Below are positions 1-64,000 of a stretch of 64,000 bases of DNA, in pieces. The notes beneath the pieces were generated by a model. The model worked only from the letters and a program-made list of their open reading frames with translations, did not search any database and was not told where the DNA came from. The stretch lies in assembly GCA_009833045.1 (NCBI GenBank), contig WUUP01000005.1, positions 248,001-312,000 of the forward strand, read 5' to 3'. This DNA is from Saprospirales bacterium GYS_P2D. Its GTDB lineage: Bacteria > Bacteroidota > Bacteroidia > Chitinophagales > Saprospiraceae. Made by a program: the position numbers and the translations under genes. The number at the start of each line of letters is the position of its first letter. The stretch's first letter is position 1.

Positions 1-1
1 T

Positions 2-2404
2 GGCATAGCTGCCACCGACTGGAGCTGGACACCATTGGTAGCAGACTTTGACAATGATGGATATCGTGATATTATCGTGACTAATGGTTTTCCTAAGGAT
101 ATCACGGATAGGGATTTTATAGATTACTATGCTGATGTGGGCTCCTATGCTGATGATGCATTTCTGAAAGATCGTATCCCTTCTGTCCAAATCGCTAACT
201 ACGCTTATCACAATCGAGGAGGACTCATATTTGATGATGTAACTGCTGATTGGGGATTGGATCAGCCGAGCTTCTCCAATGGTGCAGCATATGGAGATCT
301 GGACAATGATGGAGATCTGGATGTCGTGATCAATAATATCAATCAGCCAGCCTCTGTATATGAGAATAATAATCTGTCAAATAAAAACTGGATCAGAGTC
401 AAACTCGAAGGATCTCCGTCTAATCCACTGGGCATAGGTGCTCGACTACGAGTGTACACGGATAGTATGGGAGTCATCACTGCTGAGAACAGTATGTCTC
501 GAGGATACCTCTCATCTCACGAACCCTTTATACATATAGGTCTATCCGGTCAAGATAAGGTAGATCAGATCGAGGTGATATGGGCAGACGGCAGTCAGCA
601 AATACTACCTGAAATATCGGCTAATCAAGTCATCACGCTCAAACATACAGATGCAACTCCGATTAATAAAATTGATCAAACGACCCCTGTAGTATCAAGG
701 CCATTCGTCAGTGTAGCTGATGAGCTGGGAATAGATTACATCCATGAGGAGGAAGACTATATCGACTACAATGTCCAGCCAATGCTCCTGCACAAACTAT
801 CTCAATACGGCCCAGCCTTGGCAGTAGGAGATGTGAATGGTGATGGGGCCGAGGATGTCTTTATCGGAGGATCCCACTTCCACAAGGGAGTATTTTTAGT
901 CCAGAGAGAGGCTGGTTTTGAGCAGCAAGATTTGATTAATTATCAAGGAGCGGAAGACTATAAGTCGGAAGAGCTCGGGGCATTATTTTTTGATGCGGAT
1001 GACGATGGCGATCAAGATCTATATGTCGTACATGGAGGCTACGAATACGAAGCCAGTAATGATCAGTACATCGATAGACTCTATGTCAATGAGAATGGGC
1101 GATATAGTCATGCTAAGAATGCCCTTCCGATACTACATCAGAGTGGCTTAGCGGTCAAAGCTGCGGACTACGATGGCGATGGTGATCTCGACTTGTTCAT
1201 AGGTGGACGAGTAGTCCCAGATCAATATCCGCTACCTTCAGATAGCTATATCCTTCGCAATGATTCGCAGGATGGGACAGCAAAATTCACTAATGTAACT
1301 GCAGAAGTGGCACCAACTCTAATAGAAATAGGCATGGTGACAGACGCACTCTGGACTGACTATGATGATGATGGGCAGGTCGATCTACTGATCACTGGAG
1401 AATTTATGCCGCTTACTATTTTGCACAATAAGGACGGACAGTTCAAAGATGTGACTTCTTTAAGTGGGATCTCAGATCACATCGGTTGGTGGAATAGCAT
1501 AGTAGGCGGTGATTTTGATAATGATGGAGATACGGATTATATCTTGGGTAATGTGGGAGATAATACTCTCGCTCCAATCTCTGATGAGCATCCTGTAAAA
1601 GTATATTACAAGGATTTTGATAATAATGGTACGGGAGACTTATTCCCAGCATGTTATTTTCCTGATGAGAATGGGCAGATGGAGGAGTTTCCTTATTTCG
1701 GACGTATGGAGATCGTCAAGCAGTATAACACTATCGCTAAGCGGTACAAATTTCACAAGGAGTTAGCGACTACTCCGATGAGCGAATTCTTTAAGCCTGA
1801 AGAAATGGAAGGCGCCTTAGTCCTCTCTGCGAATACCTTTAAAACCTCCTTGATACTCAATAATGGTGACGGGACTTTTGCCATCAAGGCAATGCCCAAA
1901 ACCGTACAAAAGTCGCCGATCTATGGCATGGTCACAGAAGATATTAATCAAGACGGAGCTCTGGATGTAGTCATGGTAGGCAATGATTTTGGGATGGAGA
2001 TCTCTACTGGCCGTATGGATGCCCACAATGGATTAGTGCTTTACGGTGATGGTGCAGGAGGTTTTGAGCCCAGTAGCTTAGTAGAGTCTGGATTTGAAGT
2101 GGCTGGAGATGGCAAGGCATTAGTCTCACTCAGTCATCAGGGTGAGATGATACTTTTGGCCTCACAAAATGGGGGTCCTGTGAAAAGCTATCAAGTAGAT
2201 AAATCCTATCAAATCATAAATACCAGTCCAACTGAGACCCATGCTATTTTGACATTAGCCGATGGGCAAAAGCGGAAGAAAGAACTATATCACGGGCACT
2301 CCTATCTATCTCAGTCTACTCGAGATATCTATGTCGATCAGCGTATAAAATCGATTGAAGTATTCGAGCGTAGTGGTAAATCACGTAAGATTGAGATAGA
2401 ATAA
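2..2404 (+). CDS. FG-GAP/VCBS repeat protein with UnbV-ASPIC domain, 5' partial
   Basis: The reading frame is open from the first bases of the window (it reads ...TDWSWTPLVADFDNDG), so the true start lies upstream and the TTG at 35 is internal. The protein has many calcium-binding-type repeats of FG-GAP propellers (DFDNDG, DLDNDG, DVNGDG, DADDDG, DYDGDG, DYDDDG, DFDNDG, DINQDG). Between two propeller groups, at about residues 125-215 from the edge, sits an UnbV/ASPIC domain (WIRVKLEG, GIGARLRV, GYLSSHEP, IEVIWADG). Such CRTAC1-like proteins are exported or surface proteins in Bacteroidota, often encoded next to TonB receptors; their biochemical role is mostly unknown. The next gene, a TonB-dependent receptor, begins about 70 bases downstream on the same strand. 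Confidence 0.9.
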   Translation, partial: GIAATDWSWTPLVADFDNDGYRDIIVTNGFPKDITDRDFIDYYADVGSYADDAFLKDRIPSVQIANYAYHNRGGLIFDDVTADWGLDQPSFSNGAAYGDLDNDGDLDVVINNINQPASVYENNNLSNKNWIRVKLEGSPSNPLGIGARLRVYTDSMGVITAENSMSRGYLSSHEPFIHIGLSGQDKVDQIEVIWADGSQQILPEISANQVITLKHTDATPINKIDQTTPVVSRPFVSVADELGIDYIHEEEDYIDYNVQPMLLHKLSQYGPALAVGDVNGDGAEDVFIGGSHFHKGVFLVQREAGFEQQDLINYQGAEDYKSEELGALFFDADDDGDQDLYVVHGGYEYEASNDQYIDRLYVNENGRYSHAKNALPILHQSGLAVKAADYDGDGDLDLFIGGRVVPDQYPLPSDSYILRNDSQDGTAKFTNVTAEVAPTLIEIGMVTDALWTDYDDDGQVDLLITGEFMPLTILHNKDGQFKDVTSLSGISDHIGWWNSIVGGDFDNDGDTDYILGNVGDNTLAPISDEHPVKVYYKDFDNNGTGDLFPACYFPDENGQMEEFPYFGRMEIVKQYNTIAKRYKFHKELATTPMSEFFKPEEMEGALVLSANTFKTSLILNNGDGTFAIKAMPKTVQKSPIYGMVTEDINQDGALDVVMVGNDFGMEISTGRMDAHNGLVLYGDGAGGFEPSSLVESGFEVAGDGKALVSLSHQGEMILLASQNGGPVKSYQVDKSYQIINTSPTETHAILTLADGQKRKKELYHGHSYLSQSTRDIYVDQRIKSIEVFERSGKSRKIEIE

Positions 2405-2474
2405 GTAGTTTTTCCTTTTTGAATGAGAATTCACTTATGAAAAACTATCAGAAATGCATCACCGTCAATCAAAT

Positions 2475-4886
2475 ATGAAGCCGATGATTCCCATATTGAG
2501 AACATTGATTTCATGTTTTGTTTTGTTTTATTCAGTGACCGATGCTGTCTCACAGACCAATAGTCTGACTATTGGTGATCCTGGAGTGACAGTAGCAGAG
2601 TTGACCTGGACAGGCAAAATCTATAATAATGACTCAAATGAGCCTGTCGGAAATGCAGTCATGCGATCTGATCAAGGTGTCAATGCAGTCAGCGATCTGG
2701 ATGGACAGTTTGAGATCACGATGAGTCCCGGAACATATGAGTTTACCATATCGGCCTTAGGCTATGGTGAGCAGGCTATCTCGGTGACGGCCTATAGTTC
2801 GGCGAGGGCTGATATATCATTGGAGGTAGAGTCTATCTTAGTAGAGGAGGTGACGATAGGTGGCCAAGATGAACGTAGTGTGATCACAGAGATCACTCCA
2901 GGACTACAGCGACTGGATGCTGACGCTCTACAGGTACAGTCAAAATTTTTTGGAGAGATCGACGTACTCCGCAGTATCCAGTCGATCTCAGGAGTGACTA
3001 ATACAGGAGAGGGCGCTTCTGGATTTAATGTCAGAGGGGGTAATACCGATCAAAATCTCATCCTGCAGGATGGACATCTTATATTCAATCCTTCTCACGC
3101 TTTGGGCTTTTTCTCACTATTTCACCCAGATCTCGTAGAGCACTTAGACCTCTACAAGGGCAGTACACCTGCTAAATATGGCGGACGCCTTTCATCTGTG
3201 CTGGCTGTAGAGACTAAAGATGGAGATCGTGAGCGTCTCAAGGTCAATGGTGGTATAGGGCTCATCTCCAGCAGACTATCTGTCGAAGGTCCTATCGTCA
3301 AAGACAAGGTGTCTTTTATAGTTGGTACACGCTATAGCTATGCTGATTGGATATTTGGCCTTGTGGACAATCCTGAAGTATCTGAGAGTAGTGCTTTTTT
3401 CAACGATGTGACGGCTAAGATCAGCGGGCGCATCACTCCGACGACCAGTATTGGTGGGAGTTTTCTCCGTAGCAAGGATGATTTTCAATTGGGCTCAGAA
3501 GCTCGTTTTGATTACTCTACGGTCTCGGGAGAGGCATTTCTTAAGCAGCTTATAGGAGATAAAGCTAATCTCACACTCAATGTCAATAAAGGAAGATATG
3601 AGAGCTCTCTTTATGACCTGAAGGGTAATGATCAATCAAAATTCACTAATGCTATCGACTACATCCGGTCAAAGGCTGATGTGTTAGTCTCAGCTACCGA
3701 TCGAGTCAAGCTCAATGCTGGCGTGGATCTAAATATCTATGATGTCAGTCCTGGTGTCATAGAGCCTCAAAATATGTCTATCGTCATACCTGATGAGCTC
3801 GAGCGAGAGAAGGGTAGAGAGCTATCCGGATATGTGGAGTCACAGTTTACTTTTTCTGATCGACTGGAGATGTCGCTGGGAGGGAGATATACACAGTTTA
3901 GTAATATTGGTCCCGGCTCGTCCTATACTTATCCTGAAGGATCTATCAAGACAGAGTCTAATATCACTGGCGTAGTATCATATGCGGACGGCGAGACGAT
4001 AGCGAGTTATTCGGGATTTGAGCCGAGGGCATCGCTTAAGTACGATATAGATGATAATACGACCGTCAAAGGAGGCTACTCTCGTGTCTATCAATATCTG
4101 GCCCAGATATCCAATACGGCCTCAGCTACTCCAATTGACATCTGGCAGCTTTCAAACGAGTTCATAGAGCCGGCTTGGTCTGATAATTTTTCGGTAGGAT
4201 TATTTAAGATCCTTGATAAGAAGTATAGTGGCTCCATTGAGGCATTTTATCGTAAGTCTGATAATATACTCGACTATAGGGATTTTGCGATACTACTGCT
4301 CAACGATCACGTCGAGACAGAGCTGGTAGTGGGTAATGCGGTCTCTTATGGTTTTGAGCTCAATGCTCAAAAGTCTGTAGGTGATTTCACTTGGAATCTC
4401 AACTATACCTACTCAAGCTCGCAGCGTCAGATCACTCCATCAGAGACTCAGGTCGGAGTCAATCGTGGTGAGTGGTTTTCGTCAAACTATGACATCCCAC
4501 ATGTGTTTAATCTGAACATGGTCAAAAAATGGAACAAGTCTGATCTATCAGTAAACTTCACGTATAGAAGCGGAAGACCGACGACAGCACCTGTTAGTTC
4601 ATTCACTACTGACAATGTGCTCAATATCCCGATCTACTCTGATCGAAACAAATTCAGAGTGCCAGCTTTTCATCGACTTGATATCGCCTATACTTTAGGC
4701 CCATACGAAGCTAAAAATGGTAGATTTGACCATAGTATCACCTTATCAGTGTACAATCTCTATAGCCGTAGGAATGCATATTCGGTCTACTTTAGACAAA
4801 ATCCTTTTGAGAGTGTTAAGGCTATCAGAGTAGCTACATTAGGATCTATTTTCCCTGCTATTACCTTCAACTTCAACCTGAAATAG
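2475..4886 (+). CDS. TonB-dependent receptor with carboxypeptidase-regulatory-like domain
   Basis: This outer-membrane protein would take up an unknown ligand using energy from TonB. I chose the ATG at 2475 because it gives a clean signal peptide (MKPMIPILRTLISCF...VSQ); an in-frame ATG at 2454 adds seven residues. About residues 45-115 form a CarboxypepD_reg-like beta-sandwich (NEPVGNAV, SDLDGQFEI, LGYGEQAI). A plug domain follows at about 150-245 (GFNVRGGNTDQNLILQDG, YKGSTPAKYGGRLSSV), then a beta-barrel ending in FNFNLK. The length of 803 residues fits this receptor type. A DUF4249 lipoprotein gene follows after two bases. That pairing recurs in Bacteroidota, so the lipoprotein is a likely partner. 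The substrate cannot be told from the sequence. Confidence 0.92.
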   Translation: MKPMIPILRTLISCFVLFYSVTDAVSQTNSLTIGDPGVTVAELTWTGKIYNNDSNEPVGNAVMRSDQGVNAVSDLDGQFEITMSPGTYEFTISALGYGEQAISVTAYSSARADISLEVESILVEEVTIGGQDERSVITEITPGLQRLDADALQVQSKFFGEIDVLRSIQSISGVTNTGEGASGFNVRGGNTDQNLILQDGHLIFNPSHALGFFSLFHPDLVEHLDLYKGSTPAKYGGRLSSVLAVETKDGDRERLKVNGGIGLISSRLSVEGPIVKDKVSFIVGTRYSYADWIFGLVDNPEVSESSAFFNDVTAKISGRITPTTSIGGSFLRSKDDFQLGSEARFDYSTVSGEAFLKQLIGDKANLTLNVNKGRYESSLYDLKGNDQSKFTNAIDYIRSKADVLVSATDRVKLNAGVDLNIYDVSPGVIEPQNMSIVIPDELEREKGRELSGYVESQFTFSDRLEMSLGGRYTQFSNIGPGSSYTYPEGSIKTESNITGVVSYADGETIASYSGFEPRASLKYDIDDNTTVKGGYSRVYQYLAQISNTASATPIDIWQLSNEFIEPAWSDNFSVGLFKILDKKYSGSIEAFYRKSDNILDYRDFAILLLNDHVETELVVGNAVSYGFELNAQKSVGDFTWNLNYTYSSSQRQITPSETQVGVNRGEWFSSNYDIPHVFNLNMVKKWNKSDLSVNFTYRSGRPTTAPVSSFTTDNVLNIPIYSDRNKFRVPAFHRLDIAYTLGPYEAKNGRFDHSITLSVYNLYSRRNAYSVYFRQNPFESVKAIRVATLGSIFPAITFNFNLK

Positions 4887-4888
4887 AC

Positions 4889-5968
4889 ATGTCAGACAAA
4901 ATATATAAAGTAAAATATCTGCCTCTCGTCCTTTTAGCATGCGCTATTATTATCGGTCTATATTCATGCATAGATGAGATAGGCCTCAATGTAGACACAG
5001 AGCAGCGATCAGTCGTAGTAAATGGTTTTGTGACTGACAGTTTGGGAGACTATAGAGTACAGCTCTCGGAGAGCTCCGTCATCGGTATAGGCAATGATAA
5101 TATCCTCACTCCGATCAATAATGCTACAGTCCAGATCATGGACACTGATGGAGGCAGTCGCTCCTATACTGCATCCGTGGATGAAGAGGGAGTGTATATA
5201 CTCAGCGATTTTGAGGCAGTAGAGGGCAAAGCATATTTCATCGATATCATCTTAGCGGATGGTCGACACTATCGATCCCAGCCTCAGACACTACGTGGCA
5301 ATAGTACCATTGAGTCTGTGGCATTTGATGTAGAGGAGAGCACATTTAGAAACAATGCCGGCGAGCTCGTCACAGAAAATAGAATCACTGCTAAGATCTC
5401 CTCAGATATAACCGGTACTGATGTGCCGCCATATCTCCGATGGAGAGTCGAGGGCGAGTATCAGATACAAGAGGCTTACCCGATGGCTCTTAATCCTAAG
5501 AAGTGTTATGTCAAGGTCAATCTGGATATTAATGATATCCGTATCCTCGATGCGACTGAGGTCAATGGTGATGTACTTTTTGAGCAAGAGATCGCAGAGA
5601 CGGAGTATGATTTCCGATTTGGAGAGCAGTTTTGTTTTCACATTTATCAGTTTTCTATCAGTCAGGAGGAGTATGAGTATTGGCGCACGGTCAGAGAGTT
5701 GATCGATATTGATGGTAGCTTATTCGATCCTCCTCCTGGTACAGTGATAGGCAATCTTTATAATGTCGATGATCGAAATGATGTGCCGGTGGGATACTTT
5801 TCAGTGGCATCTGTATTTTTGCAGCGAGCCTTTATTAATACTAATGAGCTCGAGGTATCGGTACGAGATAAGTGCTCTGGCTTCAGATTCAATGTTCCTT
5901 TTGGATGTATGAATTGCCTGGATATCACGAATAGTACTACCGTACGACCATCTTACTGGGAGATATAA
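4889..5968 (+). CDS. DUF4249 family lipoprotein
   Basis: The 359-residue protein starts with a lipoprotein signal ending in LYSC, with the likely lipidated Cys at residue 27. The mature part resembles DUF4249: an early beta-rich stretch (SVVVNGFVTDSLGDYRVQLSE), a domain like a carboxypeptidase regulatory fold, and a conserved late segment with several cysteines (DKCSGFRFNVPFGCMNCLD). The function of DUF4249 is unknown. Members are usually encoded right after a TonB receptor, as here with two bases between the genes, which suggests a surface or periplasmic accessory for that receptor. Family assignment is from recalled sequence character, not a search. Confidence 0.8.
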   Translation: MSDKIYKVKYLPLVLLACAIIIGLYSCIDEIGLNVDTEQRSVVVNGFVTDSLGDYRVQLSESSVIGIGNDNILTPINNATVQIMDTDGGSRSYTASVDEEGVYILSDFEAVEGKAYFIDIILADGRHYRSQPQTLRGNSTIESVAFDVEESTFRNNAGELVTENRITAKISSDITGTDVPPYLRWRVEGEYQIQEAYPMALNPKKCYVKVNLDINDIRILDATEVNGDVLFEQEIAETEYDFRFGEQFCFHIYQFSISQEEYEYWRTVRELIDIDGSLFDPPPGTVIGNLYNVDDRNDVPVGYFSVASVFLQRAFINTNELEVSVRDKCSGFRFNVPFGCMNCLDITNSTTVRPSYWEI

Positions 5969-5974
5969 GCTTAA

Positions 5975-7459
5975 GTGAATAAAATACCATATCATCATCT
6001 GAAGACTAATAGGGCCAGTGTCGCCATACTCGTGATGATGTGTATAGTAATACTCAGTCGATGTGAGTCACCCCAAGATGCAGGAGATGTGCCCCATACC
6101 TATATCGGAGAATCAGCTGATATCGCACTCTCTCAACGGGCCTGTGGGTCCTGTCATCAGTATGTCGGACCCGAGATGCTCGATAGAGTGTCATGGCCCA
6201 GAGTCCTGAGTGTGATGAGAGATAAGATGGGCAAGGTCGGCATGACATTGACTACTGAAGAGTGGGCACGATTAAGAAATTTTTATACTCAAAATGCTGA
6301 GCCTGTCTTTTATTCGGTTCCAGCCCAATCAATCCCCCCTATACAGTGCTTATTTGAGCGGGAGATGGTCACTCATGTGGAGGTTTCCTTAGCATGTACT
6401 ATGATAGAGTATGTGTCATCGATAGATCGCATCATAGTCGGGACATCTGCAGGTCGACTTTATGAGCTAGGCAGTGCAGCTCTTATTGAGATCTGTGATA
6501 TACAGAATATTCCGATTGATATAGACACTATTAGCGGTGATAGCCTATATCTATTGACCATGGGTAGTCTACGACCGTCTAATGCACCTACTGGTCAGCT
6601 GCTGAGATGGAGCTATGACGACTGCGATGCAAGTGTCATTGTTGATAGTTTGATAAGGCCAATACATTTTTCCGTCACCGATATGGATCAGGTTTTGATT
6701 TCTTCATTTGGATCGACGGTAGATACTGTGGCGACTGGTGGTTTGCTAAGTATTGATATGCTGGCATCGGATGAGTCGGTCATAGATGAGCTGCCTGGTG
6801 CTATGCAGACAGAGCCGATAGAGATCGCAGTGGGTGAGCAGGGAGTGATAGGACTTTTTTCTCAAGGCAATGAGATGCTAAAACTCTATACATGGGATGA
6901 TGAAAACATTGTACAGTCCAGAGTTTTACTAAGCTTTTCTCCAGTGTATGGGACTAATAGCTTTGATCTGGCTGACGTCAATGGTGATGGCCACCTCGAT
7001 ATCCTCGTGACACATGGGGACAATGATGACTACTCTAAAATCTATAAACCCTATCATGGTATACGTATCTATCAAAACGATGGGCAGTTTAATTTTACAG
7101 AAGTGCATCATACCCGGATCAATGGAGCCTCCAAAGTCAAAGCTGCTGATTTTGATCTGGATGGTGATATGGATTTTATATGTTTAGCAATGTATCCGGA
7201 TCTTTTCAATCGTGCATGGGAGTCTCTCTTATATTTTGAAAATCTGGGTGATGCAAATTTTAGGATGTCAAGAATGACCGAAGAACCACAGGCCAACTGG
7301 ATACTCATGGAGGTCGCAGATATAGATAGTGATGGAGATATGGATATTGTCACTGCGGCTAATCCCAATATTGGTTCAGCTAAACCAGCTACACTCCAGC
7401 AAAAATGGAGTGAGAGTCCTGTATCTCTGGGAGTATTCACGAATACTACTCTTCATTAA
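5975..7459 (+). CDS. c-type heme plus FG-GAP repeat lipoprotein
   Basis: The protein has 494 residues with a GTG start seven bases after the DUF4249 stop. That start gives a basic N-region and a hydrophobic segment ending at Cys30 (ILSRC), a possible lipidation site, although Arg at -1 is unusual. A single heme-binding motif, CGSCH, lies at 57-61, and Met85 in DKMG is a candidate distal ligand, so residues 50-105 look like a small monoheme cytochrome c. The rest is propeller-like with FG-GAP-type repeats in the C-terminal half (DVNGDGHLD, DFDLDGDMD, DIDSDGDMD). The likely location is periplasmic or at the outer membrane. A redox role is inferred from the heme motif only. It appears to be the fourth gene of the receptor cluster. 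Confidence 0.8.
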   Translation: MNKIPYHHLKTNRASVAILVMMCIVILSRCESPQDAGDVPHTYIGESADIALSQRACGSCHQYVGPEMLDRVSWPRVLSVMRDKMGKVGMTLTTEEWARLRNFYTQNAEPVFYSVPAQSIPPIQCLFEREMVTHVEVSLACTMIEYVSSIDRIIVGTSAGRLYELGSAALIEICDIQNIPIDIDTISGDSLYLLTMGSLRPSNAPTGQLLRWSYDDCDASVIVDSLIRPIHFSVTDMDQVLISSFGSTVDTVATGGLLSIDMLASDESVIDELPGAMQTEPIEIAVGEQGVIGLFSQGNEMLKLYTWDDENIVQSRVLLSFSPVYGTNSFDLADVNGDGHLDILVTHGDNDDYSKIYKPYHGIRIYQNDGQFNFTEVHHTRINGASKVKAADFDLDGDMDFICLAMYPDLFNRAWESLLYFENLGDANFRMSRMTEEPQANWILMEVADIDSDGDMDIVTAANPNIGSAKPATLQQKWSESPVSLGVFTNTTLH

Positions 7460-7461
7460 TA

Positions 7462-7478
7462 CTGATATCTGATATCAG
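7462..7478 (+). repeat. 17-bp perfect palindrome in the leader of the type B T9SS cargo gene
   Basis: CTGATATC-T-GATATCAG has eight-base arms around a single T. It lies three bases after the stop of the heme/FG-GAP gene and about 75 bases before the next start. It could be an operator or a small hairpin. GATATC is common in this genome's coding sequence, which weakens the case. Confidence 0.35.
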
Positions 7479-7554
7479 GGGTCAAAAGATCTCTTGATAT
7501 TCTATATCTTAGGATATCTCCACTGTTTCACCATTTGACGACATTTATTGATCG

Positions 7555-8916
7555 ATGAGAATGCTATTGTTTATCTGCTGCCTTTTATGCGCTGAGCTGA
7601 CTGCTCAGAGCGCTGGACTGCAGTGGATACAGGACATAGTAGCATATGTGGAGGAGGAGACCGACTGGTGTGATCGCTGCGAATGGGTCAACCCCTCGAT
7701 CACAGAAGTCCATATCAATGATAGTAAATACATATTTCTCAGATATAGCTGCTCGATCAAGCAGGGATTCGCTCGGATGTATGACCTTGACGGAAATATC
7801 ATCAGCGAATGTGTCAATACTGATGGTGAGACGGAATGTGTTTTTGCATTTAATGCTTTTAGCGTCTTTACATTAGCTGAGCAGATCATCCCGATTTGGG
7901 ATTGTCGTAGAGGCTATGAATGTGATTTTGCGAAAGCATACGGATTAGAAAACCGAGTCTATCTCGATGTGGATGAATCTCAATGTGCTGATGGGATCAA
8001 GCGTCTCAGTGTCATAGACGAGTATACCTCCTATCGCTGGCTACGAGATGACGAGGAGATCATGACGGGCATGCCTGAGATATCTGTCGATATAGGTGGT
8101 CAATATGCTGTAGAACTCACTGACGATAATGGATGTATGCTGACAGCTGATATTGAGATCCCTGATATCAATGAACTCATCGTAGACATTAAAGGTCCCA
8201 CTTTTGTCTGTCCGGAGGAAGAGTTTGTCCTGAGCACCGGAGTGTATGATAGCTATAGCTGGAGTACAGGGGATGATAGTCTTATGATCACGAGTCGAGA
8301 GACGGGAGATTTTGATCTCATGGTCCAGAGTGCCGATGGGTGTGCTGGCTTTGCATCATTTTCCGTGAGGACATATGATCTGCCAAGGGTAGATATGAAT
8401 ATATCACCTGCTCTCCCTGTGGAGGGAGACAGAGTGACTGTCGATATAGGAGAGTCCCCTGATATAGAGATGATACGGTGGATAGCTAATGCATCTATAG
8501 ACTGCGACACCTGCACACTGATGAGCTATCAGCCAAGATCATCAGAAATACTGACTCTCAGACTCATAGACGTTAATGGATGTACATCTACCTATGAGAC
8601 AGAGATCGTCCTCGAGGAGATCGCACTCGAGTCCTATGCGCCAAACGCTATAAGGTATGGAAGTCCTGAAAACGGACGATTCACCATATTCGGACAGCAA
8701 AATCTGGAGCTTATAGAGCGCTTATCTATCTACGACCGCTGGGGTGGAGAGGTATACGAGGCCACCGGTATACCTCCTAATCAAGTCGAGATAGGATGGG
8801 ATGGTCAGCTCAATGGTCAGCTGCTCAATCCAGGGGTCTATGTATATCGAGCCGTACTCCTATATCGGAATGGAGAGAAAAAAACCATCTCGGGAGATGT
8901 CCTTCTCATTCATTAG
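7555..8916 (+). CDS. Secreted protein with gliding-motility-type (T9SS type B) C-terminal domain
   Basis: The 453-residue protein has a signal peptide (MRMLLFICCLLCAELTAQS) and a central region of Ig/PKD-like beta domains with paired cysteines (residues about 140-370; DNGCML, CPEEEFVLSTG, YSWSTGD, DVNGC). The last 90 residues match the CHU_C/gliding motility C-terminal domain: LERLSIYDRWGGEVYE-like segment, GWDGQLNGQLLNPGVYVYR and a final strand. This type B sorting domain directs export through the type IX system. An early Cys-rich stretch (CDRCEW) is not assigned. The gene ends overlapping the 3' end of trhO on the opposite strand by four bases. The adhesin or enzyme role of the mature part is unknown. 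Confidence 0.85.
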   Translation: MRMLLFICCLLCAELTAQSAGLQWIQDIVAYVEEETDWCDRCEWVNPSITEVHINDSKYIFLRYSCSIKQGFARMYDLDGNIISECVNTDGETECVFAFNAFSVFTLAEQIIPIWDCRRGYECDFAKAYGLENRVYLDVDESQCADGIKRLSVIDEYTSYRWLRDDEEIMTGMPEISVDIGGQYAVELTDDNGCMLTADIEIPDINELIVDIKGPTFVCPEEEFVLSTGVYDSYSWSTGDDSLMITSRETGDFDLMVQSADGCAGFASFSVRTYDLPRVDMNISPALPVEGDRVTVDIGESPDIEMIRWIANASIDCDTCTLMSYQPRSSEILTLRLIDVNGCTSTYETEIVLEEIALESYAPNAIRYGSPENGRFTIFGQQNLELIERLSIYDRWGGEVYEATGIPPNQVEIGWDGQLNGQLLNPGVYVYRAVLLYRNGEKKTISGDVLLIH

Positions 8917-9953
8917 CTGATATCTACAGATTCTTTAGCCGCCTTATAGCGCCCTTTGCCAAATTTAGTCCCGTTAAATTCAATTGTGCCTTTTAGCTCA
9001 TCACGTTGTTCTTCAGGCAGCTTGTTGAAGTCTTCACACTTATTGGAGCAGCAGCCACTATATTCCTCGGTGCACTTCTCACACTGAATGAATAGGATAT
9101 GGCATGCGTCGTTAGCACAGTTAGTATGCGTATCGCAGGGCTCACCACACTGGTGACACTTAGCTATGATGTCCTCTGAGATCCGCTCTCCGAGACGATC
9201 ATCAAAAACGAAGTTCTTGCCGATGAATTTATTTTCGATACCATATTCTTTGGCTTTGCGAGCATACTCGATGATCCCACCATCTACCTGAAATAGATTA
9301 TCAAAGCCTCTGTGTTTGAAATAGGCTGTAGCCTTCTCACATCGGATGCCGCCGGTGCAGTACATGATGACATCTTTATCTCGATTTTCTTCCAGGATCT
9401 CCTCTACGATAGGGAGTGACTCTCTGAATGTCTCTACATCTGGCTTGATGGCCCCTTTAAAGTGGCCTACCTCATGCTCATAGTGATTTCGCATATCGAT
9501 CATGATAGTGTTGCCATTTTCGACCATTTCATTGAGCTCGAGTGCGTTGATATGTCTACCATTATCTGTGACATCAAAGTTTTCATCTTCGATACCATCA
9601 GCGACGATCTTCTTGCGGATTTTGATGGCTAACTTGAAGAATGATTTTCCATCATCTTCGATGGCGATATTGAGCCGACAGTTTTCTAAGAAGGTGATCT
9701 CATTAAGTTTTACCCTGAATGCATTGAGATGAGCAGAGGGTACAGAGATCTGACCATTGATCCCCTCATGAGCTACATATATCCGACCTAATACGTCGAT
9801 GTCGGCAAGCATCAGATAGAGATGATCTCTGAATAATCGCACATTGCCGATACGAGCATACTTATAAAATGATATAGTCTTTCGTGGAATAGTAGATTCA
9901 GCGATCTGCTGTTTGAGTAGTCTACTGTCTACTCGATTATGGAGTCCTTTCAT
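8913..9953 (-). CDS. trhO: tRNA uridine(34) hydroxylase TrhO (rhodanese-related, YceA family)
   Basis: TrhO makes 5-hydroxyuridine at position 34 of certain tRNAs in the cytoplasm. The 346-residue protein has the typical order: an N-terminal acylphosphatase-like domain (about 25-115), a rhodanese domain (about 135-235) with the active-site loop CTGGIRC at 199-205, and a C-terminal Cys-rich zinc-binding part (CHQCGEPC, CANDAC, CEKC, CCSNKC). The start at 9953 is 46 bases from a good -7 element. It is encoded alone, tail to tail with the type B T9SS cargo gene. Confidence 0.95.
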   Translation of the reverse strand: MKGLHNRVDSRLLKQQIAESTIPRKTISFYKYARIGNVRLFRDHLYLMLADIDVLGRIYVAHEGINGQISVPSAHLNAFRVKLNEITFLENCRLNIAIEDDGKSFFKLAIKIRKKIVADGIEDENFDVTDNGRHINALELNEMVENGNTIMIDMRNHYEHEVGHFKGAIKPDVETFRESLPIVEEILEENRDKDVIMYCTGGIRCEKATAYFKHRGFDNLFQVDGGIIEYARKAKEYGIENKFIGKNFVFDDRLGERISEDIIAKCHQCGEPCDTHTNCANDACHILFIQCEKCTEEYSGCCSNKCEDFNKLPEEQRDELKGTIEFNGTKFGKGRYKAAKESVDIS

Positions 9954-9998
9954 GTTGTTGTTTTTAGCTCAATTGCAGGTTGAGTAAAAATGAGAGTG

Positions 9999-10029
9999 CA
10001 AAATTACGCAAGATTTGAACAGATAGCAA
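9999..10029 (-). promoter_or_regulatory. Predicted trhO promoter
   Basis: On the minus strand a TTG (10027-10029) is followed after 20 bases by TAATTTTG (9999-10006), a perfect match to the Bacteroidota -7 element TAnnTTTG. The spacing falls in the range known for Flavobacterium promoters. The predicted leader is about 40 bases. Confidence 0.5.
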
Positions 10030-10122
10030 TCTATAGAATAATGTATGGAAGAACTTTTTATAGTAAAATTGCATTCTGATAAAACGGGGATCATTTATTA
10101 GTTAATTCGGACTATTGTAATA

Positions 10123-10500
10123 ATGGGAGTAAAAGAAACTGAAAAGACAAGGTACAGCGATGCTGAGTTGGCAGAGTTTGAGACATTGATCGATGAAAAG
10201 TTAGATAAAGCGAGACAACAACTGAAGTTTTATCTGGATCAGATCAACGATGTAGGACAGAGTGCTGACTCTAAGCAGAAAGGGCTTGATGATGGTACGA
10301 CTACCATGGAGACAGAAAAACTGCATACGCTCGCTGCTCGTCAGCGCAAGCTCATCCAGCATCTGGAGAACGCTAAGATGCGTATCCAAAATAAGGTATA
10401 TGGAGTATGCCGTGAGACAGGCAAACTCATCTCTAAGGACAGACTCCGTGCCGTACCTCATGCTACGCTATCTATAGCGGCTAAAGAAGGTCGTAGGTAG
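10123..10500 (+). CDS. TraR/DksA-like regulator with reduced zinc finger
   Basis: The 125-residue protein has an N-terminal coiled-coil helical hairpin (about 10-85) and a C-terminal DksA/TraR motif YGVCRETGKLISKDRLRAVP. DksA-type proteins bind the RNA polymerase secondary channel and tune transcription with ppGpp. Only one cysteine remains of the usual four-Cys zinc finger; this form is common among Bacteroidota members, so zinc is probably not bound. lspA follows about 85 bases downstream on the same strand, and this pair may be cotranscribed. Whether it works like E. coli DksA is not known from sequence. Confidence 0.85.
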   Translation: MGVKETEKTRYSDAELAEFETLIDEKLDKARQQLKFYLDQINDVGQSADSKQKGLDDGTTTMETEKLHTLAARQRKLIQHLENAKMRIQNKVYGVCRETGKLISKDRLRAVPHATLSIAAKEGRR

Positions 10501-10585
10501 TAAGATCTGGGGAGTTCATAGATTTACATGCTTTATCTATACAGATTAAGCCTATTTTAGCCGTTCACTTTTGTCAAAAGAGTTA

Positions 10586-11320
10586 ATGAACTGGAAGAGA
10601 TCGCACATACTGATCGGTGTAGTACTCCTCGTACTCCTCATCGATCAAGCTGTCAAAATATATATAAAGACTAATCTAAGTTACGCCACAGGATTCGAGA
10701 TATTCGGATTAGACTGGGCTCGCATTCATTTTGTTGAGAATGAAGGTATGGCATTCGGTATCACCTTTGGAGATAAGTGTATCGGACCTACTCGGGCTGA
10801 TGGTAGCTGTGCCGGACTGATGCTCACTCCAGCCACTGGTAAGTTAATCTTGAGTACCTTCAGGATAGTGATGGTGGGATTTTTGTTTTACCTCATCAGA
10901 GAGCTGTACAAGGCGAAAGAACCATTAGGTCTTTTGATCAGCTTTTGCTTGATTTTCGCAGGAGCTATTGGAAATATCTTAGACAGTGCATTTTATGGAT
11001 TGTTATTTTCTGAGTCTTATCATCATGGGACTGTAGCGACATTTATGCCAGAAGGTGGTGGATATGCTCCATTTTTGCATGGCAAAGTTGTAGATATGTT
11101 TTACTTCCCGATGGTTGACACGATCTTGCCTGACTGGGTACCTTTCTATGGAGGTAAGCGCTTTGAGTTTTTCAGGCCTGTATTCAACGTGGCCGATGCC
11201 GCTATCTCTATCGGAGTAGCGATTATTCTTTTGTTCTATCGTAAATTCTTATTGAGCAAGTCTGACGACAAAACTCAAACTCAAAATGATAGTACGGTCA
11301 GTACGTCGGTGGCTGAATGA
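10586..11320 (+). CDS. lspA: Lipoprotein signal peptidase (signal peptidase II)
   Basis: LspA is the inner-membrane aspartic protease that removes the signal peptide from prolipoproteins after lipidation. The 244-residue protein has four predicted membrane segments and the family motifs VENEGMAFG, GNILDS and FNVADA, which supply the two catalytic Asp residues. It is longer than the roughly 160-residue E. coli enzyme because of an inserted loop with GGGYAPFLHGKVVDMFYFP, which is normal in Bacteroidota. I chose ATG 10586 over an in-frame TTG at 10571. Its substrates would include the DUF4249, rhodanese and chaperone-type lipoproteins in this window. Confidence 0.95.
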   Translation: MNWKRSHILIGVVLLVLLIDQAVKIYIKTNLSYATGFEIFGLDWARIHFVENEGMAFGITFGDKCIGPTRADGSCAGLMLTPATGKLILSTFRIVMVGFLFYLIRELYKAKEPLGLLISFCLIFAGAIGNILDSAFYGLLFSESYHHGTVATFMPEGGGYAPFLHGKVVDMFYFPMVDTILPDWVPFYGGKRFEFFRPVFNVADAAISIGVAIILLFYRKFLLSKSDDKTQTQNDSTVSTSVAE

Positions 11321-11477
11321 GTGTGAAGGCTAATCCAAAGTAGCATTAGCGAAAATAGTGAGTGAGGTTCAGGTATTATTATTGCTCAGGTCAGAAATAA
11401 AAGTAGGAACTTGGTCTTGGGGATGGCCTATTATGTAGAGGCTCTTGAGTGTAAATATTAGGTCAAATAGAATAGCC

Positions 11478-11789
11478 TTATTTTATTTTTCCTAAGAATC
11501 GCTGTACGGCGATATTTGCTTTTTCTACGATTGGATAGTTGATAGTATAAAATACCATCTTACCATCTCTTTCAGAACTCACGACATCTGCCATTCTCAA
11601 TATTTTGAGGTGCTGAGAGGTGATCGATTGTTCGATATTCAACGTGTTGTATATACTATTTACGTTCGTTGTTCCGTGCTCGTCTATGTATTCTAATATC
11701 CTCAATCGTAATGGATGCGCAAGGGCACGCATGAGGTTACATGAATAGTTTAGCTTATCACTACTAAACTTTACCTTAGTCTGTTTCAT
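11478..11789 (-). CDS. ArsR-type winged-helix regulator (first of tandem pair)
   Basis: This 103-residue protein is a compact winged-helix DNA-binding repressor type: LMRALAHPLRLRILEYI (helix 1-2), NIEQSITSQHLKILRMADVVSS (recognition helix) and a wing with ERDGKMVFYTI. I preferred the ATG at 11789 over 11825 because it starts a normal-length member. There is no ELCVCD-type metal site, so an arsenic or metal sensor role is not supported; one Cys lies in NYSCNL. The second ArsR-type gene lies just upstream on the same strand, separated by about 200 bases containing a long inverted repeat. The target genes are not apparent. Confidence 0.85.
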   Translation of the reverse strand: MKQTKVKFSSDKLNYSCNLMRALAHPLRLRILEYIDEHGTTNVNSIYNTLNIEQSITSQHLKILRMADVVSSERDGKMVFYTINYPIVEKANIAVQRFLGKIK

Positions 11790-11864
11790 CTTAGTTTCCT
11801 TATTTCTTATTTCTACCTGAGACAAATATGACTATTAATCCTAATATGACCAAAGAAATATTAG

Positions 11865-11906
11865 AAAAAAATGTAATCTGTTGAACTTTGCCCGCAGATT
11901 ACATTT
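11865..11906 (-). terminator. 12-bp perfect inverted repeat between the two ArsR genes, terminator-like
   Basis: The arms AAATGTAATCTG (11869-11880) and CAGATTACATTT (11895-11906) are perfectly complementary with a 14-base loop. Read on the minus strand the hairpin is followed by a run of T, as in an intrinsic terminator for the upstream ArsR gene. The AT-rich stem, and its place upstream of the second regulator gene, leave open that it is instead an operator. Confidence 0.5.
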
Positions 11907-11987
11907 GTTTCTTGTAGGCTACCATGATGTATAAAGTGTAAAGTATTGTAAATCAATACGCTATAATACCCAAATTGAAGTAAGAGT

Positions 11988-12326
11988 TTATCCAGCTAAA
12001 TCCTCTACTAACTTCTGGATCTGAGCCAGCCTCTCGGTGTTGAGAGAGTAGTAGATGAATTTTCCTTGACGCTCTGTCTGTACGACTCCCGCTCTTCTCA
12101 AGATCGCTAAGTGCTGCGATGCTACTGACTGCTCTAATCTTAACTTGATATAGATATCAGTCACTGTCATCGTCTCCCCTGTCTCAAGTAGATCGATTAT
12201 CCGTTGTCTTAATTTGTGGTTTACAGCTCTTAGCACTAATACCGCTTTCCTAAGCTCTGTGTAATCCAAGTGGACCTCTCCGGATCCTTTCTTTAATGAT
12301 ACTGTTTCGTTTTTTTTATTCCTCAT
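11988..12326 (-). CDS. ArsR-type winged-helix regulator (second of tandem pair)
   Basis: The 112-residue protein has the same fold as its neighbour: VLVLRAVNHKLRQRIIDLLE, a recognition helix in RLEQSVASQHLAILRRAGVVQTE, and a wing RQGKFIYYSLN. It shares the (I/L)EQS(I/V)(T/A)SQHL signature with the neighbour at 11478, so the two are likely paralogs. It has no cysteines at all, so metal sensing through Cys is excluded. It may control itself or its neighbour. No effector genes lie beside it; the gene upstream on the right, tsaB, is read on the same strand but is housekeeping. Confidence 0.85.
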   Translation of the reverse strand: MRNKKNETVSLKKGSGEVHLDYTELRKAVLVLRAVNHKLRQRIIDLLETGETMTVTDIYIKLRLEQSVASQHLAILRRAGVVQTERQGKFIYYSLNTERLAQIQKLVEDLAG

Positions 12327-12487
12327 TTAACAGGTTTTAACAGTTTTGAGATTTATACTCATTGAAAAACCAAACACTATGCCGAAAAATGACATATGTG
12401 GATTAATCGAGAAAACAGTATTTGTAAATCATTGAAAATCAGTTTATTATTAAACGTACTTTTTTATCAAAAGTTCCCTACCTGATT

Positions 12488-13186
12488 TTATATACGTGCC
12501 TTAGGCTTAGTGATCTTGGGAGACTTGTAGTAGTGAGGGGCATGATAGGCTACATCTACGTGCTGTCGAGCATCATGATATATAGAGGCCAGTCTGCACA
12601 TATGAGTAGCACTGCAGCCATACGGATGGATAGATATGGATGGGGGGATAGTGATCTCATCCTGCTCTTGTAGTTTTTGTGCTCCATCACCTATGATAGC
12701 GATTGATCGATCGGGATGTTGAGCGACTATTTTTGCTAAAGAATCGTCTGTGTAGATTAATGAGTGAGTAGACAGTAAACATGCATCGCTAATGTACTGA
12801 GCGGCATAAACCTCCATGCGACGTGCATCGATAGTAGGTATATATATATCAGCATCTATGTCAAGAGATGAGATAGCGTGGTCTGATATAGCTGCGAGTG
12901 TCGGTATAGCGATCAGCGGGATCGATAGTGCATAGCACATACCTTTAGCAGTACTCGCTCCGACTCGCAGGCCAGTATAGGATCCTGGTCCATCACTGAT
13001 GGCGATAGCTGAGATATCAGACATCTGCATATTGGCTATAGCCAATACTCGCTTGATCAATGTCGTCAGTCCAGCACTATGCTTATTACCCAGCTCCAGC
13101 TGATCTACATGTATGCACTCACCATTTTGGCTGATAGCGACAGAGCAGACCTGTGTGGAGGTCTCTATACAGAGTATGTATGACAT
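12488..13186 (-). CDS. tsaB: tRNA threonylcarbamoyladenosine biosynthesis protein TsaB
   Basis: TsaB is the scaffold partner of TsaD in the cytoplasmic complex that adds threonylcarbamoyl to A37 of ANN-decoding tRNAs. The 232-residue protein opens with ILCIETSTQVCSVAI and has KHSAGLTTLI and SDGPGSYTGLRVGASTAKGM, all hallmarks of the ASKHA fold of TsaB. The C-terminus is short and basic. It starts one base after the stop of the S41 protease gene upstream, so both are probably on one transcript. Confidence 0.93.
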   Translation of the reverse strand: MSYILCIETSTQVCSVAISQNGECIHVDQLELGNKHSAGLTTLIKRVLAIANMQMSDISAIAISDGPGSYTGLRVGASTAKGMCYALSIPLIAIPTLAAISDHAISSLDIDADIYIPTIDARRMEVYAAQYISDACLLSTHSLIYTDDSLAKIVAQHPDRSIAIIGDGAQKLQEQDEITIPPSISIHPYGCSATHMCRLASIYHDARQHVDVAYHAPHYYKSPKITKPKARI

Positions 13187-13187
13187 C

Positions 13188-14822
13188 TTACCGTAGGATA
13201 GACTGGTACTCAGATGGATTATTGAGTAGTGCTATTGCTTGGTCTACTTCTTCGTCGTTTTTGAGCATTTGTCTTGTTTTCCCTTCTTGTAGAAAGTATC
13301 GCTTAGCGAGTTCCGCCTCGATCTGATCGATGATGTCTCGCTGATACTGTGTGAGATCATCAGCTTTAGCGGCAGCTATAGTACTCTCTATATTATCTAT
13401 AGATGCTGAGATGTCCAGTTCTGAGTCTTCGATAGATTCGTTTAGTTTATCGAGAGCCTTTTCTTCCTTAGTCTTATAGCTGAAGTTATTTTTCTTCAGA
13501 TAGCTCAAGAACCCGTCGTAGTCGTCATAAGCAAACTCTTCGTAGGAAGCTGGAGCCTCATTTTTATCTACATATTCATTAGCATATTTGAATATCCAGT
13601 CTTCTTTTATCAATGTATTGACGATATCAGATTTCTCAGCAGGGTCGAGAGCTACATCAGGAGTGACACCACCACCATCGAGTACGGGGCGACGATTTCG
13701 TGTGTAGAATACTTCTCTCTCATCATCTGGGATATCTTTTGGCTCACCATTCTCATAGGCCACGCTCTGGATACATCTACCTGATGGGATGTAATATTTA
13801 GAGGTAGTGACTTTGATGCGAGAGTTGTAGCCTACTTCTTGGTGATTTTGGACGAGGCCCTTGCCATAGGTACGCTGTCCCATCACTACACCACGGTCCA
13901 TATCTTGGATAGATCCGGATACGATCTCTGAGGCTGATGCCGAATTTTTATTGACTAATACCACCACTGGTAGCTCCAGATCTATAGGTAGTCTTCGAGT
14001 GCTGTAGTTTTGATCTCTATCACGGACCTTGCCACGTGTAGATACGACGGGTGTACCCTGCGGTAAAAAGAGTCCTAATATATCTATTGCCTCAGCTAAG
14101 AGTCCTCCTCCATTATTTCGTAGGTCGAGTATGATGCCGTTGAGTTCATTTTCATTCTTGAGCTCACGGATAGCTTTGCCTATGTTCTTGCCTGCATCAC
14201 GAGTGAATGTCGTCAGATTGATATAGCCTACCTCGTCACTGACCATGCCATAGTAAGGCACATTTGGTATGGATACTTCTGATCGAGTGAGTACGACACT
14301 GTTTGACTCGCCAGAGGCAGGATCATAGGTCGAAAGATTTACTTTCGTGCCTGGCAGGCCTCTCATGAAGAGCATCACCTCTTCATAGGTCTTGCCTTCA
14401 GTGCTATTACCATTGATACTGGTGATATGCTGACCGACCTTGAGACCAGCTTCTTGGGCAGGGCCTTCATCGTAGATCTCTGTGATCACGATTTTGTTAT
14501 CTATTTCTTTGCTTGCTGCGCCCAGTCCGTTGTATTTATTATCTGTACTGATGCGGTAGCTCTCTACCTGTGACTCGGAGTAGTATACCGTATATGGATC
14601 AAGGCTATTCATCATCGCATCGATACCTGTACGCATGAGCTGATTAGGCTCGAGATCATCTACATAGTGCGTATTGAGCTGCTTATAGACATTGGTGAAT
14701 ATCTCCATGTTCTTAGCGATCTCGAAGTACTTATCGTTATTCGCTACGAAGGCACTACCGAGTGCTACTACGGTTATCAGAGCCGTCGAAAGTTTGAGAT
14801 ATCGTTTGTTGAGTATTTTCAT
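13188..14822 (-). CDS. S41 family carboxy-terminal processing protease (CtpA-like)
   Basis: The 544-residue enzyme is anchored or exported by an N-terminal hydrophobic segment (about 12-28). A PDZ domain spans about 95-175 (EGPAQEAGLKVGQHITSING), and the S41 catalytic core follows (GYINLTTF, LDLRNNGGG). The probable catalytic residues are Ser296 in SASASEI, Lys321 and Gln325 in TYGKGLVQ, with the spacing seen in CtpB. These proteases trim C-termini of periplasmic proteins or take part in regulated proteolysis. A helical C-terminal extension of about 150 residues (acidic, rich in Lys/Glu) follows the core. The specific substrate is not evident. Confidence 0.93.
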   Translation of the reverse strand: MKILNKRYLKLSTALITVVALGSAFVANNDKYFEIAKNMEIFTNVYKQLNTHYVDDLEPNQLMRTGIDAMMNSLDPYTVYYSESQVESYRISTDNKYNGLGAASKEIDNKIVITEIYDEGPAQEAGLKVGQHITSINGNSTEGKTYEEVMLFMRGLPGTKVNLSTYDPASGESNSVVLTRSEVSIPNVPYYGMVSDEVGYINLTTFTRDAGKNIGKAIRELKNENELNGIILDLRNNGGGLLAEAIDILGLFLPQGTPVVSTRGKVRDRDQNYSTRRLPIDLELPVVVLVNKNSASASEIVSGSIQDMDRGVVMGQRTYGKGLVQNHQEVGYNSRIKVTTSKYYIPSGRCIQSVAYENGEPKDIPDDEREVFYTRNRRPVLDGGGVTPDVALDPAEKSDIVNTLIKEDWIFKYANEYVDKNEAPASYEEFAYDDYDGFLSYLKKNNFSYKTKEEKALDKLNESIEDSELDISASIDNIESTIAAAKADDLTQYQRDIIDQIEAELAKRYFLQEGKTRQMLKNDEEVDQAIALLNNPSEYQSILR

Positions 14823-14912
14823 CTATATAGTGGTGTAAGATCTTAGTATATTTCTGGCTCTACTATGGAGTCAAATAATAAACGCAAAATAAGGCTCTCG
14901 CTATATCCTGTA

Positions 14913-15671
14913 CTACTTAAGAAAATCCAAAAGAGCTGTTAATAGTTCCTCAGGGCGCTCCGCATGTATCCAGTGCCCTGCCGATATGTCGGCTATTGTC
15001 ACCTGGGTATACAGGTTTCTGATCATCTTGATATCATCCTCGGTGATATAGTTTGACTTAGTTCCTCTGACGAAAAGAGTTGGAATATTATTAGCCATAG
15101 CTACTTCTACAGGGCCGATGATAGAGCTATATTGAGCGTAGAGGACAGGAAAATTAGCCCGCCAAGCGAATCCGTCGCTGCTGCGTGCCAGATTCTTAAG
15201 CAAGAACATCCTGATGCCTGGATCGCTTATCTTTTCGCTGAGCTGTTCATCGGCATCTTTGCGAGAACTCACTATCGACAGGTCCATCGAGAGGATCGCA
15301 TCAAATATCTCCAGATGGCCGGGCTGATAAGCTCTCGGTGCGATATCGATAGCTGTGAGGCTCATGGTCAGCTCTGGATAGTCATAGGCGAACTGAATCG
15401 CTGTCTTACCGCCCATACTATGGCCCACGATATGAGCCTGCTCTATGCCCTGATCGCTTATGAAATCTGCCAAGTCCGAAGCAGTCAAAGAATAATCAAA
15501 GTCTTCACTATGAGGAGAGCGTCCATGATTTCGCTGATCCACGATATATACTTGATATCCATGAGGGGCCAGTTTTTTAGCAAATGTCTGCCAGTTATCC
15601 AGCATGCCAAATAGACCGTGAAGAATGATCACAGGATCTCCCTCTCCGAATGTCTTGAAGTTGAGCTTCAT
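14913..15671 (-). CDS. Alpha/beta hydrolase, YbfF-like esterase
   Basis: This 252-residue cytoplasmic enzyme has the oxyanion motif HGLFG, VDQRNHGRS, the nucleophile elbow GHSMGG (Ser85), an acid residue in the DIAPR region or after it, and the final His in GHWIHAE. The HGLFG...DQRNHG pattern is typical of the YbfF/ABHD11 esterases that cleave acyl-CoA or short acyl esters in vitro. It stands alone on the minus strand, divergent from the small exported protein gene at 15862. The physiological substrate is unknown. Confidence 0.88.
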   Translation of the reverse strand: MKLNFKTFGEGDPVIILHGLFGMLDNWQTFAKKLAPHGYQVYIVDQRNHGRSPHSEDFDYSLTASDLADFISDQGIEQAHIVGHSMGGKTAIQFAYDYPELTMSLTAIDIAPRAYQPGHLEIFDAILSMDLSIVSSRKDADEQLSEKISDPGIRMFLLKNLARSSDGFAWRANFPVLYAQYSSIIGPVEVAMANNIPTLFVRGTKSNYITEDDIKMIRNLYTQVTIADISAGHWIHAERPEELLTALLDFLK

Positions 15672-15782
15672 TTATGGTTTTGATTATTCTCGTGTAAAGT
15701 AACAGAATACATCGGAAGTAGTTGTCTCGGTATTTACCCTAATAGGTCCCTATTCAATCTCTAAAGGGATACCCAAGATTTG

Positions 15783-15815
15783 AGCTGAAATGCCCTACTG
15801 ATCAAACTTTCAGCT
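15783..15815 (+). repeat. 8-bp inverted repeat upstream of small exported protein gene
   Basis: AGCTGAAA (15783-15790) and TTTCAGCT (15808-15815) are perfectly complementary with a 17-base spacer. The right arm abuts TGTTTTTG (15815-15822), one base away from the -7 consensus TAnnTTTG. It lies about 45 bases before the ATG at 15862, so it is a candidate operator or leader hairpin. Confidence 0.35.
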
Positions 15816-15861
15816 GTTTTTGCACTGTTTTCTATATACACAAAGCGAAAAAAGAATAACC

Positions 15862-16416
15862 ATGAATAGCTTACTAATCCTACTGACTACGCTCTCGATG
15901 AGCATCAGTACTATAAACAACCCTGCAGCCCCAATCACAGCAGAAGACATGTTGACCACTATTATACTAATTGATGGTGATGCGCACTTAGTAGATCTAT
16001 CGGAGGGTGGTGAGCTATTGATCAGTTATGGAGTTGTGACTGAGTATTTTGCGTCAAGCAAAACTCATGAAGAAATCGTAGATGCATCGATGACAAAATA
16101 TCGTGAAGAAGTAGAAGACGATCTTGATCGGATCAAGTTTTTGTCATTTGAAAGCTATAGTGCGGTGCTCAATCAGGTCGCTATCAATCATATCAGAGAG
16201 ATGGCAGTGAGAGCAGAAGAGGATGCCAATAGTAACATTCTCATCACTGTCGGTACGACGGATCCGATGGTAAAAGAAGATCTCCGAGTGAATAAAGTCG
16301 TAGAGTTATTCACGAATTTTGGTGTGGATACTGACCGAATAGAGATCGTCGAGAAAAGATACATCGGGAGTATCCCGAATCATTTTATCAAGATAGAAAT
16401 CAATCCAAGCTTATAG
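15862..16416 (+). CDS. Small exported protein with OmpA-like fold (paralog A)
   Basis: I do not recognise a named family. The 184-residue product from ATG 15862 starts with a signal peptide (MNSLLILLTTLSMSIST). The first third is beta-rich (ILIDGDAHLVDLSEGG), then a helix (SSKTHEEIVDASMTKYREEV). The last 95 residues follow an OmpA C-terminal pattern: strand IKFLSFESYSAVL, helix, strand ILITVGTTDP, helix LRVNKVVELFTNFGV, strand DRIEIVEKRY, final strand HFIKIEI. The Asp of TTD and an Arg in LRVNKV may match the two peptidoglycan-binding residues, with a loop about seven residues shorter. A related gene follows at 16561. A terminator separates the two, so they are probably separate transcripts. 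Confidence 0.75.
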   Translation: MNSLLILLTTLSMSISTINNPAAPITAEDMLTTIILIDGDAHLVDLSEGGELLISYGVVTEYFASSKTHEEIVDASMTKYREEVEDDLDRIKFLSFESYSAVLNQVAINHIREMAVRAEEDANSNILITVGTTDPMVKEDLRVNKVVELFTNFGVDTDRIEIVEKRYIGSIPNHFIKIEINPSL

Positions 16417-16465
16417 AGACCAGTTGTTTTTAAAATTCGTTCCCTTATTAGCGATTATTAATTAG

Positions 16466-16500
16466 AGCTCCGACGCCTGTCGGGGCTTTTTTATTTTTTG
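16466..16500 (+). terminator. Intrinsic terminator after paralog A
   Basis: The nine-base stem AGCTCCGAC / GTCGGGGCT (one G-T pair) with loop GCCT is followed by a T-rich run. Confidence 0.85.
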
Positions 16501-16502
16501 TC

Positions 16503-16532
16503 TTGCAGAAGTAGATTATGGCATAGGATTTG
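16503..16532 (+). promoter_or_regulatory. Possible promoter of paralog B
   Basis: TTG at 16503-16505, then 18 bases, then TAGGATTTG at 16524-16532. The -7 element has one base more between TA and TTTG than the Bacteroidota consensus. The gene starts at 16561. Confidence 0.3.
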
Positions 16533-16560
16533 CACCATTTAGATTCTAAAATAAAAGAGT

Positions 16561-17103
16561 ATGCAGATCCTATATTTTGTGATGTATTTCATGATCGCTG
16601 GAGCGGTGAATAACGCTCCTATCAATGGCAACATTGATGATAAGACAATAGTAGTAGAAGATGGAAAGGCATTTTTAGTAGATGTCGATAAGGAGGGACG
16701 TGTCACGAGACGATATATGGAGGTCCCAGAATACTTCGAATCTGGTAAAAAACATGCTGAGAAAGTCGAAGCAGCAAAGCGTAAATACGAAATGCTCAAA
16801 AAGCATCAAGTAGATCAGATCCGATTCATTGCTTTTGATGAAGGATTTAATCAGCTAGACGAGACGGCAGTCGCTCATCTCCATGACGTGGCTAATCATT
16901 ACAAGCAGACCTATGCTAATCAAGTGACTATCACTGCTGCTAAAAGAAACAACAATGAAGAATTACTACAGAAAATGATAGACGACGTGACGTTCATCCT
17001 ACAGACGCTTGAGGTGGCTAAGGATGATATTGAAGTAGTCTACAAGAATGATAAGGGAGACGAGACACTACAGTTTGTCAAAGTACAGTCTAACCTTCGC
17101 TAA
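16561..17103 (+). CDS. Small exported protein with degenerate OmpA-like fold (paralog B)
   Basis: The function is unknown. The 180-residue product starts with a short hydrophobic signal (MQILYFVMYFMIAGAVNNA). It can be aligned along its whole length with the protein at 15862: KTIVVEDGKAFLVDVDKEG against TTIILIDGDAHLVDLSEGG, VPEYFESGKKHAEKVEAAK against VTEYFASSKTHEEIVDASM, and IRFIAFDEGFNQL against IKFLSFESYSAVL. The C-terminal part again has the alternating helix and strand pattern of an OmpA-like domain, but the TD and Arg positions are lost (TITAAKRNNNEELL). The pair arose by tandem duplication, and this copy has probably lost peptidoglycan binding. It has its own terminator downstream. Confidence 0.75.
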   Translation: MQILYFVMYFMIAGAVNNAPINGNIDDKTIVVEDGKAFLVDVDKEGRVTRRYMEVPEYFESGKKHAEKVEAAKRKYEMLKKHQVDQIRFIAFDEGFNQLDETAVAHLHDVANHYKQTYANQVTITAAKRNNNEELLQKMIDDVTFILQTLEVAKDDIEVVYKNDKGDETLQFVKVQSNLR

Positions 17104-17142
17104 GATCTAATAAACCAATCTTAGATTTGATAAAAATTCTAA

Positions 17143-17173
17143 GAGGCCTCAGGATTTATTTCTGGGGCTTTTT
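17143..17173 (+). terminator. Intrinsic terminator after paralog B
   Basis: The stem GCCTCAG (17146-17152) / CTGGGGC (17162-17168), with one G-T pair, is followed by TTTTT. Confidence 0.75.
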
Positions 17174-17181
17174 GTATTTAT

Positions 17182-17221
17182 ATACTTGGATAGTCGGTTG
17201 TTACCCCTGAAGTATCTATCC
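17182..17221 (+). other. Possible alternative hairpins in the nadA leader
   Basis: ATACTT (17182-17187) can pair with AAGTAT (17210-17215), and the adjacent GGATAG (17188-17193) can pair with CTATCC (17216-17221). The two helices cross rather than nest, so they would form a pseudoknot or exclude each other. The region lies about 90 bases before nadA. No known riboswitch class was recognised. Confidence 0.25.
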
Positions 17222-17313
17222 GTCAAAAGAACAGATGATCCATATTCTCCGTTGTTCTATAAGAGTAATGTAGATTCAGTCAATAAAGAATAAAAAGCCA
17301 AAAAACAAAACAA

Positions 17314-18327
17314 ATGATCGGAACAATGCCCCTCTCAGAAGCCAAGAAAAATCTCGAAAAAAAGGGATATCTCGCAGTGGACGTAGATCCTACCATAGAC
17401 TATGTAGCGGAGATCGAGCGGCTCAAGAAAGAAAAGAATGCTATCATCTTAGCGCACTACTATCAGGAGTCTGAGATCCAAGATGTCGCTGACTACATCG
17501 GAGATAGTTTAGGATTGGCGCAGACAGCGGCGGAGACGGATGCAGATATCATAGTATTCGCAGGGGTGCACTTCATGGCAGAGACGGCTAAAATGCTCAA
17601 TCCGCAGAAGAAGGTATTGCTACCCGATCTCAAGGCAGGCTGCTCACTGGCAGATTCTTGCCCTCCAGCATTGTTCAGAAAATTCAAAGAGAAATATCCT
17701 GATCATGTGGTCGTGAGCTACATCAACTGTACGGCTGAGCTCAAGACACTCACGGATATCTGCTGTACGAGCTCTAATGCTGAGCATGTGATCAATAGTG
17801 TACCTGAGGATCAGGGAATCATATTTGCTCCAGATAAGAATCTCGGAGCCTATCTCAAGAAAAAAACAGGTAGAGATCTCGTCCTATGGAATGGTGCGTG
17901 TATGGTCCATGAGATATTCTCTCATGAGAAGATCACTAAACTAATGATGAGACATCCAGATGCTAAGTTCATCGCTCATCCCGAGTGTGAGGCACATATA
18001 TTAGAAAAGGCGGATTTCATTGGCTCTACGAGTCAGCTACTCCGCTATACACATGAGACTGATGTGCAGGAGTTCATAGTAGCGACCGAGTCAGGGATCA
18101 TCCATCAGATGGAGCTTAAGTCTCCCGACAAGACATTCCTACCTGCACCTCCTAATAATACCTGTGCGTGCAATGACTGCCCACACATGAAGCGTAATAC
18201 TATGGAGAAGCTCTACCTCTGTATGGAGTATGAACTACCAGAGATCATACTTGAGGACTGGGTCATCGAGAAAGGAGTAGCCTGTATCGATCGCATGCTC
18301 GAGATCTCAGCTAAGGCGGGACTGTAA
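17314..18327 (+). CDS. nadA: Quinolinate synthase NadA
   Basis: NadA condenses iminoaspartate with dihydroxyacetone phosphate to quinolinate in de novo NAD synthesis. The 337-residue protein has the family's three-fold pseudosymmetry, with [28 protein letters not shown], and Cys residues fit to bind the [4Fe-4S] cluster in [16 protein letters not shown] and CACNDCPHM. An in-frame ATG at 17326 is an alternative start. The gene stands alone between terminators. nadB is not in the window; nadE, the last step, is at 35875. Confidence 0.96.
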
Positions 18328-18370
18328 ATGGCACTTGGCCTATTCGATAGGTAGCCACATAATAAAACCA

Positions 18371-18400
18371 AGGGGAAGTGTAACATGCACTTCCTCTTTT
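18371..18400 (+). terminator. Intrinsic terminator after nadA
   Basis: AGGGGAAGTG (18371-18380) pairs with CACTTCCTCT (18388-18397) with one G-T pair, followed by TTT. A second small hairpin precedes it, with CCTAT/ATAGG arms inside TGGC/GCCA near 18328-18357. Confidence 0.75.
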
Positions 18401-18438
18401 GCGTTACAGCTATATCCGTCACCACCTATCTACTATCT

Positions 18439-19179
18439 ATGCATCTGATCTATACTGCTATATCCATATTTTTAGTCAGTCTATCTCTCAGTGCCCAGTG
18501 CTATCCAAAGCGGCACAGCACCGCTGCAGGAGACAGCTGGGTAGGCTGCTCTCGACAGTCCAGTCCCAATCCTGACCGTACTCGATCTCATTGGCTGCTC
18601 TATGAGCTGAACGTACCTCGATCAATAGAAGAGATAGCTATATGGAATGGTAATATCCATGGCGAAGAAGATATGAATGTCACGAGACTGGCTGTGGACT
18701 ACAGTATGGATGGACAGTCTTGGTCATCAGCTGGAGAATACAGTCTGGCACTGAGTGACTCAGATCCCACCTATGAAGGAGAGACGCTCGATCAGGCGGA
18801 ACCGTTCAGCGCAAAGTATATACTACTCACAGCTCTCGAAAATAATGGAGATCCTAACTGTGTGAATATTAGCGAGGTGAGATTTGGTCTCGCAGAGAGT
18901 ACCACCAGTACATCAGAAGAAGAATTCACTATAGCTCCTCAGGTCTATCCTAATCCTATGTCTCAGTCTGCTCAGGTAGACCTGGGTGATCCTGAATATA
19001 ACATCCAGCGATGGCAGCTCATTGATATATTAGGTAGAGTAGTCGCTCAGGGCGAAGAAAGAACACAGAACTTTGATCTCCGACTACCAAGGCTATCTGA
19101 GGGGTCATATATACTACAGTGTATCGATGATCAAAGTCAGGTGCGTAGTGCTACATTATCCATTGCTCATCCAGAATAA
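18439..19179 (+). CDS. Exported protein with discoidin-like domain and T9SS type A sorting domain
   Basis: The 246-residue protein starts at ATG 18439, which gives a signal peptide ending SLSLSAQC; an upstream in-frame ATG at 18385 lies inside the nadA terminator and is unlikely. Residues about 30-160 look like an F5/8 type C (discoidin) sandwich (GDSWVGC, HWLLYELNVPRSIEEIAIWNG, LAVDYSMDGQSWS, KYILLTAL, CVNISEVRFG), a fold that often binds sugars or surfaces. The last 75 residues are a type A sorting domain (VYPNPMSQSAQVDL, QLIDILGRVVAQGE, LPRLSEGSYILQ) for export through the type IX system. A DUF1800 gene follows after seven bases, so the three genes 18439-22416 form an operon. Confidence 0.82.
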   Translation: MHLIYTAISIFLVSLSLSAQCYPKRHSTAAGDSWVGCSRQSSPNPDRTRSHWLLYELNVPRSIEEIAIWNGNIHGEEDMNVTRLAVDYSMDGQSWSSAGEYSLALSDSDPTYEGETLDQAEPFSAKYILLTALENNGDPNCVNISEVRFGLAESTTSTSEEEFTIAPQVYPNPMSQSAQVDLGDPEYNIQRWQLIDILGRVVAQGEERTQNFDLRLPRLSEGSYILQCIDDQSQVRSATLSIAHPE

Positions 19180-19186
19180 TCAGACT

Positions 19187-21007
19187 ATGAAGATCATCAC
19201 TACACTTATCATAGGAGTCATATCGATACAGCTGGGTAGCGCACAGCTCGAGTACGTAGGAGCTGGGTCTACAGATGGCATCAGCGTGTCTGCCAGCCAC
19301 AGCGCATCCGGTACTGCCGCAGAGCATACTATAGATGGTAGTGGCCTCGACGGTCGTCTGATGGATGCCTCGAGGTTTTTATACCAAGCGGGATTTGGAG
19401 CGGACTATGAGACCGTAGCTCAGCTAGCTGAAAGCCAAGATTATGAAGGCTGGATAGACTACCAAGCTTCACTCAGCCCAACGCTGGTGCTGCCGAAAAT
19501 GACGGATATCAATGCACAGACATTTCAGCTATATATTAATCGGTCTGATGATGATCGTAATGGAGACGGGATCCCAGATCCCAATGATCCAGACGATTAT
19601 TTTGGCCCATGGATGGTCCATTTCAGCTATGCCTGGTGGGATAATGTCAAAAAAGCTCCAGACCAGCTCCGATACAAAGTCGCTCATGCGCTGAGCCAAA
19701 TATTGGTTATTTCATTTAATAGTGATCTAAGTGGTCACGGTGAGGCTGTCTCATCCTATTTTGATGTGCTACTACTCAATGGACTCAAAAACTATAAAGA
19801 TATATTGACGGAAGTCTCCCTCCATCCAGCAATGGGCTACTATCTCAGTCATCTCAATAATCCAAGATCTAATCCGAGTAGGAATCAGCATCCCGACGAA
19901 AACTATGCTCGAGAGATCATGCAGCTATTCACTATCGGTCTCTATGAGCTCAATTTGGACGGCAGTCGAAAACTCGATGAAGAAGGAAATCCCATTCCGA
20001 CCTATGATAACGATGATATCAAGGAGCTGGCTAAGGTATTCACAGGTCTCGGCGGGGGAGATCTCAATGCTAAGATCAAAAGAGAGTATCCTGGAGCGAG
20101 CATCTCATTTGGAGCAGGTCTGTACAATATCGATCGGACGATCCCCATGCGTATGTGGGAAGCCTATCACGAGCCTGGGCAAAAAACAATTGTGGGTGAC
20201 TACGTGATCCCTGCTGGTCAGTCGGGATTAGAAGATATAGATGATGCGATCGAGCACTTATTTCAACATGACAATGTAGGGCCTTTCATCGGGCGACAGC
20301 TGATACAGCGACTGGTCAAGTCTAATCCGTCTCCCGACTATATACGTAGAGTAGCTCAGACATTTAATGATAATGGGAGTGGAGTCAGAGGAGATATGCT
20401 TGCCGTAATAAAGGCCATACTACTCGATCCAGAGGCTCGATCCTGTGAGGCCCTCGGAGCTGCTGATCATGGTAAGCTACGAGAGCCAATACTGCGACAT
20501 ACTCACATCATGCATGCTCTCGAGTCAGATAGCCCGACGGGAGACTATTGGAAGGATCCTCAGAGTACTATTGAGCTGATGAAGCAGGCTCCTTTTGCGA
20601 GTCCGACAGTGTTCAATTTTTATGAGCCGGACTATCAGCCGCAAGGGGATTTATTAGCTCAAGGGCTGGTCGCTCCAGAGTTTCAGATATTTGATAGCGA
20701 GACGGCTATCGGCTATGTCAATCAGACTTTTCTATATAGTGTATGGGAGCTTTTGATGTATGATTGGGAGCCAGAGACGCCCAATGTCAATGTTGTTTTG
20801 GACGAGCTATTTGCGCTGTCAGAAGACACAGAGGCATTACTACATCGACTGGATATATTATTCACACATGGACAGATGACTGAGTCGACACGCCAGGTCA
20901 TACGAGATACACTCGACGAACTACCATATCCATCACTGCGTAGGGAGCGAGCACGGATAGCACTCTATCTGACATTGATATCACCTGATTATACCATTTT
21001 AAAATAG
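19187..21007 (+). CDS. DUF1800 family protein
   Basis: The 606-residue product begins at ATG 19187 with a signal peptide (MKIITTLIIGVISIQLGSAQ). The sequence fits DUF1800: SRFLYQAGFGADYETVAQLA, WWDNVKKAPDQLRYKVAHALSQILV-type segment, HPDENYAREIMQLFTIGLYELN, and FVGRQL-like PFIGRQLIQRLV. The function of DUF1800 is unknown. The family is typically encoded beside DUF1501, as here (five bases to the next gene), and both are thought to act outside the cytoplasm. No T9SS sorting domain is visible at its C-terminus. Starts upstream of 19187 would overlap the sorting-domain gene and lack a signal peptide. Confidence 0.88.
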   Translation: MKIITTLIIGVISIQLGSAQLEYVGAGSTDGISVSASHSASGTAAEHTIDGSGLDGRLMDASRFLYQAGFGADYETVAQLAESQDYEGWIDYQASLSPTLVLPKMTDINAQTFQLYINRSDDDRNGDGIPDPNDPDDYFGPWMVHFSYAWWDNVKKAPDQLRYKVAHALSQILVISFNSDLSGHGEAVSSYFDVLLLNGLKNYKDILTEVSLHPAMGYYLSHLNNPRSNPSRNQHPDENYAREIMQLFTIGLYELNLDGSRKLDEEGNPIPTYDNDDIKELAKVFTGLGGGDLNAKIKREYPGASISFGAGLYNIDRTIPMRMWEAYHEPGQKTIVGDYVIPAGQSGLEDIDDAIEHLFQHDNVGPFIGRQLIQRLVKSNPSPDYIRRVAQTFNDNGSGVRGDMLAVIKAILLDPEARSCEALGAADHGKLREPILRHTHIMHALESDSPTGDYWKDPQSTIELMKQAPFASPTVFNFYEPDYQPQGDLLAQGLVAPEFQIFDSETAIGYVNQTFLYSVWELLMYDWEPETPNVNVVLDELFALSEDTEALLHRLDILFTHGQMTESTRQVIRDTLDELPYPSLRRERARIALYLTLISPDYTILK

Positions 21008-21012
21008 ACATC

Positions 21013-22416
21013 ATGGATCGAAGAAAATTTCTGAAATACGCAGGATGTGGGGCCATGAGCTCAGCGACTATGATGTCCTCTATCCTCAATCTGAGAGCCA
21101 TGAATGCTGCCTCGATAGCACACTCTGCTGTCTATGGAGCCAATGACTATAAAGCGATCGTATGCCTCAGTCTCAATGGAGGTAATGACTCTTACAATAT
21201 GCTAATCCCTACGGATACAGATGAGTACAATGACTATGCTGTGGTACGGAGTAATCTCGCTATAGAGCGACAAGAGATTTTACCCCTTTCGGGAAATACG
21301 GGTGGTCGGACTTTCGGACTACATCCATCATTGACTAATCTCAAAGCACTCTATGATCAGGGTGACGCTGCATTCATCGCTAATGTAGGTACGCTGGTAG
21401 AACCTGTGTCGGTAGATGAGTTTTGGCTCGAGCAAAAAAGAACTCCTCTGGGACTGCTATCTCACAATGATCAATTACAACAATGGCAGACAGGTATCAC
21501 TCACGATAGAGCTGGTCTCGGCTGGGGAGGCCGCATGGCAGACCTCATCAATGATATACAGCCTCCATACAATCTCAGCGATAAAATATCAATGAATATA
21601 TCTCTTGCTGGTACTAATGTCTGGCAGTCAGGAGTCAACAGTGGTCTATATTCTATCAGTCCCGAGGACGGTCCTGTGGGATTCATAGGATATGATGAGT
21701 ACCCATTCTTACAGAGGGCAGTGGACAATCTCATAGATCAAAACTATGAGGATGTATTCAAAAAAACCTATATCCAAGGTCTGCGAAATTCTCGGGATGC
21801 ATTTGTGCCTTTTACTGCAGCCTACAATAATGTAAGTGTCAATACGAGCTTCAATGAAAGCCAAGGTTTGTCCAGGAGTCTCTATCAAGTAGCTAAGAGT
21901 ATAGGTGCTCGACATGAGTTAGGATTCAGACGTCAGTCATACTTTGTAGATATAGGAGGATTTGATACACACGATGAGTTATTAGGTAGTCATGCTACAT
22001 TGTTTGATGAGATCGATAGTGCGATAGGGTCATTTATGGAGGCATTGGACGAGCTCGGAGAGAGAGAAAATGTAATAGTGTTTGCGATATCAGATTTTGC
22101 CAGAACACTGGGATCCAATGGTAATGGTACAGACCATGCTTGGGGTGGAAATATTTTCACGATCGGAGGTCCTGTGAATGGAGGACAAATATATGGGCAG
22201 TATCCACAGACCTTAGATTTTAATGAAAATCCTAATGATCTGGGTGGAGGGATCATACTACCTACTACCGCTGTTGATGAGTATTTTGCAGAGATAGCTA
22301 TGTGGTTTGGGGTGCCAAAGCGTGATTTGAGCATCATTTTACCCAATATCTCCAACTTTTACGATGTTGGAAGTAGCAATGAGGTAAACCCTCTTGGCTT
22401 TTTAACATTATCTTAA
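21013..22416 (+). CDS. DUF1501 family protein with Tat-like signal
   Basis: The 467-residue product starts MDRRKFLKYAGCGAM, a twin-arginine-like signal, so it may be exported folded. The body matches DUF1501, a sulfatase/alkaline-phosphatase-like family: VCLSLNGGNDSYNMLIP, GGRTFGLHPSLTNL, VDIGGFDTHDEL, SDFARTLGSNGNGTDHAWGG. The D/H residues in GGFDTH, SDFART and TDHAWG fit a metal site of that superfamily, although the reaction is unknown. It forms a pair with the DUF1800 gene and is followed by a strong terminator at 22502. Confidence 0.88.
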   Translation: MDRRKFLKYAGCGAMSSATMMSSILNLRAMNAASIAHSAVYGANDYKAIVCLSLNGGNDSYNMLIPTDTDEYNDYAVVRSNLAIERQEILPLSGNTGGRTFGLHPSLTNLKALYDQGDAAFIANVGTLVEPVSVDEFWLEQKRTPLGLLSHNDQLQQWQTGITHDRAGLGWGGRMADLINDIQPPYNLSDKISMNISLAGTNVWQSGVNSGLYSISPEDGPVGFIGYDEYPFLQRAVDNLIDQNYEDVFKKTYIQGLRNSRDAFVPFTAAYNNVSVNTSFNESQGLSRSLYQVAKSIGARHELGFRRQSYFVDIGGFDTHDELLGSHATLFDEIDSAIGSFMEALDELGERENVIVFAISDFARTLGSNGNGTDHAWGGNIFTIGGPVNGGQIYGQYPQTLDFNENPNDLGGGIILPTTAVDEYFAEIAMWFGVPKRDLSIILPNISNFYDVGSSNEVNPLGFLTLS

Positions 22417-22501
22417 GGTCATCATTAGGGTACAAGCTCTATTTTGATGTCTTATAATTACGAATAAGAATAGTTAGATAGTTTTTTCATACGGTTTTGG
22501 T

Positions 22502-22526
22502 AACGGAGGGCACGTCCCTCCGTTTT
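22502..22526 (+). terminator. Intrinsic terminator after DUF1501 gene
   Basis: The perfect nine-base stem AACGGAGGG / CCCTCCGTT has a five-base loop and is followed by TT then T-rich sequence. Confidence 0.85.
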
Positions 22527-22566
22527 CATTTTGTGTAACTTTGATCATCAGATTTAATCATACCCT

Positions 22567-22986
22567 ATGAAAGTTTTAATTCTCTCCTTTTTTCTTTTAC
22601 AATTCGCATGTGGACCTTCTTCGACGCCTGAGACCTCTACTGCTCCTGATAAAGTGGCTACCGTCCAAAAACCAGTCATAAATAATGTAGATGTAGCAAC
22701 TGCTAAAAAAATGATCGCTGATGACCCTGAGCTGATTGTCATAGATGTTCGTACTCCAAAAGAGTTTGCCGCAGGGACACTTCCTGAAGCGCTCAATATT
22801 GACGTCAAGTCCAGCTCTTTCAAAGATGAGATAGCTGGTCTGGACAAAGAAGCTAACTATCTCCTACACTGTCGTAGTGGCAAGCGTAGTATGAAAGCTG
22901 CACAGATCATGATAGACTCGGGATTTCTCAAGATCACTAATATGGACGGCGGATATCTACAGTGGCAGAAAGAAGCAGAAAAGTAG
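22567..22986 (+). CDS. Rhodanese-domain lipoprotein
   Basis: The 139-residue protein has a lipoprotein signal ending LLQFAC and a low-complexity Ser/Thr/Pro linker. Its single rhodanese domain (about 40-137) has VIDVRTPKEFAAG and the active-site loop CRSGKRS, with Cys in place to carry a persulfide. The likely place is the periplasmic face of a membrane, and the sulfur donor or acceptor is not known. It is monocistronic, with the opposing glycosyltransferase gene ending two bases beyond its stop. Confidence 0.9.
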   Translation: MKVLILSFFLLQFACGPSSTPETSTAPDKVATVQKPVINNVDVATAKKMIADDPELIVIDVRTPKEFAAGTLPEALNIDVKSSSFKDEIAGLDKEANYLLHCRSGKRSMKAAQIMIDSGFLKITNMDGGYLQWQKEAEK

Positions 22987-22987
22987 A

Positions 22988-23689
22988 TTATCGATACTTG
23001 TCTAATGTATATCGGTAGAGAGCATGAGCTATGGCATGACCCTCACTACCTGATCTCCATCCTCCCATCCATAGGTAGCTGCGTAGATAGTGATATATAG
23101 CTTTTACATGTCTTACAGGAGCAGATTTAGTCCCTTTATAGAGTTCAGCATACCGAGCGTATTTTTCTTTGATATCGCTCAGGTCTCGATAGGCGTAGTG
23201 GAGTAGCTCTCCATGGAGGAGTCTTGACTCTGATGCTACAGGCTGTAGTGACTCATGGACGGGGGCATCATCCCATTCATATATGTTGCGATTATATAGT
23301 TTGGTTTTTCGTTCTGGTCGAAGATGTCCGTAGCGTATTGGCTTTGAGCCAATATGATTGACTCGCAGTATTCGATGGACGGTGTCTATATTCTCGGGAC
23401 TCAACCTGTTGATGGAGGTCTGAAGATCATTAGACAGCCTTTCATCAGCATCTATAGATAGTATCCAGTCGTTTTGTGCTTTTTGAGCGCCATAGTTTCG
23501 TGCATAGCCGTACCCTTGCCAGGGCAATGTATGTACTTTTGCGCCAAGCAAATCAGCGATATCTCTCGTCCTATCTGTACTCTGGGCATCGATGACGATG
23601 ATATCATCGCTGATCGGGAGGACACTGCATATGCACTGCTCGATATGTGACTCCTCCTGATGAGTGATGATGACTACCGAGCACTGCAT
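22988..23689 (-). CDS. Family 2 glycosyltransferase, KdtX/WaaE-like
   Basis: The 233-residue protein is a GT-A enzyme of the WaaE/KdtX type, which adds a sugar to the lipopolysaccharide core. Visible motifs are SVVIITHQEESHIEQCI, DDIIVIDAQSTDRT, GYGYARNYGAQKAQNDWILSIDADE-type segments (DAD being the metal-binding motif) and HESLQP. It lacks membrane segments and probably acts at the cytoplasmic face of the inner membrane. cysQ ends 12 bases upstream of its start on the same strand, so the two may be cotranscribed. The acceptor and sugar are inferred only from family resemblance. Confidence 0.87.
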   Translation of the reverse strand: MQCSVVIITHQEESHIEQCICSVLPISDDIIVIDAQSTDRTRDIADLLGAKVHTLPWQGYGYARNYGAQKAQNDWILSIDADERLSNDLQTSINRLSPENIDTVHRILRVNHIGSKPIRYGHLRPERKTKLYNRNIYEWDDAPVHESLQPVASESRLLHGELLHYAYRDLSDIKEKYARYAELYKGTKSAPVRHVKAIYHYLRSYLWMGGWRSGSEGHAIAHALYRYTLDKYR

Positions 23690-23701
23690 ATGCGCCAGAG
23701 C

Positions 23702-24472
23702 TTACTGCTGATCGGCAGCGGCTACGAAATATGGGTTCAGTAGATTCTCTTTATTGTACTTGAGGGGAGTGTCTTTGCCATACTCGGTGACAGACCCACC
23801 GGCCTCTGCGAGCACCATATGAGCTGCAGCAGTATCCCACTCCATCGTAGGACCGATACGTGGATAGATCTCCGCTCCACCATTTGCGATGATGAGGAAT
23901 TTTAAGGAGCTCCCCTTTGATACAGTGTCTGGGCTGTCCAGCTTATCGATGAACGCCTTAGTCTCTTCATTGATATGGCTACGTGAGCAGACTACTCGGA
24001 GACCCTTATCAGCTAGGGTGTATTTATTAGCTTCGAGCTTTGTGACCGTATTTCCTTTTTGGTAGTAAGCGCCTTCGTCTTTGACTGCCCAGTACATTTC
24101 TTCGGTAGCGGGTACGTATACTACGCCCATGACTGGATTCTGCCCTTTGATCAGTGCGATATTTACAGTGAATTCTCCGTTGCGCTTTATGAATTCCTTG
24201 GTCCCATCGAGTGGGTCTACGAGCCAAAAAAGATCATAGTCTTTTCGGACACTATAGTCTACGAGTTTTGTCTCTTCAGAGATGATCGGATATTGTATTG
24301 TGAGCTTCTCGAGACCATCGACGATTACTGCATTAGACTTTTGATCAGCCTGAGTGAGCGGGGAGTCATCTGACTTGTATTCTACGCCAAACTTTGACTC
24401 ATCTGCATAAATCTCCATGATGGCATCACCTGCGGCCTTCGCTATTACTTTTACCTCTTCTACTAATGACAT
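23702..24472 (-). CDS. cysQ: 3'(2'),5'-bisphosphate nucleotidase CysQ
   Basis: CysQ removes the 3'-phosphate from PAP, a by-product of sulfate assimilation, with Mg2+. The 256-residue protein has the inositol monophosphatase fold motifs PLTQADQKSN, ISEET, WLVDPLDGTKEF and EWDTAAAHMVLAEAGG, which carry the metal ligands. It is divergent from galE with their predicted promoters overlapping, and upstream of the glycosyltransferase. Confidence 0.94.
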   Translation of the reverse strand: MSLVEEVKVIAKAAGDAIMEIYADESKFGVEYKSDDSPLTQADQKSNAVIVDGLEKLTIQYPIISEETKLVDYSVRKDYDLFWLVDPLDGTKEFIKRNGEFTVNIALIKGQNPVMGVVYVPATEEMYWAVKDEGAYYQKGNTVTKLEANKYTLADKGLRVVCSRSHINEETKAFIDKLDSPDTVSKGSSLKFLIIANGGAEIYPRIGPTMEWDTAAAHMVLAEAGGSVTEYGKDTPLKYNKENLLNPYFVAAADQQ

Positions 24473-24482
24473 ATATATTTTT

Positions 24483-24510
24483 TTGTGCTCGTTTTATTCC
24501 CTTAAGTTTG
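24483..24510 (+). promoter_or_regulatory. Predicted galE promoter
   Basis: TTG (24483-24485), 17 bases, then TAAGTTTG (24503-24510), matching TAnnTTTG. galE begins 23 bases downstream. It overlaps the cysQ promoter on the other strand. Confidence 0.5.
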
Positions 24511-24512
24511 AG

Positions 24513-24540
24513 CAAAAGTAATCATAAATCATCATGTCAA
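24513..24540 (-). promoter_or_regulatory. Predicted cysQ promoter
   Basis: On the minus strand TTG (24538-24540, inside the first codons of galE) is followed after 17 bases by TACTTTTG (24513-24520), matching TAnnTTTG. Confidence 0.5.
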
Positions 24541-25550
24541 AGGTACTCGTCACAGGTGGCACAGGATACATCGGGAGCCACACCGCAGTAGATCTACTCA
24601 ATCATGGATATGAAGTAGTCACAGTAGACAATCATATTAATTCATATGATGCTCCTCTACAGTATATCGAGGAGATCACCGGTAAGAAAGTCTCACATTA
24701 TAACATAGATCTCTGTGATAAGGAGGCTACTGAGCAGCTCTTTGCAGAGCATCAAGATATCTCGGCGATCATCCATTTTGCAGCTCTCAAGGCTGTCGGC
24801 GAGTCGACTGAAAAGCCACTGCTCTATTTTGAGAATAATATGAAGTCTCTGGTCAACGTGCTGAGTCTCGCAGAAAAGTATGGAGTGAAGAATTTCATAT
24901 TCTCCTCGTCATGTACTGTCTATGGACAGGCGACGGATCTGCCTGTCACTGAGGAGACCGAGATGAAAGAGGCCGAGTCTCCTTATGGACGTACTAAGCA
25001 GCTCGGCGAGTATATGCTTAAGGATCTGGCCCAGTTTAGCAATATCAATGTGATCTCGCTGCGCTACTTCAACCCTGCTGGAGCACACAGCTCGGGACTA
25101 CTTGGCGAGGCGCCTAAGCAGGTCGCTCTCAATCTCGTCCCGGTGATCACAGAGACTGCTGCTGGCAAGCGAGCTGAGACGGTAGTATTTGGCGATGACT
25201 ATGATACTCGTGATGGTAGCTGTATCCGTGACTATATCCATGTAGAGGATCTGGCAGCAGCACACACATGTGCGGTGACCTATCTCCTTGATGGAAAAAA
25301 TGAAAGCAGCTATGAAGTGTACAATCTTGGTATAGGAGAGGGAGTGACAGTCCTCGAAGCGATTAATGCCTTTGAAAAAGTCAGTGGCAAAAAGCTCGAC
25401 TATCGGATAGGACCAAGACGCCCTGGTGATGTAATCGCTATCTACTCTAACTATGAGAAGGCCAATGATCGTCTCGGCTGGGAGCCGAAATATGGTATCG
25501 ATGATATCATGCGATCAGCATGGGACTGGGAGCAAAATCGTCCTTTCTAA
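24534..25550 (+). CDS. galE: UDP-glucose 4-epimerase GalE
   Basis: GalE interconverts UDP-glucose and UDP-galactose through bound NAD. The 338-residue protein is an extended short-chain dehydrogenase with the NAD loop GGTGYIGS near residue 7, IHFAALKAVGES, the catalytic SSSCTVYG and YGRTK (Tyr and Lys), RYFNPAGAH, and late RPGDV. A GHMP kinase gene follows 10 bases after its stop and could be cotranscribed. The product would feed envelope polysaccharide synthesis. Confidence 0.96.
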   Translation: MSKVLVTGGTGYIGSHTAVDLLNHGYEVVTVDNHINSYDAPLQYIEEITGKKVSHYNIDLCDKEATEQLFAEHQDISAIIHFAALKAVGESTEKPLLYFENNMKSLVNVLSLAEKYGVKNFIFSSSCTVYGQATDLPVTEETEMKEAESPYGRTKQLGEYMLKDLAQFSNINVISLRYFNPAGAHSSGLLGEAPKQVALNLVPVITETAAGKRAETVVFGDDYDTRDGSCIRDYIHVEDLAAAHTCAVTYLLDGKNESSYEVYNLGIGEGVTVLEAINAFEKVSGKKLDYRIGPRRPGDVIAIYSNYEKANDRLGWEPKYGIDDIMRSAWDWEQNRPF

Positions 25551-25560
25551 ATTCACAACT

Positions 25561-26415
25561 ATGACAGATCGTATCTATCCTGCTAAGTTGATCTTGTTTG
25601 GGGAATATTCTCTGATGCTGGGATCACAGGTGCTCGGTGTACCTTTGATGGATAGATATGGGAGGTGGGCGGATGAGTCAGGACCAAACTCACTATTCAA
25701 GGAGGGCTTTTTTGACTATATTCGAGAGCACTGCTCATCATTTTTAGACCTCGATCGATTAGTACAACTGGAGCAAGGAGATCGATACTATAGGAGTAAT
25801 ATCAAAAGAGGATACGGTACGGGTAGCTCGGGAGCACTCAGCAGCGCCATCTACGACTGGTGTGGAGGTGAGCTACTCGAAGATTTGGCAGTACTGCAGT
25901 CACGACTGGCGATTATAGAGTCATTTTTTCATGGTAAGAGTTCTGGTTTTGATCCATTAATCAGCTATCTGCAGAAAGGGATCAAGCGTGATCAAGCTGG
26001 GGAGTATGGCGTCTTTGATATGTCGGAACTGGGTAGAGGCGCTGATCGTTTATATCTCGTTGACTCAGGGGGTAAGCGCTTAGTAAAGGGCTTGGTACCA
26101 AGATTCGTAGAGATGGCAGAGGGGTCACCTGAGATATATCAAGAGTTAGTACAGATCAATGATATCATCATAGATCGTCTTATCAAGCATCAAGATATCA
26201 AGGCAGAGATGGCTCGGCTATCAAGATTTCACTGGGAGCATATGCGTGCTATGATCCTGCCAGAACTATATGATATCTGGGAGGCTGGTTTGGAGACAGA
26301 CGATTACTATATGAAGATCTGCGGTGCTGGCGGTGGAGGATACTATATGCTCTACGCTGTGACTGACTCAGTAGATATTAAACACTATCAATTGGACCCG
26401 ATCGTGCGATCATAG
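25561..26415 (+). CDS. GHMP kinase, probable mevalonate kinase
   Basis: I chose ATG 25561, which gives a 284-residue protein beginning MTDRIYPAKLILFGEY; the frame extends upstream into galE. GHMP motifs are the N-terminal KLILFGEYSLMLGS, the ATP loop GYGTGSSGALSSA and the C-terminal KICGAGGGGYYM. The FGEY start and short length resemble Bacteroidota mevalonate kinases, which make 5-phosphomevalonate for isoprenoids. No other mevalonate pathway gene is in the window, so other GHMP substrates are possible. Its 3' end overlaps the 3' end of the envelope protein gene on the other strand by 28 bases. Confidence 0.8.
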   Translation: MTDRIYPAKLILFGEYSLMLGSQVLGVPLMDRYGRWADESGPNSLFKEGFFDYIREHCSSFLDLDRLVQLEQGDRYYRSNIKRGYGTGSSGALSSAIYDWCGGELLEDLAVLQSRLAIIESFFHGKSSGFDPLISYLQKGIKRDQAGEYGVFDMSELGRGADRLYLVDSGGKRLVKGLVPRFVEMAEGSPEIYQELVQINDIIIDRLIKHQDIKAEMARLSRFHWEHMRAMILPELYDIWEAGLETDDYYMKICGAGGGGYYMLYAVTDSVDIKHYQLDPIVRS

Positions 26416-28625
26416 TTCATGAAGTTCTTGAGATCTGGATACTCATTGATATAATAAGTGATGTCATCCGCTTTGAGACGTTTGCCATCGATATAAGGGA
26501 TGACCTTAGCATCGACTACGCCTTCTCGCTCCAGTGATCGTTGTGTATTGATAGCCTCTGCATAGTTGTCATAGAGTCCTATGGTATAGGCATAAAGACC
26601 CGTCTCGTCCAGCACCTCGATAGCTGCATCATTAAATAGGCTTAGTGCTATCCCTCGATACATCTGATTGACAGTGGCGATCTCAATCTTGTAGCTGATA
26701 GTCTGGTCGATGAGAGTGCGATATAGCTCATAGGATAGATCTGTGTAGATCGGGTCTACATCTATCTCATTATCTACTACGATGTTTTCGTTGTTATGGA
26801 TTTTGATATCGATTCTGGAGTTGTATGCTTGAGCCATGGACTCCATCTGTGACTTGACTAATGGATAGCTAGCGCCGAGTCCAGTGATACGTATCCGAGC
26901 GGCATCTATACCATTTTTAGTCAGCGTGTTTTTGACCTTTTCGGCGACCTTGAGGGATGCATAGAGATTGTATTCGGGGATGCCATCATCTGCAGTGTGG
27001 CTGATAAGCTCCACGACAGACTCTGGGTAGCTACTGAGAGCGGTAGCGATAGCAGCTATCTGGCTCATATTTTCTTCTGATAGGATGTCACGACTGTTGT
27101 CAAAGAATAAAGGCCGGAGTATGACTGGCTCGGCAGAGTCCAGCTCCGGACCATCAATTTGCTCTGCGGCTATATCGGATAGTGCTACGCTGTCTGCGGT
27201 TATGTCATCGACTGATAGATCATCTGCTATAGGATCCTCAGCTGGTGACGGGGTAGTCGGTGCTTCTTCTGCTATGGCGACTACTTCATCCATAGAATAA
27301 GACAAGAAAGGTAAAAGACCAGCGTAAAATTCTTGACCCTCTTCTTTTGACTTAAACTGTGCAAAGTAAATGTCCAATCCTCCGACACCATTCTTTCTAT
27401 CAGAGCTAAAGTGAGCTGTCAGTCCATCATCATTGAGATGAAAATATAGATCATCGCCAGGGCTATTGATAGGTATGCCAAGATTAGAGGGAGCTGACCA
27501 CTTCGCTGACTCAAATAAGTAGGTAGATCTGAAAATGTCATATCCTCCAACACTCTCTATTCGATTACTACTGAAGTAGAGGATACGCCCTTCATTAGAG
27601 ATATAAGGTGATAGTTCGTCGTAAGGACTATTGATCTCTGGTCCCATATTTATGGGCGTTGTCCAGCCGCTCCCTTCTCGATAGCTGATATATAGGTCAT
27701 ATCCTCCATATCCATCAGGCTGATCAGCTGCATAGATAGCTATGTCATCACTATAAAACTGTATCATGCCATTCTCAACCTCAAATCGACTAGCTATATC
27801 TATACTTTTCTGTTTTCCTTTTTGGCTACCACGTCGATGTATGATGTGCTTAGCACTCTTCTCGTCTTTGCGATAGATGAGCAGCGCATCTCCTGACTGA
27901 CTGATCCCTGATAGGATTTCTTCAGCTCGGCTATTGACTGGGTAGGTGAGTCGCTTAGTTTTACTCCATGTGCCTGACTCGTCAGCTATCTGATAGATCT
28001 CGTGATGTCCAGCAGCCATGCTGATCACCGTATTGGGCCGATTAGTAGTGAAGTAGTACTGATCTGGATCGTTTGGACTTTGGATCCATCCAAAATCATC
28101 ATAGCGACTATTGATAGCCTGTCCGGGATTATTGATGATAGCTATCGGCTTGAGGTAGCTGAGCTCTATAGCGTAGCCACACTGTCTGATCAAATGGGTG
28201 GCCTCGGCTCGTCGAGCTGCTGTCTGATTAGCTGATCGGAGATAGCTTTTGTAGTATTCTGCTGCCTCTCTGAATTCTCCTTTATGATGCTTGATCCGAC
28301 CGATGTAGTAGTCGATGTGCTCATCTTTATAGCCATATTCATAGGCTTTTCTGAAGTCCATGAAGGCTTGATCCAGCTGATTAGTCTCATAGAGACATAC
28401 TGCTTTTTTGAACAGGAGTGGTCCACTGGACTCGAGCTTATCAATACGAGATAAATAGATCAGGGCCTCTTGATATTGACCCGTATTATACATTTCATTC
28501 GCTTTGCTGAGATCGTCTTTTTGAGCCGATATAGATGGGCTATAGCCAATACTCAATCCGAATACTAACAGTAATACTCTAAGATAGAGTGGGTCACACC
28601 TTAGTGTTCGGGTCGAAAGTTTCAA
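26388..28625 (-). CDS. Envelope protein with TPR, PD40 propeller, OmpA-like and SPOR-like regions (PorE-like)
   Basis: The 745-residue protein has a signal peptide (LYLRVLLLVFGLSIG...ISAQ). TPR repeats at about 35-140 (YNTGQYQEALIYLSRI, HKGEFREAAEYYKSYL) precede a PD40/WD40-like propeller at about 170-415 (SNRIESVGGYDIFRS, FSSDRKNGVGGLDIY). After a linker comes an OmpA-like domain (about 500-615) and a C-terminal SPOR-like segment (about 645-725; GLYAYTIGLYDNYAEA). The OmpA motif is altered: HTADDG where HTD is usual, and Lys where the binding Arg is usual. The architecture recalls PorE, which links the type IX system to peptidoglycan, but the SPOR-like tail differs. The start lies 32 bases inside the upstream E2 gene. 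Confidence 0.82.
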   Translation of the reverse strand: MKLSTRTLRCDPLYLRVLLLVFGLSIGYSPSISAQKDDLSKANEMYNTGQYQEALIYLSRIDKLESSGPLLFKKAVCLYETNQLDQAFMDFRKAYEYGYKDEHIDYYIGRIKHHKGEFREAAEYYKSYLRSANQTAARRAEATHLIRQCGYAIELSYLKPIAIINNPGQAINSRYDDFGWIQSPNDPDQYYFTTNRPNTVISMAAGHHEIYQIADESGTWSKTKRLTYPVNSRAEEILSGISQSGDALLIYRKDEKSAKHIIHRRGSQKGKQKSIDIASRFEVENGMIQFYSDDIAIYAADQPDGYGGYDLYISYREGSGWTTPINMGPEINSPYDELSPYISNEGRILYFSSNRIESVGGYDIFRSTYLFESAKWSAPSNLGIPINSPGDDLYFHLNDDGLTAHFSSDRKNGVGGLDIYFAQFKSKEEGQEFYAGLLPFLSYSMDEVVAIAEEAPTTPSPAEDPIADDLSVDDITADSVALSDIAAEQIDGPELDSAEPVILRPLFFDNSRDILSEENMSQIAAIATALSSYPESVVELISHTADDGIPEYNLYASLKVAEKVKNTLTKNGIDAARIRITGLGASYPLVKSQMESMAQAYNSRIDIKIHNNENIVVDNEIDVDPIYTDLSYELYRTLIDQTISYKIEIATVNQMYRGIALSLFNDAAIEVLDETGLYAYTIGLYDNYAEAINTQRSLEREGVVDAKVIPYIDGKRLKADDITYYINEYPDLKNFMNYDRTIGSN

Positions 28626-30012
28626 TATAATCTGCTATTCGTTTTAAAAATGAACCACCTAAATATCCATCGATGATTCTATGATCGTAGGATAAAGATA
28701 AGTACATCATATGACGAATTGCAATAATATCTTCTGTATCTGTTTCTATTATGACAGGTTTCTTTTTGATCGTACCGATAGCGAGTATAGCCAGTTCTGG
28801 CTGATTGATGATTGGAGTCCCTATGATATTGCCAAAGGTGCCGATATTACTGATGGTGAACGTCCCTCCTCTGATCTCATCAGGCTTGAGCTTATTGTCA
28901 CGAGCTCGAGCAGTGATATCATTGAGGCGGCGTGCCATACCTACGAGGCTGAGCTCATCACAGTTTGGTATTACAGGGACTATCAGATTACCATTGGATA
29001 GTGCTGTAGCGATACCAATGTTGATGTTTTTCTTGACGATGAGCTTATCATCTTCGAGAGAGGCATTTATCGTAGGATAGTCTTTGATCGCCTTTACTAC
29101 TGCCTGGGTGAACAGCGGCGAAAATGTGATCTTCTCACCATATTTCTTTTGAAATTCCGCTTTATTCCTATTTCTCCACTGTACGATATTAGTCACGTCT
29201 GCTTCTACTACTGAGGTCACGTGAGGAGAGGTTTGTAGAGAGTTGACCATATGCTTAGCTATTACTTTTCGCATACGATCGAGCTCCACGATTTCTTCGT
29301 TAGGTCCTGCGACTCTTTCGGTAGTCGTAGGTATATCGGTGACAGAAGCAGTAGCTACTGGTGCTGGCGTAGGAGATGCAGGTGCTACAGGTACGGACTG
29401 GGCCGCAGCTTTAGGGTGCGCCATGTTTTGCTGACCTGCTTTCCTTCTTTCTTCGGTATATCTGAATAGATCTTCTTTCGTCACTCTGGCATGAGGTCCT
29501 GTGCCAGTGATCTGCTCCAGTTCTTCGAAGCTGATATTTTCTGTCTTGGCGATATTGCGCACCAGCGGCGAATAAAACCTATCAGATCTCTGTACTGATA
29601 GCTCCGTGGCCTGAGTAGCACTGACTGCTGGTGGGGTATAGCTCATCGTAGCAGCGGCTGGCTGTGGACTTGGTGCTGCTGGCTCTGGTTCAGATACGGG
29701 AGTGGATTCAGGTATTGATATAGTTTCCTCTTGTGCTATGGGCTCTGGTGGTGTCACCGTAGTAGCTGCTTGATCTGTCTCTATGAGCGCCAGTGGCTTG
29801 CCTACAGCTACGACATCATCTGGGCCATGTAGGATTTTGGTGATGATACCATTGACAGGAGAGGGCACGTCGGAGTCGACTTTATCTGTGGCTATCTCGA
29901 GTATAGTCTCGTCTTCAGAGACACTATCTCCTTCTTGTTTTAGCCAATTTATGATAGTAGCTTCAATAATACTTTCACCCATTTTGGGCATTATTAATTC
30001 TACTATTGCCAT
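28594..30012 (-). CDS. 2-oxo acid dehydrogenase E2 (dihydrolipoamide acyltransferase)
   Basis: This is the acyltransferase core of a 2-oxo acid dehydrogenase complex. The 472-residue protein has one lipoyl domain (about 1-78, lipoylated Lys in ATDKVDSD), a Pro/Ala-rich linker, an E3/E1-binding domain (about 147-185; YSPLVRNIAKTENIS), a second Pro/Ala linker and the catalytic domain ending SYDHRIIDG with the active-site His. The catalytic domain, with TSPHVTSVVEADVT and FNIGIAT-type segments, resembles branched-chain 2-oxoacid or broad E2 proteins of Bacteroidota rather than classical pyruvate E2. The E1 and E3 genes are not nearby. Which substrate it serves is uncertain. Confidence 0.92.
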   Translation of the reverse strand: MAIVELIMPKMGESIIEATIINWLKQEGDSVSEDETILEIATDKVDSDVPSPVNGIITKILHGPDDVVAVGKPLALIETDQAATTVTPPEPIAQEETISIPESTPVSEPEPAAPSPQPAAATMSYTPPAVSATQATELSVQRSDRFYSPLVRNIAKTENISFEELEQITGTGPHARVTKEDLFRYTEERRKAGQQNMAHPKAAAQSVPVAPASPTPAPVATASVTDIPTTTERVAGPNEEIVELDRMRKVIAKHMVNSLQTSPHVTSVVEADVTNIVQWRNRNKAEFQKKYGEKITFSPLFTQAVVKAIKDYPTINASLEDDKLIVKKNINIGIATALSNGNLIVPVIPNCDELSLVGMARRLNDITARARDNKLKPDEIRGGTFTISNIGTFGNIIGTPIINQPELAILAIGTIKKKPVIIETDTEDIIAIRHMMYLSLSYDHRIIDGYLGGSFLKRIADYIETFDPNTKV

Positions 30013-30037
30013 ATCTTATTTTTCGTCCACAAATTTA

Positions 30038-31282
30038 TTAAAAGTTCTCTTCTATAAATAATCTCATTTTATTCATAGCAAAGTTGATAGTATACGAAAT
30101 ATTTATCTGTCGATCCTTGACTAATTGAAGTTTGTGTGTCTCTACTTTCTCTTTTGAGCCCACTGCTATCCAGATTGTGCCGACTGGTTTTTCGGCAGTG
30201 CCACCACCTGGTCCAGCTATGCCGGATACGGCTACACCGACATCTGCAGGTACGCATCGCAGGAGCCCACTGATCATCTCTCTTACCGTCTCTTCGCTCA
30301 CGGCACCGTGATTTTTTAGTGTTTCTTTTTTGACTTGTAGGACCTGATTTTTGACACTATTAGCATACGAAACGATCGTGCCGAGGAAGTAGGACGAGGA
30401 TCCAGGGATAGCTATGATCTGATGTGCTATACCTCCTCCTGTGCAGCTCTCTGCGGTGGCGATGGTGACTTTCCTATCTTTACAGAGCTGTCCGAGTGCC
30501 TCAGGCAAGGTAGTAGCTCCGGTGCCAAATGTATACTGTGCCACTCGCTCATGTACGAGCCGTCCAAAATGCTCATACAGTTCAATAATTCGTGTCTCGC
30601 CTGATCCTTGGGCCGTTACACGTAGCTTGACATTCGCTAAGCTCGGTAGATAAGCTATTGATACCTCAGGTGGGAAATCCTCTACAATATCCTCGATCAT
30701 AGCCGCTAATGATGTCTCCCCAATACCAGCTGTCTGGATAATATAGTGCTTGATATAGCTATCTTTTACCAGGGATTTAATTTTGGCCAGACCTCCTTCT
30801 GTCATGATGGATTTCATCTCATAGGGGACACCAGGCATAGATAGGATGATCACTTTATCATTACTCATCCACATGCCAGGAGCTGTGCCTCGAGCATTCG
30901 TCAGGAGCGTCGATCCGGAGGGCATATAGCACTGATCATGATGTGCCTGACGTATCGGTATACCCCTCGTCCCAAATAGGTCTACGATCCGATCATAGGT
31001 CTCCTGCGAAAAATCCATACCTACATTGAGATAGTCAGCGATCGCTTTTTTAGTTATATCGTCCTTAGTCGGTCCCAGACCACCTGTAGTGAGGATGATA
31101 TCGACCTCGTCATCTACTTGATGTATGGCGCTGATGATCTCATCGTGCTCGTCCGCTACCGAATATTTAGTCTTGAGGCTGACGCCGATCTCATTGAGTC
31201 GCTGAGCGATCCAGGCAGAGTTAGTATCTATCGTTTGACCATTAAGGAGTTCGTCTCCGATGGTGATGATTGCTGCTTTCAT
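30038..31282 (-). CDS. cinA: CinA family protein, nicotinamide-nucleotide amidohydrolase
   Basis: CinA has two parts: an N-terminal MoCF-like domain (about 1-170; ITIGDELLNGQTIDTNS, LTTGGLGPTKDD), known for pyrophosphatase activity, and a C-terminal PncC amidohydrolase domain (about 255-410; TAESCTGGGIAHQI, VSGIAGPGGG) that converts NMN to nicotinic acid mononucleotide. The 414-residue length is full. It recycles pyridine nucleotides in the cytoplasm. It sits 25 bases upstream of the E2 gene and eight bases downstream of birA, all on the minus strand. Confidence 0.95.
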   Translation of the reverse strand: MKAAIITIGDELLNGQTIDTNSAWIAQRLNEIGVSLKTKYSVADEHDEIISAIHQVDDEVDIILTTGGLGPTKDDITKKAIADYLNVGMDFSQETYDRIVDLFGTRGIPIRQAHHDQCYMPSGSTLLTNARGTAPGMWMSNDKVIILSMPGVPYEMKSIMTEGGLAKIKSLVKDSYIKHYIIQTAGIGETSLAAMIEDIVEDFPPEVSIAYLPSLANVKLRVTAQGSGETRIIELYEHFGRLVHERVAQYTFGTGATTLPEALGQLCKDRKVTIATAESCTGGGIAHQIIAIPGSSSYFLGTIVSYANSVKNQVLQVKKETLKNHGAVSEETVREMISGLLRCVPADVGVAVSGIAGPGGGTAEKPVGTIWIAVGSKEKVETHKLQLVKDRQINISYTINFAMNKMRLFIEENF

Positions 31283-31290
31283 TAGCTTGT

Positions 31291-32049
31291 TTAGTCCATT
31301 ATCATTTTGATTTCTCCCATCGAAAAATGTTTTTTCTCATCGGAGAACTGTACGACCAGCTGACCATAAAGATCTATATCAACTATGGAGCCAGAGTATA
31401 CGTGATCATCAATGAGGAATTGGCGATGAGTGTTCATGCCAAGTAAGTGATCTTTATACATACTTCGGAGTCGATCTGGTTCGTGACGTAGCATGTGATA
31501 GTACAGCTCGAGCTGAGTATAGAGTGTTTTTTTGACTACAGTCAAATCATAATACTGACCAGAGAGCTGCCTTATACTACTCGGGTGTGTCGGGAGCTCT
31601 GGAAATGATTCTTGATTAGTATTAATTCCTATACCCATGATGGTCTGTCCTATATTTTGGCCAGCGATGAAGTTTTTGATCAGGATGCCTGAGAGCTTAT
31701 GATTTTGGTAGTAGACGTCATTAGGCCATTTGACCTCGATGGGTAGACGAGTATACTGAGCGATCGTATCTCTGACAGCCAGAGAGGCCATGATATTGAG
31801 TAGAAATTGATCGATAGCGACTATCTGAGGGTAGAGAATGACAGAAAGAGTGATGTTTTTGTCACGCTGTACATGCCATTTTCTGCCAAATTGTCCTTTG
31901 CCGGCACTTTGATAGCTGGTATTGACGACAGTGCCCTCAGTTGGTGTTGTTTTTGATAATAAGTAGGCAGCATAGTCATTAGTTGAGTCTATTTCTTCAA
32001 AGTGATATACTTTTGTACCAATGAATTGCTTTACTAATCGAGAATACAT
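31291..32049 (-). CDS. birA: Biotin-[acetyl-CoA-carboxylase] ligase BirA
   Basis: BirA attaches biotin to carrier proteins such as the acetyl-CoA carboxylase subunit. The 252-residue protein from ATG 32049 has the DSTNDYA segment, the biotinyl-AMP loop GKGQFGRKWH, KWPNDVYYQNHKLSGILI and GIGINTN. A longer frame to 32085 would need a TTG start and adds an unlikely extension. There is no N-terminal helix-turn-helix, so it is a ligase only and not a repressor. It is divergent from rsfS, whose predicted promoter lies inside the birA coding region. Confidence 0.93.
   Translation of the reverse strand: MYSRLVKQFIGTKVYHFEEIDSTNDYAAYLLSKTTPTEGTVVNTSYQSAGKGQFGRKWHVQRDKNITLSVILYPQIVAIDQFLLNIMASLAVRDTIAQYTRLPIEVKWPNDVYYQNHKLSGILIKNFIAGQNIGQTIMGIGINTNQESFPELPTHPSSIRQLSGQYYDLTVVKKTLYTQLELYYHMLRHEPDRLRSMYKDHLLGMNTHRQFLIDDHVYSGSIVDIDLYGQLVVQFSDEKKHFSMGEIKMIMD
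31983..32015 (+). promoter_or_regulatory. Predicted rsfS promoter inside birA
   Basis: TTG (31983-31985), 22 bases, then TACTTTTG (32008-32015), matching TAnnTTTG. The predicted start of RNA is about 65-70 bases before the rsfS start codon, antisense to the 5' end of birA. Confidence 0.45.
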
Positions 32050-32088
32050 TAAGTTGTATTTTAAAATTTTAAAAAATAACTCCAAGTA

Positions 32089-32493
32089 TTGACAAAAGAC
32101 AGTGCGAAATTAAACGTATTACAGACTAAGGCTAATACCTCTTCTGATACTCCACTCCTTGATACCATCATAGATAGCATACAGGATATAAAAGGCAAAA
32201 ATATAGTCAAAGTAGATCTGCGGTCCATAGATGACGCTGCTACTAATTATTTTGTCATATGCGAAGGAGAATCAACAACTCAGATCAAAGCAATTGCTAA
32301 TAATATCAGTCGTCGGGTCAAGAGCGAACTCCAGCTCTCTCCCTCTCATACAGAGGGGACACAGGATTCTCGATGGATGTTAGTAGATTATTTTGATGTA
32401 GTTGTACATATATTTTATCCAGAGGCGAGAAGATACTACGATCTCGAGGACCTGTGGAGCGATGGTGTCATCACTGAGTATGAGGATGTCTGA
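32089..32493 (+). CDS. rsfS: Ribosome silencing factor RsfS, TTG start
   Basis: RsfS binds ribosomal protein L14 and blocks joining of the ribosomal subunits when nutrients are scarce. The 134-residue protein has the family core VKVDLRSIDDAATNYFVICEG, STTQIKAIA, GTQDSRWMLVDYFDVVVHIF and RRYYDLEDLW. There is no ATG before residue 96 (RWML) and an in-frame TAA at 32077-32079 lies four codons upstream, so the TTG at 32089 is the only sensible start. ftsH follows 54 bases downstream; this order is common in Bacteroidota. Confidence 0.93.
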   Translation: MTKDSAKLNVLQTKANTSSDTPLLDTIIDSIQDIKGKNIVKVDLRSIDDAATNYFVICEGESTTQIKAIANNISRRVKSELQLSPSHTEGTQDSRWMLVDYFDVVVHIFYPEARRYYDLEDLWSDGVITEYEDV

Positions 32494-32547
32494 TCTAATG
32501 AACGAAATCACTGCTTAGGCAGTTGTTTACAGTAACTATAAACGAAC

Positions 32548-34530
32548 ATGGCAGATAAAGAAAACAACGATAAAAAACCGGAGAAGAAAAATTTGAGCTC
32601 CTATTGGTTTTATGCTTTTATCATCGTCTTTTTAGTCGGTATCAATGTGGTGATGTCATTTGTGGCAAAACCAGTTGAAATATCTCAAAATCAGTTTGAC
32701 GAGATGGTCCGTGATGGCGATGTAGAGAAAGTCGAAGTCATCAATAAAAAGATGGTCCATATCTTCCTCAAGGAGGATGCGATGACAGAGCCAGAGCATG
32801 AGAAAGTCAATAAAAATAATAGACTGATGACATCTATAGAGTCGCCTCAATATATAGTAGAGATTGGCTCAGTGGACAAATTTGAAGATCGAGTGATGGC
32901 TCTCAGAGAAGAGGGTTTTGACTTAGATCCTATCTATGATACTCGAGAAAACTGGCTTTCTACTATACTTAGCTGGACACTTCCATTGCTTCTATTTGTC
33001 GGTCTGTGGCTATTCATCCTACGTAGAGTAGGAGGTGGTGCTGGCGGACCTGGAGCACAGATATTCAATATTGGTAAATCTCGTGCCACTCTTTTTGACA
33101 ATAACACTAAGGTGAGTGTGACTTTTCAAGATGTAGCGGGCCTCGATGAAGCAAAAGAAGAAGTGATGGAGGTCGTAGACTTCCTCAAGAATCCAAAGAA
33201 ATATACGAGCCTCGGTGGTAAGATTCCTAAAGGAGTATTGCTCGTAGGCCCTCCAGGTACAGGTAAGACCCTATTGGCGAAAGCCGTAGCAGGAGAAGCA
33301 GGTGTACCTTTCTTTTCTATCTCTGGATCAGATTTCGTGGAGATGTTCGTCGGAGTAGGAGCGTCGAGAGTGAGAGATCTCTTCAAGCAGGCTCGTGAGA
33401 AGGCTCCGTGTATCGTATTCATCGATGAGATCGATGCGATCGGTAGAGCGAGAGGTCGTGGAGCTATCCAAGGTGGTAATGATGAGCGTGAAAATACGCT
33501 CAATCAGCTACTCGTAGAGATGGATGGATTTAGCACAGATAAAGGTGTCATCATGATGGCAGCGACTAACCGTCCAGACATCCTCGATAGTGCCTTGATG
33601 CGTCCAGGACGATTTGACCGACAGATCGGTATCGATAGACCTGATCTCAAGGAGAGAGAGCAGATATTCAATGTACACTTGAAGAACATCAAAATAGCTG
33701 AAGACATCAAGCCAGCAGTGCTGGCAGAGATGACACCTGGATTTGCAGGTGCCGATATCGCTAATATCTGTAATGAAGCGGCGCTCGTAGCTGCGAGGAG
33801 AAATAAGAAAGCAGTAGAGATGGTAGACTTTAACTATGCACTCGATAGAGTCATAGGAGGTCTCGAGAAAAAGAATAAGCTCATAGCACCTAAAGAAAAG
33901 GAAATCATAGCCTATCACGAGGCAGGTCATGCTATCTGTGGATGGTTCTTGGAGCATGCATCACCCCTGATCAAAGTGACGATCGTACCAAGAGGTATCG
34001 GTACACTCGGATATGCACAGTATCTACCTAAAGAGGAATATATCACTCGTACTGAGCAGATGCTCGATAGGATTTGTATGACATTCGGAGGAAGGGCAGC
34101 AGAGAAAATCATCTTTAATAAAATCTCTACAGGTGCTCAAAATGACCTCGATCAAGTCACTAAGATGGCATATAGTATGATCGCTATCTACGGGATGAAC
34201 GAAAAGGTAGGAAATGTATCTTTCTACGGAATGTCTCAAGATCAGATGAACAAGCCATACTCTGACGAGACCGCTACTCTCATCGATGACGAAGTGAGAA
34301 AGCTACTCGAGGCTGAGTATCAACGTGCACAGGATCTACTACAGGACAAAGAGAAAGAACTACATATACTGGCACAAGCACTCTTAGAAAAAGAAGTGCT
34401 CGTCAAGTCTGATGTAGCTGAGCTCATTGGTCAAAGACCTTGGTCTACAGAGGAGCCTTTTGGTCCTACTGGCGAAAAGCCGAGCACCTCAGTATCTGAT
34501 CAAAGTGAAGAAGTCGCTTGGGCTGAGTAA
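32548..34530 (+). CDS. ftsH: ATP-dependent zinc metalloprotease FtsH
   Basis: FtsH is a hexameric inner-membrane protease that degrades membrane and regulatory proteins. The 660-residue protein has two membrane segments (about 20-40 and 130-150) around a periplasmic domain, then an AAA domain with Walker A GPPGTGKT near 234, Walker [10 protein letters not shown] and the pore/second-region homology [22 protein letters not shown]. The M41 protease domain has the zinc motif HEAGH near 455-459. The C-terminal tail is acidic and divergent. A hairpin terminator after its stop encloses the start of the next gene. Confidence 0.97.
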
Positions 34531-34552
34531 TTTCCAAAGCGAAAACAATATT

Positions 34553-34592
34553 AGAAAAGTGCTTGTTACCATGTAATGAGCACTTTTCTTTT
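34553..34592 (+). terminator. Intrinsic terminator after ftsH that covers the start codon of the next gene
   Basis: The perfect 11-base stem AGAAAAGTGCT (34553-34563) / AGCACTTTTCT (34579-34589) is followed by TTT. An inner TTAC/GTAA helix is also possible. The ATG of the DUF1295 gene (34576-34578) lies in the loop side and its codons 2-5 form the right arm. Confidence 0.75.
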
Positions 34593-35358
34593 ATACGGTT
34601 TTTTGTTTGTTGTTTTATTGAATGTCTTTATGTTTTATTGGGCATATAGGCTACAGACCGACAAGCTGACGGACATAACTTATTCCGCAAGTTTCGCTGC
34701 ATTATCCCTGTACAGTATTTTTATGGGAGATGCTTTGGCCTCGATGGGCAAGCTTATCATGGGCGCATTAGTCCTCATGTGGGCCTTGAGATTAGGGTAT
34801 TATCTATTTGATAGAGTGTCCAAGATCGGTAAAGATGAACGCTTTGATGAGATCCGAGTCAATAAGAAGCGGTTCTTTCGATTTTTCTTACTACAGGGTG
34901 TGAGCTCTTGGGTGATATCGCTGCCTTTCATGATACGACTCAGTGCTGATCATGGGACTTTTAGCTTTACCAGAGTGGAAGACCTGGAGTGGGTAGGACT
35001 TGTAATAGCACTTGTGGGTCTCATCGTAGAGGGAGTAGCTGATGCACAAAAGTCAGCCTTCAAAGCTAAGCCTGGTAACTCAAATGAAATTTACACAGAG
35101 GGGCTCTACAGCAAGATTCGCTACCCTAACTATCTCGGAGAGATTGTCTTTTGGGTAGGCATATTTTTGGCAGCTATACCATTCTTGTCTGGATGGGGAT
35201 GGGCATCTGTGATCAGTCCGATAGCGATCATTTTGCTCTTATTATTTGTCAGTGGTATCCCATTCCTCGAAAGAGGTAGAGCCAAAAAATATGGAGATGA
35301 TCCTAAGTATCAAGCCTATCATGAACGCACTTACAAGATCATCCCTGGAGTGTATTAG
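34576..35358 (+). CDS. DUF1295 family membrane protein (steroid reductase-like)
   Basis: The 260-residue product has about six or seven membrane segments and the family's conserved C-terminal stretch (YTEGLYSKIRYPNYLGEIVFWVG, then YQAYHERT). DUF1295 is related to 3-oxo-5-alpha-steroid 4-dehydrogenases and isoprenylcysteine methyltransferases; the substrate of bacterial members is mostly unknown. The first ATG (34576) fits the first membrane segment, and the next Met is at residue 19 (34630). The start lies inside the ftsH terminator hairpin, so its expression may depend on read-through or on a different start. Its 3' end overlaps the HEAT-like gene on the other strand by four bases. Confidence 0.88.
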   Translation: MSTFLLYGFLFVVLLNVFMFYWAYRLQTDKLTDITYSASFAALSLYSIFMGDALASMGKLIMGALVLMWALRLGYYLFDRVSKIGKDERFDEIRVNKKRFFRFFLLQGVSSWVISLPFMIRLSADHGTFSFTRVEDLEWVGLVIALVGLIVEGVADAQKSAFKAKPGNSNEIYTEGLYSKIRYPNYLGEIVFWVGIFLAAIPFLSGWGWASVISPIAIILLLLFVSGIPFLERGRAKKYGDDPKYQAYHERTYKIIPGVY

Positions 35359-35870
35359 ATTACTTTTCGCAGTTTTAGCAGTTCTCGCTTAGCCCGAGAT
35401 TTATATCCTGCACTGCCATGCTCGTAGTGCTCTTCTATAAGAGTGATGAGTTCTGATGCCAGACTCGGATACCGGAGAGCGATATTAGTACATACCGTCA
35501 TAGCGAATACTCTGATAGCGATAGCCACCTGAGGACTACCTAAAAATGCGAAACAAATATCATAGACCGAGCCCTCATCATCTTCATGAAATTCCAGAGC
35601 TTGCCATGCTCTAACTACGTTTCTGGTGATACTATCTTCTTCAGTCTCGAGTGCTGCGATCATATCAGGCACGAGAGGTAGGAGTATCTCCGAGTGCTGC
35701 TCTGATAGTATAGTCAGTGGCCATCCCGCTCGCTGGCGGATCCGCTTATCATCGTCTAAGAATATGGCCCAAAGATCCTGAAGATTCGCTTCCCCTGCTA
35801 CGATAGCATCTACTATGAGTTGAGCATTTGTCTTAGTATTATCTATCTGTAGCTGCTGGAGTAGATCCAT
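35355..35870 (-). CDS. HEAT-like helical protein of unknown function
   Basis: I do not recognise a named family. The 171-residue protein is almost all helical and amphipathic, with pairs of helices that suggest HEAT-type repeats (IFLDDDKRIRQRAGWPLTIL, MIAALETEEDSITRNVVRAWQAL, FLGSPQVAIAIRVFAMTVCTNIAL). It has no signal peptide, so it is probably cytoplasmic and may bind another protein. It starts four bases after the nadE stop on the same strand, which suggests cotranscription. The stop overlaps the end of the DUF1295 gene. Confidence 0.7.
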   Translation of the reverse strand: MDLLQQLQIDNTKTNAQLIVDAIVAGEANLQDLWAIFLDDDKRIRQRAGWPLTILSEQHSEILLPLVPDMIAALETEEDSITRNVVRAWQALEFHEDDEGSVYDICFAFLGSPQVAIAIRVFAMTVCTNIALRYPSLASELITLIEEHYEHGSAGYKSRAKRELLKLRKVI

Positions 35871-35874
35871 ACGC

Positions 35875-37512
35875 TTAGCTCAGGTACTTTCCTACGATAG
35901 GCATACGGCGTCCCATACCAAAAGCCTTGGAGCTCACTCTGAGCGCTGGAGCCGTCTGGTATCTTTTGAATTCATTGATATTGACCAGCCTCAAGATTCT
36001 GCGAACTAATGTCTCATCATAGCCCATAGCGATGATTTCTTTAGGTCCTTTGCGATGCTCGATATACTGCTCGAGTATCACATCGAGGATATCATAGTCT
36101 GGCAGGCTGTCAGAGTCTTTCTGATTAGGTCTTAGCTCGGCAGATGGCGGCTTAGTGATGATATGCTCAGGGATGACCTCACCATCTTTATTCATATATC
36201 TGGCGAGACGATAGACGTCTGTTTTGTACACATCACCGATGACTGAGAGGCCTCCACACATATCTCCATATAGTGTGCCGTATCCTACGGCAGCTTCGCT
36301 TTTGTTTGACGTATTGAGGACTATGTTTCCAAACTTGTTAGAGATGGCCATGAGTAGCATGCCTCGAGCTCGAGCTTGGAGATTTTCTTCCGCTATATTG
36401 AATGGTAGACCACTGAATAGTGGCTCCAGTTCGTGCATATAGGCCTTGTAGATATCTTCGATCTTGATGATGTCATATTGGATGCCCAGATTCTCAGCGA
36501 GCTTGATAGAGTCGCTTACAGAGTGATCCGATGAAAACTGTGATGGCATCAAGACGACTCGTACATTGTTGTGCCCGAGAGCTCGTTCAGCGATTACAGT
36601 GGTCACAGCAGAGTCGATACCTCCAGAGAGTCCGATCACACATCTACTGAATCCCAGCTTGCCAAAATAATCTTTCACACCTAATATCAGTGCATCATGG
36701 ATCTCTAAGATCTTATCTTTCGGCTGTACGATCGACTGGCCTACAGCCATCACGTCATCGAGCTCATAGACTCTATAGTCCTCTATGAAGTATGGCATCT
36801 CCTCATAGATCGTCCCGTCAGGTGATACTACCAGTGATCCTCCATCAAAGATAATCTCGGTCTGTGCGCCCACATGGTTGACATAAAACATGGGAACTTT
36901 ATACCGATCTACATTCGCTTTTGCCACCTCAATGCGAGCTTCTGCATGATCATAGTTGAATGGTGAGGCACTGAGATTGAGTATGAAGTCAGGTCCATCA
37001 TCGATCACCTCATCGAGTGGACAGATGGTATAGAGTGGATTTTCATTGCCGATATTCCAGATATCCTCACATACTGTCAGGGCTATTTTTTTGCCTTTGT
37101 GCTCTACTAATGAAAACTCTGTCGCTGGCTCAAAGTAGCGATACTCATCGAAAATGTCATAGGTAGGTAGTAAGGCCTTATGCTGCACTGCTACGATCTC
37201 CTGATCATATATGAAGTATGCAGAGTTGTACAGGTCTTTTCCCTCTGGGACAGGATTATGAGTAGGAGCACCTACTACTACGGCTATGCCTTTTGACGCC
37301 ATTCGAATCCGCTCGATCGACTCCTCACACTGCCGGATGAAGTCGCTAAACTCCAGAAAATCTCTGGGTGGATATCCACAGATGGCCAACTCACCAAAGC
37401 AGATGATATCAGCTCCATCGATTTTCGCTTTTGCGATGTGTCCGAGTATTTTGTTGAGATTGCCTTCGAAATTACCAATGTGGTAATTCAGCTGAGCCAT
37501 GGCTATTTTCAT
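35875..37512 (-). CDS. nadE: Glutamine-dependent NAD+ synthetase NadE
   Basis: NadE makes NAD+ from nicotinic acid adenine dinucleotide using ammonia from glutamine. The 545-residue enzyme from ATG 37512 has an N-terminal nitrilase-type glutaminase domain (about 1-260) with the Glu in CFGELAICGYPPRD, Lys in HKALLPTYDIFDEYRYF and Cys in TVCEDIW, then a synthetase domain with the PP-loop GLSGGIDSAV and NTSNKSEAAVGYGT. A longer frame to 37563 adds an unlikely extension. It is divergent from the HAD gene. Confidence 0.96.
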   Translation of the reverse strand: MKIAMAQLNYHIGNFEGNLNKILGHIAKAKIDGADIICFGELAICGYPPRDFLEFSDFIRQCEESIERIRMASKGIAVVVGAPTHNPVPEGKDLYNSAYFIYDQEIVAVQHKALLPTYDIFDEYRYFEPATEFSLVEHKGKKIALTVCEDIWNIGNENPLYTICPLDEVIDDGPDFILNLSASPFNYDHAEARIEVAKANVDRYKVPMFYVNHVGAQTEIIFDGGSLVVSPDGTIYEEMPYFIEDYRVYELDDVMAVGQSIVQPKDKILEIHDALILGVKDYFGKLGFSRCVIGLSGGIDSAVTTVIAERALGHNNVRVVLMPSQFSSDHSVSDSIKLAENLGIQYDIIKIEDIYKAYMHELEPLFSGLPFNIAEENLQARARGMLLMAISNKFGNIVLNTSNKSEAAVGYGTLYGDMCGGLSVIGDVYKTDVYRLARYMNKDGEVIPEHIITKPPSAELRPNQKDSDSLPDYDILDVILEQYIEHRKGPKEIIAMGYDETLVRRILRLVNINEFKRYQTAPALRVSSKAFGMGRRMPIVGKYLS

Positions 37513-37689
37513 GTCGAGGTTTTTAAGAATTCGCAATTTATGAGATGTCCCATAGATTCTCATTTTTTTTCTACAAATCTTGATGGAGCAAAAGAATTAA
37601 CGTTTGGCTTAATCGATCAAGAACATATTGTGGTGCTTATTCTGTTCTTTTGTAGTGATTTTCAGATCATCATACAAAAAGGTAAAATC

Positions 37690-38283
37690 ATGATACATCC
37701 AGGGACTCGAGGCTTGATATTTGACTTAGATGGGACATTAGCAGATACTATGGGCTTACATGTATCAGCTTGGGAGATCGCCGGTCGACATTTTGGAGTA
37801 GATATCGATGGGAGTGAGATATACAAGCTGGCAGGTATTCCGACCCAACCTATTGTAGAGATATTTAATGAGCGCTATGGGTGGTCACTCGACCCAGTGG
37901 CTTTTGAAGAGAAAAAAGATGAAGCTTATCTGCAGGTCAAAGAAGATGCTGGGCAAATCAAGCCAGTACAAAGAGTGCTCGACATCGCTCATGCGCATCG
38001 AGATGTGCTCCCTATGGCTGTGGGGACTGGTAGCATCAGAGAGGATGCAGAGATGGCGCTAAGTGACATGGGGATTACTTCATGGTTTAGAGGATTAGTC
38101 ACGGCAGATGATGTCGAGCGACCTAAGCCTGATCCAGAGACTTTTGTCAGATGTGCTGAGATCATCGATATAGACCCTCAGTATTGCCAGGTATTTGAGG
38201 ATGGTCCTAAAGGTATCGAGGCTGCTCTGTCTGCCGGCATGGTAGCGCTGAATATAGTGACATGGGAGATGCACCTACCGTAG
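37690..38283 (+). CDS. HAD-superfamily phosphatase, beta-phosphoglucomutase-like
   Basis: The 197-residue product from ATG 37690 has HAD motif I FDLDGTLAD, a cap region (about 17-85), motif II around VGTGSIRED, motif III KPDPETF and motif IV EDGPKGIEAA. This pattern fits the beta-phosphoglucomutase/phosphatase subgroup; the substrate is not clear. The open frame extends far upstream to 37438 but that part is antisense to nadE and non-coding in character. The gene stands alone. Confidence 0.87.
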   Translation: MIHPGTRGLIFDLDGTLADTMGLHVSAWEIAGRHFGVDIDGSEIYKLAGIPTQPIVEIFNERYGWSLDPVAFEEKKDEAYLQVKEDAGQIKPVQRVLDIAHAHRDVLPMAVGTGSIREDAEMALSDMGITSWFRGLVTADDVERPKPDPETFVRCAEIIDIDPQYCQVFEDGPKGIEAALSAGMVALNIVTWEMHLP

Positions 38284-38392
38284 TGATAGATCTTGGACCT
38301 CAGTCTGCCAAATATATCCTGCACCGCTATTTATCAGAGATATTTTGTGGAGTAACTGGTTTATGTTCGTGAGGTCGGGACATTGCTAAGAT

Positions 38393-38442
38393 CCCATTTT
38401 AGCGAAAGCGACCATTAAAATAGCGATATCGACTAAAATGGG
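38393..38442 (+). promoter_or_regulatory. Operator-like repeats upstream of tetR-icmF
   Basis: CCCATTTTAG (38393-38402) and CTAAAATGGG (38433-38442) form a perfect 10-base inverted repeat with a 30-base spacer. Between them CCATTAAAATAGCGA (38412-38426) resembles CCATTTTAGCGA (38394-38405) with three extra bases, so there are three related units. The right arm ends one base before a -7 element (38444). A TetR regulator is encoded at 38478, so these are probably its operator sites. Confidence 0.55.
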
Positions 38443-38443
38443 T

Positions 38444-38451
38444 TAAATTTG
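38444..38451 (+). promoter_or_regulatory. Predicted -7 element of the tetR-icmF promoter
   Basis: TAAATTTG matches TAnnTTTG exactly and lies 26 bases before the tetR start. No TTG was found at the usual upstream distance. Confidence 0.5.
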
Positions 38452-38477
38452 ATGCTCATCCTTCTACTTATGATGCT

Positions 38478-39131
38478 ATGAGTACCAGAGATAAAATCTT
38501 AGCTGTCAGTAAGAATCTATTCAATGAGTATGGATTTGGTGCAGTATCTCTACAAAGTATCGCTGATCAACTCCAGATTAGTCGAGGTAATCTTACTTAT
38601 TATTTTAAAAATAAATGGCTGCTCTTGGGACAGCATGCACAGGCTATGTCACTGGATTATGTTGAGCGATTGCGTCCGTATATGTTTCCCACTTGGGAGA
38701 ATACTTACAATGCCACCAAGGCTTTTCATGAGCTGCAGCGTGAGTATGCTTTTATTTTCTCAGACAAGCAGGTCTTACAGTATCCCACTGTCAAGTCGGA
38801 GATCAAGAAAATCTACGAGGATGACCTCAAGCGTCAGCTATCTATGATCACATTCTCCATAGAGATCGGTAATATGAAGCCAGAGACTATACCTGGTAGC
38901 TACCATAGCTTAGTGCAGGTGCTGTGGGCAAAGTCATTCTTCTGGAATATGTCAGAAGTCTACCAAGAGCATGATGCAGTAGATGAGTGGGAAAAGTTGG
39001 CCTGGAGTCTGATTCTTCCACATTTTACCGATCAGGGAATAGAAGCCTTTAAAAAACATTTTGGAGAATCCTACTATGACAGTTTAGGGCCATCATTTGA
39101 AAGTATGAAAAGTGATGTATCCACATTTTAA
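38478..39131 (+). CDS. TetR/AcrR-type transcriptional regulator
   Basis: The 217-residue protein has the N-terminal TetR helix-turn-helix (about 5-50; [29 protein letters not shown]-type sequence, with the recognition helix RGNLTYYF) and an all-helical ligand domain without obvious family name. icmF starts 14 bases after its stop, so they form an operon. The upstream inverted repeats suggest autoregulation, with an acyl-CoA or related metabolite as the probable ligand. That last point is inference from the neighbour. Confidence 0.88.
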
Positions 39132-39145
39132 AAAAGAAAACACAA

Positions 39146-42100
39146 ATGGAAAAAATAGCCGCATATCAGTCCAAGCATAAGATTCGTATCCTTACTGCTG
39201 GTTCATTGTTTGATGGTCATGATGCTGCGATCAATATCATGCGACGGATCATACAGCGCTCAGGGGCGGAGGTCATCCACCTCGGTCACAATCGCTCTGT
39301 GCAAGAGATCGTAGATGCTGCTATCCAAGAAGATGTACAAGGCATCGCCATCACCTCCTATCAGGGTGGGCACAATGAGTTTTTCAAATATGCGTACGAT
39401 CTGCTCGCAGAGAAAGGAGCTGGCCATATCAAGATATTCGGTGGAGGAGGCGGTACGATTCTGCCTGCTGAGATAGCCGATCTACATGACTATGGGATCA
39501 CTCGTATCTACTCTCCTGATGACGGACGTAGCATGGGGCTACAGGGCATGATCAATGATCTCCTCGAAAAATGTGATAGCCCTGTTCCTCCTCAACTTGA
39601 TAATGAGCTGGAGCAGATCGAGCAGCAAAATCCTAAAGATCTGGCGAGGATGATCTCGGTAGCTGAGGAATATCCTGAGACGAGTCAAGAATGGCTCATC
39701 AAACTGAAAGAAAAGAGTGCAAAAGTCACTACACCTGTACTCGGTATCACAGGGACTGGAGGCGCAGGAAAATCAAGTCTGGTAGATGAACTGGTCCTGA
39801 GGTATCTCAAGCACTATCCTGATAAGACGATAGGTATCATATCGGTCGATCCATCTAAGCGCAAGACAGGTGGTGCTCTACTGGGAGATCGTATACGTAT
39901 GAATGCTATCTCCAATGATCGAGTCTTCATGCGATCGATGGCTACCAGACAATATAATCTGGCTCTATCCAAGGATATAGATAGTGCGCTGACCATATTG
40001 AAGTGTGCTCAGTTTGATCTATTGATACTCGAGACATCGGGTATCGGACAGAGTGACTCAGAGATAGTCGATCATGCGGATCTGTCCGTGTATGTGATGA
40101 CACCGGAGTTTGGCGCAGCTTCGCAGCTTGAGAAGATTGATATGCTGGATTTTGCTGATATGATCGTTCTCAACAAATTTGATAAACGAGGAGCATTGGA
40201 TGCTATCAGGGATGTCCGCAAACAGTATCAGCGAAACCATGAACTCTGGGACAGGGATGTCAATACGATGCCTGTCTATGGCACGATAGCAGCACAGTTT
40301 AATGATCCAAGTGTCAATCTGTTATTCAATGATCTCATGACTCGGCTGCTGCCTGGAGAAGAAGTAGGGCTGACTACAGGGCTCAGTGAGAAACAATATA
40401 TCATACCACCCTCGAGGACGAGATATCTCTCTGAGATCCATGAGAGCATACGGCAGTATGATCAGGAAGCCAGTTCACAAGCCGAGATAGCGAGAAAGCT
40501 CCAAGCCATAAAGAGGACGAAAGAAATAGTCGTAGATGAGCAGAGTCAAAAAGAACTAAGTAAATCCGAGCAATTACTCACACAGGCACTCACACCAGAA
40601 AATCTGGCTATCATAGAAGGGTGGCAAGCGAAAAAGGACAGTTATAGACAAGATCAATTCACCTATCAAGTCAGAGGTAGGGATATCGTAGTGGATAACT
40701 ATACGGAGACCCTCTCTCACAATAAAATACCTAAGGTCGTACTACCGAGATATAGTGACTGGGGAGATATCTTGACATGGAGCAAGCAGGAGAATGTCCC
40801 TGGCGAGTTTCCTTTTACAGCTGGAGTATTCCCGTTTAAGCGAAAAGGAGAAGACCCGACAAGGATGTTTGCGGGGGAGGGTGGTCCTGAGCGGACTAAT
40901 CGGAGATTTCACTATCTGTCACAGGGGATGCCCGCTAAGCGACTTTCTACGGCCTTTGACTCCGTTACACTTTACGGTAATGATCCCGATCACCGTCCAG
41001 ATATCTATGGCAAAGTGGGCAACTCAGGAGTCAATATCTCCTCGCTCAATGATGCAAAGAAGCTTTACTCAGGATTTGACCTATGTGATCCTAAGACCTC
41101 AGTGTCGATGACTATCAATGGCCCTGCCGCTACGATCTGTGCATTCTTCATGAATGCTGCGATAGATCAGCAGTGTGAGCTATACATCAGGGAGCAGGGG
41201 CTCGAGCATCAGGTAGAGGCAGTATTCAAAAAACACTATGATGACAGAGGTATAGAGCGGCCTCAGTATGATGGTGATCTTCCTGAGGGGAATGATGGCC
41301 TCGGTCTGATGCTACTGGGTCTGACTGGTGATCAGGTATTAGGTCCAGAGATCTATGAGGAGCTAAAAGCAAAAGCGCTGAAAGCAGTGCGAGGTACTGT
41401 ACAGGCCGATATCCTGAAAGAAGACCAAGCACAGAATACTTGCATCTTTTCTACAGAGTTTTCACTTCGATTGATGGGAGACCTGCAGCAATATTTCATC
41501 GATCATCAGGTTAGAAATTTCTACTCAGTATCCATATCAGGCTATCATATAGCGGAGGCTGGAGCCAATCCTATATCACAGCTTGCATTCACCCTGTCCA
41601 ATGGATTTACCTTCGTCGAGTACTATCTGGCGAGAGGTATGCAAATCGATGATTTTGCGCCTAATCTTTCATTCTTTTTCTCCAATGGAGTGGATCCAGA
41701 ATACGCTGTTATTGGCAGAGTGGCGAGACGTATTTGGTCCAAGGCTATGAAGTATAAATATGGAGCAAATGAAAGATCACAAAAGCTCAAGTATCATATC
41801 CAGACCTCAGGAAGATCGCTCCATGCTCAGGAGATAGACTTCAATGATATCAGGACTACGCTCCAGGCGCTGTACGCCATCTATGACAACTGTAACTCGC
41901 TACACACAAATGCCTATGACGAGGCGATCACTACACCTACGGAGGAGAGTGTCAGACGTGCTGTAGCGATACAAATGATCATCAATCATGAGTTGGGCTT
42001 AGCTAAAAATGAAAATCCACTGCAAGGGGCCTTCATCATAGAAGAGTTGACAGATCTCGTGGAGGAGGCTGTGCTTTCAGAGTTTGATCGGATATCTGAT

Positions 42101-42490
42101 AGAGGAGGAGTGCTCGGCGCTATGGAGACGATGTATCAGCGTAGTAAGATACAGGAGGAAAGCCTATACTATGAGACTCTTAAGCATACTGGAGAATATC
42201 CTATCATAGGAGTTAATACGTTCTTATCTTCTAAAGGTTCTCCCACCATATTACCCAAAGAAGTCATCCGAGCTACTACTGACGAAAAAGAGAAGCAAAT
42301 AACGAATCTGAAGATGATACACTGTCTACATGAGCAGGATACAGCGAAGGGCTTGATTTCTCTGCAATCGAAGGCACTGACGAATGCCAATCTATTTGAC
42401 GCACTCATGGAAGTCACTAAGACAGCCACACTGGGTCAGGTGACAGATGCATTGTTTGACGTGGGAGGAAAATATAGGCGGAGTATGTGA
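39146..42490 (+). CDS. icmF: Fused isobutyryl-CoA mutase IcmF
   Basis: IcmF interconverts isobutyryl-CoA and n-butyryl-CoA with adenosylcobalamin and carries its own G-protein chaperone. Domain order in the 1114-residue protein is B12-binding (about 10-150; [13 protein letters not shown] with the base-off His, GGGGG), MeaB-like GTPase (about 195-400; P-loop GTGGAGKSS near 205, [16 protein letters not shown]), linker, then the TIM-barrel mutase (about 560-1114; [39 protein letters not shown]). This arrangement separates it from ordinary methylmalonyl-CoA mutase. The substrate, isobutyryl versus pivalyl or isovaleryl-CoA, cannot be settled by reading. It shares its transcript with the TetR gene. 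Confidence 0.95.
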
Positions 42491-42500
42491 TCGGGCAAAA

Positions 42501-42533
42501 GAAAAAGGGGCTTCTAATGAAACCCCTTTTTTT
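42501..42533 (+). terminator. Intrinsic terminator after icmF
   Basis: AAAAGGGG (42503-42510) pairs with CCCCTTTT (42523-42530), with an inner TTC/GAA helix, and is followed by TTT. The A-run on the left means it may also work on the minus strand for the tRNA transcript. Confidence 0.85.
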
Positions 42534-42539
42534 ATTTGC

Positions 42540-42612
42540 GCTCCCACAAGGACTTGAACCTTGGACCCTCTGATTAACAGTCAGATGCTCTAACCAGCTG
42601 AGCTATGGAAGC
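42540..42612 (-). tRNA. tRNA-Asn (anticodon GTT)
   Basis: The 73-base cloverleaf on the minus strand has acceptor arms GCTTCCA / TGGGAGC (one T-G pair), the D-arm AGCTCAGCTGG, anticodon stem TCTGA/TCAGA with loop CTGTTAA (anticodon GTT at 42576-42578), and T-loop GGTTCAAGTCC. CCA is not encoded. It sits between icmF and htpG. Confidence 0.95.
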
Positions 42613-42683
42613 GTGCTATATAAAGCGAGCGCAAATTTATTTTATTTCCTCGACAGTATCCAAGTTTTCTCCAAAAAAAATCT

Positions 42684-42718
42684 CAAAAAAAGGCTCGAGA
42701 TCTTCTGACCCCGAGCCT
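42684..42718 (-). terminator. Intrinsic terminator after htpG
   Basis: On the minus strand AGGCTCG (42718-42712) pairs with CGAGCCT (42697-42691), loop 14 bases, followed by a run of seven T. Confidence 0.8.
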
Positions 42719-42747
42719 GCTGCTTTTTCTGTCGTTATCTTCACATT

Positions 42748-44607
42748 TTAACTGACGAACTCTAAGCTCTTTTTAATAAACTTAGAAAGCTCTTCTCCTT
42801 TGAGCATATTTTGATTGAGACGGGCAAGATCATACAGATAGCTGGCGAATTTCTCTTTCTTTTCATCGGAGCGCATCTTCACGAGTTTTTCTGCGACCAT
42901 CGGATGATTGGTGTTGATGACTACGTTGAATATTTCTGGCATACCATTAGCTCCCATGCTCTGTAGCTGTTGCATCTCCATCATTCTGCGCATGAACTCT
43001 GGCTTAGTGATGATCACAGGATGATCAGTAGGAGAGAGTGGCTTCATCTCGAGATTGGGCCCACCCGACTCTGGTAATATCGCTTTGAATATGCTTTCTA
43101 CTTTCTCTTGCTCTTTCTCAGAGAGGACTGACTCTTTCGTCTCATCCGTCTGTACGAGATTATCTACAGTATCACTGTCTACTCTGACGAATGTGCCATA
43201 GCTGAGTTTTTGCTCCAGCTGCTGCATGAAGTGATTGTCTATGATATTGTCCATTGATAAGACATCATATCCATAGGCCTCTGCAGACTCGATGTAGCTG
43301 TGATGCTCCTTGATATCAGTCGTGTAAAGATGGATGATCTTATCGTGCTTATCTTTTTGAGTAGCTTCGATTTTTTCCTTGTATTCATCGATCGTGAAGT
43401 AATCATCTTTGATATTCTTTAATAAGGCAAATTTTATAGCCTTATCGTAAAACTTATCCTCTGAGATCATACCATACTTGACGAATACACTGATCTCATC
43501 CCATTTTTCTTCAAACTGGCCACGATCTTCTTTGTAGAGGCTGGCGAGCTTGTCAGCGACTTTCTTAGTGATATAGGAGGTGATCTTTTTTACATTGCTA
43601 TCTGACTGGAGGTAGCTACGAGATACATTGAGCGGGATATCTGGAGAGTCGATCACACCATGGAGTAAGGTGAGAAATTCTGGTACGATCTGGCTTACAT
43701 CATCCGTCACATAGACCTGATTGCTGTAGAGCTGGATTTTGTTTTTCTGGATCTCGATAGAGTTATTAACCTTAGGGAAGTATAGGATACCTGTGAGGTT
43801 AAATGGATAGTCGATATTGAGGTGTATCCAGAATAATGGCGGCTGTGAGTATGGATATAGGTATGAGTAAAAGTCTCTGTAGTCATCATCCGTCAGGTCC
43901 GATGGGTTTTTCTTCCAGAGAGGATCCTTGCTATTGATAATATTGTCTACTTCGGTTTTGATCTCTTTGCGATCGTCACCCTCTCCTTCCCATGTAGACT
44001 CTGTCTTAGTGCCAAATCTGATAGGGAATGGTAAGAATTTGCAGTACTTATCTAATAAGCCTTGGATACGAGCCTCCTCGAGAAATTCTTTACTGTCGTC
44101 CGACACGTGCAGGATGATCTCTGTACCACGCTCTGTTTTGTCAGCTTCTTCTATTTCGTACTCCGGATTTCCAGTACAGCTCCATTTAGCTGCCGGAGCG
44201 TCTTTGTATGATTTAGTGATGACCTCGACTTTTTCAGCTACCATGAAGGCACTGTAAAAACCTAATCCGAAGTGTCCTATGATCGATGCTTCATCTTTAT
44301 ACTTTTCGAGGAACTCCTCGGCAGAAGAAAACGCCAGCTGGTTGAGATACTTATCTACCTCTTCAGCGGTCATACCGATCCCTCTATCTTGGATGATGAG
44401 TTTATTGTCATCGATTTTGATATCAATGGTCATATCACCCAGTTCGCCGTCATATTCGCCTTTGGAGGCTAATGTTTTGAGCTTACTGCTGGCATCTACA
44501 GCGTTGGATACGAGCTCTCTCAAAAATATTTCCTGATCTGAATAGAGAAATTTCTTGATGATTGGAAATATGTTTTCCGTTTGTACGGATATCTGTCCTT
44601 TAGCCAT
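42748..44607 (-). CDS. htpG: Hsp90-family chaperone HtpG
   Basis: HtpG is the bacterial Hsp90, an ATP-dependent cytoplasmic dimeric chaperone. The 619-residue protein from ATG 44607 starts MAKGQISVQTENIFP and has the GHKL ATP motifs LRELVSNAVDA, IIQDRGIGMT and GHFGLGFYSAFM. Middle and C-terminal domains follow (NVSRSYLQSD, LEMKPLSPTD). A longer frame to 44673 is unlikely. The charged linker is short, as usual in bacteria. Confidence 0.96.
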   Translation of the reverse strand: MAKGQISVQTENIFPIIKKFLYSDQEIFLRELVSNAVDASSKLKTLASKGEYDGELGDMTIDIKIDDNKLIIQDRGIGMTAEEVDKYLNQLAFSSAEEFLEKYKDEASIIGHFGLGFYSAFMVAEKVEVITKSYKDAPAAKWSCTGNPEYEIEEADKTERGTEIILHVSDDSKEFLEEARIQGLLDKYCKFLPFPIRFGTKTESTWEGEGDDRKEIKTEVDNIINSKDPLWKKNPSDLTDDDYRDFYSYLYPYSQPPLFWIHLNIDYPFNLTGILYFPKVNNSIEIQKNKIQLYSNQVYVTDDVSQIVPEFLTLLHGVIDSPDIPLNVSRSYLQSDSNVKKITSYITKKVADKLASLYKEDRGQFEEKWDEISVFVKYGMISEDKFYDKAIKFALLKNIKDDYFTIDEYKEKIEATQKDKHDKIIHLYTTDIKEHHSYIESAEAYGYDVLSMDNIIDNHFMQQLEQKLSYGTFVRVDSDTVDNLVQTDETKESVLSEKEQEKVESIFKAILPESGGPNLEMKPLSPTDHPVIITKPEFMRRMMEMQQLQSMGANGMPEIFNVVINTNHPMVAEKLVKMRSDEKKEKFASYLYDLARLNQNMLKGEELSKFIKKSLEFVS

Positions 44608-44699
44608 GATTATTTTTTCTGTTTTGATTTTGAATAAATGATCACGGTCGTAGTGGGTCAAAGGATGTGCCAAGGCTTAGAATGTGACAAATTGTCGGA

Positions 44700-45389
44700 C
44701 TAAAAGCTATATCGGAGCGAGAAGCCGTCTCCGCTCATGCCAATATGTAAGTTTTGAAGAGTAGTATCAGTACGATCTGTCTGTTTTTCATCGGGCAATA
44801 GGATATAAGTCAGACGGGTGATGAGCATGCCCAGTCCAGCTCCCATCAGTACATCAGAGACCCAGTGCTCTCCACGAGTGACTCTGAATACTCCTACAGA
44901 GACAGCAGGTAGGTAGGACAGATAAGCGAGTAGTGGACGATCCTCTCGGTAGATCTGATACATGCACTCAGCGGTACTAAATGCGAAAGTCGTATGTCCA
45001 GATGGAAAGCTACGACCTCCTCCTCTTGGTCGAGTAGCTGAGATCACACTCTTCATAGCATAAGTCACTCCGATAGCCCCCATCGTCGAGAGCGTATACT
45101 GTCGCAGATGATATCGTCGATCTACTGACCGTGAGTCCAGATGATAGATGAGCTGCTGTATGCTGGGGATATACTGCAGGTAGTCATCTATAGTCAGCGA
45201 GGGTGTGCTGAGATGATCGGATATCTCAGTCTGTATATCTCGCTTGAGCTGATCCTCTATGTGTAGTACTGTGCCAGATATGGACAGCGCTATAGGGACG
45301 ATTACACTGGTGGTGCTACTATCTTTCTGAGCACACGCCTGATCACATATTGACAGAAGTGGGAGTAGCACTATGAGTAGATACTTCAT
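44700..45389 (-). CDS. PAP2-family phosphatase
   Basis: The 229-residue product has a signal peptide (LLIVLLPLLSICDQACA) and then a PAP2 domain with the three motifs: KSVISATRPRGGG (motif 1), PSGHTT (motif 2, His) and RVTRGEHWVSDV (motif 3, His and Asp). Several hydrophobic segments and exported start place the active site in the periplasm or at a membrane. Such enzymes dephosphorylate lipid phosphates such as undecaprenyl pyrophosphate, or phosphatidate; which one is unknown here. It is followed on the minus strand by htpG but separated by about 90 bases. Confidence 0.9.
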   Translation of the reverse strand: MKYLLIVLLPLLSICDQACAQKDSSTTSVIVPIALSISGTVLHIEDQLKRDIQTEISDHLSTPSLTIDDYLQYIPSIQQLIYHLDSRSVDRRYHLRQYTLSTMGAIGVTYAMKSVISATRPRGGGRSFPSGHTTFAFSTAECMYQIYREDRPLLAYLSYLPAVSVGVFRVTRGEHWVSDVLMGAGLGMLITRLTYILLPDEKQTDRTDTTLQNLHIGMSGDGFSLRYSF

Positions 45390-45582
45390 GATATGAATGT
45401 AGCGCTTGTGCCAAGCTTTTTACCCGCTTTTGATAGTCTTAGGGATATATTTTTAACATATATGTTTTTTCATTTACGTATCTCACTGATTCTATGTCGC
45501 TTTATGCATGGTATTATTTACTCATGTGTTTATTACCTGATCCGTCGATCGAGTGTGGCAAGAATTATGGTATTAAGGAAGT

Positions 45583-45668
45583 AAGTTCTTTAACTTTTGA
45601 AATACTTAAGGGATTAAGTATTGGAGATTTTCGGAGCGGCTACTGGGGGGTATGCCGCTCTTTTTTTT
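45583..45668 (+). ncRNA. Candidate structured small RNA or orphan terminator
   Basis: On the + strand three hairpins follow each other: AAGTT/AACTT (45583-45596), AATACTTAA/TTAAGTATT with a GGGA (GNRA-type) loop at 45601-45622, and GAGCGGC/GCCGCTC at 45634-45660 followed by eight T. The last is a proper intrinsic terminator pointing right. No + strand protein gene lies upstream for about 3 kb, so it must end something else, such as a small RNA. Only a weak promoter-like TAACTTTTG at 45591 was seen. No known RNA family was recognised. Confidence 0.35.
45634..45668 (+). terminator. Orphan + strand intrinsic terminator
   Basis: The perfect seven-base stem GAGCGGC / GCCGCTC (45634-45640, 45654-45660) has a 13-base loop, then eight T. 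Read on the minus strand there is no T-run, so it does not serve the AIM24 gene that ends at 45671. Confidence 0.75.
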
Positions 45669-45670
45669 AT

Positions 45671-46474
45671 CTACCAAAATCCATCTCCATCAAGCAAATC
45701 TCCGAGACCTCCGAGCATACTTCCCTCCCCTTTTCCTTTGCCAAAATAGCCACGACTATTGCGCATGATGCGATCTGAGAGTCGACTGATCGGGAGTGTC
45801 TGTATCCATACTTTGCCAGGACCTGTGAGACTCGCAAAGAATAAGCCCTCGCCCCCGAAGATAGTATTCTTCACTCCTCCTACATAGGTGATATCATAGT
45901 CGACATAGTGTGAGAATCCCACCAGACAGCCAGTATCTACACGCAGACGCTCTCCTGGCTGCAAATCACGCTCTACGATATATCCACCAGCATGTAGGAA
46001 GGCCATACCGTCTCCTTCGATCTTCTGCATGATGAATCCCTCACCACCAAAGAATCCTCGGCCGAGCTTCTTACTAAATTCTATACCTACTGAGGCACCC
46101 TGTGCGGCGCAGAGAAAAGAGTCTTTTTGGCAGATGACTTTGCCATCCATCTCTGATAGATCGATCGGGATGATCTTGCCTGGATAGGGAGATGCGAAAG
46201 ACACACGCTGCTTGCCATCTCCGATATGAGTGTAGGCTGTCATGAATAGTTTTTCTCCGGTAAGGACACGCTTGCCAGCAGAAAATACTTTGCCCCAGAC
46301 ACCGCCAGTATCCTGATTAGATCCATCACCAAAGATGGTCTTCATCTCGATGTCATCATCCATCATCAAAAAGCTGCCGGGCTCCGCTATGACCGTCTCA
46401 TAGGGATCCAGTTCGATCTGGACGAATTGCATTTCTTCGCCATAGATCTGATAGTCGATTTCGTGTGCGTTCAT
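45671..46474 (-). CDS. AIM24/TIGR00266 family protein
   Basis: The 267-residue protein is nearly all beta, a jelly-roll-like fold of the AIM24 family: VQIELDPYETVIAEPGSFLMM, GGVWGKVFSAGKRVLTGEKLFMTAYTH, GEGLFFASLTGPGKVWIQTLP. The C-terminus is Gly-rich (GKGEGSMLGGLGDLLDGDGFW). The family's function is not known in bacteria; mitochondrial AIM24 affects inner-membrane architecture. There is no signal peptide. It stands alone between the PAP2 gene and the chaperone operon. Confidence 0.9.
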   Translation of the reverse strand: MNAHEIDYQIYGEEMQFVQIELDPYETVIAEPGSFLMMDDDIEMKTIFGDGSNQDTGGVWGKVFSAGKRVLTGEKLFMTAYTHIGDGKQRVSFASPYPGKIIPIDLSEMDGKVICQKDSFLCAAQGASVGIEFSKKLGRGFFGGEGFIMQKIEGDGMAFLHAGGYIVERDLQPGERLRVDTGCLVGFSHYVDYDITYVGGVKNTIFGGEGLFFASLTGPGKVWIQTLPISRLSDRIMRNSRGYFGKGKGEGSMLGGLGDLLDGDGFW

Positions 46475-46583
46475 GATATTTTTTATTTCCTAAAATATCA
46501 GAATACTGCTAATCGACTAAATTTTTCAGATTAAGCTCTAGATAATATCTATCTATCGATAGTGCTTTGGATAGATTTTGGTC

Positions 46584-47957
46584 CTATTGGCCTCCTGTAG
46601 CGGTGTATTTGTTTTCATTCTCGAGGAATACCTGCAGATTGGGACAGGTCTTATACTCGTCTATGAGCTTGATACGAGTAGACTTGATCTTATTCTCGAC
46701 CCAGTTATTGAAGTATTCATTCTTCTTGCTTTCCTTAGCAAATTCTTGGATCTTGGCATAGTCAGTCTCCAGACTTGCTTTGTGAGGTTTAGTCTTAGAG
46801 AGTAGCTTGATGATTTTGTAGATTTTCTCACCTCTCTCTTCAAACTCTAAGATCTCACTGACATCTCCTACCTCCAGCGACTCTATAGCAAAGTATATCT
46901 GATAAGGCAGATCTCCAGTCTCCCAAAACGTATCTCCTGACTTTGGATTGATCATACGGCCAGCATTGTTGTAGCTCTGTGCTTCTTTATCACTATACAG
47001 CTTGACGGCGAGCTCAAAGCTCACTGAGTCAGTCTGGAGCCCCTGTATGATGCTATCCATGTAGCTATAGGTATGGTCGATATCTTCTTGAGTTACTTCA
47101 GGCTTGACGAGGATATGTCTCACATTGATATTATTTCCTCGACGACCGAGTAGCTCGATGATATGATAGCCAAATTGGGTCTCTACGAGTTCAGAGACTT
47201 CACCTTCTTCCAGATTGTATGCTGTCGCCTCAAATTCTGGCACATAGCTACCTCTCTTAGCCCAGCCGAGATCTCCACCCTGACGAGCACTCCCGATATC
47301 ATCTGAAAATATCGAAGCTAACTCTGCAAAACTCTCCCCATCATTGATGATTCTTGAGCGTATTTTTTCGAGCTTTTCTTTAGCGGCATCTTTATTTTCT
47401 TGGGAGATGATTGTCTTCATCGAGATCTCTCCGAGCTCCACCTCTGCATTGAGATAAGGGATACTATCTTCTGGTATATTTTCAAAGAATTCTACGACTT
47501 CCTTTGGCGTGATCGTTACATCACTGATGAGCGTACCCTGGATGCGCTGCTGTATCATGTCTTCTCGCAGAGGCTCTCTCATTATTTCTTTTTGCTCGAG
47601 AGGTGTCTTATTGTAGTAGGCATAAAATCGCTCCTCATCTCCACCCATCTGCTGGAGGATATAGTCTACTCTGCGCTCGAGCTCCACCTCGAGTTCTACG
47701 TTGCTGATTTCGATACTATCGAGCTTGGCTTGATCGAGTAGTAGCCCTTTGCTTATGAGCTGTGCTATGATATCACACTGCACTTCTTCGCCGTAGTCCG
47801 CATTTTGCGCTTTAGCATAGCTATAGAGCTCTTGTACTTCGGAGTATAGGATATATTCACTACCGACATGACCGACTATTTTATCCAGGATCATTGGTTG
47901 ATCTTGGCTATAGAGGCTGATGACAGAGCAAAAAACTAAAGCAATGATGTATCTCAT
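46584..47957 (-). CDS. SurA-like periplasmic peptidyl-prolyl isomerase/chaperone
   Basis: The 457-residue protein has a signal peptide (MRYIIALVFCSVISLYSQ), an N-terminal SurA-type helical chaperone region (about 20-160) and two parvulin-type segments (about 175-275 with FSDDIGSARQGGDLGWAKRG, FGYHIIELLGRRG; and about 280-385 with VRHILVKPE). It would help outer-membrane proteins fold in the periplasm. Its ATG overlaps the stop of the lipoprotein gene upstream (ATGA), so it is the last of three cotranscribed chaperone-type genes. Confidence 0.9.
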   Translation of the reverse strand: MRYIIALVFCSVISLYSQDQPMILDKIVGHVGSEYILYSEVQELYSYAKAQNADYGEEVQCDIIAQLISKGLLLDQAKLDSIEISNVELEVELERRVDYILQQMGGDEERFYAYYNKTPLEQKEIMREPLREDMIQQRIQGTLISDVTITPKEVVEFFENIPEDSIPYLNAEVELGEISMKTIISQENKDAAKEKLEKIRSRIINDGESFAELASIFSDDIGSARQGGDLGWAKRGSYVPEFEATAYNLEEGEVSELVETQFGYHIIELLGRRGNNINVRHILVKPEVTQEDIDHTYSYMDSIIQGLQTDSVSFELAVKLYSDKEAQSYNNAGRMINPKSGDTFWETGDLPYQIYFAIESLEVGDVSEILEFEERGEKIYKIIKLLSKTKPHKASLETDYAKIQEFAKESKKNEYFNNWVENKIKSTRIKLIDEYKTCPNLQVFLENENKYTATGGQ

Positions 47958-48805
47958 TGAGGTTTGATTTTGATGATATTGTGATCTATAGCTTTGTTAT
48001 AGAGTTCACTTTTATAGTTTTCGATGATCTCCTGTTTTCGATGATGGAGGATCATCTGTTTTAATTGATCTTGGATGAAAAGTAAAGGGGAAATTTCTTT
48101 TTCGCCACGGTATTCCAGCACTTTAAGAAAACATTCAATGTCATCTTGGCGGATTCGCTGTGTACCTGGCTTTTGAGCTCTCCCTTCGTTGAATCCTTCA
48201 CACCAACTCTCAATTTGGGGCCAAGTATACCATCTTTTTTCATCAAGTGCTTGTTGTACGGCGTTTTGCTCTATGTATTTGGCTACAGCCTCAGCCTCAT
48301 CGCTCCGCCAGTCTCGATAGAAGTTGTCAATGTTTTTAGTCTTACGAGGGATCTGTACCATCTGTACTCTATAGACACCTTCCTTGAGTACGAATTGCTC
48401 CTTGTGCAAGTCATAAAACTTTGAAAATTGCTGGGAGGTCACTGTAGTGTCAAATCGATCCTCGATGATCTTCTGTTCAAAGTTGAACTTAATTAGTTTC
48501 TCTCGATAGTCGTCTACGAGCTTTTCTATCTCAAAGTCAGAGGCGAAATATCTACTCGCCTCTTTCATTAGGAGTTGATCTCTGACCCACTGATCTATAT
48601 AGGCATTTGCTATAGCGGCACTATCTTTAGTGCTACTGGCCGGATGTATGACCTGCTCGAGTTCTTTTTGGTAGAGCTTTCTATTTTCTACGCTGGCGAT
48701 GATTGGCTCGGGAGCTTCTACGGATTCTTGAGACTTACTACAGCTCAGCCAAAGCGAGCTCACACATAGTAGAAGGATGGCTTGCTGGGTCATCACTTGC
48801 CTCAT
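47954..48805 (-). CDS. SurA-like lipoprotein lacking a clear parvulin domain
   Basis: The 283-residue product has a lipoprotein signal (LLLCVSSLWLSC, lipidated Cys at about 22) and a SurA-N-like helical body with a long region where parvulin would be expected (VYRVQMVQIPRKTKNIDNF). The proline isomerase signature GG(D/N)LG and FGYHI are absent, so catalysis is unlikely. It lies between two recognisable isomerase genes with a three-base gap before and a four-base overlap after, so it probably works with them in outer-membrane protein folding. An alternative start is Met5 at 48793. Confidence 0.75.
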   Translation of the reverse strand: MRQVMTQQAILLLCVSSLWLSCSKSQESVEAPEPIIASVENRKLYQKELEQVIHPASSTKDSAAIANAYIDQWVRDQLLMKEASRYFASDFEIEKLVDDYREKLIKFNFEQKIIEDRFDTTVTSQQFSKFYDLHKEQFVLKEGVYRVQMVQIPRKTKNIDNFYRDWRSDEAEAVAKYIEQNAVQQALDEKRWYTWPQIESWCEGFNEGRAQKPGTQRIRQDDIECFLKVLEYRGEKEISPLLFIQDQLKQMILHHRKQEIIENYKSELYNKAIDHNIIKIKPQ

Positions 48806-48808
48806 CGA

Positions 48809-50833
48809 CTATTTGGCGATTAGTTTTTTGAGTACTTTCTTATTGATATCTATATCATAGCGCTCTCTGAGTGACTCTATCCACTGTTTTTCGAGTTGAT
48901 CTTGATAGTCAGAGATGACATAGCCACGAGACTCTTTGATCGTTTTTTTCGCTGCAGGGTAGGTAGCTTCTATCTTGTTGAATGTTGTCACCTGTAGACC
49001 TTTGTTGATTTGGGGAGTCGATACTGTCCCCTCGGTGAATGATAGTCCTCGTGCCAGCTCATTGCTGCGTTCTACCTTTTGCTCAGTATATAGGATGAGC
49101 TCTTTACCTCCTATATTGTACTTAGTAGTGAGCTCTGCTGGAGACATGGTCTGTGCGTCAGTAGTGATCTGATCGATGAGATCCTCTTTAGTCGCTCTGA
49201 TAGAGTAGGACGTAATATCCGCTCTTGGTTCCCAGATATACTTCTCCCGATTTGCATTAAAGTAGTTTTTAAGACCAGTCGTATCTTGAGTGGCCTTATC
49301 CCAAACTTCATTTTTAGTAATCTCAAATAGGAGAATACCTTCTTGGTACTCTCGGAGTAGATTTTTAAAATCTACATATTTTTCTTCGAGCATGCCTTCG
49401 ACATGTTCGATAGCTTTATCTTGTTTGAAGTTTTCGTAGAGTGTCTCTACGAGTTTATCTATATTCTTATCTCTCGGGCGTAGTCGGGTCTTGGTGCTGA
49501 TCTTGCTGTAGTGAGCGAAGTCATTGATACTGTACTTATCTGATCCTATAGTCATTAACGACTGATCAGGATAGGTGACAGGTTTCCAGTTATACTCAAA
49601 CAATGTATGATTCAACGAATCTTTAAAAGTCTGTAGGGCTTTCTCGTCGAGGCGATAGCCCGCTTCAGTTAAGATGCTTTCTACGACCTCCTTTTTCTGT
49701 AGGTCAAATCGTTCTCCAATATTTAACTTAGACTTGACCATTGATTTGATCTGATCTTTAGTCTCTGGCTTTTTCTTCGATTTACGTTTGATGATATGGT
49801 ATCCCACAGATGTTTCGACCGGCTCACTGATATCACCATCATTCGCCAGTGCGAAAGCGGCATCTTCAAAGCTTTTCTCATATTCGCTGATGCCAAAAAA
49901 GCCTAAATAACCATTGTCCTTGGCTGTCTTTTTATCCTGCGATAAAGTCTTGGCCATTCCATCAAATTTTAATGGGTTCGCCTTGATCACAGCATACATG
50001 GTATCGATAGCTGCTTTGGCGTTTGGCACGACACGACCATTTTTTTTCTTACGTACTAATAGGTGCTGAGCCTCCATGCGTCCTCTGGCTGGGCGTTTAT
50101 TAGCCACTTTGATGATATGATAGCCGAGATCAGTACGGATGATCTCTGAGATCTCACCTACCTCATTATCATATGCCGCATCTTCGAGCTCTACATAGCC
50201 GTCAGGCAGTGCGGCAGTGATATAGCCGATATTGCCACCATTATCCTTGGAGTTTTTATCATCGGAGTAGAGCTTCACTACTTCTTCAAAAGACTTACCA
50301 GACTGTAGCTCACTGGCCACTGCTTGTATACGATCATAGGCTGCTGTCTCATCTTGATCAGAGGCTTTGCGCTTGATACTCACGAGTACGTGCTGTACTT
50401 CTACATCTTGCTTTTTACGTTCATATATTTTGTCGACCATTTTATCGATGACCTCCCTGTCGATGACATAGGAGTCAGCGAGCTGCTTTCGATATCCTTC
50501 GAGCTCTGCTTTGTAGCTGTCAGACTCATGAAGTCCCAGCTCTCTTGCTCGCTCTACTTTTAGTTTGAAGTTGATATAGAGGTCGAGATATTCCTCGAGG
50601 CTCTCTTTAGTATAGGAGGCATTATCTCGATTATTCTTCTCATAGATATAGGAGAACTCTGACACACTTACTGGAGTCTCATTCACTGAGAATAGTACTG
50701 CTTCATCTGACTGTGCCGATACGCCTATGTAGAGTATAGATAGTATCAGTGCGATAGCCACTCTCGATAGTATATTCTTTCTTCTTATAGTCTCTCTCAA
50801 GGATTTTCCTAATTGATTATTACTGATGGTCAA
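48809..50833 (-). CDS. PpiD/SurA-like multi-parvulin peptidyl-prolyl isomerase
   Basis: The 674-residue protein has an N-terminal hydrophobic segment (about 23-41), a helical region and two parvulin domains: about 140-250 (VEVQHVLVSIKRK, YSDDKNSKDNGGNIGYI, LGYHIIKVANKR) and about 255-355 (MEAQHLLVRKKKNGR, DNGYLGFFG, VGYHIIKRKSKK). A C-terminal half of about 300 residues has helical chaperone-like sequence. It is the first of three genes on the minus strand for periplasmic folding factors. Three-gene sets of this kind are common in Bacteroidota. Confidence 0.9.
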   Translation of the reverse strand: MTISNNQLGKSLRETIRRKNILSRVAIALILSILYIGVSAQSDEAVLFSVNETPVSVSEFSYIYEKNNRDNASYTKESLEEYLDLYINFKLKVERARELGLHESDSYKAELEGYRKQLADSYVIDREVIDKMVDKIYERKKQDVEVQHVLVSIKRKASDQDETAAYDRIQAVASELQSGKSFEEVVKLYSDDKNSKDNGGNIGYITAALPDGYVELEDAAYDNEVGEISEIIRTDLGYHIIKVANKRPARGRMEAQHLLVRKKKNGRVVPNAKAAIDTMYAVIKANPLKFDGMAKTLSQDKKTAKDNGYLGFFGISEYEKSFEDAAFALANDGDISEPVETSVGYHIIKRKSKKKPETKDQIKSMVKSKLNIGERFDLQKKEVVESILTEAGYRLDEKALQTFKDSLNHTLFEYNWKPVTYPDQSLMTIGSDKYSINDFAHYSKISTKTRLRPRDKNIDKLVETLYENFKQDKAIEHVEGMLEEKYVDFKNLLREYQEGILLFEITKNEVWDKATQDTTGLKNYFNANREKYIWEPRADITSYSIRATKEDLIDQITTDAQTMSPAELTTKYNIGGKELILYTEQKVERSNELARGLSFTEGTVSTPQINKGLQVTTFNKIEATYPAAKKTIKESRGYVISDYQDQLEKQWIESLRERYDIDINKKVLKKLIAK

Positions 50834-50859
50834 AACGTAAGAAGTGGGGTTTATTATAT

Positions 50860-52122
50860 CTATAGATCAAAACCGATATCTTTTCGGTAGTACTTATCTT
50901 CAAAATCGATCTTTTCTGCAGCTTTTTTAGACTTCTTTACGGCCTCTTTAATGCTTTCGCCAAATGATGTCAAGGCTAAGACACGGCCACCGTTAGTTTT
51001 GACTTTGTCATTCTTGCTCTTAGTACCAGCATGAAATACTATAGTATCCTCCACTTTTTTGATACCCTTGATGCGATGCCCTTTCTCATAGCTGCCAGGA
51101 TATCCACCTGACACCATGACTACTGTAGTGGCATATCTTGGATCTTTTTCGATAGGTATCTCATAGAGGTTTTGTTCTACCATAGCTTCGAAAAGTTCGA
51201 GCATATCATTTTGTAGTCTTGGCAGTACTACTTCCGTCTCAGGATCACCCATACGACAGTTGTACTCGATGACGAATGGTTCATCGCCTACTTTGATCAG
51301 TCCAAAAAAGATAAAGCCATGATAATCTATCTGTCGATCCTGCAGACCACTGAGAGTCGGTAAGATGATCTTTTTGCGTACTTTTTGGAGTAGCTCTGGA
51401 TCTACGAATGGTACTGGTGAGACAGCTCCCATTCCACCAGTATTTGGTCCTATATCGCCTTCGCCTATGCGCTTATAGTCTTTAGCTATCGGCAGTAAGG
51501 CGTAGTACTGTCCATCAGTCAATACGAATACTGAAAACTCGATCCCGTCCAAAAACTCCTCGATCACGACTTTGCGGCTGGCTTTGCCAAATTTACCGCC
51601 GATCATACTTTTTAATTCTTCCTGAGCTTCGATCGGATCGCTGATGATGAGTACACCTTTTCCTGCTGCGAGTCCATCCGCTTTTAGGACATAGGGGCCT
51701 GATGTAGTAGCGATATGATTGAGCCCTTCACTGAGATTGTCACTGGTGACCTCGAGGTATGCGGCAGTAGGGATATCATATTCCTTCATGAATTCCTTAG
51801 CGAATGACTTACTGCCTTCGAGCTGGGCACCTTTCTTGCTCGGTCCGATCACTTGCACCTGAGGATATCTCTCCTTGAAGTAGTCAGCGATACCCTCTAC
51901 GAGTGGTGCCTCTGGCCCTACCAGTAGGATGTCTATCTCACGCTCTACGACTGCATCAGCTACTTCGTCAAAATCCATAATATCCAAAGAAAGATTTTCT
52001 CCGATCTCCTCAGTACCTGCATTGCCAGGAGCTATGAATATATTTTTGATGGAAGGACTTTGGCTGAGTTTCCAAGCGAAGGCGTGCTCTCTACCCCCGC
52101 TGCCCAGTATCAGTATGTTCAT
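50860..52122 (-). CDS. purD: Phosphoribosylamine-glycine ligase PurD
   Basis: PurD makes glycinamide ribonucleotide, the second step of purine synthesis. The 420-residue ATP-grasp enzyme has MNILILGSGGREHAFAWKL, FIAPGNAGT, GPEAPLVEGIADYF, KADGLAAGKGV, NTGGMGAVSPVPF and EYNCRMGDPETEVVLPRL. It precedes the chaperone gene set by 26 bases, so it may share that transcript. It is divergent from ruvA. Confidence 0.97.
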   Translation of the reverse strand: MNILILGSGGREHAFAWKLSQSPSIKNIFIAPGNAGTEEIGENLSLDIMDFDEVADAVVEREIDILLVGPEAPLVEGIADYFKERYPQVQVIGPSKKGAQLEGSKSFAKEFMKEYDIPTAAYLEVTSDNLSEGLNHIATTSGPYVLKADGLAAGKGVLIISDPIEAQEELKSMIGGKFGKASRKVVIEEFLDGIEFSVFVLTDGQYYALLPIAKDYKRIGEGDIGPNTGGMGAVSPVPFVDPELLQKVRKKIILPTLSGLQDRQIDYHGFIFFGLIKVGDEPFVIEYNCRMGDPETEVVLPRLQNDMLELFEAMVEQNLYEIPIEKDPRYATTVVMVSGGYPGSYEKGHRIKGIKKVEDTIVFHAGTKSKNDKVKTNGGRVLALTSFGESIKEAVKKSKKAAEKIDFEDKYYRKDIGFDL

Positions 52123-52188
52123 CTATGATAAGGAATGATTAATATGACGGCGAAGTTAAGTGTTTATTAGGATTCTTTAGTGGTTTGT

Positions 52189-52196
52189 TACTTTTG
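52189..52196 (+). promoter_or_regulatory. Predicted ruvA -7 element
   Basis: TACTTTTG matches TAnnTTTG. It is 19 bases before the ruvA start at 52216, so an earlier in-frame start at 52180 would lie upstream of the RNA start and is excluded. Confidence 0.45.
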
Positions 52197-52215
52197 CATG
52201 ATAATCCAAAATCAT

Positions 52216-52800
52216 ATGTACGCTTACATCAAAGGGAAGTATACGCTTAAGACTCCTACAGAGGTCTATCTTGAGGACAAGAGTGGAGTGGCCTATCTCA
52301 TCAATATCAGCCTGAATACCTTCAGCAAAATCGAAGAAGAAGAGGAAGGGCTCCTGTATACCTATCTCAATGTCAAAGAAGATGATCTGAGCCTGTATGG
52401 ATTTAAGGATCTGGAAGAAAAGCGACTGTTCGTACATCTTATATCTGTATCTGGTATCGGTCCTAACACGGCACGTATCATACTCTCCTCTATGCCTCCT
52501 ATCGAGATACGCACGGCCATAGTCACTGAGAATGATATCGCATTCAAAAAAGTAAAAGGAGTAGGTCCCAAAACGGCTAAGCGACTCATACTGGATCTCA
52601 AGGATAAACTCCGTAAGGACGATGTTGAAATAGATCTGACTATGGGTACGACTACAGGTCTGAGAGAAGAGGCGCTAGATGCACTATTAGCATTGGGATT
52701 CCAAAAAATGAAAGTCAACAAACTACTCAACAAAATGAATATGTCCGAATACGACTCGGTCGAGGGTGTCATCAAGGCGGCATTGAGTCAATTGACGTAG
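52216..52800 (+). CDS. ruvA: Holliday junction branch migration protein RuvA
   Basis: RuvA binds four-way DNA junctions as a tetramer and loads the RuvB motor. The 194-residue product from ATG 52216 starts MYAYIKGKYTLKTPTEVYLE and has the OB domain, the two helix-hairpin-helix motifs (SVSGIGPNTARIILS, VKGVGPKTAKRLILDLKDKL) and the C-terminal domain III (REEALDALLALGFQKMKVNKLL). sprA follows; ruvA next to sprA is a known arrangement in Bacteroidota. The transcript may continue into sprA, which also has its own predicted -7 element. Confidence 0.96.
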   Translation: MYAYIKGKYTLKTPTEVYLEDKSGVAYLINISLNTFSKIEEEEEGLLYTYLNVKEDDLSLYGFKDLEEKRLFVHLISVSGIGPNTARIILSSMPPIEIRTAIVTENDIAFKKVKGVGPKTAKRLILDLKDKLRKDDVEIDLTMGTTTGLREEALDALLALGFQKMKVNKLLNKMNMSEYDSVEGVIKAALSQLT

Positions 52801-52841
52801 ACATTACTTTACCAAATTATTTAAAAAGATACCTTCGGCAA

Positions 52842-52849
52842 TATTTTTG
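52842..52849 (+). promoter_or_regulatory. Predicted sprA -7 element
   Basis: TATTTTTG matches TAnnTTTG; the leader to ATG 52967 would be about 110 bases. No TTG was found at the usual upstream distance. Confidence 0.4.
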
Positions 52850-52966
52850 CGTTACAAAAGCGTTCTTAAAAATTTCGGAACGAAGAATCAGTTAGAATAC
52901 TGTCCTAAATGTATTGCTATCAGAATCATAAAATTACTAAGAAAGCTAGCTATTAAGGTCTCCATA

Positions 52967-55900
52967 ATGAAGATAAGTCGGAAGAGTGCCGTCCAAGCTG
53001 TGAGCTTATTTATGCTCCTTTTTGTGACGAAGACAGAGATATACGGAGGGGATGTGATGGGCCCTTTTGACCCAATCATCATAGCGGATGATGAGGCTGC
53101 AGCGGCAGATACTATACCTATCAGGGATCGATATGGTGACTTTATCACCGAAGAATATTACAATCCATTTGACATCACTCCAAGTATCGTCGAGCAGACG
53201 GTAGAGTATGATATGGAGACGGGTCAGTATGTAGTCATGGAAAAAATCGGTGACCAATACTATCGTACGCCGACCTACCTGACGATGGAGGAGTATCTCA
53301 ACTGGCAGCAAGAGCAACAAGAAAAAGACCATATCCGTAAGCTTTCAGGAGCTAAATCCTTAGATTTTAGCAAGAGCTTTAAGGTAGATCCGATGTCTGA
53401 GATCGATATCGAGGCATTATTGACGGATCGACTATTCGGCGGGACGGAGATATCTATAGAGCCACGAGGCAATGTGGATATCACCATGGGTGTCGATATG
53501 CAGACGCTCGATGGACTCAATATCACTGAGCAAAACCGCCGTACGGGAGGATTCAATTTTGATATGGATATCAATATGGGTGTCGATGGTAAGATCGGGG
53601 AGAAAATGAACCTCGGATTTGACTACAACACTCAGGCGACCTTTGACTTTGATAATCAGCTCAATCTTGGATATCTATCTGATGCTTTTGATGAGGATGG
53701 TATCATCAAGACGATTGAGGCGGGTAATATCAGCTTTCCTCTTCGATCTCAGTTGATCCAAGGCAGTCAGGATCTTTTTGGTCTGAAGACCGAGCTACAG
53801 TTTGGAGATTTTAGCCTTACGGCAATAGCCTCACAGTCTCGATCCGAAGCAGAGACTATCTCTCTCGAAAATGGTAAGCTGATCCAAGAGTTTGAACTAC
53901 GACCAGATGAGTACGACGAAAATCGTCACTTTTTCATCTCTCATTATAATAGAGAAAATTTCGAAAGTGCGCTGAGTACGATACCACAAGTGCGATCGCT
54001 CATGCGTATCACCAATATCGAAGTATGGGTCACCAGTGAGCCCAATGACGACCTGCAAAATGCGACTACAGTAGCAGCTATATCCTATCTCGGAGAGTCA
54101 GATCTGGACAATTTCTCCGATCCAGGGACGATGTGGCAGCCGACCACTACCGGCAATCCACTCTATCTCGACGTAGATGGTAATCAGCTACCAGATAATG
54201 ACAACAGTGCGCTCTTTGGACAATTAGTAAATGATGAGGAGACACGTAAGATAATAAACACATCTACCTTCCTCCGTTCTCGCTATGGACTCAATCAGGT
54301 CCGAGATTTTGAGGTGCAGAGTATGCGCAAACTGCGTCCATCTGAGTTTACCTTTTATCCAGAGCTGGGATTCATCTCGCTTAATGTGCGACTACAGCCC
54401 AATCAAGTGCTCGGTGTGGCCTATGAATATACCTACTCGCTCAATGGTAGCGAAGTCTATAAAGTCGGTGAGCTCACTAATGAAAGTAATACAGGAGCAC
54501 TCGATGATGAGGGCAATCCTGAACCAGAAGATGTGGTATACGTCAAAATGCTCAAAAGCTCCAATCAGCGTGTAGATCTCCCATCGTGGGATCTCATGAT
54601 GAAAAACATATATTCGCTCAGTAGCTCTCAGCTATCAGAAGAGGATTTTCAGCTGGACATCTTCTTTGAGGACAATGCTACCGCTACCTTAAAAAGATTC
54701 ATTCCGGAGGAAGGATTTAATCGTATTCCGCTTTTGGATTTATTCCAGTTAGATAGGTTGAACTCGAGGTTGGATCCTCAGCAGGATGGGATATTTGACT
54801 TTATACCTGGCATCACGGTCAATTCTCGTACAGGATCGATCATCTTCCCAGTACTGGAGCCATTTGGTAATTCACTTCGGGAGCTACTGAATAATGATCA
54901 GACGCTATATGATAAGTATGGATTTCCAGAGCTATATGATAATACGGTGATAGTAGCTCGTGAGCAATTGGAAAAAAATAGATTCCTCATCAAGGGACAG
55001 CTTAAGTCAAATTTCTCTTCCGAGATCAGCTTAGGAGCCTTTAATATCCCACAGGGATCAGTGACGGTGAGAGCTGGATCACAGATACTGAGAGAGGGTA
55101 TCGACTATGACATCGACTACGGTATCGGCCGTATCAAGATACTGAATGAAGCCTATCTACAGCAAGGTGTACCGATCAAGGTATCATTCGAAGATCAAAA
55201 TCTATTTGGCCTACAGCAGAAGACTATGTTTGGTCTGCGTGGGGAGTACGAGGTCAGTGACAATCTCATCATCGGAGGTACATACATGCGCTTATTTGAA
55301 AGACCATTTACCCAAAAAGTGAATATCGGTGATGATCCGATCAACAATAGGATGTTTGGGCTGGACATGAACTACACGGCTGAGGCGCCATTTTTGACAC
55401 GATTAGTAGATAAGCTCCCATTCTATAGTACTAATGCTGAGTCGACTCTATCCTTATCAGCGGAGGTAGCTGCCATCAAGCCTGGAGCATCGGGAGCGAT
55501 CAATGTACCAGGAGAAGACAAAGCAGTAGTGAGTTTAGATGACTTTGAGGGAGCGAGTAGTAGCATACCTCTCGGTACGAGTCCGACGAGATGGACGATC
55601 TCGAGTACTCCGAGTAGATTTAGAGAGTCACTACTGGCCAATGATCTGACCTATGGTGTCAATCGGGCCCTGACTAACTGGTATGTGGTCAATGATTTCA
55701 ACGTGCGATCAGAAGCGGATCAAGCGGATTCATATACTCGTAGGATAGATCAGACGGAGCTTTTTGAGCGACAGCTTGACCTGAGTCAGATACCAGACCT
55801 CTTCACTTTTGATGTGAATTACTTTCCATCTGAGCGAGGTCCTTACAACTTTGATGTGCCAGGTGGTACTCCATTCTCAGCAGGTATATCAGTAGATCCA

Positions 55901-58900
55901 GCGACTAATAATGTCGTGCTCAATGATCCAGAATCCAGATGGGGTGGTATCATGCGCTACATCGATGGCAATAATGATTTTCAAGCAGCCAATATTGAGT
56001 ATATCGAATTTTGGATGCTCAATCCATATATGGATCGTCGTGATGGAGATCATAGTGATGATGAGTCAGGTACGATCTTTTTTCATTTAGGAAATGTATC
56101 AGAGGATATCCTAAAGGATAATCTTCAGTTTTATGAAAACAGTATCCCTCTCCCAGAAGAAAATATTCCTACCCAAAATACAGTATGGGGAGAGATCCCT
56201 CTTTCGATTCCAAGTGTAGATGCATTCGATAGGACGAATAGTATGGCGCAGGATAGAGGATTTGATGGGATCGATGACACAGATGAGCGAGCACAATTCA
56301 GAGAGTATATAGACAATGTAAACGCATCTCTGGGCTTAGTGGATCTCAGCGACCCGAGTAATGACAACTTCGTATCCTACTTGGATGAGCGCTACAGCAA
56401 TGAGGATAATCTATTGAATAGATTTAAGCGATTTAATAATCCACAGGGGAATGTGGCCACTACTAGTAATCGAATAGGACTGGGTAATCCCGAGCCAGAT
56501 GCGGAGGATCTTAATGGTAACCGATCACTCGAGACCAGTGAAAGCTACTATCAGTATCGTATAGATATCACTAATGCGAATGGAGAACTCCGTAGATCGC
56601 CAGATGACTATATCACTGATGAGCGTGTCATTCGCAATCCATCAACCCAAGAAGATGAAAAATGGTATCGATTCAGAATACCACTGAATGAAGGAGTACC
56701 GATTAATGATATTCAAGGATTCAGATCCATCCAGTTCATCCGTATGGTGATGACCGACTTTGAAACGCCTAAGACCTTCAGAATGGCAGAGTTCGAGCTG
56801 GTGCGAAATCAGTGGAGACGTCTACCGCTGGATGAAGAATGTCTGGGCGACCTTTCTGCTAGCTCAGTGGACTTCGTGATCGACGAAGTGGGAATACAAG
56901 AGAATAGTCAAAAGACCCCATTTAACTATGTCTTGCCAGAAGGCATCAAGCAAGAACGATTCGTCAGTACTTTCTCCAATATCCTACAGGACGAAAACTC
57001 AATGAATGTACGGATCTGTGGACTCCCAGATAGCTGTGAGGCAATGGTATATAAGTTGACAGAGTTTGACATGCGACTCTATGAGCAGCTACAGTTATTC
57101 GTCCATGCGGAGGCCAGAGATGCCTTCCTTGAGGATGAGGAGCTGTCTGCATTCATTCGTATAGGTCGAGATTTTAAAAATAACTATTACGAGTACGAAA
57201 TACCGCTGACGCTCTCCGATACGACTAATCTCATCGGAAATATGCGTAGCACAGTGGCAGAAAATCAAGCATACGCTGCAGAGGTCTGGAGAGAAGAAAA
57301 CATGTTTGACTTCCCGCTGTCTCTTTTCACTGATGCTAAGATTCAGCGAAATCTCGAGGGCTTTGACAAGACTGCTGTATGGACAGCACCAGAGGGAGAT
57401 CCGAATAATGAAAGAGCCAGGGTGCGAATCAAGGGTAACCCGACACTGGGATTAGTCAAAGGAATCGTTTTAGGACTACGAAGTAATAAAGGCCGGGAGG
57501 AGACGATATGTGCTGATGTATGGTTTAACGAGTTAAGGCTAAAAGGCTTAAATAATCGAGGCGGTACTGCTGGTATCGCACGTGTAGATATGCAGCTCGC
57601 TGATCTGGGGAATCTGACGATGAGTGGTAATTTTAGCACCATTGGCTTTGGTCAGATCGATCAGCAGATACAGGAGCGTCAGCTCGACCATGTCACAGAG
57701 TATGATGTAGCGACCAATCTTGAATTAGGGAAATTCTTCCCAGATAACTGGGGACTCAGTATACCTTTTTATTATCAATACGCTAAGTCTGTGAGACAGG
57801 CAGAGTTTGATCCCTATGAGCTCGACCTCCGAGTAGATACGCTCAAGACTATAGAGGGATATCCTGATATCGAAGACATAGATGAGCGCAGTAAAGAGCG
57901 GACAACGATACAGACGGTCAACTTTACGAATGTGCGTAAGGCAAAGACCAATGCGGAGAGTAAACCAAAGCCATGGGATATCTCTAATGTCAGTGTAAGC
58001 TATGCGCATACTAAGACCACCTATAGTGACGCCATCCTCAAAGAAGAGGTGACCACCGACCAGCGAGGAGATCTATCGTACAACTATAGTAATCGAGCTA
58101 AGCCGATACAACCATTCAAAGGTGTCAAGCCAAAGGCCCTACGCTTTGTCAAGGAGTTTAATTTCAACCCAATCCCGAATAGTGTATCATTCAATACACA
58201 GCTGCGGAGGTTGAATAATCGGAGATTCTATAGGCTCCCTGATCCACAGGAAGAAGGGATCGAATATGCATTTGATGATAAGCGATTTGACTGGACCAGA
58301 AACTATGGACTACAATGGGATTTGGCCAAGTCACTCAAGGTGAATTTTGATGCCAATGCCTCAGCCGTAGTGGATGAACTCAGGCAAATAGGTGTCGCTC
58401 CGACAATTCAAGAGCGAGACTGGGCCAACGAATATGGAGAGAATGTGACTGAGCAGGTCAATGCCAACCCAGATCTGGTCAACAGCTATCGAAACGAAAA
58501 CCTACGAAATCTCGGACGACTTAAAAACTATAATCAAGGACTCTCTGTCAACTGGACAGTACCATTCAAGTATATCCCAGGTATGGACTGGATCACTGCT
58601 CGAGCCAGCTACAATGCCGAATACATATGGAATGCTGGATCACTCAGTCTGATCGATCTCATCGAGCCAGAATATGATGGCTTTGAGCCTTGGCATACTA
58701 TCCAGAATAGTCAAAATCGAACGATCAATTCGACTTTCTCATTCGAGAAGCTCTATGATAAAGTGGGATATCTCAAAAAACTACAATCCACTAACTCTCG
58801 ATCATCACGAAGAAGCAGTAGATCTCGTGGTGGAGATGAAGAAGATGGCAGTAGGAAGAAAGACAGAGAGATCACAGCGATAGAAAAAATATTAGTAAGA

Positions 58901-60373
58901 CCTATACTCTCCATCAGAGAGCTGAAATTCACCTATCGAGAAAATCTTTCGACAGTCGTACCAGGATTCGCTAATACACCAGATCTACTGGGTATGTCGG
59001 GATCGTCTCCAGGGTGGGGCTTTGTATTTGGTATGCAGCCAGATCTAAATATTCAAAACAACAACAACTGGCTCACTAATGCTGCAAATCAAGGGTGGAT
59101 CACTCCATCGAGATTTCAAAATCAGCAGGTCCTACAGAATAATACCCAGAACTATGAAGCACGACTAAAGGTCGAGCCGTGGAGAGACTTTGACATTGAC
59201 TTTAAGTTCAACAAAACATACAGCCGAAACCATGCAGAGGACTTTGTCAATCGAGCTACTCCAGGTAGTGGGGAGATCGATCTACAGCAAGTAGCGCTGA
59301 GAGATTTAGGAAGCTATGAAGTGACCTATTTTGCTCTCGGGACATTATTTGACGATGATATTAATAGTTTGTTCAAGCGATTTGAAAGTCACAGAGCGAT
59401 CATCTCAAATCGTCTGCCAAATGAAGCTGGCGCAGGTGGTCACCCGATCGATCAAGGATATGCGGAGGGATATGGACGTCAGCATGTCGATGTATTGATA
59501 CCTGCATTCATCGCTGCTTATACTAATGAGGACCCTGAGACAGTCAGTCTCGATCTCACTGACCAGATCAGCGGCAGGGGATACATTCCTAAGCCTAATT
59601 GGTCCCTGAGATATAATGGTCTCAGTAAGCTTCCTTGGTTCAAGGATTTATTCTCTAATGTGACCATCACTCATGGTTATACTTCGACCTTAGCGGTGAA
59701 TAGTTATCAGACTGATCTACAGTATGATCCTACCGATCAGTACTACATAGATCCTGACATATCTACTAAGAATTACTTTGCTCGATTTGAGATACCTGAG
59801 GTGATCTTGGAGGAGAGATTTCAGCCGATCATCGGTGTAGATTTCAAGACGGTGGGTAATCTCGCAGCGAATTTTGAATACTCCAGATCTCGTAGTCTAC
59901 AGCTATCGACAGGTCTCGGTCAGATCAATGAGCGTCGTAGTACAGAGTATACCGCAGGCCTTGGATGGATACTGGACGATGTCAATATTGCATTCCTCAC
60001 GGGACAGCGAAATAGCCGATCACGTAGATCTAATCGAAATGATGCTGAAGAAGATGCTAACAGCAGTCCACAAGAGACACCTAATAATCGTGGTGGAAAT
60101 AATGAAACATTTCAGCGAAAGCTACAGATGAACTTTGATTTCTCCATCAGAGATGATGCTACTTATACGCACGAGTTTGATAGTGGTCGAGATGCTCAGG
60201 CTACGAGAGGTACGTATAGTCTTCAGATCAGTCCTTCTATCGATTATGACATCAATAAGTATTTCACCTTGAGGATGTTCGTAGACTACAATCAGACAAA
60301 ACCAAAGACTCTCGGAGGCTATGATGTGACTAATATCAACGGTGGTTTGACAGCGAGATTTAATCTCCAATAA
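52967..60373 (+). CDS. sprA: Type IX secretion system outer-membrane translocon SprA
   Basis: SprA forms the giant outer-membrane channel through which type IX cargo leaves the cell; in gliding species it is also needed for motility. The 2468-residue length matches known SprA proteins (about 2400). ATG 52967 gives a signal peptide (MKISRKSAVQAVSLFMLLFVTKTEIYG-type start). Typical long beta-barrel sequence fills the protein, with repeated turns such as GNVDITMGVDMQTL and MNLGFDYNTQATFDFDNQ near the N-terminus and RDDATYTHEF, DINKYFTLRMFVDYNQ near the end. A low-complexity basic/Ser stretch lies at about 1945-1975, presumably in an outer loop. It is flanked by ruvA and an M1 peptidase gene. Confidence 0.96.
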   Translation: MKISRKSAVQAVSLFMLLFVTKTEIYGGDVMGPFDPIIIADDEAAAADTIPIRDRYGDFITEEYYNPFDITPSIVEQTVEYDMETGQYVVMEKIGDQYYRTPTYLTMEEYLNWQQEQQEKDHIRKLSGAKSLDFSKSFKVDPMSEIDIEALLTDRLFGGTEISIEPRGNVDITMGVDMQTLDGLNITEQNRRTGGFNFDMDINMGVDGKIGEKMNLGFDYNTQATFDFDNQLNLGYLSDAFDEDGIIKTIEAGNISFPLRSQLIQGSQDLFGLKTELQFGDFSLTAIASQSRSEAETISLENGKLIQEFELRPDEYDENRHFFISHYNRENFESALSTIPQVRSLMRITNIEVWVTSEPNDDLQNATTVAAISYLGESDLDNFSDPGTMWQPTTTGNPLYLDVDGNQLPDNDNSALFGQLVNDEETRKIINTSTFLRSRYGLNQVRDFEVQSMRKLRPSEFTFYPELGFISLNVRLQPNQVLGVAYEYTYSLNGSEVYKVGELTNESNTGALDDEGNPEPEDVVYVKMLKSSNQRVDLPSWDLMMKNIYSLSSSQLSEEDFQLDIFFEDNATATLKRFIPEEGFNRIPLLDLFQLDRLNSRLDPQQDGIFDFIPGITVNSRTGSIIFPVLEPFGNSLRELLNNDQTLYDKYGFPELYDNTVIVAREQLEKNRFLIKGQLKSNFSSEISLGAFNIPQGSVTVRAGSQILREGIDYDIDYGIGRIKILNEAYLQQGVPIKVSFEDQNLFGLQQKTMFGLRGEYEVSDNLIIGGTYMRLFERPFTQKVNIGDDPINNRMFGLDMNYTAEAPFLTRLVDKLPFYSTNAESTLSLSAEVAAIKPGASGAINVPGEDKAVVSLDDFEGASSSIPLGTSPTRWTISSTPSRFRESLLANDLTYGVNRALTNWYVVNDFNVRSEADQADSYTRRIDQTELFERQLDLSQIPDLFTFDVNYFPSERGPYNFDVPGGTPFSAGISVDPATNNVVLNDPESRWGGIMRYIDGNNDFQAANIEYIEFWMLNPYMDRRDGDHSDDESGTIFFHLGNVSEDILKDNLQFYENSIPLPEENIPTQNTVWGEIPLSIPSVDAFDRTNSMAQDRGFDGIDDTDERAQFREYIDNVNASLGLVDLSDPSNDNFVSYLDERYSNEDNLLNRFKRFNNPQGNVATTSNRIGLGNPEPDAEDLNGNRSLETSESYYQYRIDITNANGELRRSPDDYITDERVIRNPSTQEDEKWYRFRIPLNEGVPINDIQGFRSIQFIRMVMTDFETPKTFRMAEFELVRNQWRRLPLDEECLGDLSASSVDFVIDEVGIQENSQKTPFNYVLPEGIKQERFVSTFSNILQDENSMNVRICGLPDSCEAMVYKLTEFDMRLYEQLQLFVHAEARDAFLEDEELSAFIRIGRDFKNNYYEYEIPLTLSDTTNLIGNMRSTVAENQAYAAEVWREENMFDFPLSLFTDAKIQRNLEGFDKTAVWTAPEGDPNNERARVRIKGNPTLGLVKGIVLGLRSNKGREETICADVWFNELRLKGLNNRGGTAGIARVDMQLADLGNLTMSGNFSTIGFGQIDQQIQERQLDHVTEYDVATNLELGKFFPDNWGLSIPFYYQYAKSVRQAEFDPYELDLRVDTLKTIEGYPDIEDIDERSKERTTIQTVNFTNVRKAKTNAESKPKPWDISNVSVSYAHTKTTYSDAILKEEVTTDQRGDLSYNYSNRAKPIQPFKGVKPKALRFVKEFNFNPIPNSVSFNTQLRRLNNRRFYRLPDPQEEGIEYAFDDKRFDWTRNYGLQWDLAKSLKVNFDANASAVVDELRQIGVAPTIQERDWANEYGENVTEQVNANPDLVNSYRNENLRNLGRLKNYNQGLSVNWTVPFKYIPGMDWITARASYNAEYIWNAGSLSLIDLIEPEYDGFEPWHTIQNSQNRTINSTFSFEKLYDKVGYLKKLQSTNSRSSRRSSRSRGGDEEDGSRKKDREITAIEKILVRPILSIRELKFTYRENLSTVVPGFANTPDLLGMSGSSPGWGFVFGMQPDLNIQNNNNWLTNAANQGWITPSRFQNQQVLQNNTQNYEARLKVEPWRDFDIDFKFNKTYSRNHAEDFVNRATPGSGEIDLQQVALRDLGSYEVTYFALGTLFDDDINSLFKRFESHRAIISNRLPNEAGAGGHPIDQGYAEGYGRQHVDVLIPAFIAAYTNEDPETVSLDLTDQISGRGYIPKPNWSLRYNGLSKLPWFKDLFSNVTITHGYTSTLAVNSYQTDLQYDPTDQYYIDPDISTKNYFARFEIPEVILEERFQPIIGVDFKTVGNLAANFEYSRSRSLQLSTGLGQINERRSTEYTAGLGWILDDVNIAFLTGQRNSRSRRSNRNDAEEDANSSPQETPNNRGGNNETFQRKLQMNFDFSIRDDATYTHEFDSGRDAQATRGTYSLQISPSIDYDINKYFTLRMFVDYNQTKPKTLGGYDVTNINGGLTARFNLQ

Positions 60374-60412
60374 GTTATCTTGGCTCATCTTAGATCAAAA
60401 AATAGTACGACT

Positions 60413-62023
60413 ATGATGAGGTATGCGATAGCATTGATATTGATGACAGTACAGCTGGGGCTCCATGCCCAGTATACGATGGGAGATACCCTCAGAGGCT
60501 CTATCACTTCTGAGCGCTCTTGGTGGGATCTCATCTACTACCATCTGGATATCGACGTCGATCCATCAGACAGTACGATTCATGGTCAGAATACCATACA
60601 GTACGAGGTGCTCAGCAGTCATAATGTCCTTCAGGTAGACCTACAGCCGCCACTCGAGATCACTCGAGTCTCTCAGGACGGGATGGCGCTCGAGGTCGAG
60701 AGTAAGGGAAATGCCCACTTCGTACAGCTCTTAAAGCCTCAAAAGAAAGGAGAAGTCAATGAAATAGTAGTGGAATACGGTGGCCGTCCTCATGTAGCTA
60801 TCAGAGCGCCATGGGATGGTGGCATCAGCTGGAAGTATGATGACAATGGTAAGCCATTCGTCGCCAGCTCGTGTCAAGGGATAGGCGCCAGTATCTGGTG
60901 GCCCTGCAAGGATCACATGTATGACGAGGTCGATAGTATGCTCATGACAGTATCGGTACCAGAGGGACTCATGAATGTGAGCAACGGTCGCCTGCGAAGT
61001 CAGAAAACCGAAGATGGAAAGAATATCACCGAGTGGTACGTGGATAATCCTATCAATAACTACGGAGTCAATATCAACGTCGGAGATTATGTCCATTTTG
61101 GCGAGCAGTATGAGGGAGAGGCAGGCGCTCTTGATTTAAACTACTACGTACTGCGAGATAATCTGGAGAAAGCTAAAAAACAGTTTGAACAAGGAGCTAT
61201 GACCATAGAGGGCTTGGAGTATTGGTTTGGTCCCTATCCATTTTATAAGGATGGCTATAAGCTCGTGGAGGCACCCTATCTCGGTATGGAACATCAGAGC
61301 TCAGTCACCTATGGCAATGGCTATCAAAATGGCTATCTCGGTCGAGATCTAAGTCGCACCGGTTGGGGTCTGAAATTTGACTTTATCATTATCCACGAGA
61401 CAGGTCATGAGTGGTTTGCTAATAATATCACTTATCAAGACATAGCCGATATGTGGATCCATGAGAGCTTTACTGCTTACTCAGAGGCCCTATATGCGGA
61501 GTATTGGTTTGGTCCGGAGGCTGGTGCCGAATATGTGGTAGGTACCCGAGCCAATGTGCTAAATGATAAGCCGATCATAGGAGTCTATGGTGTCAATAGT
61601 CGAGGCTCAGGAGATATGTACTATAAGGGCAGTAACATGCTCCACACGATCCGTCAGGTAGTCAATGATGATATCAAATGGAGAAATGTCCTCAGGGGGC
61701 TCAATGAGGAGTTTTATCATCAAACGGTGACCACACAGCAGGTAGAGGACTATATGTCCACCCATCTGGAGGTAGATCTTAGTAGCATCTTTGATCAGTA
61801 TCTTAGGGATGTACGCATCCCCAATATTGAACTTAAAAGAGATGGAGGAGATCTCAGCTATCGCTGGACAAATGTCATTGGAGGCTTTAACATGCCACTC
61901 GATATCAAGATCGGAGAGGATACGCAGCGTATCTATCCTAAGAGTTCTTGGCAGACATTAGAAATAGCTGCCGGTGTACCTGGCGAAGTGGATGAGAATT
62001 TCTTCGTGACGGTCAATCAATAA
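60413..62023 (+). CDS. M1 family metallopeptidase
   Basis: The 536-residue product from ATG 60413 has a signal peptide (YAIALILMTVQLGLHAQ) and an aminopeptidase N-type arrangement: a beta-rich N-terminal domain (about 40-215), the substrate motif GMEHQS, then the zinc motif HETGHEWFANN with the third ligand Glu in DMWIHESFTAYSE. It ends after a short helical and beta tail, so it is shorter than full-length aminopeptidase N. There is no T9SS sorting domain, so it probably acts in the periplasm. It follows sprA by 40 bases and may be on the same transcript. Confidence 0.93.
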   Translation: MMRYAIALILMTVQLGLHAQYTMGDTLRGSITSERSWWDLIYYHLDIDVDPSDSTIHGQNTIQYEVLSSHNVLQVDLQPPLEITRVSQDGMALEVESKGNAHFVQLLKPQKKGEVNEIVVEYGGRPHVAIRAPWDGGISWKYDDNGKPFVASSCQGIGASIWWPCKDHMYDEVDSMLMTVSVPEGLMNVSNGRLRSQKTEDGKNITEWYVDNPINNYGVNINVGDYVHFGEQYEGEAGALDLNYYVLRDNLEKAKKQFEQGAMTIEGLEYWFGPYPFYKDGYKLVEAPYLGMEHQSSVTYGNGYQNGYLGRDLSRTGWGLKFDFIIIHETGHEWFANNITYQDIADMWIHESFTAYSEALYAEYWFGPEAGAEYVVGTRANVLNDKPIIGVYGVNSRGSGDMYYKGSNMLHTIRQVVNDDIKWRNVLRGLNEEFYHQTVTTQQVEDYMSTHLEVDLSSIFDQYLRDVRIPNIELKRDGGDLSYRWTNVIGGFNMPLDIKIGEDTQRIYPKSSWQTLEIAAGVPGEVDENFFVTVNQ

Positions 62024-62128
62024 GTAATTATTTCATATTTCGTCGATTCTATGTTAGTACTCATCGAGTAGAGCACTGATATATCTGTACATAGTCTTAT
62101 TTTGATATCAAATTAATATCATATTGCT

Positions 62129-62986
62129 ATGAAAGAGAAAATCACAACTGCTATTTCTGGATGGATCGTATTACCTATTGTATTGGTGATTCTTGGAGCT
62201 GGACTATTTGGGGTGCTAAGTGAGATACTTCATCCCGGCCTCATGGTCATATTCATATTGATCTCTATTTTTATTATTAAGGGTTTCATCGTCATTTATC
62301 CTAATCAATCTAAGGTGCTGACCTTTTTTGGGAAGTATGTCGGCACATTGAAAGAAAATGGTTTTTCATGGGTTAATCCGCTTTACAGTAGATATAAGAT
62401 AAGTCTCCGAGCTCGGAATTTTGATAGTGAGCGAGTCAAAGTCAATGATAAGAGAGGAAATCCAATCTTGATAAGCGTTATCTTAGTATGGAAAGTAGAC
62501 GATACTTATAAGGCGGCTTTTGAGGTCAGTGACTATGAGAGCTTTGTGAGAGTACAGACAGACGCCGCTGTCCGGAAGCTCGCAGGGACGTATTCTTATG
62601 ACAATTTTGATGATGATCAGGCTGAGATCACCCTTAGATCTGATACTGGGGAGGTGAGCTTAGCACTCGAGAAAGAGCTGGATGATAGATTGGCTATGGC
62701 GGGGATAGAGGTCATAGAGGCACGCATTGGATATCTTGCCTATGCTCCAGAGATCGCATCGGCGATGCTCAAGCGTCAACAGGCCGAAGCGATCGTAGCT
62801 GCTCGTCTCAAGATCGTAGAGGGTGCTGTAAGTATGGTAGAAAATGCACTCGATGCATTATCAGAAAAACAAATAATTCATCTCGATGAAGAAAAGAAGG
62901 CAACCATGGTGAGCAATCTCATGATCGTGCTGTGCTCTGACAAGGAAGCTACACCAGTAATCAATACAGGTACACTGCTACCATAA
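62129..62986 (+). CDS. SPFH (band 7) domain membrane protein
   Basis: The 285-residue protein has two hydrophobic segments near the N-terminus (about 12-32 and 35-57) and then an SPFH/prohibitin domain (about 60-230; KGFIVIYPNQSKVLTFFGKYVGTLKENGFSWVNP-type segment, NFDSERVKVNDKRGNPI, ADIT-type region RIGYLAYAPEIASAMLKRQQAEA). Such proteins form membrane-bound rings and scaffold microdomains or modulate proteases such as FtsH. A 56-residue ribbon-helix-helix gene follows after 13 bases. A palindrome TTTGATATCAAA lies at 62101-62112 just upstream. Confidence 0.92.
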   Translation: MKEKITTAISGWIVLPIVLVILGAGLFGVLSEILHPGLMVIFILISIFIIKGFIVIYPNQSKVLTFFGKYVGTLKENGFSWVNPLYSRYKISLRARNFDSERVKVNDKRGNPILISVILVWKVDDTYKAAFEVSDYESFVRVQTDAAVRKLAGTYSYDNFDDDQAEITLRSDTGEVSLALEKELDDRLAMAGIEVIEARIGYLAYAPEIASAMLKRQQAEAIVAARLKIVEGAVSMVENALDALSEKQIIHLDEEKKATMVSNLMIVLCSDKEATPVINTGTLLP

Positions 62987-62999
62987 ACCTACTGATGGC

Positions 63000-63170
63000 A
63001 TGAGCAAAAAGAAATTCGTCCTACGAGTCGATGAGCATACGATGGAGCTGATAGAGAGGTGGGCGGTAGATGAATTTAGAAGTACGAATGGTCAGCTCGA
63101 ATGGATCATAGTCAAAGCACTAAAAGATGCTAAGCGATGGAAAAATAAATCAAACAAGGAAGCCGAATAA
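63000..63170 (+). CDS. Small Arc-like ribbon-helix-helix protein
   Basis: This 56-residue basic protein begins MSKKKFVLRVDEHTMELIE and continues WAVDEFRSTNGQLEWIIVKAL, followed by a Lys-rich tail. A first beta strand (KFVLRVD) and two helices match the Arc/MetJ ribbon-helix-helix fold, and the RSTNGQLEWI stretch is like small Arc-family proteins of Bacteroidota. It may bind DNA, although in this position it could instead work with the SPFH protein encoded 13 bases upstream. The stop codon lies in the loop of the terminator hairpin. Confidence 0.8.
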   Translation: MSKKKFVLRVDEHTMELIERWAVDEFRSTNGQLEWIIVKALKDAKRWKNKSNKEAE

Positions 63171-63182
63171 GTCGGCTTCCTT
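63156..63182. terminator. Bidirectional terminator hairpin at end of RHH gene
   Basis: The perfect 11-base stem AAGGAAGCCGA (63156-63166) / TCGGCTTCCTT (63172-63182) has a five-base loop holding the end of the TAA stop. The T-run is weak on the + strand and moderate on the minus strand, where the PDZ gene ends at 63194, so it may serve both. Confidence 0.65.
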
Positions 63183-63193
63183 AGGTCAAAAAC

Positions 63194-64000
63194 TCAATCC
63201 AGAGTAACCTCTAAGACTTTTTTCTGTCCGTCTCTTTCTACAGTGATCAATACGGTATCTCCTATTTTTACTTGATTCATCAGCATGCTGAGCTCTCTGA
63301 ATGATGTCAGTAGCTGATCATCAAATCGTATGATCTTATCTCCTGATCGGATACCTGCCTTGTCAGCGGCTGATTCTTTGATGATGTCCGATACGACGAC
63401 AGCACCATCTTGATCATCTATGAATACACCGAGGGACGCCCGGTCCTTCGTTGATCTATAGTTGTCTTCGCCATAGTAGGATCTATTCATTCGGGGGGCA
63501 AAAAAATCTTTTGCTCCAAACTCCCTCAATAATGAGTCCATGTCTACTCGCTCAAATGATTTAAATAGTGAATCGAGATTAATCCCAAAATCCTCTCCTC
63601 CGAAATCAAAGTAGAGATTTTGACCTCTCATGCTCTCTGGCATGGCAAATGGTAGATTACTAAAGTTGTTAGATCTGAGGGCTACGATTTTTTCTATTTC
63701 TTCGCCATCACGATATATAGTTACTCTGACTTCCTCACCATCCTCTTTACCGTCTAATACATACTTCACATCATCAAAGCTGGCGATCGGAGATCCCTCG
63801 ATAGCGATCAGTTCATCATTCGCTCTGATATCTGCATCGTATGCTCCAGATCCCATTACCACGTCTACTATGGTCGCTCTTCCATTTTCAAATGAGAGGC
63901 TTAGACCGATGCTCGGCCCTTCTGTAGCATTGCGTCCATCCCAGGGATTCCAGCCGTCGAATGCATCTGGACCAAAACCCAATGACTCAATATCCCACTG
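63194..64000 (-). CDS. Two-PDZ-domain protein, 5' partial
   Basis: The frame is open to the right edge of the window (upstream codons read QWDIESL), so the start is outside. Two PDZ domains are visible: the first in about the first 95 residues (GLSLSFENGRATIVDVVMGSGAYDADIRANDELIAIEG-type segment, DDVKYVLDG), the second at the C-terminus (GVFIDDQDGAVVVSDIIKESAADKAGI, SGDKIIRFDDQLLTSFREL, TVERDGQKKVLEVTL). Between them is a Phe/Asp-rich linker (FDFGGEDFGINLDSLFKSFERV) of unknown fold. No protease domain is seen in the visible part. Such tandem PDZ proteins often bind exported C-termini. Confidence 0.82.
   Translation of the reverse strand, partial: QWDIESLGFGPDAFDGWNPWDGRNATEGPSIGLSLSFENGRATIVDVVMGSGAYDADIRANDELIAIEGSPIASFDDVKYVLDGKEDGEEVRVTIYRDGEEIEKIVALRSNNFSNLPFAMPESMRGQNLYFDFGGEDFGINLDSLFKSFERVDMDSLLREFGAKDFFAPRMNRSYYGEDNYRSTKDRASLGVFIDDQDGAVVVSDIIKESAADKAGIRSGDKIIRFDDQLLTSFRELSMLMNQVKIGDTVLITVERDGQKKVLEVTLD

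Follow-up and report, generated by a model that had tools for sequence, protein, structure and literature searches.

In mycobacteria, the branched-chain keto-acid operon accD1-bkdC is repressed by the TetR-family protein BkaR (Rv2506/MSMEG_4718), as stated in excerpts of the original report (PMC3920632). Judged by the same excerpts, BkaR resembles the TetR protein encoded in the window (the whole 64-kb stretch of DNA analyzed here) in that it is an autoregulated TetR encoded beside acyl-CoA carboxylase genes, in that its conserved palindrome is present in two copies in the promoter, and in its half-site TTAnT/AnTAA, which recalls the TTAGT/ACTAA of the operators described below. However, BkaR belongs to another phylum, its 16-bp core GTTAnTn4AnTAAC (PMC3920632) places the half-sites 4 bp closer than in TTAGT-N8-ACTAA, and its site is symmetric, whereas the form in the window is one base short on one side. 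A single match to this core, with one mismatch, occurs in the window (1.49 expected); it lies at position 10843 and not at the tetR-icmF site. Likewise, TTAnTn4AnTAA was not found in the 200 nt upstream of the window's tetR. Because the spacing differs and the motif is absent from the window site, BkaR is regarded as an analogue and not as a family assignment. A second described regulator, LiuQ, acts on branched-chain amino-acid use in betaproteobacteria and shares with the window protein the TetR family and the pathway class, according to excerpts of the report (PMC5343134).

No title or abstract beginning retrieved from open-licence PMC with the terms searched describes the window operator or an IcmF-linked TetR operator. 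The excerpt of PMC5207742 contains primers, and in those of the IcmF paper PMC10481361 'tetr' is part of 'tetramer'. The predicted local TetR operator is of an ordinary kind, here with defined bases and conservation. Its shortened, directional form and the link of that form to residue Tyr42 appear to be a new variant, and the shortened directional operator is the part that a specialist may find surprising.

The tetR-icmF locus and its promoter

The N-terminal helix-turn-helix of the window TetR matches TetR_N (PF00440) with 38.4 bits (cut-off 24), and its C-terminal match to PF13972 scores 20.7 bits, below the cut-off of 25. A structure model (pLDDT 92.5) predicts an all-helical TetR-like fold, for which the closest PDB match is 3nnr (TM 0.78/0.83, Z 19.4, rmsd 3.0 over 198 residues). 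In this model, residue 42 ends the helix that we take to be the recognition helix. A (pseudo)palindromic operator near its own gene, as in other members of the TetR family, is indicated by sequence conservation only. IcmF scores 1767.6 bits against the equivalog NF045497 (cut-off 1500), and the 14-nt gap between the two genes points to a single tetR-icmF transcript. Coordinates are given in Table 1.

Table 1. Features of the tetR-icmF region, numbered along the window
Feature	Coordinates	Strand	Remarks
Left arm of inverted repeat	38393..38402	+	Overlaps the conserved operator by its last three bases only (TAG)
Operator 1 (predicted), TAGCGAAAGCGACCA	38400..38414	+	15-bp pseudo-palindrome with one mismatch, CCA for CTA
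Operator 2 (predicted), TAGCGATATCGACTA	38421..38435	+	Exact 15-bp pseudo-palindrome, 21 bp from operator 1
Right arm of inverted repeat	38433..38442	-	Overlaps the conserved operator by its first three bases only (CTA on the + strand)
Putative Bacteroidota -7 element, TAAATTTG	38444..38451	+	TAnnTTTG match, 8 nt past operator 2
TetR-family regulator, 217 aa	38478..39131	+	Proposed repressor, with Tyr42 in the putative recognition helix (36-42)
icmF, fused isobutyryl-CoA mutase/GTPase, 1114 aa	39146..42490	+	14 nt past tetR, probably same operon

An earlier note had singled out the intergenic region for a perfect 10-base inverted repeat, CCCATTTTAG and CTAAAATGGG, and had read it as a site of autoregulation. 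We confirmed that the arms, 30 nt apart, are fully complementary, that a third related unit, CCATTAAAATAGCGA (38412-38426), lies between them, that TAAATTTG follows one base past the right arm, and that the genes downstream encode a TetR regulator and a fused IcmF. When the 194-nt intergenic region was dinucleotide-shuffled 2000 times, such a repeat arose in 16 of the shuffles, and the window contains four places with perfect 10-bp arms separated by a gap of 3-60 (eight overlapping listings); the inverted repeat by itself is therefore mildly unusual. TAnnTTTG arose in 200 of 2000 such shuffles. Apart from this repeat, perfect inverted arms of at least 10 bp are found in the window at 11869-11906, 34553-34589 and 63156-63182.

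The same region holds a 13-nt direct repeat (38400-38412 and 38421-38433; 85% identity, 21-bp spacing), which the earlier note had missed. Set against related loci, the conserved unit predicted at the window is TAGCR-N4-YGACTA, present in two copies of direct orientation, and not the 10-bp arms; these are the outer edges of the two predicted copies together with non-conserved flanks.

Past the sites, TAnnTTTG is matched, a sequence that we take to be the Bacteroidota -7 consensus. Its start falls 0-25 nt past the operator in 18 loci out of 72, compared with a mean of 1.4 in shuffles, and within 40 nt past it in 27 (shuffled mean 2.15), where the shuffles preserve base composition only and related rows are non-independent. 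Among these 27 loci the distance is 8-10 nt in 12, including the window with 8 nt, and 28-31 nt in nine. Since no TAnnTTTG is found within 40 nt after the operator in the other 45, the promoter link holds for part of the loci only. Inspection by eye showed no matching -33 element at the window promoter, and a sigma-70 promoter scan gave no prediction at the tetR-icmF site. The earlier note had also considered a B12-linked signal. A cobalamin riboswitch upstream of icmF was not found: a tRNA (42539-42612) was the only Rfam match at gathering score between 36000 and 44000, so that a B12-linked riboswitch is unsupported.

Predicted operators upstream of related tetR genes

Related TetR loci were collected by a profile scan of public genomes and represent the best 80 of 94 relatives. 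Neighbouring genes were recognized with 11 reference proteins, names such as mccB or pccA being assigned from domains and context. Among these best 80 of 94, the recognized neighbours are mccB/mccA, pccA/pccB/bccp/mcm, etf, acyl-CoA dehydrogenase, enoyl-CoA hydratase or icmF, and a few loci have none.

After removal of identical TetR proteins and of upstream regions shorter than 150 nt, 108 loci were reduced to 90, and all 5-mer dyads with gaps of 0-14 were counted without bias in the 300 nt upstream of these non-redundant tetR genes. The top dyad was TAGTC-N6-GACTA, present in 47 of the 90 regions. It occurred at most once in any of 20 shuffled sets, in which the best of any dyad reached 7. 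The strict 15-bp pattern was present in 8 of the 90 (mean 0.0 in 10 shuffled sets).

Sorted by operator type, 92 rows comprise 13 short, 59 long, 6 weaker long, 12 without a site and 2 without upstream sequence, counts that are inflated by close relatives such as the Aquimarina rows. A further 16 loci consist of 15 copies of rows already used and of L009, which was inadvertently left out. The short form, TAGCR-N4-YGACTA, precedes tetR in the window and in L099-L103, L105, L106, L109, L114, L118, L122 and L126. The claim that the intergenic site serves autoregulation can be upheld in part. The adjacent TetR very probably has its operator there, on the tetR-icmF promoter, as a related motif, short or long, precedes most of the homologous tetR genes examined and the window form recurs in close relatives; the units, on the other hand, had been misassigned.

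The 16-bp operators of an mcc-linked TetR clade, TAGT[CT]-N6-GACTA (found for instance in L098), resemble those of the window in their TAG...GACTA ends, in their position before tetR and in the linked acyl-CoA catabolic operon. Unlike the window operators, they are one base longer and symmetric, and nearly all rows carry His42 in place of Tyr42. The window site does not match this pattern but carries the 15-bp form, in which the right half is identical and the left half has one base fewer.

Strict 15-bp sites number 14 in the 26.7 kb (26,700 b) lying up to 300 nt upstream of tetR, against none in the remaining 809,335 b of the loci, and all 14 share a single orientation, that of the tetR strand. 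The 16-bp form occurs 58 times within 300 nt upstream of tetR and at nine places outside it in the same loci. Of these nine, eight precede an mccB match (six in the order mccB-mccA-tetR, two in L152, where mcc genes and tetR are convergent), and one is in L107. Seven of the 12 rows without a site are accounted for: in L116 and L128 a 16-bp site spans the chosen start codon, and in L150, L153, L159, L160 and L168, with the order mccB-mccA-tetR, the site is upstream of mccB and absent before tetR. No site was found in the fragment of L029, which stops short of mccB, and no recognizable one upstream of tetR in L127, L016, L017 and L018. For L127 we offer no explanation, while in L016-L018 the recognition helix reads [NG]RRNIAYH[FY] instead of SRGNLTYHF. 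These comparisons demonstrate the conservation of a predicted operator family tied to the TetR family, with the 15-bp form in the window's clade.

Sites paired 20-21 bp apart are found in the window, L109 and L104, all three beside icmF. In L104, which carries the 16-bp form, the second site of the pair is a 15-bp-like copy in the opposite orientation with one mismatch. Wider two-site spacings occur in L162 and L098. In L103 and L106, an inverted CGCTATT half-site lies downstream of the 15-bp site and upstream of tetR; it forms a perfect 10-bp inverted repeat with a 26-nt spacer in L103 and was seen by eye in L106.

The earlier note had proposed to look for conservation upstream of tetR-icmF pairs. 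icmF was detected in 244 of 298 Saprospiraceae genomes (E 1e-200 or better), and among 29 other icmF loci, taken together with at most 1.5 kb of flanking sequence per side, a TetR like that of the window is present in five (L059, L066, L067, L068 and L070), so that a test on such pairs alone would rest on few of them. An operator lies within 400 nt of icmF in only two of the 29 (L045 and L059, the latter with a divergent TetR), a count for which L045 and L051 extend merely 305 and 68 nt upstream of icmF. The icmF arrangement is accordingly limited to lineages with a linked TetR. The 16-bp site of L045 is 72 nt before icmF and near the contig end, where a divergent TetR gene may have been cut off.

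Length of the predicted operator and residue 42 of TetR

A TetR tree was constructed from 88 rows, with a midpoint root for drawing only; L147 and L161 (without upstream sequence) and L031 and L032 (long branch) were left out. It splits into two sides with support of 100/100: the window's clade of 19 rows, in which the neighbours are pcc, mcm, icmF or acd, and a side of 69 rows with mostly mcc. The short form is present in 13 rows of the former and in none of the latter, and the label 'short' requires at least three changes on the tree. All 13 short-form rows have Tyr42 and 57 of 59 long-form rows have His42, the exceptions being L104 and L155, which combine Tyr with the 16-bp form. L009, from outside the 92-row set, has His42 and the long form. 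The same combination is found again in a subclade nested within the window's clade (L108, L112, L115, L123 and L133).

Many further alignment columns also separate the short-form from the long-form groups, and for this reason the co-change of Tyr42 and operator length is supported but unproven. Tentatively, and with considerable doubt, we suggest that in the window's TetR clade one half-site may have lost one base (TAGTC to TAGC), giving a 15-bp directional site that goes with Tyr instead of His42. That Tyr42 could be the cause of the short form is put forward as a hypothesis, with few independent changes behind it. If causal, the pairing would document how, in nature, a repressor dimer and the spacing of its operator have changed in concert.

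Predicted autorepression and other readings

We propose, with a probability of roughly 0.8, that the adjacent TetR has a double operator at 38400-38435, predicted to serve autorepression of tetR-icmF with release by an acyl-CoA. One TetR dimer would bind each 15-bp site, both sites being on the same face of the helix, 21 bp apart. Operator 2 would span the stretch directly upstream of the -7 element, so that binding there would block RNA polymerase at the tetR-icmF promoter. A branched or short acyl-CoA, arising from the breakdown of valine, isobutyrate or related compounds, would bind the C-terminal domain of TetR; the ligand-bound protein would then leave the DNA, and TetR and IcmF would be induced together. 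TetR binding, repression, cooperativity and ligand are what we infer in this scheme, the acyl-CoA signal being suggested by gene neighbourhoods. As the paired sites are of a slightly shortened kind common to close relatives, TetR probably turns its own operon off, and autorepression by dimers on two same-face promoter sites with acyl-CoA release would be the simplest reading.

It is improbable that the sites bind another regulator instead of the adjacent TetR, for example its paralogue from the same genome. This paralogue (L098; G000:C1:46000-58000) heads a methylcrotonyl-CoA-carboxylase-like operon, tetR-mccB-mccA-ech, and its own operators have, like those of the window, GACTA as right half and TAG/CTA as ends. 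The exact 18-bp TTAGTC-N6-GACTAA is found twice in the 4.95-Mb genome, both times before the paralogue tetR (G000:C1:51754 and 51807, 53 bp apart). The genome, in which the window belongs to G000:C24, holds both operator forms, each before its own tetR. This arrangement argues against binding by the paralogue, as does the tracking of operator length with TetR clade (15-bp form in 13/19 against 0/69). A third, distant TetR match in this genome, G000:C11:755422-756036, reads through one TAG.

Very improbable is an operator formed by the 10-bp inverted repeat itself, as a dyad with a long spacer that one TetR dimer would bind or two would loop. Its arms are perfect, at a frequency in shuffles of 16/2000, and as a single strand the repeat has a more favourable fold than any of 200 shuffles (z -3.63). 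The noted units CCATTTTAG/CTAAAATGG, whose conservation the earlier note had proposed to check, recur upstream of just one of 89 other related tetR genes (L146, outside the window's clade), leaving 88 of 89 upstream regions without the 9-base arm core. Moreover, the arms reach into bases that differ among relatives: the flanks of 15 aligned 15-bp sites, those of the window excepted, consist predominantly of A to the left and AAA to the right rather than of CCCATTT/AAATGGG. Least probable of all, a transcription terminator of the HAD-family phosphatase gene ending at 38283 would fit a hairpin-forming sequence between two genes that is followed by TTAAATTT, but the repeat starts about 110 nt past the stop codon, its loop measures 30 nt and its stem is AT-rich, it has no entry in a terminator scan (loops of 3-8 only), and a terminator would leave unexplained why 15-bp sites precede tetR in other loci.

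With the two 15-bp sites as operators of the adjacent TetR, the exact bases at the icmF promoter are now defined for testing. More broadly, the sites yield a predicted operator code, and the TetR family concerned would, judged by gene neighbourhood, control acyl-CoA catabolism of the leucine/valine/propionate type in Saprospiraceae and in some further Bacteroidota. The natural pair of 15- and 16-bp operators in one genome may help to understand in what way dimeric repressors cope with altered half-site spacing.

Searches of the same genome for additional sites gave no enrichment. The single unit CCCATTTTAGCGA (up to 2 mismatches) had 73/65 matches against 79/61 for the reversed control, and TAGCRNNNNYGACYA had 30 against 49. 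Beyond the window pair, 3 of 28 TAGCRNNNNYGACYA matches lie outside ORFs of at least 120 aa (L189, L202 and L204), those of L202 and L204 preceding genes for Flavodoxin_2 and AhpC-TSA proteins. As TAGCRNNNNYGACYA is below its control and so few matches are outside ORFs, no regulon is claimed. In eight genomes, TAGCRNNNNYGACTAAA gave 19 matches, distributed over seven of them, against 7 for the reversed control; 10 of the 19 are beside a tetR of the same family, 8 inside ORFs and 1 intergenic. This last match (L219, 1501-1517) is a perfect 15-bp-type site about 130 nt before a gene of 368 aa with no linked TetR, possibly an extra regulon member.
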